A stretch of DNA of 35,724 bases, taken from Acidobacteriota bacterium (GTDB lineage: Bacteria; Acidobacteriota; Terriglobia; Bryobacterales; Bryobacteraceae). Location: assembly GCA_003223115.1 (NCBI GenBank), contig QHXW01000074.1, positions 1 through 35,724 on the forward strand. The letters run 5' to 3'. This document shows, piece by piece, positions 1 through 35,724 of this stretch (the first letter of the stretch is position 1; the number at the start of each line of letters is the position of its first letter). Made by a program: the position numbers and the translations under genes. The notes beneath the pieces were generated by a model. The model did no database searches and had not been told where the DNA came from. It saw only the letters and a program-made list of their open reading frames with translations.

Positions 1-617
1 TCGCTCCGGATTCGGTGTGGGTTCATCAGGCCGCGGGGGAAGCGCATGAAGTCCAGGGACATTACGAGCTGGCCATTGTGGAGTATCAGAAAGTAGCGTC
101 GCTCGACCCTGGCCGCTCGGGTATCCACTTTCGGTTAGGACGCGCGATTTCTTTGCGCGGAGAGCCGACCTCGCGGGAAGAAGCCCTACGAGAGTTTGAA
201 ATGGAATTGCAGCTTGACCCTACCAACGTTGGCGCAGCTTATGAAGTCGGGGAAATCCAGCGCAAGGACGGGCAGCTCGAAAAAGCGCAAAACTCATTTG
301 CCATGGCGGTCGAACTACAGCCCGGCTTTGAGGATGCGCGCATCGGCCTGGCCCGAACGCTGATCGAATTGAACCAGCCCGGAAAAGCTTTGCCACACCT
401 TCAGGCAGCGCTTAGCCTCAACGATCAAAACGAGGTGTCCCATTACCAGCTCGCGCGGGTGTACCAGGCTATGGGCCGGACTTCTAAACAGCAGAAAGAG
501 CTTCAGGAATTTCGCCGCTTACGAGCGCAAAAACAGTCCCTGCAAAAGTCCCTTGTCGAGTCTCCCTTCACTCTTGCGGATGTAACGAAGCAGTCCGTGG
601 ATTCCGACACGCCGTAA
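1..617 (+). CDS. TPR-repeat protein, 3' portion (5' end outside window)
   Basis: The reading frame is open from the first bases, so the GTG at 15 is only the first start-like codon and the gene very likely begins upstream. About 200 residues are visible, almost entirely tandem 34-residue helical repeats of tetratricopeptide type: alternating small and aromatic positions with a Pro at repeat ends, as in YQKVASLDP, MELQLDPTN, AVELQPGF and ALSLNDQN. At least four repeats can be counted, and the tail after about residue 155 is charged and probably unstructured. TPR arrays are protein-interaction scaffolds; the catalytic or anchoring part, if any, is outside the window. The gene stops with TAA at 615-617, 95 bases before the next gene. 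Specific function cannot be assigned. Confidence 0.8.
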   Translation, partial: APDSVWVHQAAGEAHEVQGHYELAIVEYQKVASLDPGRSGIHFRLGRAISLRGEPTSREEALREFEMELQLDPTNVGAAYEVGEIQRKDGQLEKAQNSFAMAVELQPGFEDARIGLARTLIELNQPGKALPHLQAALSLNDQNEVSHYQLARVYQAMGRTSKQQKELQEFRRLRAQKQSLQKSLVESPFTLADVTKQSVDSDTP

Positions 618-712
618 TGTAATGGCGCTTACAATCTTCACACTTGGGCTGAAGCGCCGAGCCGAATTCGTACCATAGACAGACACTTCGCCAGTCGCGT
701 ACGCTAATACGC

Positions 713-2335
713 ATGTTTCTCAAGATTCTATTTCTGAGCCTGGCAATGGCGCCGGCACTATTGGCGGCCCCTCGGGAAGTTTCTTTCTCGCAGGGGGCCG
801 CAAGCGTGGAACCTTACGATTTCCTGGAGGTCACGGTGAATATTGCGGGGCCTGACGCGCGCAACCCATTCACCGATGCCACACTCGGCGGATCGTTCGG
901 CAACAGTGGCGGCGAGCGTTTCCCGGTTGAGGGATTCTGCGACTCTGCGGACGGCAGCATGTTTCGCATCCGTTTCATGCCTCGCTCGCCGGGCGATTAC
1001 TCGTACTCGATCGTCTACCGGCAGGGAGGCTTCGAGAAACCATACACGGGCACATTCCGGGCTACCGGCGGTCACCGGCGCGGCCCGCTGCGCGTGGATC
1101 CCCAATACAAGTGGCATTTCATCTGGGAGGGCACTGGCGAGCACTATTTTTTTAACGGCACCACCGCGTTCTGGCTCATGGGCTGGCGCGAGGAGCGGAT
1201 CATCAACTACACCATCGAGCGCCTTCTCCAGCTCAAGATCAATCGCATGCGCGTGCTGCTTGCCGGCGCGGCGGACATCTATTGGGGCGAGCCCGTGATG
1301 ACCGGCGAGAATTTCACTTACGCTCTGCGCCCGTGGCTTGCCGCCAAGCCGGGGAGTTTCGATCAGCCCGGTATCGATTTCACGCGCTTCAACATCCCGT
1401 ACTGGCAGAAGTGGGAGCGCATGCTGCGATTCGCGCGCGAGCGTGACATGATTATCTCCGTGATTCAGGATATTTCCACGCACAAGGCCCAGCCTCCGGA
1501 ATACAGCGACGATGAGCGTCGTTATCTGCGCTACATGGTCGCTCGGCTGAGCGCTTTTTCGAACATCACCTATGACCTGGGAGACGACATGGACAGCTTT
1601 CGCGACGAGAAATGGGTGCACGCGACTGGCACGTTGATCGAGAGCTGGGATCCCTACAAGCACCTCGCCACCAGCCATCCGGTGCATCGCGAGAACCAGG
1701 ACCGCGGGTCCGAGTGGTTCGGGTTCACTTCCATTCAAGATTGGAGGCGCCCGCAGCACGCGCTTATGCTGGAGGAGCGGGAGATCCAGATGAAAACGGG
1801 ACGCATCATTCCGCAGACCAACGAGGAGTACGGATACGAGGACCACTATCCGCACTGGGCGCCCGCGCCGCCTGGGGATTCCGCGGAGACTTTACGCCAC
1901 ATGGCGTGGGAAATTGCCATGGCGGGCGCGTATGGAACCGCGGGTGAGAGCAGCAGGCGCGGGACCAACATCTGGCCGGACACCGGAGGCGGTTGGATTA
2001 ACGGGCGCGGTGACGACACCATGGTCATGCTCAAAGGCTACGAGCACATGGTGGATTTCTTCATGAGCTTCGAATGGTGGAAGACGGAACCGCATGATCA
2101 ACTGGTCAACAACGGTGCGTACTGTCTCGCGAAGCCCAGCGAAATCTACGCTGTGTATCTGCCTAAAGAAGGCGACGTGACCGTTCAGCTCGAGCCCGGG
2201 ACTTATGAAGCAACGTGGTTCAGCGCATTCACGGGAGAGAAGGTCCCGCTGCCGACGGTGCAAGGAGGTGCGTGGAAGTCTCCCAAAACGCCGGGCTGGC
2301 TCGATTGGGCCCTGCTGCTGCAGAAGCGGCGTTAG
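713..2335 (+). CDS. Secreted DUF5060/DUF4038 apiosidase-like glycoside hydrolase
   Basis: This is a 540-residue protein with an N-terminal signal peptide (hydrophobic residues 3-18, ending ALLAAP). Residues about 24-100 resemble the DUF5060 beta-sandwich, including the RFMPRSPGDYSYSI segment. Residues about 115-455 resemble the DUF4038 TIM-barrel domain found in apiosidase-like (GH140-type) enzymes, with the typical FFNGTTAFWLMGW entry and an acidic stretch in IPQTNEEYGYE that is a good place for a catalytic glutamate. The last about 75 residues resemble the beta domain often annotated as a putative collagen-binding domain (KPSEIYAVYLPKEG, TWFSAFTGE). Such proteins act outside the cytoplasm on plant glycans. 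The substrate is not shown by the sequence. No clear Shine-Dalgarno precedes the ATG, which was chosen because the signal peptide begins there. Confidence 0.8.
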   Translation: MFLKILFLSLAMAPALLAAPREVSFSQGAASVEPYDFLEVTVNIAGPDARNPFTDATLGGSFGNSGGERFPVEGFCDSADGSMFRIRFMPRSPGDYSYSIVYRQGGFEKPYTGTFRATGGHRRGPLRVDPQYKWHFIWEGTGEHYFFNGTTAFWLMGWREERIINYTIERLLQLKINRMRVLLAGAADIYWGEPVMTGENFTYALRPWLAAKPGSFDQPGIDFTRFNIPYWQKWERMLRFARERDMIISVIQDISTHKAQPPEYSDDERRYLRYMVARLSAFSNITYDLGDDMDSFRDEKWVHATGTLIESWDPYKHLATSHPVHRENQDRGSEWFGFTSIQDWRRPQHALMLEEREIQMKTGRIIPQTNEEYGYEDHYPHWAPAPPGDSAETLRHMAWEIAMAGAYGTAGESSRRGTNIWPDTGGGWINGRGDDTMVMLKGYEHMVDFFMSFEWWKTEPHDQLVNNGAYCLAKPSEIYAVYLPKEGDVTVQLEPGTYEATWFSAFTGEKVPLPTVQGGAWKSPKTPGWLDWALLLQKRR

Positions 2336-2381
2336 GCGCGGCGAAGGCGGTGAGCCCGACATTCGTTCAGAAAGAGGTCTC

Positions 2382-4631
2382 GTGAAGAAGTTTAGCGAAA
2401 TTTCCCCATCGCGGTTGGCCAAACGCTTAATTGGGATCATTGCGGAAATCGTGCTTTTCGGGGCCACCGGAGCCGGGCAGACGCCAGACGCATCGCCGTT
2501 TAGTTTGTCCGACCTTCCCCGACTGAAAACTTTCACGGCCCATCGCGCATCCAGCAACAATCGATTCGTGGGCAGCAACGACGACAGCAAGCGCATCATG
2601 CCGGGTGAGACTTTGGTCATGGCGGATCTTCGCGGGCCTGGAGTCGTGAATCACTTCTGGGTCACAGTGGCCGACAACGAGTACGCCTGGCCCCGCCTGG
2701 TGCGGCTGAGAGTCTACTACGACGGGAAAAAGACGCCCAGCGTAGACGTGCCTCTTGGAGATTTCTTCGGTGTGGGACATGGATACGAGAGGGATCTGGA
2801 CTCCTTGCCCGTCCGCAATAGCTCGTTCGGCCGTGCCCGAAACAGTTACTGGCCCATGCCGTTCCGGCAATCCTGCAAGATCACGGTGACGAACGAAGGT
2901 AACCGGCCGGTAACCGCGTTTTACTACCATGTCGATTGGTAAAGGCACGTGTCCATGCCAGCCGACGTCGCTTATTTCCACGGTTACTACCGTCAGGAGC
3001 GTCCCGCGGTCTCTGGAAAGAACTACGAATTTCTCAACGTCAGAGGAACGGGTCACTATGTCGGCACGGTGCTGAATGTGATTCAGGCGCAGGTCGGATG
3101 GTTCGGCGAAGGCGACGACTTCTTTTATGTGGACGGGGCCAAGAAGCCGCAAATTTACGGCACCGGCACCGAGGACTACGTCAACGAGGCCTGGGGTCTC
3201 CGCGTATCCTACGGCCCATGGAGCGGCACGCCGGTCGCGGAAGGCGAGCGCGTCGGAGCGAGACTCACCGGCTACCGGTGGCACGTTCCCGATCCAGTCC
3301 CATTTACCAAGTCGCTTTGGGCCGGCATCGAGCACGCCGGCTGGACCTACAACCAAGACGGAAGTCTTCGATCCGGCTCCGAAGAACGTCCGGATTACTT
3401 TTCGAGTACAGCGTTCTGGTATCAGAAAAGCGTGAACGAGGACCTCCTCGAGCCGCCGTACGGCGAATCCCGCCTGCCGCTCGGCAATGCCCAACAGATC
3501 GCGGTAGAGGATTGGCTCACCGAGGTCACCGCCGAAAAGGGAAAGGCTTCGGTGCAGAGGGAAGTGGACTGGGGCAAAGACTTGCTGTTTTTCGACGCAG
3601 AGGGCCAGGGCTCTCGCATCAATGTGCCGCTCGATATTCAAGAGGAAGGCCGCTACGAGATTGTCGCCCGCATCGCCCAAGCGCCCGACTATGGCGATTA
3701 CTACGCCCTGCTCGATGGCAAACCCACGAATGTGGACAATAGGCAGGCGGCAACCTCAGAGATACCGTCGACCGGCCCGGAAGTGTTCCACAACTATTTG
3801 CCCGAAATCTACGTTGCGGTGGACCGCCCGCTTGGCTGGTTGGACCTGGAAAAGGGACGGCACACGCTCAGTTTCGTCTGTGTGGGACGGGACGGCCGTT
3901 CGTCCGGCTACAACCTCGGGATCAACGACGTTGTACTGGAAAGGATTCACAGCGCCGTTGCGGCAGCTCCGCAGCCTCCGCCCCCGAGCGCGCTCCAAAC
4001 CGGCGGCATTCTGTTCCGGGGCCGTCCGCTTTCGGCCTACGTGCAACAACTGAGGCACACATCCGGGACGAACCGTGCCGAGGTAATCCGGGCGATCGGC
4101 GCGTTTGGTGAAGACGCCGGCCTGGCAGTCAAGGCAGTGGGAGAAGCCTTTGTCGATCCCGATCCCCATGTTCGGGCGGCTGGCGCGTGGGCTCTCTCGC
4201 AGATAGGAGCCTCCGGTGCATCAGCGATCCCTGTGCTCGAGAAAGCGCTTGTGGACATGAACCCGCGCGTGCGCAGTTTGTCAGCGGTGGCGTTGCGGTC
4301 GATGGGCCCGAAAGCAGTGGATGCCGTTCCCGCCTTAGTGCAGGCCCTGAGCGATCCCGCGGCCTATGTGCGCGCGCCGGCTGCGGATGCCATCGGATCT
4401 GTGGGTCCAGCGGCCAAGGACGCCGTGAAACCCCTAAGCGAGCGGCTGCTGACTACCGGCGAACAAGTATACGTTTTGCGCAGCATCGCTGCCGCGTTGG
4501 GAAACATCGGCCCGGACGCCACCGGCGCTCTGCCAGCCCTCGACCAGGCGCTGAAAATGCATCGCGTCACCTACACCGCTCAGGAAGCCATTCTGAAGAT
4601 CAAAAAGGAACCCGTACCGGCTTGGTTCTGA
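2382..4631 (+). pseudogene. Secreted DUF2961 protein with C-terminal HEAT repeats, interrupted by an in-frame TAA
   Basis: Read as one frame this is a 749-codon gene. It starts at GTG 2382, with AAGAGG just upstream and a signal-peptide-like N-terminus (RLIGIIAEIVLFGATGAG). Residues 45-186 end YYHVDW, then TAA occupies 2940-2942. The same frame continues with RHVSMPADVAYFHGYYRQE, exactly as expected for an unbroken DUF2961 domain. The 3' part includes the family-like GHYVGTVLNVIQAQ and GTGTEDYVNEAWG segments, a second beta domain, and from about base 4050 four to five HEAT-like repeats (DPHVRAAGAWALSQIG, NPRVRSLSAVALRSMG). DUF2961 proteins are linked to glycan degradation; some are now known glycosidases. 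A GTG at 2949 could restart translation but would give a piece lacking a signal peptide and half of the fold. A single C-to-T change from CAA would explain the stop. Confidence 0.85.
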
Positions 4632-4703
4632 GCGCGGTTCAGCGACGATCAGGAGCGAATTATTCCTGGAATAAACCCTCGGGTCTGAGGATTTCCGTGT
4701 GAC

Positions 4704-4708
4704 AGGAG
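4704..4708 (+). promoter_or_regulatory. Shine-Dalgarno of the glucose dehydrogenase-like gene
   Basis: AGGAG lies six bases before ATG 4715 and fixes the start codon of the SDR gene. Confidence 0.7.
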
Positions 4709-4714
4709 AACAGA

Positions 4715-5527
4715 ATGCCTAAGTTGGATGGAAAGAATGTCTTGATTACCGGCGCGTCGTCCGGTATTGGCCAGGCGATTGCGATTCGCTTCGCACAAGA
4801 GGGAGCCAACGTGGCGATCAACTACCGCAGCGGCGCCGAACAAGCCCAGGTGACGCGCAAGATCGTGGAGGAGAGTTACGCCTCCATGGGAAAACCGGGG
4901 CGTAAGGCCATCGTCGTTCAGGCGGACGTTGCTTACGAAGAACAAGTAAAGGCGATGTTCCAGAAAGTCCTGGAGGCGTTCGGATCGCTGGAGGTGCTGG
5001 TCAACAACGCCGGCATACAGAAGCCGCAGGCCAGCCACGAAATTGAGATGGCCGATTTTGACCGCGTCGTTTCCGTGGATCTGCGCGGGCCGTTTATCTG
5101 TGCCCGCGAGGCCATCCGCCACTTTCTCTCGTGCGGCGCCGGCGGCGTTATTCTGAACAACTCGAGTGTGCATGAGATCATCCCCAAGCCGAAGTACGTC
5201 AGCTATTCGATCAGCAAGGGCGGCATGGAAAACATGACGCGAACACTGGCCCTCGAATATGCCGGCCGGGGGATCAGAGTGAACGCGGTGGGGCCGGGCG
5301 CTGTCGTTACGCCCATCAATCGCGCCTGGATCGATAACCCCAAGGCGAAAGCTGAAGTGGAGAGCCACATCCCCATGGGCCGCGCCGCATGGCCCGAGGA
5401 AATCGCGTCGGTCTTCGCGTTTCTGGCATCGGACGAAGCATCCTACATCACCGGCCAGACCATCTACGCCTGCGGGGGACTGACGCTATATCCCGAGTTC
5501 CGGGTGGCATGGGCATCGGGAGAGTGA
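4715..5527 (+). CDS. Glucose 1-dehydrogenase-like short-chain dehydrogenase
   Basis: This is a 270-residue classical SDR. The cofactor motif TGASSGIG is at residues 12-19 and NNAG at 97-100. The catalytic Ser is near 151, with Tyr164 and Lys168 in YSISK. The segments SSVHEIIPKP, VNAVGPGAVVTPIN and the C-terminal GGLTLYPEF closely resemble NAD(P)-dependent glucose 1-dehydrogenase of Bacillus, which oxidises D-glucose to gluconolactone in the cytoplasm. This is a family-level argument; related SDRs use other sugars or alcohols. The gene follows DUF2961 by 83 bases on the same strand, so it may belong to the same sugar-use unit. It is intact, unlike several neighbours. Confidence 0.85.
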   Translation: MPKLDGKNVLITGASSGIGQAIAIRFAQEGANVAINYRSGAEQAQVTRKIVEESYASMGKPGRKAIVVQADVAYEEQVKAMFQKVLEAFGSLEVLVNNAGIQKPQASHEIEMADFDRVVSVDLRGPFICAREAIRHFLSCGAGGVILNNSSVHEIIPKPKYVSYSISKGGMENMTRTLALEYAGRGIRVNAVGPGAVVTPINRAWIDNPKAKAEVESHIPMGRAAWPEEIASVFAFLASDEASYITGQTIYACGGLTLYPEFRVAWASGE

Positions 5528-5540
5528 GGGAGATGTTATG

Positions 5541-5556
5541 ACTCCTTATCAGGAGT
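5541..5556. terminator. Short hairpin between convergent genes, possible weak bidirectional terminator
   Basis: ACTCCT and AGGAGT form a perfect 6-bp stem around a 4-base loop. The hairpin lies between the ends of the SDR gene (+) and the first ABC-F gene (-), and overlaps the stop codon of the latter. There is no long T tract, so a terminator role is only inferred from position. Confidence 0.3.
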
Positions 5557-7186
5557 AAATCCCCGGCGCCTCGTGCCCCATGGCTTGCACATATTCGACG
5601 TACGACCCTGGATAGACGCGCGGACTTCGGTCCGTGCCGCTCTCACCCCCGAGTTCCAGGACCCGTGTGCCAAGGCCTCGCAGAAACATGCGGTCGTGCG
5701 ATACGAAGACTATGGTGCCTTCAAAATCTTTGAGTCCCTCGACCAGCATCTCCTTGGTGACAACGTCCAGGTGATAGGTCGGCTCGTCGAGTACCAGAAA
5801 GTTCGGCGGATTGTAGAGCATTCGCGCGATCGCGAGCCGCGATTTCTCACCGCCGGAGAGCGCCCGGATGGGTTTGTCCACATCGTCTCCCGAGAACTGA
5901 AACGCGCCGGCCAGCGTACGAAGCGAGCCGATGCCGTCTTGCGGGAAGTCGTTTTGGAGCTGGTCCATGATGGTCAAATCCGGATCGAGCACGTCGAGCG
6001 ACTGCTGCGCGAAGTATCCCATAGTGAGGCTAGCGCCCAGCCGCACGCTTCCGGCATCGGGTTCGCTCGCACCCACAATCATCTTGAGCAACGTAGTCTT
6101 GCCCGCGCCATTTCTTCCCATGACGGCCCAGCGTTCTCCGCGGCGGATGGTCAGACTAAATCCGTCATAGATCACGCGTGAACCGTAGCTCTTGTGGAGA
6201 TCTTCAATCACCGCCACCTGGTCGCCTGATCGAGGCGGTACGCGAAAATCGAACTTCACCACCTGCCTTTTCTTTGGCAGTTCGATCTTGTCGATCTTGT
6301 CGAGCGCCTTGATCCGGCTCTGCACCTGGGCCGCTTTGGCCGCGTGCGTCTTGAAGCGCTCGATAAAGCGCCGTTCTTTGGCAAGCATGGACTGCTGACG
6401 GGCGAAGGCCGCCTGCTGGTTTGTCTCGCGGATGGCGCGCTCGCGCTCGTAGAAATCGTAGTCGCCCGAGTACGCGATGATTTCACCCGCATCGATTTCC
6501 ACGATTCTCGAGACGGTGCGGTTCATGAACTCACGGTCGTGCGAGGTCATCAGAAGCGCGCCCTGGAACGACTTCAGAAACTGCTCCAGCCAGATGATCG
6601 ACTCGATGTCGAGGTGATTGGTCGGTTCATCCATCAGCAATACGTCCGGCCGTCCGAGCAGGACACGCGCCAGCGCGACGCGCATTTTCCAGCCGCCTGA
6701 CAACGCTCCGACATCGCGATCGATCTGGTCATCCTGAAAGCCGAGACCGTGCAGCACCTCCCGCGCCTGCGCTTCGAGGGTGTAGCCACCGAGGTGTTCG
6801 TACTGCTCCTGCGCCTCGCCGAAACGGCCGAGGATGCGATCCATTCCGTCCGACTGCGCGGGATCTTCCATGGCGCGATGCAGGTCCGCCAGCTCGTGAT
6901 GCAGGTCGCCAAGCCGCCCGCTACCGGCGATGGCTTGGTCGAGGACCGAGCGGCCCTTCATCTCCTCCACGTCCTGCCTGAAGTAGCCGATGGTCAGCTT
7001 CCGCGGCACCGAGACCTCACCCTCGTCCGGGGCGTCCTCGCCAACAACCATGCGGAACAGGGTTGTCTTGCCTGAACCGTTGGGACCCACCAGGCCAACC
7101 TTCTCGCCAGGGTTCAACTGAAAGGAAGCGTCAACAAAAATCAACTGTTTGCCGTACTGCTTGTGGATATTAGAAAAAGAGATCAA
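5549..7186 (-). CDS. ABC-F family ATPase (first copy)
   Basis: This is a 545-residue soluble protein with two ABC domains and no transmembrane segment, as in ABC-F translation factors. Domain 1 has GPNGSGKTT near residue 35, LSGGWKMRVALARVLL and LLMDEPTNHLD. A charged linker follows at about 240-320 (AFARQQSMLAKERRFIERFK). Domain 2 has GRNGAGKTT, LSGGEKSRLAIARML and LVLDEPTYHLD. The family binds the ribosome E site and resolves stalled or antibiotic-bound complexes; the overall look is closest to the YbiT/YkpA type. The second Walker-B extension reads DEPTYHLD where DEPTNHLD is usual. The only possible start in frame after the upstream stop is TTG at 7184-7186, with no good ribosome binding site, so expression may be low or the 5' region altered. 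Confidence 0.9.
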   Translation of the reverse strand: MISFSNIHKQYGKQLIFVDASFQLNPGEKVGLVGPNGSGKTTLFRMVVGEDAPDEGEVSVPRKLTIGYFRQDVEEMKGRSVLDQAIAGSGRLGDLHHELADLHRAMEDPAQSDGMDRILGRFGEAQEQYEHLGGYTLEAQAREVLHGLGFQDDQIDRDVGALSGGWKMRVALARVLLGRPDVLLMDEPTNHLDIESIIWLEQFLKSFQGALLMTSHDREFMNRTVSRIVEIDAGEIIAYSGDYDFYERERAIRETNQQAAFARQQSMLAKERRFIERFKTHAAKAAQVQSRIKALDKIDKIELPKKRQVVKFDFRVPPRSGDQVAVIEDLHKSYGSRVIYDGFSLTIRRGERWAVMGRNGAGKTTLLKMIVGASEPDAGSVRLGASLTMGYFAQQSLDVLDPDLTIMDQLQNDFPQDGIGSLRTLAGAFQFSGDDVDKPIRALSGGEKSRLAIARMLYNPPNFLVLDEPTYHLDVVTKEMLVEGLKDFEGTIVFVSHDRMFLRGLGTRVLELGGESGTDRSPRVYPGSYVEYVQAMGHEAPGIYS

Positions 7187-7202
7187 AACACCAAGTTAGC
7201 AG

Positions 7203-7306
7203 AGCCCGATCCTGCGCGAAGCTCACAATACGCAGCCGGTCCGACCGTTGGCTGGGTCCTTCGAGGGCTCCACCTCTCCTTGCAGGATCTTGAGCAGCAT
7301 GGTCAG
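7203..7306 (-). pseudogene. Relic of an ABC-F gene, second ATPase domain just after Walker A
   Basis: Read on the minus strand this stretch encodes TMLLKILQGEVEPS and then, in another frame, SDRLRIVSFAQDRA. The second ABC-F gene encodes TTLLKILEGAVVPDEG followed by ADRLQIVSFAQDRG at the equivalent place (about 12158-12255), and the DNA aligns along the same stretch with scattered substitutions. The matching part of the adjacent first ABC-F is much less similar, so this is debris of a third ABC-F rather than a slip of its neighbour. It sits directly upstream of the first ABC-F gene and ends at the stop of the GH88-type gene. It is frameshifted and cannot code for a working domain. Confidence 0.7.
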
Positions 7307-7309
7307 TCG

Positions 7310-8372
7310 CTAACGATTTTCTACGAGTCTGATGATCTCAGTGCCAGCCAGCATGAAAATGCCCATGGCATACTCTTGCGTCATATCCGCTGAGGCCGGT
7401 CCAGGCTCTGAGGCAACCCCCTGTACGTAACCTAGTTTGCCGTCAGGCTGTACCATTGACGCCAAAACCTCCCAGGCTCGAATGGCAACATTTCTATACT
7501 GCTTTCGCGGGAGGTGCCCGTCGTTAATCCCTGCTACTATCGCATAGCAAAAGAATGCGGTGCTGCTGGTCTCCGGATTCGGAAATTGATTAGGATCTGC
7601 CAGGTTGGACCGCCATAGGCCGTCCTTGCCCTGCACTTTGCTGATCGACGCGGCCAATGCCCGGTAGAGTCGTACGTAGCGCTGGTGGTCCGGATTGTTG
7701 GTGGGAAGATATCTCAACACTCTGGGAATGCTCGCGATCACCCAACCATTGCCCCGCGCCCAAAACACTTTCTTTCCGTTCGATGTCTGGGCATCAAAGT
7801 ACGTTTCATCCCGGTAAAACAGCCCATACTTCCGGCTGAAGAGGTAATCAGTCACGTCCCAGTACATCTTGTATATGTAATCGAGGTATCTGTTGTCACC
7901 CGTAGCCCTGGCCATCATCGCCAATTTGGGCGAAGCCACATACAGTGAGTCGCAGTACCACCAGGCCTTGCGCCCGGGCACACCGGATGCGATCTGGCTA
8001 TCGAGGAAAGCCTTCATTTTGGCGATCATGGCCTGGTCTTTTTTGAGGAAATAAAGCTGCAGGTAGGTCTGTCCGCAAGTCATCCGGTTGGATGGTTCCT
8101 TCTCTTGGCCTTCTGCCCACTGGTTTTCTTGCGCCCACCGCAAGGCTTGATCTAGGATGGCGGGATCCTTTGTTGTCTCATACAGAGCCATCACACCCGT
8201 ATAGAAGACTGCAGGGATCCAGCGGGCGCTCTCTTTCCACGGGTGCGGCTGTTCATAGTTGTTAACCTTTCTCATCAACTGGATGATAGTGGCGGCGTGA
8301 AGAACTTCGGCCCCGTGTCGCGCTGTGGGCGATCACCGGAAGAATGCAAAATGCGATCGTGATCGTAACCAA
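7310..8372 (-). pseudogene. GH88/GH105-type unsaturated glycuronyl hydrolase, frameshifted near its signal peptide
   Basis: The main frame gives 322 residues from a TTG at 8278, with the hallmarks of the six-hairpin GH88/GH105 fold: SARWIPAVFYTGVMALYE, WWYCDSLYVASPKLAMMA and FWARGNGWVIASIPRVLRYL. These enzymes hydrolyse the unsaturated uronic acid ends left by pectin or glycosaminoglycan lyases. Just upstream, in another frame starting at TTG 8370-8372, lies a signal-peptide-like run (TITIAFCILPVIAHSA). Removing one base from the four-C tract at 8311-8314 (G4 on the coding strand) joins the two as AHSATR-AEVLHAATIIQLMRK. This suggests a one-base insertion. If translation starts at 8278 the enzyme would lack its signal and the first helix. 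The end of the protein looks complete. Confidence 0.75.
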
Positions 8373-8484
8373 ACCACCGTTCTCTTTATTGACTCCGCTG
8401 ATAGAATTGGTCTTTCATGCGATCCTCGGATTGAATTGATGTCGCGCATGTTCGTAACGTGGAGATCCCCACCGGAAGGCGCGG

Positions 8485-9978
8485 TTATTGATCGCCAAGC
8501 CGCCCGCTGCCGGCGATGGCCTGTGGCAACGCGATGGGCCCGAAGACTGGAACAGCGTATCCGGGCGCGTCAGTCAGATTGCAGTAAGGGTCGCGGCCGT
8601 AGCCGTAGCGGACGGTAGCGCCGGCCGGCGGATTGTTATCCAGATAAAGACGTATCACTGTCGGCTCGCTGGGATCGATTTCAGCCCGATAAATCAACGG
8701 CACCGGTGCTCCCGTCGCGTCGTGAATGGTGAATCCGCTGATGCGCCCCGGGGCATGCAATCCGCCTTTACCTCCCGAGAAGCCAATCCGAATCAAGTTT
8801 CCATCGCGGCGAATGAATGCAGGCTGAGGCGGGGCCGATTCTTTTTCGCGGTTAAGGGTGTAAATCGGTCTGCTGAGCGCCAATAGCGCCAACTCGTGTC
8901 CCAACCGCTTCAAATCGGCTGTGCTAACGTGGATCCCGTCATCCAGGGCGCTCGTAATCGAAGCGACCATTTGTACATTAGAAATGCGAAGCGCGATCAA
9001 ACGCTGCTCCTCCTGCACCAGATTCCATGGCTCGGGTGGGCTTTTCGAAACATGCCGGCCGATCTGCACATAAAAGAACGGCAAGTCCGGATCATCGAAA
9101 TCACGCCGCACGGCAGCGATGAAATCTTCGAACTTTTTGCGAAACTGCTGGGCATCTTTGGGGTTGGCGTCCGATTCACCCTGGTACCACAGAATCCCAG
9201 TGACTTTGCCACCTGCGGCCTGGAACCGCCGATACATCGCGCCGTATGGTGAATCGCCTCTCTTGTCGCGCAGAGCCGGACTCCACTCGTCCATGGAGGT
9301 TCCACCGTGCGCGCAGGGGATGAGACCAATGGGAACGGCGGTAGCCTGAGAAAGTGATACGGCAAAAGGAAGGCCGAGTCCGGCACCTTTGCGCCGGGCG
9401 TTGATCCAATTCGTTAGTCCTTCACCGGTGAGTTTCTCCGACTGCTTATTGGAGTTTCGCCGCCAATGCACGCGGTCGGCTGCATCCACTAATCGATGCA
9501 GTGGCTCCTGGGCAAGACGCCATTGATCCGTCTGGTCGAACATGTTTACACGCGGGGAAGGTGGCTGCACGTCATCGAGGTTGCCCACACCCTCCATATT
9601 GGATTGGCCGGCGAGAATCCAAAGGTCGCCGACCAGCACATGCTCCACCACAATGGCCAGTGACTCACCTTCGATGCGGAACTCCAGCCGATAGGGACCG
9701 CCCGTGCCGAGAGTGACCGTACCGGACCAACGGCCACCCTGGATCGCCGCGACCTTGGCCCACTCGGATGCACCGTTTTCGGTGGAAGTCCGTTCTTCCA
9801 CCTGCTTGCCGTCAAGCGCTGAGGCGGCGCCACCCACCGTGATGTCGAGCCTCGTGCTCTTGAAATCACGCTGGAAAACTTAGTAATCCGAGACGCCTTC
9901 GGTGATACGCAGCGACTGCGCTTGGCTAGCGGCGCAAAATGAGAATGCGATGAGACAGGAAAACAGGCGGAGCCCCAT
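8485..9978 (-). pseudogene. Secreted sialate O-acetylesterase-like (SGNH/SASA) protein with an in-frame TAA
   Basis: The gene begins at ATG 9976-9978 with a signal peptide (LFSCLIAFSFCAASQAQ) and codes SLRITEGVSDY. TAA follows at 9880-9882 (codon 33), and the same frame resumes VFQRDFKSTRLDITVGG. A CAA-to-TAA change explains this. The remaining 450 codons are open. They carry the SGNH block GQSNMEG with its nucleophile Ser, AHGGTSMDEW, ILWYQGESDAN, and a late Asp-His pair in DDGIHVSTADLKRLGHE. The family removes O-acetyl groups from sialic acids or plant glycans outside the cytoplasm. A restart at 9837 would make a protein without a signal peptide. The last about 11 residues (QAIAGSGRLGDQ) go past the usual end of the family and match an ABC-F segment. 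Confidence 0.85.
8492..8523 (-). repeat. 32-base copy of an ABC-F coding segment at the 3' end of the esterase gene
   Basis: This segment matches 6906-6937 inside the first ABC-F gene with two mismatches. Both copies are read in the same frame as QAIAGSGRLGD, and the differences, including one just outside, fall at third codon positions without changing the residue. It forms the C-terminal tail of the esterase frame. Confidence 0.65.
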
Positions 9979-10066
9979 GAAGATTCACTGACCTCGCGCA
10001 GCTTGTATCAGAACGCTATTTGCAACACGTCGCAGGCCGTCGCCGGGAAGGCGATCGGATACCGGG

Positions 10067-11296
10067 CTATCGCTGGGTCGCTCCAGCACGACCCATGATG
10101 GGCCATGCGTCGACGATGGATTCACCTCGTGCCACGTAGATGCGATCGTACACATTTACGCTTGTATCCAGGTTCGAGGGATAGATCTCGACGCGTTCCG
10201 CTAGCTTGATGTCCCGGCCGCCATCATTCAACAGCAGCATGCCGTATTCCGCGCCTCCGCTTTCGATGCGCACGCCCGGGCGGTCCTTTACTTCATCGGT
10301 GGTACGGAGCATGGCCTTGTTGCCGTAGTCCACCGCGCACTGGTTCGGACGGGTCTTGCTGATGACGGTAGTCATCACGCTCAGCGCCGGTTCAAAATCG
10401 CTGTAGACGTGCTCGTCGTCCTTGCCGCCGATCCTGCGGTAAAGCGTATCCATGAAAATGTAAGATCCGGCCTGAAGTTCCGTCAGGTGGTTCTCCGTGT
10501 CGATGTTGTAGGTGCCGGTGCTGCCGCCGGTAACGACTTCGACTGGCAGCCCGGATTTTCGGCAAAGTTCGACTGTTTCGAGCATGGCCGCCATGTCGTC
10601 GGTAGATTTCTTTTTGCGCGCTTCCCAGCCGTGCGTATGTGAAGCGCCACCCGAGTATCCCATGATGCCGACCAGTTTGAGGTGTTTCGACTGATCCACC
10701 TTCTGCGCCAGGCGTAGAGCGGTTTCGCCGGGCTGGCAACCTTGCCGCTCAAGACCCGCGAATACATCAACTACGGTATTCATTTTGGCGTGAGCAACGC
10801 CCAAAGCCTCCTCCAGCGCGTCGACTGTAATGGGGTCATCCAGCACGCCGGTGAACGTCTGGTCCCGGCGCGCAAGTGCCACCGTGCGGGCAATCTGACT
10901 ACGGCCCGCCGGCTGGCAGGTGTGGAGCACGTTGTGAACGCCCGAGCTGAGCATCAGCTCGCATTCCGCGGTGGTGGCGCAGCATACGCCCAGCGCGCCG
11001 AGTGCGATCTGCCGCTTGCTGATCTCGGGGCACTTGTGAATCTTGACGTGCGCGCGCAGCTTCAGACCCCTGGCCTTATTATGCGCCGCCATCTTTTCGA
11101 GGTTCTTTTGAAACAGGGCCTCGTCCAGGATGAGTGCCGGTGTGCCCAGGTCCTCTTTGGTGAGGCCGTGGAAGTCGCGGCGCGCGATGCGTGCCTCGAT
11201 TTCTGAATAGTTGGGTTCGTTCCGGGCGGCGCCCGCTCCGTAAGGGAGTAATGCCCCGACAGCGCCTGCCTTGAAAAACTGTCTCCGCGAAGTCAT
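10067..11296 (-). CDS. Tat-exported D-threonine aldolase/D-serine dehydratase-like PLP enzyme
   Basis: The start is ATG 11294-11296, because AGGAGG lies seven bases upstream and the protein then begins with a twin-arginine signal (TSRRQFFKAGAVGALL). The 409-residue protein has the alanine-racemase-like fold of the DSD1/D-threonine aldolase family. GTPALILDEALFQKNLEKM opens the barrel, Lys85 in RAHVKIHK is the expected Schiff-base lysine, and GGSTGTYN binds the cofactor phosphate. Known members cleave D-threonine or dehydrate D-serine and need a divalent metal held near the C-terminus by a His-x-Cys/Asp pair. Here that place reads YPSNLDTSVNVYDR, so the His is Asn while the Asp remains. Substrate is unknown. 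Tat export fits a folded cofactor-containing enzyme. Confidence 0.85.
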   Translation of the reverse strand: MTSRRQFFKAGAVGALLPYGAGAARNEPNYSEIEARIARRDFHGLTKEDLGTPALILDEALFQKNLEKMAAHNKARGLKLRAHVKIHKCPEISKRQIALGALGVCCATTAECELMLSSGVHNVLHTCQPAGRSQIARTVALARRDQTFTGVLDDPITVDALEEALGVAHAKMNTVVDVFAGLERQGCQPGETALRLAQKVDQSKHLKLVGIMGYSGGASHTHGWEARKKKSTDDMAAMLETVELCRKSGLPVEVVTGGSTGTYNIDTENHLTELQAGSYIFMDTLYRRIGGKDDEHVYSDFEPALSVMTTVISKTRPNQCAVDYGNKAMLRTTDEVKDRPGVRIESGGAEYGMLLLNDGGRDIKLAERVEIYPSNLDTSVNVYDRIYVARGESIVDAWPIMGRAGATQR

Positions 11297-11452
11297 GCCG
11301 AACCTCCTGGTGCCTTTCCGAGAAGTATACACCCGCTGATCGCCGAACGCCTCAAAGCATTCGTTTCGGAACCGCTGGTGCCGCGGATTGATCGACAGTT
11401 GCTGCGCCGTTCAGGGGAGCCGTTAAATATCTCGAGTCCAGATGATCCCGTT

Positions 11453-13240
11453 TCACCGCGCCACCTTGGCTTCCAGCTCCGCCCAGCGCTCGTACAAACC
11501 CTCCACGCGCCGTTGAACCCGCTGCAGTTCTTCGTAGAGCTCCATCGATCGTTTCGCATCCGACGCCGCGTCCTGAAGTTCGCGGTGCCGCGCGGCCAAC
11601 TCCTGTTCCGCTTCCAGAATGTTCGCTTCCATGCGATCCCACTCGCGCTGTTCCAGGTAGCCGAGCTTCCTCTTCGGACGTTCTTCGAGCGCCGGCAGCC
11701 GCTCCTTCGCTGTTGACTTCAGCGGAGGTTGCTCGTTTCGCGCGGCCTCCCACTGCGAATAGTCGGCGAAAATCCCTCCCTCGCCTCCATCCAGACCGAT
11801 CACGACGGTGGAAACGCGGTCCAACAGATACCGGTCGTGACTCACCAGCATGACGGCGCCTGAAAATTCGAGCAGGCTGTCCTCGAGCACCTCCAGGGTT
11901 GGAATATCCAGATCGTTCGTCGGTTCGTCGAGCAACAGCACGTCCGCCGGCGCCAGCATCAGCCGCGCAATCATTACGCGCGCCCGCTCACCGCCCGAGA
12001 GCCTCGACACCGGCATCTCGAGGTGCTCGTCCCGAAAGAGAAACCGCTTAGCCCATCCCGCGACGTGGATCGGACGTCCGCGGTAAATCACCGAGTCGCC
12101 CTCCGGACACAACGTTCGCCGCAGGCTGACCTCCAGATCCAAATGCGTGCCGCGGTCCTGCGCGAAGCTTACAATTTGCAGCCGGTCCGCCCGTTGGACG
12201 GTTCCTTCGTCCGGCACTACGGCTCCTTCGAGTATCTTGAGCAGCGTGGTTTTCCCACTGCCGTTTGCTCCAACCAGGCCCACGCGAACACCCGGTGCAA
12301 GAGTCAGGTTCAAATTCTGAAATAGCCTGCGGCCACCGAGCGTTTTTCCGATGCCCTCGGCTTCAATCAGGCGCTTGGTTTTTCGGTCGGACGCTGTGAA
12401 GTCGATCTTTGCCGTGGCCATGCGGCTGCGGGCTGTGACGGCCGAAAGTTCCCCGATGAGCCGGCCGGCGGCGTCGATTCGCGCGCGTGACTTGCCGGTT
12501 CTAGCCTTCGGTCCTCGCCGAAGCCACTCCACCTCACGCCGCACCTTGGTCGCGAGCGAATCCTGCTGCTTGGCCTGCGCCTCGAGAAACTCCTCCCGCC
12601 GCTCCAAAAACTCGCTGTAGTTCCCCTTCACCTGGAACGTACTCTGTGGATAGATCGAATTGACCTCCACCATTTGCGTGGCGACGTTCTCCAGAAAGTA
12701 CCGGTCGTGGGTGATCACCAGGCAGGCGTTAACATCGCGGATGGCGCCCTCGAGCCACAGGATGCCTTCCAAGTCCAAATGATTGGTTGGCTCGTCCAGA
12801 AGCAGCACATCCGGCGAAGTGACCAGCGCAGCCGCGATGGCCAGGCGCTTCCTCCATCCGCCCGAGAGAGCCGCGGCCGGCGTAACAGTGGCCTCGAAGC
12901 CTGCCCGCCCGAGCATCATCTCCTTGCGAGCCGTTTTCTCCTGCTCCTCCAGGTTCAAACCCGACAACGCCTCTGTGAGGACGGAACCGACGGTATCGTC
13001 CGGACCGAACAGCGAGTCCTGAGGGACATAGGCCAGACTGGTCTGCTTTCGCAGCGCGCGCACTCCGGCGCCCGGCGCGCCCCGCCCTGCGAGAATCTCC
13101 ATCAACGTGGTTTTACCGCTGCCATTCGGCCCGATTAGACCCGTGCAGTCTCGCTCGGAAAGGCTCAACGAAAGATTTTCAAACAGGACTCGCGCGCCAA
13201 ACGACTTGCTGAGAGCGGAGCCACTCAACAGAACGGCCAT
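11453..13240 (-). CDS. ABC-F family ATPase, Uup-like (second copy)
   Basis: I take the start at ATG 13238-13240, giving 595 residues beginning MAVLLSGSALSKSFGARVLF, with GGAAAAGAG just upstream; the longer open frame adds residues unlike the family. There are two ABC domains: GPNGSGKTT, LSGGWRKRLAIAAALV and LLLDEPTNHLD, then GANGSGKTT, LSGGERARVMIARLML and LLLDEPTNDLD. DEPTNDLD in the second site and a C-terminal coiled coil of about 70 residues (YLEQREWDRMEANILEAEQE onward) are the usual signs of Uup. In other bacteria Uup acts on ribosomes and influences transposon precise excision; its coiled coil binds DNA. The gene looks intact and is transcribed away from the Tad-like locus. Confidence 0.9.
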   Translation of the reverse strand: MAVLLSGSALSKSFGARVLFENLSLSLSERDCTGLIGPNGSGKTTLMEILAGRGAPGAGVRALRKQTSLAYVPQDSLFGPDDTVGSVLTEALSGLNLEEQEKTARKEMMLGRAGFEATVTPAAALSGGWRKRLAIAAALVTSPDVLLLDEPTNHLDLEGILWLEGAIRDVNACLVITHDRYFLENVATQMVEVNSIYPQSTFQVKGNYSEFLERREEFLEAQAKQQDSLATKVRREVEWLRRGPKARTGKSRARIDAAGRLIGELSAVTARSRMATAKIDFTASDRKTKRLIEAEGIGKTLGGRRLFQNLNLTLAPGVRVGLVGANGSGKTTLLKILEGAVVPDEGTVQRADRLQIVSFAQDRGTHLDLEVSLRRTLCPEGDSVIYRGRPIHVAGWAKRFLFRDEHLEMPVSRLSGGERARVMIARLMLAPADVLLLDEPTNDLDIPTLEVLEDSLLEFSGAVMLVSHDRYLLDRVSTVVIGLDGGEGGIFADYSQWEAARNEQPPLKSTAKERLPALEERPKRKLGYLEQREWDRMEANILEAEQELAARHRELQDAASDAKRSMELYEELQRVQRRVEGLYERWAELEAKVAR

Positions 13241-13618
13241 CTCTTTTCCAGCATGGCATGGCATCGCAACGCGGACAAACGGACCCGTAGTCAAGCGGCC
13301 ATGATAAGTTCTACGCGCTGCAGTCCCAAGCCACCCGTTTCCGCGGCCTTGAAAGCGGCTACGCACAAGCGGAAGCTTTCATCCGCCACGCGCAAAGCTC
13401 GGGCCATTGGCTTCCGTGACGCTGCGCCTATTCATCTCCTTCCAAGCCAAACGTAACGCGCTGGTTTCTCATTTCGTCGAATTGACTCCTGTTAGGGCCG
13501 CCAGACGGATAACAAACTTAAGTTAACAAGGGAATGGCAACTTAATGGGACACCGCGAGTATCGCTATCGCAATCTTGTTATACGAACACAGCGCGGGCA
13601 TCATGGTACCTGGACTCT
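13241..13618. other. Intergenic region between divergent ABC-F and Tad-like genes
   Basis: There is no convincing gene in these 378 bases. They contain the first copy of the 42-base direct repeat (13380-13421). A TTGACT at 13482-13487 is followed 20 bases later by GATAAC, a poor promoter match that may serve the Tad-like operon. Confidence 0.5.
13380..13421 (+). repeat. Direct repeat copy A flanking the Tad-like locus
   Basis: This 42-base stretch is 39/42 identical to 15623-15664 in the same orientation. The shared core includes CCATTGGCTTCCGTGACG. It does not lie in a recognised gene. The two copies bracket the Tad-like genes and the 71-residue ORF. Confidence 0.75.
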
Positions 13619-14367
13619 ATGCGCCTCAGACCTTCACGAAACAAGTCCGCAGGTCAGGCAATTATCCTGGTTACGTTCGCACTGATTCCGATGTTCGGCC
13701 TTATGGGCCGGCTACCGATATCGGATGGATGGAGTTCGTGAGAAACTCGGCCCAGACCGCGTCGGACGCAGGTGCAATGGCCGCAGTGCTGCAGTTTCAA
13801 TCCACAAACTTCGCCACTACCTTTACGTGCGGCGCCGGCGGTATAATCTGCCAAAGTCCCACTTCCTGCGACCCGGCCCCGACCAGTTATCTACACAGCG
13901 GTTGTGACTATGCTCAATCGAATGGATTTTCGTCTACCGCGACGAACCAATCAGTGATCATTGCATCGGGTGTGGGAGTGCCGCCAACCGCGCCAGGCGT
14001 CAACTCTTCCGCGTATTGGGTCACAACGAGAGTGAACCAATCGGTTCCTCAACTGTTTTCCGCGGTCGCCGGCAACATGAACGGATTCTTGGCGGCGCGC
14101 GCCACGGCGGCCTTAAACCCCGCCAAGGACTGCGTCTATGTGATGGATCCTACGGGCGCCAACGCAGTTGATATGAGCGGAACTCCAGATCTGATCCTCT
14201 CGTGCGGAGTTTACATCAATTCGAACAACGCCACCGCGTTACATGGAAATGGTACGCCGACGCTGAGCGCGACCGAGATTGATATCGTGGGGGGCTATAG
14301 TTTCGGGGGCTCTTCCGACTGGGAACCCCATAAAAATCACGGCGCTGGTGGAATAGAAGGGATCTAG
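13619..14367 (+). pseudogene. TadG-like pilus-assembly membrane protein, frameshifted
   Basis: ATG 13619 opens a frame with a positively charged start and a membrane helix typical of TadG-like proteins (SAGQAIILVTFALIPMFGLMG), which then runs into a stop. The continuation ATDIGWMEFVRNSAQTASDA is in a different frame that stays open to 14367. Adding one base at about 13709-13710 restores GLMGLATDIGW, a usual sequence in this family. The gene is therefore one base short. The remainder is about 215 residues rich in Ser, Thr, Asn and Ala, with several Cys, and resembles an exported domain; no von Willebrand domain is recognisable. TadG-like proteins are membrane-anchored minor components near Flp/Tad pilus systems. 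It sits three bases before the next gene. Confidence 0.7.
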
Positions 14368-14370
14368 TCG

Positions 14371-14811
14371 ATGCTGTCCAAACTCAAACGGCGATCTCGC
14401 GAACACGGACACGCGGTCATCGAGCTCTCTCTGATGGCGCCTTGGCTTTTCTTTCTCATGGTAGGCACCCTGGATTTCGGGTTTTATGCCTATGCCATCA
14501 TCGCCACTCAAAACGCGGCCCGCGTAGCGGTGGTGCAGACAGCGCGAGATTCGCTGACAGTAGCTAGCACCACTCTTGCGTGCCAGTATGCATTGACTGA
14601 GCTCAGTACTTTGCCCAATGCCAATAGCCTGGCCACCTGCGACGCTCTTCCGGTGATTGTCGCCGCTACTTCGGTGGTTGATGCTGACGGCGCCACCTCA
14701 TCGCAGGTTTCCGTCACCTATCAGACCATCAACATGATACCGATTCCCGGTCTGAGCGGCACGCTGACGCTGACCCGGACTGCTCAAATGCGATTGAGAC
14801 AACAGCCATGA
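14371..14811 (+). CDS. TadE-like pseudopilin-type membrane protein
   Basis: This 146-residue protein has a short basic N-terminus followed by HAVIELSLMAPWLFFLMVGTLDFG, the conserved TadE-like signature: Glu near the start of one transmembrane helix, with Gly-Phe at its end. The rest is a small extracytoplasmic domain with two Cys. In Tad systems TadE/TadF are processed minor pseudopilins. Here no TadA ATPase, TadB/C platform or secretin is in the window, so the genes must rely on machinery encoded elsewhere or serve a different surface role. AGAAGG about ten bases before the ATG may act as binding site. The gene overlaps the next by ATGA. Confidence 0.85.
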   Translation: MLSKLKRRSREHGHAVIELSLMAPWLFFLMVGTLDFGFYAYAIIATQNAARVAVVQTARDSLTVASTTLACQYALTELSTLPNANSLATCDALPVIVAATSVVDADGATSSQVSVTYQTINMIPIPGLSGTLTLTRTAQMRLRQQP

Positions 14812-15311
14812 GGATGACGCGTAGAGACCGATGCCGTGGCTCGAACATCCTCGAGTTCACCTTGGTAGGCATTCCACTTCTTTTCATTCTGATCTCCACT
14901 TTCGAAATGGCCCGGGGGATGTGGAATTACCACGCAATGGCTTATGCCGTAAAGGAAGGCACGCGGTACGCGAGCGTCCACGGCACCAATTGTGCCGCAC
15001 CCAATGCCTGCACGGTAACGATTGCTCAGATCACGCAACGCATTTTAGATTCCGGGGCGGGACTCTTCTACAATCAGCTCACCCTGACGTTCACATCAAC
15101 GGGTGGGTCGATTACCTGCCTCGCCACGGCTTGCCTGACGAACAACACCGTTTGGCCCCAGACTGGCAGCAACGCGGTGGGGCAGAATATTTCAATCCGT
15201 GGAACGTATCCGTTTTCGTCTGCGATCTCCATGTTTTGGCCTGGATCGGGAGCAATGCAGGCTGCGACCACCATCTTCCCCGCTTCGTCGCGAGAAACGG
15301 TTCAGTTCTAG
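14808..15311 (+). CDS. Second TadE-like membrane protein
   Basis: This is a 167-residue protein translated from an ATG that overlaps the previous stop (ATGA), so the two are translationally coupled. The helix segment SNILEFTLVGIPLLFILIST carries the expected Glu, and FEMARGMWNYHAMAYAVKEG follows as in TadE-like proteins. The exported part has four Cys, in CAAPNAC and CLATAC, which could form disulfides outside the cell. Function is inferred only from family and context: a minor pseudopilin partner of the upstream TadE-like protein. Confidence 0.85.
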   Translation: MRMTRRDRCRGSNILEFTLVGIPLLFILISTFEMARGMWNYHAMAYAVKEGTRYASVHGTNCAAPNACTVTIAQITQRILDSGAGLFYNQLTLTFTSTGGSITCLATACLTNNTVWPQTGSNAVGQNISIRGTYPFSSAISMFWPGSGAMQAATTIFPASSRETVQF

Positions 15312-15357
15312 GACCGCGTGTGCTTCCAAGAAACATTAGACATTCTAAAATCAAATC

Positions 15358-15378
15358 ACCTAGACTAGCTAGTCAGGT
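15358..15378. promoter_or_regulatory. CTAG-rich palindrome upstream of the 71-residue ORF
   Basis: GACTAGCTAGTC (15363-15374) is a perfect 12-base palindrome. With flanking ACCT and AGGT the arms extend to ten bases, with one extra A on the left. Three CTAG tetramers occur within 13 bases, a tetramer that is scarce in many bacterial genomes. It lies about 20 bases before ATG 15397 and could be an operator or an RNA hairpin in the leader. Confidence 0.45.
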
Positions 15379-15396
15379 TGTGGGAGCCATAGAGTT

Positions 15397-15612
15397 ATGG
15401 CGAAGTACCTGTTGAGAACTCCTGCATCGGCAATATTGCACAAGCCTGGAGGCCAGAAAGAATCTGTGATGCTTCCAGCAGGGGCGGTGCTCGATGAAGC
15501 GTCCCGACATTCAGCAACTCTTGAGGGCAAGGTTGGCGTCTACTGGGAGGGGCGGCACTACTCGGTTTCCATGAAAGAGCTGATCATGAAAACGGATGTT
15601 AGACGGCACTAG
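15397..15612 (+). CDS. Small hypothetical protein, 71 residues
   Basis: I do not recognise a family. The protein begins MAKYLLRTPASAILHKPGGQ, has no membrane helix or signal peptide, and looks like a small beta-rich cytoplasmic protein (LEGKVGVYWEGRHYSVSMKE). GGGAG lies about 12 bases before the ATG, somewhat far for a ribosome binding site. A strong palindrome sits immediately upstream and the second direct-repeat copy immediately downstream, so the ORF is bounded by non-coding elements. It could be an autoregulated small protein. Coding status is likely but unproven. Confidence 0.5.
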   Translation: MAKYLLRTPASAILHKPGGQKESVMLPAGAVLDEASRHSATLEGKVGVYWEGRHYSVSMKELIMKTDVRRH

Positions 15613-15622
15613 ACAGCGCCAG

Positions 15623-15664
15623 CATCCGCCACGCGCAAGTCTCGGTCCATTGGCTTCCGTGACG
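15623..15664 (+). repeat. Direct repeat copy B flanking the Tad-like locus
   Basis: This is the partner of 13380-13421, with three mismatches in 42 bases and the same orientation. It lies between the small ORF and the 3' end of the broken permease gene. Confidence 0.75.
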
Positions 15665-15698
15665 ACCCGCTGTACCGACGGTGCCTTGAAGCGGAGAG

Positions 15699-18360
15699 TT
15701 ACTCGATCCGCAGCGCCATTGCCGGGTCGATCCGCATGGCGCGATGTCCCGGAAGATCGCAGGCGCCCAGCGCAGTCCCTAGCAGCAGGGCCGCTACCGC
15801 GAAATACGTCAGCAAGTCCAGCGGCTTGATATCCAACAGCAAGGTCGTGAAGTAGCGAGACAGCCACGACGCGCCTACTGCGCCCAGCACGAGGCCGGCA
15901 AGCACAGGACGCATGCCTTGCACGATCGTCATCCGCAAAATGCTGCGGCCGCTCGCACCCAGCGCGAAGCGCAGGCCGATCTCCGATCTGCGGCGGCTCA
16001 TCGAATACGAGCACTGCGTAGATGCCGGTGGTGACCAGCAGTAACGCCAGCCCGCTGAACACGCCGAGCAGAATGGCGTTGAGTCGCTGCGGCGCGACGG
16101 ACCGGTGGACCACTTCTTCGAACGAGCGCACCTCGGCAATCGGCAGATTCGGGTCTAGGCTCGCGACGATCGATCGAACCGTGGGCATCAGGGCGAGCGG
16201 ATTGCCGCGGGTATGAACCACGATCTCGCTGGTGAGCGCGTTCCGGCCGTAAGGAAGGAAGACGGTGAGCGTGGCGCCGGAAGTCAAACCGCGCTCGCGC
16301 ATGTCGCCCACTACACCTACCACCTCCGCATCCAGATTGCTCTGCCCCTTCCACAGAATCGCGTGCTTGCCGACGGGACATTCATCGGGAAAGATCAACT
16401 TCGCCAGCCGCTCGCTGATCACCACGCGGCGTGCAGGGACTGGTTGGCCGCGTTCCGTCCAAACCGGCCTATCTCCTTCATCGAGCAGTCTTCCCTTGAG
16501 TACCGGCAGCCCGATCGGCGAAAATAGCCTGGCGAGACTACGCGCCATCCCGCCCAAGGGACATCGCCCCCGGACAATTGCTGACGGGAACTGGAAGCAA
16601 TTCCCATCCCGGGATTTCCTCCCTCCACCGGCCGATGGCTTACTGCGCCGGCTGATATCACCTGAGGCACCGCCGACAGGCGCGCAAAAAAACCGAGCCA
16701 GAAATTGTTTGCCCGCGCCCTTCTGCCAATAAGAGTTCGGCATGCTCACGGAAAACAGCCGCCGGTTTTCCTTCTGAAATCGGCGATTCACGTTCATCAG
16801 TTGGGTGAAGCTTCGAATTAGCAGGCCGGCTCCAACCAGCAGGAAAAACGAGAGCGCGACTTCGCCGCTGACCAGCACCGCGCGCAGGCGCCCTTGTCCG
16901 CGGCTTCCCGTCTGGCGGTCTCCCTCACGTAACGCGACCGCAATGCCCCTCGCCGGCGCTTGGAATGCCGGAGCCAAGCCGGACAGCATGCCGGTCAGCA
17001 CCGCGATCAGCGCCGTGAATCCCAGCACCCACAGGTTCAACCCGACATCCGCCAACCTCGGTGCGTCGCGGATCTCCAGTGTCTGGATCGTGCGCAGCGC
17101 TGCATACGCCACCGCCAACCCGAGCGCGGCCGCGAATCCGCTGCGTAGAGCGGACTCCATCATCACAAGACGTACCGGACGGGCACGGCCTGCCCAGAGC
17201 CGAGCGCACCGCAATCTCGCGCTTCCGGCTCATGCCGTGCCAATAGCAGGTTAGTTGGCAATGTTCAGGCACGCAATCAGCAACAAGAAGGTGACAGCAC
17301 CCAGTAGCACCCATAGCGCGCACGTCGAGTGGTATCGCTGGCCACCCAGGTGCTTGATAATGATAACTCCATCCTGAACCGATACCTTTGTCGTCCTTCG
17401 GATAGGATTGCGCCAGCACGCCGGCAATGCGCTGCAAGTCGCCTCGCGCGGTTTCCGCCGAGACACCGCGCCTCAGCCTTCCGATCACGTCGAATTCCCA
17501 ACTTGTGCGGTCGGCGTTGGGGCGGAGGCCAAACGGCACGTAGGTTTGGTCATTGATTTTGATCCAAGGATCCCCTGGAGGAAGCACGCCCACCACCGTA
17601 TACACGCGATCGCCCACCCGCAGCGTCTTGCCCAAAATCTGGGGGTCGGCGCCGAGGCGATTCCTCCAAAACCGATTGCCCAGGACCACGACGCGCTGCC
17701 CGGTTCCGTTACCGCCTTCATCATACGAGAAGTCGCGCCCCAGCACCGGCGAAACACCGAGCGTGCGGAAGAACCCCGCGCTCACCTCCATACACGTAAC
17801 TTTTTCCACGGGTCCGTTGCTGGTCAAGGTTCGCCTCGCCGTAATAGTAAGCAGCGACGTCCTCAAACGTCTGGCTCTGCGCGCGCACGTCCCAGAAGTT
17901 GGCTTCGGTGAACGACGCCTGATTGATGCCGCGGTCGTTCCGGGTCTCCCAAATCTGCACCAAGCGGACGCTGTCGCGAAAAGCCAGCGGTTGCACCAGC
18001 ACCGCATAGAAAATGCTGAATACCACGGTGCTCACGCCCATCCCATTGCGAGCGTCAACGTGCCTAGTACGGTTAGCGCCGGATTGCGCCGCAGCGCGCA
18101 TAGCGACTGCCGCAGCTCGGTGGCCATCTGTCCGAATGTGGCGCCAAGGCGAACGTCGCGCACCTTTTCTTTGATCTGCTCCGATCCACCGAGTTCGAGG
18201 TGAGCTTCCCGACGTGCTACGTGTGGGTCCGCGCCGGCCCGTGTCTTCTCGTCTCCGAGCATCGCCTGGTACGAGCGGATCTCCTGGTCGAGGTCTTCTT
18301 CGACGCGCCGTCTGCGCCGAGATTCCACCCCAGCGTTTTGATGCGGTGCCACAACGGCAT
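15699..18360 (-). pseudogene. ADOP-type MacB/FtsX permease, heavily frameshifted
   Basis: Pieces of one protein lie in order but in changing frames: MPLWHRIKTL, then EEDLDQEIRSYQAMLGDEKT (acidobacterial N-terminal helices), ALRRNPALTVLGTLTLAMG, GVSTVVFSIFYAVLVQPLAF (first helix), the periplasmic MacB-type domain (FFRTLGVSPVLGRDFSYDEG, VVVLGNRFWRNRLGADP), ALWVLLGAVTFLLLIACLNI, REIAVRSALG, a second FtsX/MacB half (EVALSFFLLVGAGLLIRSF, PIGLPVLKGRLLDEGD), and the final SEIGLRFALGAS to MRIDPAMALRIE. Breaks are near 18330, 18042, 17828, 17330, 17255, 17195, 16690, 16525 and 16005. The layout is that of the acidobacterial duplicated orphan permease, an ABC-type permease without its own ATPase. With at least eight lesions it is clearly dead, and its decay is older than that of the single-lesion genes. 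Confidence 0.9.
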
Positions 18361-18438
18361 AGCGCCCCGATTCAGAGCATCTCTAACGCTCTCGTACAGG
18401 CATTCTATATGACGCTGGCGTTGGGCACAAGTGTTTCG

Positions 18439-20337
18439 TTATTGCTTCACCGTAACCATGGCTTCGATCCACTCCGGCAGATCCCACGCGCCGAAAGCCA
18501 CGTCCGCGGTAACGATCTTTAATCCAGACGTACCAACCGTTATGGGTATACCGACCGAACGTTCCTGACGCGGAGGCACGGACACAACCAACGGCCCGCG
18601 GCCTATCCTCCACCCTGGCGGCACATGCGGAGTGACGCGAAACTCCTGCTGCGAAGCCGAGTGATTCCGCAGAATCACCTTCAGCTCGACACTGCCGCCC
18701 ACAGCGGCTTCGGCCGTGTATGGATAGTAGCGCGCCCACTGATCGTCGAGGGCGAAGTTAGGGTCATCCCACGGAACCAGATCGGCAAATAATTTGCCGC
18801 GCTCGGTGAACCTCTCAATCATGAACTCCAGTTGTTTCGGTGAAAAGCGGAACGCCGGCGGCACGTGTTCGTTGATCAGCAAATAATCGCCGCTCATCTT
18901 CTGGATGGCTCTCAGGCAATCCAGAAAACCTTTCTCCGGTGGCATAAAGTTGCGGTTGAGCAGGCAGTAATCATCCATGCCCGTAGGCGTGAACGAATCT
19001 CCGACAAAGAAGATGGTTTGGCCGTTGTCGTTTTTCGCCACAAGGCCGCCGTGATAGATGGTCTGGCCGGGAAAGTACGAGTAAGTGAATTCGAATTCGT
19101 TCCAGCGTTGGCTTGCGCCGTTGTTCATTGCCTGGATGCTATGAATCGCGTTGGGCGTCAAACAAGGCATGCGATAGGCCTCGGGATGTTCCAGAATGTC
19201 CCGCATTTCCTGGCAGAAGGAGATGGGGCAATGAAATTCGTCCGCCGCCGCCTGCGCTATGTCGCTATGGTCGTCGTGATAGTGCGTGATATAGATGCCG
19301 TCAAGCTGCTTGATGACACCCTCTTGTCTTAAGCGCCGCACTTCTTTGAGCACGCGAGGGTCGCCGCAATCTACCAGGAAAGCCGCGCGTGTGCGGGAGA
19401 CAATGAGGCGGGAGTTGGAGATCGGAATGATCCACTTCGGTAATTTTTCTCGAATCGTTTCGGCCGTGGGCATCCAGTGGACGGGAGTCGGACCGAGTAC
19501 GCGCTGGGCCATGGCGCGTATTTTGTCGTCGCCCCGATACCAGCGCAGCGCGTCAATGGCGAAATGGCTCGCGAAGGCCGCTTGCAACCTGCGAGTGAGA
19601 GTGTCGATGGCATGGCCGGGACTGTAGATTACCGGACCGCGCGCCGGAATTAGAACGTCCGGCTTCCACTGCGAGATCTTGCGCAAGCTTTGAACGACGT
19701 CGCCCGCGCGGGCTGCCCAGCCATGGTAACCGTCTTCCTGGACCTGCGGAATCGCGTCCTGCAGGCTAAACAGGTCGAGGATCCGGCCATCTCCATAAAT
19801 CAGATCGCCGACGCAGGCGACTCGCTTGCCGTCGATTTCAAGCAGGTAAGATACTGCCCCCCGCGTGTACCCCGGGGTCTCCAACACCTGAATTGTGAGA
19901 TTTTGCCAGACAATCGTGTCGCCGTTACGGACGGTCCTGGCGAGCGGGATGGGATTTGCGAGAATGCGGCTGGATTGATTGGCGTAATCGTGGAAGCGGG
20001 CGGTGCGGTAGCGTTCCCAGAACCGCGCAACATCGGTGAACTGGGCCTTTTCCGTCTCGGGCGCAACCGCCTCTGCGCCCCACTCGGTCTGCAGCCGGCC
20101 GGCCCATGCGACATCGCGGCGATGATGCGTGAACAAAACCATCCGTGCCTTCGCCGGCTGCTCGCGTGGATCGCCGTAGATCGCCAGCACCCCGTGATTG
20201 CGTTCGATCAAGACGCCGTTTACCGGACCACGCACCACCGAGACGCTGGGCGTAATTTTCTCGACCGGGAAGGATTGCGCCGCAGGCAACAGAAGCGGTA
20301 CGGCCGCAGCGAGCAGAGCGAGGGGTTTCCCAAGCAT
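18439..20337 (-). CDS. Secreted protein with two metallo-beta-lactamase-fold domains and a C-terminal Ig-like domain
   Basis: This is a 632-residue protein with a signal peptide (KPLALLAAAVPLLLPAAQS). The first MBL-fold domain, about 30-250, has a damaged metal motif: THHRRDV at 70-76 where HxHxDH is expected. GDLIYGDGRILDL is still MBL-like. The second domain, about 300-510, has an intact motif at His352, His354, Asp356 and His357 (THYHDDH) and GDSFTPTG later. Residues about 550-632 form a beta domain (SVELKVILRNHSASQQEF, PPRQERSVGIPITVG) like those that follow secreted enzymes. So only the second site is likely to bind two metals. The substrate is unknown; hydrolysis of an ester, phosphodiester or lactone is possible. 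It is intact, and its start is fixed by the signal peptide. Confidence 0.85.
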   Translation of the reverse strand: MLGKPLALLAAAVPLLLPAAQSFPVEKITPSVSVVRGPVNGVLIERNHGVLAIYGDPREQPAKARMVLFTHHRRDVAWAGRLQTEWGAEAVAPETEKAQFTDVARFWERYRTARFHDYANQSSRILANPIPLARTVRNGDTIVWQNLTIQVLETPGYTRGAVSYLLEIDGKRVACVGDLIYGDGRILDLFSLQDAIPQVQEDGYHGWAARAGDVVQSLRKISQWKPDVLIPARGPVIYSPGHAIDTLTRRLQAAFASHFAIDALRWYRGDDKIRAMAQRVLGPTPVHWMPTAETIREKLPKWIIPISNSRLIVSRTRAAFLVDCGDPRVLKEVRRLRQEGVIKQLDGIYITHYHDDHSDIAQAAADEFHCPISFCQEMRDILEHPEAYRMPCLTPNAIHSIQAMNNGASQRWNEFEFTYSYFPGQTIYHGGLVAKNDNGQTIFFVGDSFTPTGMDDYCLLNRNFMPPEKGFLDCLRAIQKMSGDYLLINEHVPPAFRFSPKQLEFMIERFTERGKLFADLVPWDDPNFALDDQWARYYPYTAEAAVGGSVELKVILRNHSASQQEFRVTPHVPPGWRIGRGPLVVSVPPRQERSVGIPITVGTSGLKIVTADVAFGAWDLPEWIEAMVTVKQ

Positions 20338-20421
20338 GATCCATTCGTTGTAGCAGAAGAGCGCAAGGGTGGGCGACTGGCCGGCAAGCTTGAAGACAGA
20401 GTGGGCGGGAGGGAAGCCCTG

Positions 20422-20949
20422 CTACATCATCAGTCCCGTGACAGCGATGGCAGCCCCGATGACGCCGGCGATAATGCCCATCACCGGAAACATCTTCTTA
20501 CGCGAAATGAAGTAGAGCGAACTCAGCACCAGCGCGATCTCGAGCAGACCTTCGCCCAGATCGAAGCGCAGCGCCCGGTGCTCATCGGCTTCGGCGGATT
20601 CGCCCGCCTTCTGGGCTTCTTCCTCGATTTGCTTGCCCTGCTGCTCATACTTTTTCTTCTGCGCTGCAAAGTCGGCCAGGATCTTGTCGACGGACTCCAC
20701 CTTGACGCCGAAAATGCTCACCAGCTTTTCACCCAGCTCGAGATTGTGATACTTGATGCGCGTGGATTGGTAGTGCGCCCAGGCGTCGTTGGCGCTGGAT
20801 TTGTGCATGATCGCGGCAGTATGGGTGCGGTGCGATTGGATGGTCACGATGGCCAAGGCGACCGCCAGCAGCGCGGCCAGCACTCCCACTCTCTGACCGG
20901 TGGGATCGGCTTCGTGTTCGCTCTCGTGGTGAATCTCGAGTTCTGCCAT
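20422..20949 (-). CDS. DUF4337 membrane protein
   Basis: This is a 175-residue protein of a family without known function. An acidic, His-rich N-terminus (AELEIHHESEHEADPTGQ) is followed by one helix at about 22-40 (VGVLAALLAVALAIVTIQSH). A cytoplasmic or periplasmic coiled coil comes next at about 80-125 (KILADFAAQKKKYEQQGKQI), then two closely spaced helices to the end (LEIALVLSSLYFISRKK, VMGIIAGVIGAAIAVTGL). The family is usually annotated as DUF4337, and the layout (short helix, coiled coil, helical hairpin) fits. It lies 90 bases downstream of glnA on the same strand and could be read through from it, but no functional link is shown. Confidence 0.75.
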   Translation of the reverse strand: MAELEIHHESEHEADPTGQRVGVLAALLAVALAIVTIQSHRTHTAAIMHKSSANDAWAHYQSTRIKYHNLELGEKLVSIFGVKVESVDKILADFAAQKKKYEQQGKQIEEEAQKAGESAEADEHRALRFDLGEGLLEIALVLSSLYFISRKKMFPVMGIIAGVIGAAIAVTGLMM

Positions 20950-21039
20950 TCGGTCCGTATTATAGACTGTGCGGCCCTCTAACCGCTCCGCTTCCTCCGG
21001 GCGCGGTTCGGGAAAAACGGCGGAACTCGAAGACTCTAG

Positions 21040-22449
21040 CTAGATGTCGTAGTACAGCGCAAACTCGTAGGGATGCGGCCGTAGCCGAATGGCATCAGCT
21101 TCGTTCTTGCGCTTGTAATCGATAAACGTCTCGATCAGTTCTTCGCTAAACACGTCGCCGCGCAGCAGGAAATCGTGATCGTCTTCGAGGCAGTTGAGAG
21201 CTTCCTCGAGCGATGCCGGCATGGATGGCACTCTGGACATCTCTTCCGGAGAGAGGTCGTAAATATCTTTATCAAGCGGCTCTCCCGGATTCAGTTTCTG
21301 CACCACCCCGTCGAGTCCCGCCATCATCATCGCGGCGAATGCCAGATACGGATTCGCTGCAGGATCGGGCGGCCTGAACTCCACGCGTTTCGCCTTTGGA
21401 CTGGCCGAGTACATGGGGATGCGGCACGCGGCCGACCGATTCCGCCTCGAGTACGCCAGGTTCACCGGCGCCTCATAACCCGGCACCAGCCGCTTATAGC
21501 TGTTGGTAGTCGGCGCGATGATCGCGGAAAGCGCTCGCGCATGCTTCAGCAGTCCACCGATGTAGTTCACTGCCAGCGGGCTAAGGCCGGCGTAGCAGTC
21601 TCCCGCGAACAGCGGCTTGCCGCCCTTCCAAAGACTTTGGTGCGTGTGCATACCGCTGCCGTTGTCCGCGAATAGCGGTTTGGGCATGAAGGTTACGCTC
21701 TTTCCGTGTTGGTACGCGACGTTCCGGATGATGTACTTGTACAACATCATGTTGTCCGCCGACTTCACCAGGGTGTCGAACCGCTGATCGATTTCGCATT
21801 GCCCGCCGGTGGCGACTTCGTGATGGTGGCACTCGATGTTCATGCCGCACTTGATCATGGTCTGCACCATTTCGCTGCGCAGGTCCTGATAGTGATCGGT
21901 GGGAGGCACCGGGAAGTACCCTTCCTTGTACCGCGGGCGATAGCCGAGGTTGTTCTCCTTGCGGCCCGAATTCCAGCGGCCTTCCTCGGCATCGATGTAG
22001 TAGTACCCGGAATGCTGATTCTGATCGAAGCTCACATTGTCGAAAATGAAAAACTCGGCCTCGGCGCCGAAATACGCCGTGTCGGCGACACCGGTGTTCT
22101 TCAGGTGGGCTTCGGCCTTCTGCGCAATCCAACGCGGATCGCGCTCATACCGCTGCTTGGTGATCGGATCTTTCACGTCGCCGTACATAACCAGAGTCGG
22201 CGTTTCGGCAAACGGGTCCATGAAAGCGGTATTCGGATCGGGAATCAGGAGCATGTCGCTCTCGTGGATCGCGGCCCAACCGCGAATGCTCGATCCGTCC
22301 ATGCCGAACCCTTCTTCGAAGCTACCGAGTTCCAGCTCGTTAATCGGGTAGGACACGTGATGCTGCAGACTCGGGATGTCGGTGAATCTCAAATCGAGCT
22401 GCTTGGCATCATTCTTCTTGGCAAATTCCAATACTTCTTGCGGACTCAT
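21040..22449 (-). CDS. glnA: Glutamine synthetase, type I
   Basis: This is a 469-residue cytoplasmic enzyme that makes glutamine from glutamate, ammonia and ATP, and normally forms a dodecamer. The usual sections are all present: [78 protein letters not shown] and [19 protein letters not shown]. Tyr397 in [12 protein letters not shown] is the adenylylation site used by GlnE in proteobacteria, at the same number as in E. coli, so control by adenylylation is possible. GGAGG lies five bases before the ATG. It lies downstream of the GlnD-like gene on the same strand, 181 bases apart. Confidence 0.95.
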
Positions 22450-22630
22450 GTCGCCTCCAAACTTGATATCGTAATCCCGCTATGAGAGCTAGGCGAACAA
22501 ATTCTTTCTATGGCTCCGATAAACAACACTGTTCGGCCCTGCCGTGCGGGATCAGGCCAACCGTCGCCAGTTGTTAAGCCTGCTCATAGGTAATGCTGCG
22601 GCGCCCGCTAAAGTGGCGATTCGGTTCGAT
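22450..22630 (-). other. glnA leader region
   Basis: These 181 bases separate the glnD-like stop from glnA. I see the glnA ribosome binding site (GGAGG) but no convincing sigma-54 or sigma-70 promoter and no clear riboswitch. Confidence 0.4.
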
Positions 22631-25096
22631 CTAACAAACCGAAATCAGCTTCTCTTTGAGCATGGTTTGCAGTTCCGCCGACAGCTTTCGGCCATCGCGC
22701 GCCACGTAAAACACATCGATCGCACGGTGACCTTTGGTGTCGATGAGGACCGTGTCGATGTTACAGGCGCTCGAGGAAAAAACCATCGCCAGGCTATAGA
22801 GCAGCCCCGGCCGGTCATCCGCCACAATTTCCACCAGGGTTGCTGTGGCGCACGCTTCTGAATCAAACTGCACTTGCGGACTGTGGGCCCGCTTGCGCGA
22901 GCCAGGCTGAGACACGTTGCGCATCAGCCGCTGGGCATCCGTCTTGCCGAGAGCGACGCGCTGTACCAAATCCTGGAGCCGTTCGACTTCCGAGGGATTC
23001 AGTTGGAGCATGCGTTTGGGATCGGCGAATACGAAGGTATCGAGAACCAGTCCGTTAACGTTCGAGAAGGCTTCCGCCTTCAGAATATCCATTCCGAAAC
23101 TCGTGATGGCGCCCGCGAATGACGCAAACAGCGAGGGCCGGTCCCGCGCCACTATAGTCAACCGGTGCGCAGCTTCAATCTCATCCAGTTGCACTGCCAC
23201 GCCGGTCGGGCGGCTGAGTTCGAACAGCCGCAGATGCGCCTCGATTTCACCGGGAGTGCGCGCGCGTAAATAGCGCACCGGGAAACCCTTGATGAACCTC
23301 GCGCTTTCCGGAAGGTTGCCGGGCACCTGCTGGATGCGGTCGGTTTCAAGTTCACGCGTCAGCTCATGGTTGATGGCTGAATATGCGCGCGAAAGTTGTT
23401 CCAGCCGCCAGGGAGTCAGGGCTTCGGAATTGGCGGCCGAAATATCCGCGTACGTAAACACGGAAAGCAATTTCAACAATTCCACCGTTCCAACCCGGTC
23501 GGCAAGCGCGCGGGCGGCAGCGGGATCATCCAGATCGCGCCCGGTCATGGCCGTGGCCAGATCGTGCTGATGCTCGATGAGGAACTCGACAGTGCTCCGG
23601 TCTTCGGCATGCATTTGAATGCGTGCCATGGCTGCCCGCGCGTGCTTCGCTGCAATCCCCAGAGGGTCGCTCCCGCCGCTTCCCGTTTCATGAAACAGAA
23701 GCGCGAACAGCAAAAGCGCCGGGTTATCGATTTCGGAGAGCAACTCTGAAAATCGCTGCCGCGTTGGATCCGTCAATGCCGGCAATCCGGCGACACATTC
23801 GATTGAGCTGAGGGTGTGCTCGTCCGCCGTGTAACGGTGTTCAGGGTCCGCCACCGGCAAGTCCTGGATATCAGTCCACTCGGGAAAAAGAGCCGTGAGC
23901 AGTCCGGTGTTCTCGAGAGCCCGCAGCGCCAGCGCCGCATGAGGACACCGAAGGATGCTCTTGAGCTCAGACCACAGGGGCTGAGGTTGGGCACAATACT
24001 CGGCGAATAAAGCATAGGCTGTTTCCAGCCGCCGCTCGGTTTCGTGCGCCATCTGAATCCCGTGCCGCGCAACGAACTCGAGCAGCCGGAAGACGATTGC
24101 CGGATCGGTATCGAGCTGCGCCGGGTTACGCAGGAGCACTCGGTCGCGCGAGACCGTAAATTCTCCATTCGAGAGCCGGGTGCGATACTCGCGGAAGTTC
24201 TCGAGCAGCGAATTGTGGGTCCTCTCGGATGCGTCTAGCGCTCGGCGCGCCTCGTTGAAGATCATGCGCGCGTTGCGAAGGTACTCGCGCATCCACTCGG
24301 CCGGTTTCTTGCTGGACACGAAGGCCTGCTGGGCGAGACTGTGCTGGGCGTCGAAATGGAGCACATTCTGGTCCTGCCCAGCTTGGTAATGGAGAAAGCT
24401 GCGCGCCGAGGATGGAAGCTCGCCGGACGGTTTGAGCTTCTCACTGGACGAACGGTACTCCGGGTTGAGCTTGGCCAGCCAGTCGATCAAACTCAGATCG
24501 CCGAGACCCCCCGGTGCCTCTTTCACGTCAGGCTCCAGGTGATGGCAGGTGTTCTGATACTTGGCGTGGCGCGTTCGGGCTGAGTGAGAGATGTGCTGCC
24601 TGATTTCGCGCGCGTGCTTCAACAACACAACTGGCAACCTGGCTTCGAGCCTGGCGTCAAGCGCTCGATCGCCTGCAAGAAAGCGGCGGTCCAGAAGGTT
24701 GACGATGAGTTCTAGGTTTTGCTCGCGCGTATCCAGGCATTCGGCGAGCGTCCGCGCTGTGTAGTTCAGCCGCAGTCCTGCATCCCAAAGCAACCGGGCG
24801 AAGCGGGCCAGTGCGCCCTTCACCGGCTCGGACTGCGCATTGCGCTCGAGAAGAATTACCAGGTCCGCAGCGGAGTAAGGAAAGATTTCACGCCGGCCGT
24901 ATGCTCCGACCGCCAGCATTTCCGCGGATTCCGGACAGACCGGCTGGATCGATGCGCCATACGCCTGCCGGACGATGGCATCGGTCGCCTCCGTCAGTCC
25001 GCTCAGAACGCCGGCCGCGCGGCCGGTCGCGAGAAATTCATCCTCTATCCGGCGCCAGGCGTCACTCGACTGCAGCTTCTCTGGAACCGTTTCCAC
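22631..25096 (-). CDS. GlnD-like protein with degenerate nucleotidyltransferase and HD sites, and two ACT domains
   Basis: I place the start at GTG 25094-25096 (VETVPEKLQ), giving 821 residues; the longer open frame adds residues unlike the family and has no good start. The order of parts is that of PII uridylyltransferase GlnD: nucleotidyltransferase at about 60-200, helical linker with HHLEPDVKEAPGGLGDLSLI, HD domain at about 440-570, and ACT domains at about 643-715 and 750-820 (VARDRPSLFASFAGAI, VADDRPGLLYSLAMVF). The catalytic SDxD of the first domain reads SAAD (75-78). The HD pair reads His-Glu (469-470, FHETGSG), and the Asp-His-Ser that should follow is missing. ACT domains, which sense glutamine in GlnD, look normal. 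The protein may be a sensor without enzyme activity or act on something else. Confidence 0.85.
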   Translation of the reverse strand: METVPEKLQSSDAWRRIEDEFLATGRAAGVLSGLTEATDAIVRQAYGASIQPVCPESAEMLAVGAYGRREIFPYSAADLVILLERNAQSEPVKGALARFARLLWDAGLRLNYTARTLAECLDTREQNLELIVNLLDRRFLAGDRALDARLEARLPVVLLKHAREIRQHISHSARTRHAKYQNTCHHLEPDVKEAPGGLGDLSLIDWLAKLNPEYRSSSEKLKPSGELPSSARSFLHYQAGQDQNVLHFDAQHSLAQQAFVSSKKPAEWMREYLRNARMIFNEARRALDASERTHNSLLENFREYRTRLSNGEFTVSRDRVLLRNPAQLDTDPAIVFRLLEFVARHGIQMAHETERRLETAYALFAEYCAQPQPLWSELKSILRCPHAALALRALENTGLLTALFPEWTDIQDLPVADPEHRYTADEHTLSSIECVAGLPALTDPTRQRFSELLSEIDNPALLLFALLFHETGSGGSDPLGIAAKHARAAMARIQMHAEDRSTVEFLIEHQHDLATAMTGRDLDDPAAARALADRVGTVELLKLLSVFTYADISAANSEALTPWRLEQLSRAYSAINHELTRELETDRIQQVPGNLPESARFIKGFPVRYLRARTPGEIEAHLRLFELSRPTGVAVQLDEIEAAHRLTIVARDRPSLFASFAGAITSFGMDILKAEAFSNVNGLVLDTFVFADPKRMLQLNPSEVERLQDLVQRVALGKTDAQRLMRNVSQPGSRKRAHSPQVQFDSEACATATLVEIVADDRPGLLYSLAMVFSSSACNIDTVLIDTKGHRAIDVFYVARDGRKLSAELQTMLKEKLISVC

Positions 25097-25226
25097 AGCG
25101 TACCCACTCCCACAAATAGGCTGCTCCAAGCCTCTAGTATCACGCAGCCGGCACGCGGCTGAAAGCTGGATTCTCTTATGAGCGAAATCCAAATTATCTA
25201 TCGGCCGAGGCCGCCGTTGAAATAAA
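25097..25226. promoter_or_regulatory. Divergent intergenic region between the GlnD-like and Amt genes
   Basis: About 130 bases separate the divergent starts and must hold both promoters. AT-rich stretches lie at about 25178-25200 (AAATCCAAATTATCTATC) but no hexamer pair is convincing. Confidence 0.4.
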
Positions 25227-25415
25227 ATACGGATTATCAAACTCATAGCCATTTTCTTGTTGGTATCCGGGTGGGTTATCGTGCTGGCTGCAGTGGCCCT
25301 TCTGGCACCGGGACCGTTGAGGGGCGGTTTTGCGCTGGCGGGCATCGGGGTTGAAATCGCCGGACTGGCAATTATGTTTCGTTCTCACCTAACCGCACCG
25401 GGGAACGGGAAGTGA
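25227..25415 (+). CDS. Small hydrophobic ORF overlapping the Amt start
   Basis: A frame that ends in TGA 25413-25415 encodes up to about 62 residues with two likely membrane helices. The first runs IKLIAIFLLVSGWVIVLAAV and the second GGFALAGIGVEIAGLAIMF, with a short basic end. Its stop overlaps the GTG start of the Amt gene as GTGA, a sign of translational coupling. There is no ATG or GTG at the front. ATA 25227 or TTG 25257 are the available starts, and no ribosome binding site is visible, so the 5' end may be altered. No family is recognised. A small membrane partner of the transporter is a reasonable guess only. Confidence 0.4.
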   Translation: MRIIKLIAIFLLVSGWVIVLAAVALLAPGPLRGGFALAGIGVEIAGLAIMFRSHLTAPGNGK

Positions 25416-26704
25416 CTGCTGCACCACTGTCGGATACAGCCAGAGTTTTCTGTTTTCTGTTGATCCTCATGGTGCCGTGCGCCGGCGCCGGGATCGCCCT
25501 GATCAACACCGGGTTGTGCAGGTCGCGAAACTCGGCTCATTCCATTCTCAGTTCGCTTTGCGTGATCGCCGTGGCTGCCCTCGCGTATTTTGCCGTGGGA
25601 TTCTCCTGGCAGGGGTACCCCGGCGAGGCGAGCCACGCGTTCGTCATTGGCGGCAAGACCTGGGACTGGATCGCCGCGGGGCGGTTTTTCCTGCGGGACG
25701 TGCGGTTCGATGGTTCTCCACATTCGCTGGCTGCGCTCTATGGATTGTTCGCAGCCGGTGTGGCGGCGATGATTCCCTTGGGTAGCGGCGCCGAACGGTG
25801 GCGCCTGGGCGCAAGCTGTGCTTCGGCAGCCATGTTGGCGGCCTGGACTTACCCTTTGTTTGCGCACTGGGCTTGGGGCGGAGGCTGGCTCGCGCGACTC
25901 GGGCAAATCGGTGCGCTTGGCAGCGGGTTCGTGGATTGCGGCGGAGCCGGCTCCATCCACGCGGTTGGTGGATTAACTGCTCTGGCCATCGCGTGGATTC
26001 TGGGCCCGCGCCGGGGAAAGTACACTCCCAAGAGTATGCCGGCCGCCATTCCGGGACACAACACGGTCCTGGTTCTGTTCGGCTGCTGGCTCGCCTGGTT
26101 CGGCTGGCTGGGATTGGATTCGGCCGGTGCGATCCTGTTCGCGGGGATCGAGCCCAGGCGTACAGTTTTGGTTGCGCTGAATATCACGCTGTCGGCCGCC
26201 TCGGCAGCACTGGTGGCGGCGAGCATTACACGCACCCGTTTTGGCAAGGTCGACAGTTCGCTCTGCGCCAACGGCTGGGTTGCCGGACTGGTGGCCGCGA
26301 GCGCCGGCTGCGCGGTGATGCGGCCCGCTGCTGCGGTTCTCGTTGGCATCGTGGGCGGCGCTTTGGCGATTTATGGCATCGAGTGGCTGGATCTTCATCT
26401 CTCGCTCGACGATACGACTGGAGCCATTCCGGTTCACGGGGGCGCAGGCCTGTGGGGCCTGATGGCGGCTGCTCCGCTTTCGGCTGAGCCCGTTGCCGGA
26501 CAATGGCTGGCTCAACTCGTGGGCGTCGCGACGTTGATTGGCTTCGTCCTGCCGCTCACGTTCGGGCTGAATTGGCTGTTGGATCGCTTCTACGGTCTCC
26601 GCGTGGCCCCAGAGGCCGAGCGCCAGGGTCTGGATCTCTATGAACTCGGCGCCGGCGCCTATCCGGATTTCTTGAGCCACCCCGATGACACCTGGCTGCG
26701 GTAG
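25412..26704 (+). CDS. Ammonium transporter-like protein (Amt/Mep family), atypical
   Basis: This is a 430-residue polytopic protein with about eleven helices and the Amt layout. FVDCGGAGSIHAVGGLTAL carries the conserved Asp and the first pore His of AmtB. DDTTGAIPVHGGAGLWGL carries the second pore His. The stretch GWLAWFGWLGLDSAG corresponds to the conserved central helix. Several invariant-looking positions differ: CGGAGSIH where AmtB has AGGTVVH, and INTGLCRSRN near the start in place of the usual YAGLVR. Amt proteins conduct ammonium or ammonia across the inner membrane, and their partner is normally a PII protein, which is not in the window. The start GTG 25412 overlaps the small upstream ORF. 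The gene ends 30 bases before the convergent kinase gene. Confidence 0.85.
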   Translation: MTAAPLSDTARVFCFLLILMVPCAGAGIALINTGLCRSRNSAHSILSSLCVIAVAALAYFAVGFSWQGYPGEASHAFVIGGKTWDWIAAGRFFLRDVRFDGSPHSLAALYGLFAAGVAAMIPLGSGAERWRLGASCASAAMLAAWTYPLFAHWAWGGGWLARLGQIGALGSGFVDCGGAGSIHAVGGLTALAIAWILGPRRGKYTPKSMPAAIPGHNTVLVLFGCWLAWFGWLGLDSAGAILFAGIEPRRTVLVALNITLSAASAALVAASITRTRFGKVDSSLCANGWVAGLVAASAGCAVMRPAAAVLVGIVGGALAIYGIEWLDLHLSLDDTTGAIPVHGGAGLWGLMAAAPLSAEPVAGQWLAQLVGVATLIGFVLPLTFGLNWLLDRFYGLRVAPEAERQGLDLYELGAGAYPDFLSHPDDTWLR

Positions 26705-26734
26705 CCTGGGGGCGAATCAGAAATCGGGGAATAT

Positions 26735-27703
26735 TCAACCGTGCCGCGCAACGAACAGCAACAACCCGAAAATGATGATCGGAATCAGCGCCATCGCCAC
26801 ATAGAATAGAATGCGTTTCGCCCAAGGTGTTCGCCGGTGCTTCCAATTGTGCAGTTCGGGCCGGTCGTCAATCCCGACCTCATCTAAATGCTCCAGGTCC
26901 CAGGCAAACTCGTTGGCTGTCGAGTAGCGGTTCTGCGGCTCGCGCTCTAGCGCCCTGTAAATGACTTCCTGAAGCTGGGGCGAAATCGCGGGATTCAATT
27001 CACGTGGCGGGACCGGATTGTTCAACAAACGGTCATTCATGATGGCGAACGGATTCGGCCCGACAAACGGGGTCTTTCCTGTCAACATCTCGTACAACAT
27101 GACTCCCAGAGCGTAAATGTCGCTGCGCCCATCGCCCCGTTTTCCCTTGACCTGTTCCGGTGAAATGTAATCAGGAGTTCCCAGGACTTGCGACAGTTTG
27201 GCGAAGGTCAGGCGCCGTGCGCCCAACTTGCCGGCAATGCCAAAGTCGATCAGCTTGATGCGATCGTCGCCGTCGATCATGATGTTCTCCGGCTTCAGAT
27301 CGCGATGCACCACGCCGTTCCGGTGAATGTAATCCAGTGCGTCGCTGATCGCAATCGCGATGCGCCGTGCCCGTTCGACCGGCAGCTTTCCGGCCTCGGC
27401 CAAAATCTGGCGGAGCAGGCGGCCCTCCACCCACTCCATCACCATGTAGACCCGGCTGCGGTCTTCATTCGCGAACACTTTCATCACGCCGGGGTGATCG
27501 AGTTTTTCGCCGATTTCCGCCTCGCGCTGGAAGCGTTCGAAAAGCACCGGGTCCGATTCCATCTCCGGATGCGGAACCTTGATCGCGACCTGGCGGCCGG
27601 TACGTAGGTCGGTGGCTCGAAAAATGGAGGCCATCCCGCTGCGGGCAACGACCGCCTCAACACGGTAGTGGTCGAGTTGGTCGCCGGGATGTATTGGTGT
27701 CAT
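26735..27703 (-). CDS. Membrane-anchored Ser/Thr protein kinase with altered P-loop
   Basis: This is a 322-residue Hanks-type kinase: Lys42 in AIKVPH, Glu61 in FQREAEI, HRDLKPEN with Asp135, DFG at 153-155, and APE-like SPE at 181-183. A single membrane helix at about 297-318 (ILFYVAMALIPIIIFGLLLF) follows the kinase, with only about four residues beyond it, so no periplasmic sensor is present. The glycine loop is unusual: VARSGMA where GxGxxG is expected, so all three usual glycines are changed. The gene follows a PP2C phosphatase by 36 bases in the same direction, the standard kinase-phosphatase pair. Activity is not proved; ATP binding may be weaker. Confidence 0.9.
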   Translation of the reverse strand: MTPIHPGDQLDHYRVEAVVARSGMASIFRATDLRTGRQVAIKVPHPEMESDPVLFERFQREAEIGEKLDHPGVMKVFANEDRSRVYMVMEWVEGRLLRQILAEAGKLPVERARRIAIAISDALDYIHRNGVVHRDLKPENIMIDGDDRIKLIDFGIAGKLGARRLTFAKLSQVLGTPDYISPEQVKGKRGDGRSDIYALGVMLYEMLTGKTPFVGPNPFAIMNDRLLNNPVPPRELNPAISPQLQEVIYRALEREPQNRYSTANEFAWDLEHLDEVGIDDRPELHNWKHRRTPWAKRILFYVAMALIPIIIFGLLLFVARHG

Positions 27704-27739
27704 GAACGCCGGGAGAGCAAGAAGGCAGGGCGGGCTGAA

Positions 27740-28540
27740 TTAGCGGAGCTTATAAAGCCGCCCACGATACATACCGACACGTTCCACGCTCTGAATACGG
27801 ACAAGCTGAACGCTTACATTATCACCGCCGTCCCGCTCATTCGCAAGCGCTACAAGCTTCTGCACAGCGGCTCCGAGATGGATCGATGGGCCGGTCAGCG
27901 TGGCGATCTCGGACGCGGAGACAGAGTTGTGAAGGCCATCGCAGCACAGCGCCAGCACATCGTTAGGAAAAATTTGATGCTCGCTGGTCTCGACGTTGAG
28001 GAACAGGCCGCTTCCAAGCGCCCGGCTGAGAACATGACGCGTGGAAGCTTCGGCCGCCTCTCTGGCCGAAAGAAGCCCCAGACCAGCCTGATCTTCCGCA
28101 ACGGTATGATCGCGCGTCAGCAGCCGGGCCTGACCGTCACGGACAAGGTAGCAGCGCGAGTCCCCGGCGTGAGCGGTGACAGCACGGTCGTACCGCAATC
28201 CGCAGGCCACGATCGTAGTGGACATGGCCGAGCCGCCGGGACCGGCCTTCCTTGCGAGATCGTAGACATGTGCGTTGGCGTCTCGAACCAGGCGCACCAG
28301 CAGTGTGCCGAGTGGTTCTGGGGTGGGCGCCGCCCGAAAACCCGACAGCAGATGTTCCACTGCGGCATGGGAAGCGACCTCGCCACGATCGTGTCCGCCT
28401 ACGCCATCGGCCAGAGCAAAAAGCCAACCACGCGAGCGCGCGTCTTCCGGCGTGGCTGGCTGGACATAGCCAAGATAGTCCTCGTTGTTGTCGCGCAGCC
28501 GTCCGGGATCGGAGAACTGGGCGAAATCAACATCCAGCAT
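27740..28540 (-). CDS. PP2C-type Ser/Thr protein phosphatase
   Basis: This is a 266-residue cytoplasmic phosphatase. Metal-binding motifs are all present: RDNNED near residue 17, ADGVGGH, GDSRCYLV, CDGLHN and DGGDNVSV. It should reverse phosphorylation by the kinase encoded just downstream, with which it is probably co-transcribed. It follows the APC permease gene by 60 bases on the same strand. Confidence 0.93.
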   Translation of the reverse strand: MLDVDFAQFSDPGRLRDNNEDYLGYVQPATPEDARSRGWLFALADGVGGHDRGEVASHAAVEHLLSGFRAAPTPEPLGTLLVRLVRDANAHVYDLARKAGPGGSAMSTTIVACGLRYDRAVTAHAGDSRCYLVRDGQARLLTRDHTVAEDQAGLGLLSAREAAEASTRHVLSRALGSGLFLNVETSEHQIFPNDVLALCCDGLHNSVSASEIATLTGPSIHLGAAVQKLVALANERDGGDNVSVQLVRIQSVERVGMYRGRLYKLR

Positions 28541-28600
28541 GAGTCGAGCGCCCCCCGGCTGCTCTGGGGCGTAGCGAGCGCTCTTGCAAGTTTACTCTCG

Positions 28601-30403
28601 CTAGGCAGTCTCGAAGCGTTGCGGCACCAGCGTCGTTCGGCCCTTTGCCTTACTGGCCCGGAGAAAATAAATACCGCCGTAGAGGGCCCAGACCAAGGCT
28701 ATCCCCAAAGCCAGCAGTGGCTCCTTCACCGTGCCGAAACCCATGAACGGCCCGACCAGGTAAAACGCCATGCAACCCAGATTGGCAACGAGTCCGAACA
28801 GCGGGATGGCTAGATGGCGCAACGGCTTGAAATTCGGATGCTTGTGGTAGGCGACAAGGCAGATGATACAGCTCAGCCCGTACAGCAGGAATGTCCCGAA
28901 GTTCGAAGCCAACGTCATCGTGAGTAGAGTATTCGGTAACGCCGCCATCTGGTCGTGAGTCGTGTATCCGAAGCTCGAGAACAAGCCCTGCGGCAAGGCT
29001 TTGATATCGACATCTTTCGGGGCCCCTGCATCTCCGAACGCTACCGCCACCGAGAGGCAGCCGACCACAGCCGAAATGACAGCCAACGTCCAAATGGCGC
29101 GGTGCGGAGTCAGACTCTTCGAATGCAGGATGCCGAAGTGTTCCGGCACCTCCTGGTCCTTCCCCATGGCGTAGGTGACGCGCGCGCCGGTGTTCATGCA
29201 CGATAAGGTGGTGCCGATGAGCGCCAGGAACACAGTGAATGCCTGGATCAGCATGAAGGTACGCCCATTTCCCGGGCCAAACAGCGCATTACCGACTACC
29301 ACCATCATGTCGCCCAGGGGAGCGGCGGAACCCGAGGCGCTCTGCATGCTATAGCCGCTGTTCAGAAAATAATTCGCCGCGAAATATTCGAACAGGTAAC
29401 AGAACATCCCCTGCACCAGCAGTGAGACAATCACCGCGATGGGCACGTCGCGTTTTGCGTTCTTAGCTTCGCCACCCATGGCGGTCACCGATTCGAATCC
29501 GACCAGAATTAGAATCGCAACCGTGGCTTGCACAAAGACCCAGCCCCAGTTGTGAGGCGCGGGTACGGATGACGCAGTCGGATGAGTGAGGAAGTTACCC
29601 TTGTCATCCTTTTCCGGATAGCTGATGCGAAATGGTACTGGCTGCCCGGCCGCGTCCAGCTTGGGCTTGGGCACGCCGTTGGCATCGCGCACGATGGTGT
29701 CGGTGGTCTGCCCGTTCGCCGTAACAGGTTGGGTAAGGAACTCATAGGTATAAGCGTCGCTCGATACGGAGTCGAATTGATACGCAATGCTCCCTGGCGG
29801 GTGATTCATGCGGTATCCTAGCGCAAGAACTGAGAAAACCACGAGCGCGCTGATCTGAATGACATTGATGGCCACGTTGACCGCGGTCGAACCATTGACG
29901 CCGCGCGACGCAATGTAGGCCACCACGAAAGAGAACACCACCGCCACTAGCATCATGAAGAGCGGCCCCGGAGTGGAAGCACTCATCACGTTCGGCCACA
30001 GTGATCCCACCAGGTAGCCACACAGAACACCCATCACGCCCACCATCACGCCCGGATAGATCCAGTAGTAAAGGTGCGAGCCCCAGCCTACGATGAATTT
30101 CGAAAGCCGGGCGTAGCGCCAAGCCTTATCGTGGTTGAGGAACGCTTGTTCGGCGAAGTAATAAGAACTACCCGTGCCGGGATACAACTTCGCCAGTTCC
30201 GCGTAACATACGGCCGTCGCGAGGCAAAGCACCAAGGCGAGCACGATACCCATCCACATGGATGGCGCGGTAACACCCGTGGTGGCCTGGATGTAGAACG
30301 TGAGCCAAAGGAAGGCACCGGGAGCGATGAGCGCCATCGCATTCATCGTGAGACCGGTCAATCCCAAAGTCGGCTGCATTTTGACTTCGGCGTTATCAGG
30401 CAT
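28601..30403 (-). CDS. APC-superfamily amino-acid/amine permease with a large hydrophilic insertion
   Basis: This 600-residue permease has about twelve helices. The APC core features are seen: GLTGLTMNAMALIAPGAFLW in helix 1, and ILILVGFESVTAMGGEAKNA in helix 6 with the following loop. It carries a hydrophilic segment of about 85 residues (about 205-290; YEFLTQPVTANGQTTDTIV, FRISYPEKDDKGNFLTHP) between two helices, longer than in typical members, probably a periplasmic loop. Substrate is unknown; the family exchanges or symports amino acids or amines. AGAGGG lies about seven bases before ATG 30403. A porin gene lies 66 bases upstream in the same direction, so the pair may carry one substrate across both membranes. 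Confidence 0.85.
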   Translation of the reverse strand: MPDNAEVKMQPTLGLTGLTMNAMALIAPGAFLWLTFYIQATTGVTAPSMWMGIVLALVLCLATAVCYAELAKLYPGTGSSYYFAEQAFLNHDKAWRYARLSKFIVGWGSHLYYWIYPGVMVGVMGVLCGYLVGSLWPNVMSASTPGPLFMMLVAVVFSFVVAYIASRGVNGSTAVNVAINVIQISALVVFSVLALGYRMNHPPGSIAYQFDSVSSDAYTYEFLTQPVTANGQTTDTIVRDANGVPKPKLDAAGQPVPFRISYPEKDDKGNFLTHPTASSVPAPHNWGWVFVQATVAILILVGFESVTAMGGEAKNAKRDVPIAVIVSLLVQGMFCYLFEYFAANYFLNSGYSMQSASGSAAPLGDMMVVVGNALFGPGNGRTFMLIQAFTVFLALIGTTLSCMNTGARVTYAMGKDQEVPEHFGILHSKSLTPHRAIWTLAVISAVVGCLSVAVAFGDAGAPKDVDIKALPQGLFSSFGYTTHDQMAALPNTLLTMTLASNFGTFLLYGLSCIICLVAYHKHPNFKPLRHLAIPLFGLVANLGCMAFYLVGPFMGFGTVKEPLLALGIALVWALYGGIYFLRASKAKGRTTLVPQRFETA

Positions 30404-30469
30404 TCAGAATCCCTCTCAATCTGTCGTTTATTGAAGCGGACTACATTTTCTGTTTCGCGTATACCTTCG

Positions 30470-31627
30470 TTATTTCTGGGGAGCGATGTACGCCACTAGT
30501 CCCAGCAGAATCGTGGGTTGGTTCTTTGAAGTGCCGCTGTCCTTTTGGAAGAACGGCTGATTCGACCCGTCATTTCGGAACTCCAGCCTGGTCATGAGCC
30601 AGTTCGTCATCTTGTATTCGCCGGTCAGCGTACATTCTTTTACGGTCTGGGCGACGCCGGTGGAAAAGCCATCGATATCGTCGAACAACTCCAGGCGGCC
30701 GGCAATGGCGTACTTCCTGCCAATCGCGTAGCGCGCGGCCCTGGCAATACCGGTCCCCTGCTGCGAGCCTGATCCGATATTCTTGTCGCGGCCGTAATCA
30801 AAGTTGATGTAATAGCTCAGCTTGTCGTTGGCGTTAACCAGTATCGTGGTGTCGTAGAGATTACGGATGCCGGTATTGGTACGACTTTCTTCGGGGCCGA
30901 CATAGCAGACGTTACTCCACGTCACCTTTTTCCAGGCATAAGCGCCAGTGAGCCCCACGGTTTTGCCGCTGTTGTTGTCGTAGATATTGTTCCATCTCTG
31001 AACTACGTGAACGCCTCCGGCCAAATGCGGGCCGATCGGGAATGAGGAGCGGATTCCGAAGTGGTAATACGGAATGGCCCTGGAGAACAGCAGCGGCCGC
31101 GAGTAGTTCCAGTTCTGGTTGGTCTCGATGACCTTAGCTCCAGCCGAAGTCACGAACTCTCCGGCGTCTATCTGAAGACCATGCCACGATTTGGGCTTGA
31201 GACTCATGTACGCCTGCTCAAAATACTTGAATGCCTCGGGAGCCCGGTCGGTGGAGTGGATTACGTCGAATGTCTGGCCGAAGCCGACATCCAGGTGAAA
31301 TCCGAACGGCGTCGGCGCGTGATCGATCGTGATCTTCCCCATGTTGACGTGCGCCGTGTCCGCGCGAAAATCAAAATTGCGGAGCTGGTTAAATCCAGAA
31401 TCCGAATGATTGAAATTCCCATCCACGTAACCGTCGAACAGGAAACTGAAATCCGTGCCCCGTTGAGTCAGGGGCGACTTAGGAGTTGGCGCGGCTGCGG
31501 CGGCCGGCGTTTGAGTAGACTGCGTCTGTGGGACAGGTACTGCATCCGCCTGTTGCTCCTGTGCCAAAACCACGCCCGTAACTACAAACGCACCGACAAT
31601 CGTAAGCGCGATACACCTGGTGCGCAT
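30470..31627 (-). CDS. Outer-membrane beta-barrel porin (PF07642-type)
   Basis: The start is ATG 31625-31627, with AGAGGAG six bases upstream, giving 385 residues with a signal peptide (RCIALTIVGAFVVTGVVLAQ). A Pro/Gln/Thr-rich linker follows, then repeated amphipathic strands with aromatic ends (FSFLFDGYVDGNFNH, FGFHLDVGFGQTFDVIH, WLMTRLEFRNDGSNQPFF). The general form is that of the acidobacterial/Bacteroidetes-like barrel family PF07642, which often has EYKMTNWLMTRLEFR near the end as here. It is probably a passive or substrate-selective porin co-transcribed with the adjacent permease. Confidence 0.85.
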   Translation of the reverse strand: MRTRCIALTIVGAFVVTGVVLAQEQQADAVPVPQTQSTQTPAAAAAPTPKSPLTQRGTDFSFLFDGYVDGNFNHSDSGFNQLRNFDFRADTAHVNMGKITIDHAPTPFGFHLDVGFGQTFDVIHSTDRAPEAFKYFEQAYMSLKPKSWHGLQIDAGEFVTSAGAKVIETNQNWNYSRPLLFSRAIPYYHFGIRSSFPIGPHLAGGVHVVQRWNNIYDNNSGKTVGLTGAYAWKKVTWSNVCYVGPEESRTNTGIRNLYDTTILVNANDKLSYYINFDYGRDKNIGSGSQQGTGIARAARYAIGRKYAIAGRLELFDDIDGFSTGVAQTVKECTLTGEYKMTNWLMTRLEFRNDGSNQPFFQKDSGTSKNQPTILLGLVAYIAPQK

Positions 31628-31753
31628 TGACACTCCTCTTCTCGTGAAGTTTGAAACAACGCAGGCGCGCTTACGTGGCGTGCCGTACAACAAAAACGTG
31701 CCTTACAAATTGGAATAGGTTTACTGTAATCCTTCTTATGCGTGGACGCTAAT

Positions 31754-31768
31754 AGATAATTTCTATCT
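31754..31768. promoter_or_regulatory. Short inverted repeat upstream of the porin gene
   Basis: AGATA and TATCT are separated by five bases in an AT-rich patch about 130 bases upstream of the porin start. It could be an operator; chance is also possible at this length. Confidence 0.2.
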
Positions 31769-31886
31769 GATCGATTCGGAAAACTCGACGCGATTTAGGT
31801 CGTCGTAAGAGACAGAATACGCAAGAGATATGGTGGGTCAAAGCAGGCAGGGGCTCTTACGCAGTGAGTCAGTCGGACTCCCGCGC

Positions 31887-32561
31887 TTAGACCCCCGGCC
31901 CGGCTGAGTTCGAAGCTTCTTCCTCTGCGCAGCGCGAGAAATCTTCTAAAATGGCCCGCGCCACTGTGAGCGGTTCGGGATCGCGGTAGCGGCCCGCCCG
32001 ATTATAGTCGGACTGCAACTCTTTCCAGGCCCGGTGAAGGCTGGTTTGAATCTGGATGAGATTGGAATCCTCGATCTCTTCGCCATTTTTGAAATTCAAT
32101 TCGCAGGCGAAGACCTGATCGGGTTTATCAGGGTTATAGAGCGGCATACCGAATTTGTGGCACATGAGCGGGCGAAACTCATAGATGGTGCAAACGTCAT
32201 CGACCAGAGCCGGACAAGCAAGCCGCGTTCCCGAGGGCGGAAGGTTGCCCCAGGATTCAGGCTCCCCCTGCTCGGTGACCAGCTTGCCGCGCGCCTCAGT
32301 GTACTCGCGGGCTCGCGTTCTGAGCGCTTCCCGCTTCCCCGGCTCGAACTTCTGAATGCCTTCCGAGATGTGCGCCGCTTCGATTTCCGTGATCTGGAAT
32401 AGCTGATAGCAACACTCCGTACAGCCGGCGCGGCACCGAATTTTCTCGCCGTAAAGCCGCCGGTTTCGCGCGAACTCCTCATCCACCGACGCGACGATAT
32501 CGAGATAGTGCTCCTCGATCATCCTGAGGGACATTCTACAGCTCGGGGAGGGACACGGCAT
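31887..32561 (-). CDS. YkgJ-type CxxCxxxCC cluster protein
   Basis: This is a 224-residue cytoplasmic protein with CRAGCTECCYQLFQI at about 43-57, then CPALVDDVCTIYEFRPLMCH at about 115-134: the Zn/Fe-chelating Cys pattern of the YkgJ family. Function is unknown in general; some members are linked to methylation or redox chemistry. Starts at 32561, 32534 and 32522 are all possible. The first Met gives the longest form, but the family usually begins near MIEEHYLDIV, so 32522 is attractive. It follows the DedA gene on the same strand. Confidence 0.85.
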   Translation of the reverse strand: MPCPSPSCRMSLRMIEEHYLDIVASVDEEFARNRRLYGEKIRCRAGCTECCYQLFQITEIEAAHISEGIQKFEPGKREALRTRAREYTEARGKLVTEQGEPESWGNLPPSGTRLACPALVDDVCTIYEFRPLMCHKFGMPLYNPDKPDQVFACELNFKNGEEIEDSNLIQIQTSLHRAWKELQSDYNRAGRYRDPEPLTVARAILEDFSRCAEEEASNSAGPGV

Positions 32562-32613
32562 CGCCGGCCGGTTGAGGATGGTGCGAATGCACGCCTTCGG
32601 GAGCTCCGGCGCC

Positions 32614-33276
32614 TTACGACCGGCTTCGAGCTGTTCGAGCCCGCCGCGCTTTCAGCACCTCAAGGAATGCCGGTGTCAGCGAAATCACGATGATCAATAC
32701 GATGACCTTGTCAAAGTGCTGGCGTACTATCGGTATGCTGCCGAATGTATGTCCCAAAAGCGTCATGAACGCCACCCAGCCTATCCCGCCAAACACGCTG
32801 AAGGAGAGGAAGCGAAGGTACCGCATGCCTGCCACACCGGCCACAAACGGCGCAAAGGTCCGAATGATGGGCATAAAACGCGCATAGATGAGCGTCTTAC
32901 CGCCGTGCTTCTCATAAAACTCGTGGGTGCGCATTAGATGCTCGCGCTTGAAGAAACGCGAATCGGGACGATTGAAAATACGCGGGCCGCTGCTGCGTCC
33001 AAGCAGGTAGTTCGTGGTGTCCCCCAGCACAGCCGCAGACATAAGGACCAGGTTGACCCAGAGGATGTTCAATTGCCCGGCGCCCGCCACCACGCCCACC
33101 GTGAACAGCAGAGAGTCGCCGGGAAGGAAAAAGCCAACTAGCAATCCGGTTTCGGAAAAGACAATGGCGAACAGCGCCAGATAACCGAGCCATCCGGACA
33201 GCAACGTAGACAGCAGTTGGATCAAGCGCTCTGGATCCGTCAGCGCCTTCAGAAAGTCCAGAATGGTGTGAACCAT
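32614..33276 (-). CDS. DedA-family membrane protein
   Basis: This is a 220-residue polytopic protein of the DedA/SNARE-associated family: ETGLLVGFFLPGDSLLFTVG, LGDTTNYLLGRSSGPRIF and KTLIYARFMPIIRTFAPFVA carry the conserved Glu, the FLPGDS motif and the Arg residues. Members recycle undecaprenyl phosphate or phospholipids across the inner membrane (UptA) and help keep the proton gradient. The start lies 12 bases after the stop of the PpiD/SurA-like gene, so both are probably in one operon with the YkgJ gene. Confidence 0.92.
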   Translation of the reverse strand: MVHTILDFLKALTDPERLIQLLSTLLSGWLGYLALFAIVFSETGLLVGFFLPGDSLLFTVGVVAGAGQLNILWVNLVLMSAAVLGDTTNYLLGRSSGPRIFNRPDSRFFKREHLMRTHEFYEKHGGKTLIYARFMPIIRTFAPFVAGVAGMRYLRFLSFSVFGGIGWVAFMTLLGHTFGSIPIVRQHFDKVIVLIIVISLTPAFLEVLKARRARTARSRS

Positions 33277-33288
33277 GCAGGTAGTTTT

Positions 33289-35220
33289 CTACCCGCGATA
33301 GTTCGCAATCAGACGATTGATCACATCCTGGTGGATCTTGACTTTGCCGTCTTTGATGAGCTGCTCACGCACTCCAACCTCGAATAACTGGTAGCGCTCC
33401 ACCGCGATCTTTGATTTCAGCTCGTCGCGGATAGCAGAGCGTTGCGCCGCCAGTTCGCTCATGTCGGCTGGGACATGACTGACCACTTTCACCACGATGC
33501 GGTTGCCTTGCACAGGAATGGGCCCGAAGACAGAACCAGATGGTCTGGTGAAGGCGTCGTTGATCGAACTCGCCGGCCCAAGACCTTCCACGGCGCCCGC
33601 CCTGTCAAACTCGGGAGGGGTCTTCAATTCCAGACCCAAAGATTTTGCGGCTTTCTCGAGATCGCCGCCCGTGGAGTTGGCCTTGGTCACGAGTTCATCG
33701 GCACGTCTCGCGACCAGTTGATCCAGTTTTTGGCGCTCGAGCGTCACGCGGATGCGATTCTGCGCCTCTTCAAAAGTCGCGGGGTGAGTGGGAATCACAT
33801 TCGTCACCGCCGCCATCAGCACGCGATTCGGCGGCACAGCCACTGGCTGCGAAACCTCGTTCTTCTGTAAACCCGTGATGCTTTGCTCGAAGTCACGATT
33901 CACCCCGATGCCCGGGATGGGGTCGCCTGGAGCGATGCTGTCGACCTTCATGGGCGTCGGCAGGTTGAGATCCCGCGCCACTTTATCGGGATCCTGCGGA
34001 TTTGCTTTCAACGCAGCCTGGGATTTATCAATGAGGTCCTGAATCATCTGATTCCCGCGCTGCTTCCGGTATTCCGCCCCGAGTTGCGACTTCACTTCAT
34101 CGAAGGGCGTGAGGTGCGCCTGTTCGTGGTCCAGCACCTGGATGATGTGGTATCCGTATTCGGTTTTTACCAGGCCACTGATCTCCTTCGGCTGGAGCGA
34201 GAACGCCGTGTTCTCGAAGGCTTTCACCGTTTGTCCTCGAACAATCCAATCCAGATCGCCACCTTTGACGGCCGATCCGGGATCTTGGGAGTTCTTGCGG
34301 GCCAGTTCGGCAAAATCGCCCCCGGCTTTGATCTGTTTCAACAGGTCTTCGGCTTGGGCTTTGATTTTGGCTTCTTCTGCTGCCGATTTGCCGGTGGTGG
34401 TCAGCAGGATGTGACGCACCTTGGCCCGCTCCGGAGTACGGAACCGATCCTTGTCGGCGTCGTACATTTTTTGCAGGTCCGCGTCAGAAGGGCTGAAGGT
34501 CTGCTCGACCTTGGCCTGATCAATCACCAGAATGGAGAGCGTGCGCTTCTCCGGCATCGGAAATCCGTTGCGATTCTTCTCGAAGTAATCGCGCATTTCG
34601 GCCGGGCTGACCTGAACTTCGGACTTCAGCTTGTCGGGAGACAGCGAGACGTATTGGATTTTTACTTTGTCGGAGCGGCGCTTGTACTCTTGCTCTATTT
34701 GCCGGTTGCTGACCACGGTGCCTTCAACCAGGATCTGGCGCAGCTTCGCAAAAAGCACCAGCCGGGACATCTCGCTTTCGTACTCCGGGATACTGAGATT
34801 CTGTTGCGCCAGAAAAGCCGCATAGCTTTCCTTGCCCACGAATTTTCCGTCGGGAAATAGCTGAGGAATGGAGGTCCGTATCGCGTTGAAAGTATCTTCG
34901 TCACTGGCCTTCAGCCCCAGCCGCTGAGCTTCGTAAGCCAGAATGCGCTCGTTGATCATCTGCTCGATGATTTGTGGCACGTAGAGCGACACCATGTCAG
35001 GTGGTACGGAGCGGCCGCGCAGCATGTTCTGAATACTGAACTGTGCTTCCCGCATCGTGAGGTTTTCACGCCCAATCTCGGCGATGACGCTGTCTTGGCC
35101 GCGATCCCCGCTACCGTAGCTCGGGATGAGGTAGGTGACCATCGAAAGCGCCACCAACAGCAGCAACCCCGTCAACAAAAAGCGCACAGCCTTATCGCGG
35201 CTGCGAAATAAATCAAACAT
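33289..35220 (-). CDS. Membrane-anchored PpiD/SurA-like peptidyl-prolyl isomerase chaperone
   Basis: This is a 643-residue protein with one N-terminal membrane helix (VRFLLTGLLLLVALSMVTYL) and a large periplasmic part. Residues about 40-200 form the SurA-N-like helical chaperone fold (GRENLTMREAQFSIQNMLRG, IIEQMINERILAYEAQRLGL). One parvulin domain lies at about 265-365: VRHILLTTTGKSAAEEAKIK, FAELARKNSQDPGSAVKGGD and TEYGYHIIQVLDH. The C-terminal part is again helical. It folds exported and outer-membrane proteins. A promoter-like pair lies about 117 bases upstream. Confidence 0.92.
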   Translation of the reverse strand: MFDLFRSRDKAVRFLLTGLLLLVALSMVTYLIPSYGSGDRGQDSVIAEIGRENLTMREAQFSIQNMLRGRSVPPDMVSLYVPQIIEQMINERILAYEAQRLGLKASDEDTFNAIRTSIPQLFPDGKFVGKESYAAFLAQQNLSIPEYESEMSRLVLFAKLRQILVEGTVVSNRQIEQEYKRRSDKVKIQYVSLSPDKLKSEVQVSPAEMRDYFEKNRNGFPMPEKRTLSILVIDQAKVEQTFSPSDADLQKMYDADKDRFRTPERAKVRHILLTTTGKSAAEEAKIKAQAEDLLKQIKAGGDFAELARKNSQDPGSAVKGGDLDWIVRGQTVKAFENTAFSLQPKEISGLVKTEYGYHIIQVLDHEQAHLTPFDEVKSQLGAEYRKQRGNQMIQDLIDKSQAALKANPQDPDKVARDLNLPTPMKVDSIAPGDPIPGIGVNRDFEQSITGLQKNEVSQPVAVPPNRVLMAAVTNVIPTHPATFEEAQNRIRVTLERQKLDQLVARRADELVTKANSTGGDLEKAAKSLGLELKTPPEFDRAGAVEGLGPASSINDAFTRPSGSVFGPIPVQGNRIVVKVVSHVPADMSELAAQRSAIRDELKSKIAVERYQLFEVGVREQLIKDGKVKIHQDVINRLIANYRG

Positions 35221-35336
35221 CGAAAAACTCCCTTGAATCCCGCCGCTCGTACACCTGCGCCGGAAATGGCAAAACGCGAATCAATGGGCGAAAACGCAAA
35301 ACGATTGGATCCGCGGACCTTCTGCGTGGAATTTCT

Positions 35337-35366
35337 ATTATATCAACACCCAGCCTGAGGCCTGAA
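35337..35366 (-). promoter_or_regulatory. Possible sigma-70-type promoter for the PpiD/SurA-like operon
   Basis: On the minus strand a perfect TATAAT (35337-35342) is preceded 18 bases upstream by TTCAGG (35361-35366), a poor -35. Its distance to ATG 35220 is about 117 bases. Confidence 0.35.
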
Positions 35367-35420
35367 GTCCTAAAACCAGGGGATTTCTTGAACTTCCGGG
35401 GTCGAGGGAAGGGCGTTGCC

Positions 35421-35724
35421 CTAGATTGCCTTTTTGCTCTTTGTTTTCTGTACCTTGCCCTGATTTCCCATGCCGCATTCGGCGTGCACCGCGCGCACCG
35501 CCGCCTCGAGACCGTTTCGCCGGACGACAATGGCAATCGTGAGCTCGCTCGAGCCCTGCGCGATGGCAATGATGTTGATGCGCTCCCGCGAAATTGCCGT
35601 AAAAATCCGGCCCGCCAGACCAGGTATGCCTTGCATGCCCTCGCCGACCACCGCCAGCAAACCCACTTGATCGTTCACGTCGATGGGGCTCAAATAGCCG
35701 TGAGCCAGTTCCAGCGCGAGAGCA
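35421..35724 (-). CDS. Aspartate kinase, C-terminal ACT-domain end (5' part outside window)
   Basis: The frame is open to the window edge. About 100 residues are visible: SPIDVNDQVGLLAVVGEGMQ, GIPGLAGRIFTAISRERINI and IAIAQGSSELTIAIVVRRNG. The IAQGSSELxI segment and VVGEGM are typical of the ACT domain of aspartate kinase (also of bifunctional ThrA), where it senses lysine, threonine or both. The last about 16 residues (KVQKTKSKKAI) are basic. Since the tail ends shortly after ACT, this is probably a monofunctional kinase of the lysine/threonine/methionine pathway; there is no homoserine dehydrogenase domain after it. A gap of 200 bases separates it from the PpiD/SurA-like gene. Confidence 0.8.
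   Translation of the reverse strand, partial: ALALELAHGYLSPIDVNDQVGLLAVVGEGMQGIPGLAGRIFTAISRERINIIAIAQGSSELTIAIVVRRNGLEAAVRAVHAECGMGNQGKVQKTKSKKAI

Follow-up and report, generated by a model that had tools for sequence, protein, structure and literature searches.

In canonical GlnD, the N-terminal domain is the uridylyltransferase (UTase), the HD domain has the uridylyl-removing (UR) activity and the balance between the two is set by glutamine; PII is the only known substrate according to PMC4285133. The GlnD-sm2 protein of S. meliloti, which lacks the N-terminal domain, is unable to modify PII; its authors infer an action of GlnD that is independent of PII (PMC3596328). The plant ACR proteins carry ACT repeats with no recognisable catalytic domain, as described in PMC6081435. 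In acr11 the activity of glutamine synthetase (GS) is unchanged, GS has been doubted as the target and the target of ACR11 is presented as disputed (PMC12702975).

The soil bacterium considered here and its relatives carry a second copy of GlnD in which the catalytic sites have decayed and the presumed glutamine-sensing part has been retained. The window, by which we mean the whole 35,724-nucleotide stretch of DNA that was analysed, is the entire contig C404 of a 9.1 Mb genome in 594 contigs. Within it the gene, designated pseudo-GlnD (GlnD*), occupies 22631-25096 on the minus strand and encodes 821 residues, as judged by translation of the open reading frame, the TIGR01693 profile and alignment. 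The start codon is GTG with GGGAG upstream, and an in-frame ATG lies at 25345. The overall homology and architecture are those of a GlnD: the NCBIfam profile TIGR01693 matches residues 23-819 (411.1 bits, 1e-122) and PF08335 also matches. The score falls below the TIGR01693 cut-off of 519.4 bits, which is not decisive, as the intact GlnDs L048, L041 and L046 score 515.1, 505.6 and 481.9 bits; the interrupted canonical GlnD of the source genome is also under the cut-off (417.9 bits). Pseudo-GlnD is 26% identical to E. coli K-12 GlnD (L096), 45% identical to the canonical GlnD of its own genome and 45-47% identical to L049 and L048.

Alignments and the structure model place the nucleotidyltransferase (NT) core, the seat of UTase activity in GlnD, at 24668-24925 (approximately residues 58-143; all domains lie on the minus strand), and alignment places the HD domain, in which HD has become HE and residue 510 is Gln instead of His, at 23417-23911 (approximately residues 396-560). 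Both C-terminal ACT domains are present by alignment and model: ACT1 at 22892-23182 (approximately residues 639-735), which is below the Pfam cut-offs, and ACT2 at 22640-22891 (approximately residues 736-819), which alone passes in Pfam (PF01842, 28.2 bits; cut-off 27). The predicted structure is confident along almost all of the chain, with a mean pLDDT of 86.0 and a pTM of 0.69; pLDDT drops below 50 only at residues 582-592. Its fold matches are entries named as a tRNA processing enzyme, CCA-adding enzymes, GlnE domains and ACT proteins; a sequence search for a solved GlnD structure for comparison gave no matches.

The residues of the SDxD and HD motifs have roles in catalysis, and both carboxylates are required in the nucleotidyltransferase fold. 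The SDxD pair is absent from pseudo-GlnD, where SAAD (24863-24874, minus strand) stands opposite the SDVD of the E. coli protein, and His-Glu (23687-23692, minus strand) stands opposite the His-Asp of LFHDIAKG. An earlier, sequence-only reading of this DNA had picked out both replacements at these positions, and the minus-strand DNA and the E. coli alignment agree with it. The same reading took the Asp-His-Ser that follows the HD pair to be missing; this holds for the His, which is Pro, and for the Ser, which is Leu, but the Asp remains (in SDPLG), with alignment gaps nearby. Its broader claim that both sites are altered proved to understate the change. GGYGR has become GAYGR, the Ser of GHSVRT is Thr and the Arg of PGGLRD is Gly. 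In the HD site, three of the six residues are retained; HDxxK has Ser in place of its Lys, and VRQH has Gln in place of its His, with other histidines adjacent (IEHQHDL). A misalignment that would leave the catalytic Asp residues elsewhere was ruled out by the flanking stretches GxYGR..PYS and LLFH, which anchor both sites.

An alignment with related GlnDs, which the sequence-only reading had proposed as a check, revealed that the relatives of pseudo-GlnD form a conserved clade of site-degenerate GlnDs. The sequence was searched against 150 genomes of the order, and a ten-member profile against 237 genomes of the family (E <= 1e-200). From the motifs of the best matches, degenerate copies are present in at least 18 of the 237 family genomes, one per genome, a lower bound given that every family match above 1,010 bits was inspected and below that a sample. 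Seventeen copies are full length; that of G150 (L132) is partial, split between two overlapping frames where its contig ends, and was excluded from the trees. The occurrence of degenerate copies in 17 further genomes rules out an artefact of a single contig. The copies are monophyletic both in an 83-row tree with the ten members then known (SH-aLRT 100) and in a 43-row tree with 17 members (SH-aLRT 99), and the clade has an SH-aLRT of 87 in a tree built from the linker and ACT domains only, without the catalytic columns. Its closest relatives are GlnDs with intact sites. An intact sister of this kind is the sole match at E <= 1e-200 in nine genomes (G006, G051, G076, G107, G230 and G234-G237), and G091 and G133 each combine an intact copy from this group with a degenerate one. 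At the search thresholds used, there was no degenerate copy in G135, which is of the same genus and 98% complete. A search of 399 genomes of the class returned no match outside the family at E <= 1e-280, a threshold that a divergent member could miss. The searches also brought up a GlnD that does not belong to the degenerate clade and has two TAG codons in frame (L024, G129:C531) and a GlnD 42% identical to pseudo-GlnD (L191) in a record titled as a Bordetella parapertussis MAG, perhaps a mislabelled acidobacterial bin.

Site residues were tabulated for 17 degenerate and 80 other GlnD rows of one alignment, excluding the partial G150 row and E. coli; rows were classed as degenerate by inspection of their motifs, and the counts therefore describe the group, the linker and ACT tree being the independent test. 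The first N-terminal Asp is present in three of the 17 clade members, the second in 15 and both in two (L038 and L044), against both in 79 of the 79 other rows that cover this stretch; GG together with both Asp residues is found in one member (L044) and in 79 of the 80 others. None of the 17 has all six HD-site residues, compared with 79 of 80 other rows. Residue by residue, the Asp of the HD pair is kept in two members (80/80 others), the His of DHS in none (79/80, the exception being Pro in L066), the His of VRQH in none (80/80) and the Asp of TVADI in five (80/80). The ACT Asp residues are retained in all 17, including pseudo-GlnD. Loss of the HD site is thus universal in the clade and loss of the N-terminal site nearly so, with replacements that vary among members. 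The changes in pseudo-GlnD are not chance variation, because both N-terminal Asp residues are present in 79 of the 79 other rows that cover them and all six HD-site residues in 79 of 80.

All 18 genomes with a degenerate copy have another GlnD, and the N-terminal motif was seen in 17 of these partners; the partner in G247 starts at a contig end, with its N-terminal site outside the contig, and has Pro for the His of DHS. Counting the G247 sequence (L228), two GlnDs that otherwise look canonical have Pro at this position, the other being L066 (G112). The sequence-only reading had raised the questions of whether the source genome holds a second, normal GlnD and whether its PII has Tyr51, and both can be answered in the affirmative. 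The second GlnD (G000:C468) has SDVD and an unchanged HD site (LFHDVGKG...EGH), and directly before it lies a PII gene whose product has the T-loop GQEYNVDLL, with Tyr51 present. As assembled, this glnD (L001) lacks approximately 37 bases near 3041-3052 and has a frameshift in ACT1 relative to L138 of the same genus, which may be an assembly error or a real lesion. C561 carries another PII gene, likewise with this Tyr, behind what appears by eye to be an Amt gene. Ser49 of PII as a kinase target was ruled out, since both PII proteins have Gln at this position. By eye, C98 carries an apparent GlnE. The source genome has four genes of the glutamine synthetase family; the stretch IYDLSPEE, in which the adenylylated Tyr of E. 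coli lies, is retained in the GlnA of the pseudo-GlnD locus and in the C98 copy.

The distribution of constraint along the protein was compared between the 17 members, 11 intact sister rows and 66 other rows (L001, L024, L047, L096 and L132 excluded). Among the members the mean pairwise identity is 44.0% in the NT domain, 51.0% in the middle domain, 51.0% in the HD domain, 65.6% in the linker, 69.7% in ACT1 and 72.6% in ACT2. The corresponding values are 63.8, 62.5, 68.0, 68.3, 67.1 and 67.8% for the sister rows and 48.2, 46.7, 52.4, 46.8, 52.8 and 54.5% for the others. When pairs are matched at 65-75% ACT identity, the NT domains are 40.0% identical within the clade (87 pairs), as opposed to 66.7% for 25 sister pairs and 60.3% for 114 pairs of the other rows. 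The catalytic domains of the clade have therefore drifted relative to the linker and ACT domains. Values of dN/dS were calculated by NG86, where a dS above 1 in the window/G243, window/G211 and other pairs is near saturation. Six degenerate pairs gave 0.16-0.24 for the whole gene, 0.20-0.29 for the catalytic part and 0.10-0.14 for the linker and ACT domains. Three intact sister pairs gave 0.08-0.12, with a contrast between catalytic and ACT parts as strong as that in the degenerate pairs, and three canonical pairs gave 0.15-0.23 with a weaker contrast. The degenerate GlnDs are under purifying selection over their whole length, and the body of pseudo-GlnD is a folded protein under selection, not debris. 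The ACT identity of the clade is above that of the canonical partners, but only at about the level of the intact sister rows. Because of this, and because the dN/dS contrast is equal in the sister pairs, what sets the clade apart is relaxation of the catalytic part rather than additional constraint on the ACT part.

The gene next downstream of pseudo-GlnD, on the same strand, is glnA, which encodes a type I glutamine synthetase (21040-22449, minus strand; TIGR00653, 658 bits), and an Amt-family ammonium transporter gene (Amt2; 25412-26704, plus strand) diverges from it. This arrangement, beside glnA and divergent from an Amt gene, had been described in the sequence-only reading, and gene order and profile matches concur. 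Beyond Amt2 there follow, all on the minus strand, genes for a Ser/Thr protein kinase (26735-27703; PF00069), a PP2C-type Ser/Thr phosphatase (27740-28540), an APC amino-acid permease (28601-30403; PF13520) and a BBP2 or OmpL-like outer-membrane porin (30470-31693; PF07642). A cassette of this make-up (21040-31693 in the window; L209-L221, L225 and L227 elsewhere) is patchy in the family and comprises the APC permease, PP2C, often the Ser/Thr kinase and BBP2 porin, Amt and sometimes glnA. Among the 18 degenerate copies, an Amt2-type Amt gene is within the fetched stretch in 11, the permease or PP2C is within the fetched stretch in 11 (one of them a fragment at a contig end) and glnA adjoins the degenerate glnD in seven (G000, G016, G077, G150, G211, G214 and G215). 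A scan for sigma-54 promoters gave 53 loose matches in the whole window against 63 expected, which is no usable signal. Two sigma-70-like sites were found with 0.8 expected; one, at 25351-25378, lies upstream of Amt. A scan of the window gave no useful terminator. Elsewhere in the window, the overlapping frames at 15511-18352 (minus strand) appear by eye to be a single broken gene for a MacB/FtsX-like permease.

We consider that pseudo-GlnD is probably a GlnD paralogue without catalytic sites, retained as a glutamine-responsive regulator that acts by binding. The sequence-only reading had doubted UTase activity and suggested that the protein only senses glutamine or works by binding; the second GlnD with unchanged sites, the degenerate clade, the purifying selection and the shift in constraint all support that suggestion. 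We infer that glutamine binding by the ACT pair persists, that UTase and UR activity are absent and that the signal leaves the protein through protein contact. A GlnD freed from catalysis beside an active GlnD would have been retained for a regulatory end; unable to modify PII, it could still alter its conformation in response to glutamine and bind a partner. As candidate partner we rate PII first, because it is the only known GlnD substrate (PMC4285133) and because an active GlnD is present as competitor; proteins encoded by the neighbouring genes rank after it. The dead GlnD would bind PII and leave it unmodified, competing with the active GlnD as glutamine changes. The retained ACT domains could also serve dimerisation or partner contact rather than glutamine.

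Pseudo-GlnD might instead act directly on the cassette and not via PII, for example as a glutamine-sensing adaptor of the Ser/Thr kinase, the PP2C phosphatase or the transporters. Its company gives this some appeal: an Amt2-type Amt gene shares a contig with the degenerate copy in 12 of the 18 genomes. Both transporters are also enriched in the genomes with a degenerate copy: 14 of these 18 have an Amt2-type Amt at E <= 1e-120, compared with 36 of the 219 others (Fisher p 1e-7, kinship ignored), and 15 have the cassette permease at E <= 1e-200, compared with 40 of the 219 (Fisher p 3e-8, kinship ignored). However, there is no cassette within 5-7 kb on either side of the degenerate copies of G014, G091 and G216, although G014 has one 13-17 kb away; the G091 copy has PII and a different Amt gene (32% identical) alongside, and the G077 and G150 copies are on short contigs that show only glnA. 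Moreover, most genomes that have the cassette have it without a degenerate GlnD. Twenty cassette stretches were picked by hand from the Amt and permease matches, one from G014 and the remaining 19 from a set of 18 genomes where the searches found no degenerate GlnD. Of these 19, 15 have Amt, permease and PP2C on one contig with no GlnD, two (both from G234) have the cassette parts on separate contigs and two (G147 and G184) have Amt without the permease. The cassette does not need pseudo-GlnD, because it occurs without it in many genomes; pseudo-GlnD is a frequent guest of this nitrogen-uptake cassette and not an obligate part. We regard direct action on the cassette as unlikely. A more elaborate scheme, in which pseudo-GlnD as a non-catalytic glutamine sensor would gate the Ser/Thr kinase and PP2C and thereby ammonium and amino-acid uptake, with nucleotidylation giving way to phosphorylation signalling and the dead enzyme serving as adaptor, seems more doubtful again.

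A weak or one-way activity might also have been retained: the UR site would have gone first, leaving UTase alone, and some members would still be transferases. The pattern of loss would fit, with HD-site loss and loss of the VRQH His in all 17 members while the second N-terminal Asp persists in 15 of 17 and both in two. Against this, pseudo-GlnD itself has Ala at the first N-terminal Asp, its GGYGR motif reads GAYGR and the PGGLRD Arg is replaced by Gly; residual transferase activity strikes us as improbable. Decay towards loss as a pseudogene would account for catalytic motifs that vary by member as though unconstrained, for the two overlapping frames of the G150 copy at its contig end and for whole-gene dN/dS values above those of the intact sister pairs, yet those values are like the ones for canonical pairs. 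Seventeen full-length open frames, well conserved ACT domains and low dN/dS even in the catalytic part speak against decay, as does the whole-gene dN/dS (0.16-0.24), which leaves a pseudogene the least credible of the alternatives and very unlikely indeed. The reading we favour remains a catalytically dead GlnD that would be kept for binding.

If natural and selectively maintained, a GlnD without its sites would uncouple glutamine sensing from catalysis, and it would put the PII-independent roles reported for GlnD to a natural test. For annotation, second GlnD genes of the degenerate type in this family should not be named uridylyltransferases. Among the matches listed in the open-licence literature, none described a GlnD pseudoenzyme occurring naturally in bacteria. 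Pseudo-GlnD shares with canonical GlnD its length, the order NT, middle, HD, ACT, ACT and the ACT Asp residues, but differs in that both catalytic sites are degenerate; it is a GlnD homologue that fails two defining features of the enzyme. GlnD-sm2 of S. meliloti resembles it in being unable to modify PII, according to PMC3596328, but is a laboratory truncation, whereas pseudo-GlnD is a second copy that exists in nature and has lost its sites in a point-like manner. The plant ACR proteins, such as ACR11, likewise have GlnD-like ACT repeats without catalysis and are tied to glutamine synthetase or GOGAT in PMC3173338, PMC4944146, PMC6081435 and PMC12702975; in contrast to these proteins, which have no recognisable catalytic domain, pseudo-GlnD keeps the whole GlnD body, including the NT and HD domains, and has lost the sites alone. 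Among the matches listed, the plant ACR proteins and S. meliloti GlnD-sm2 are the closest precedents.
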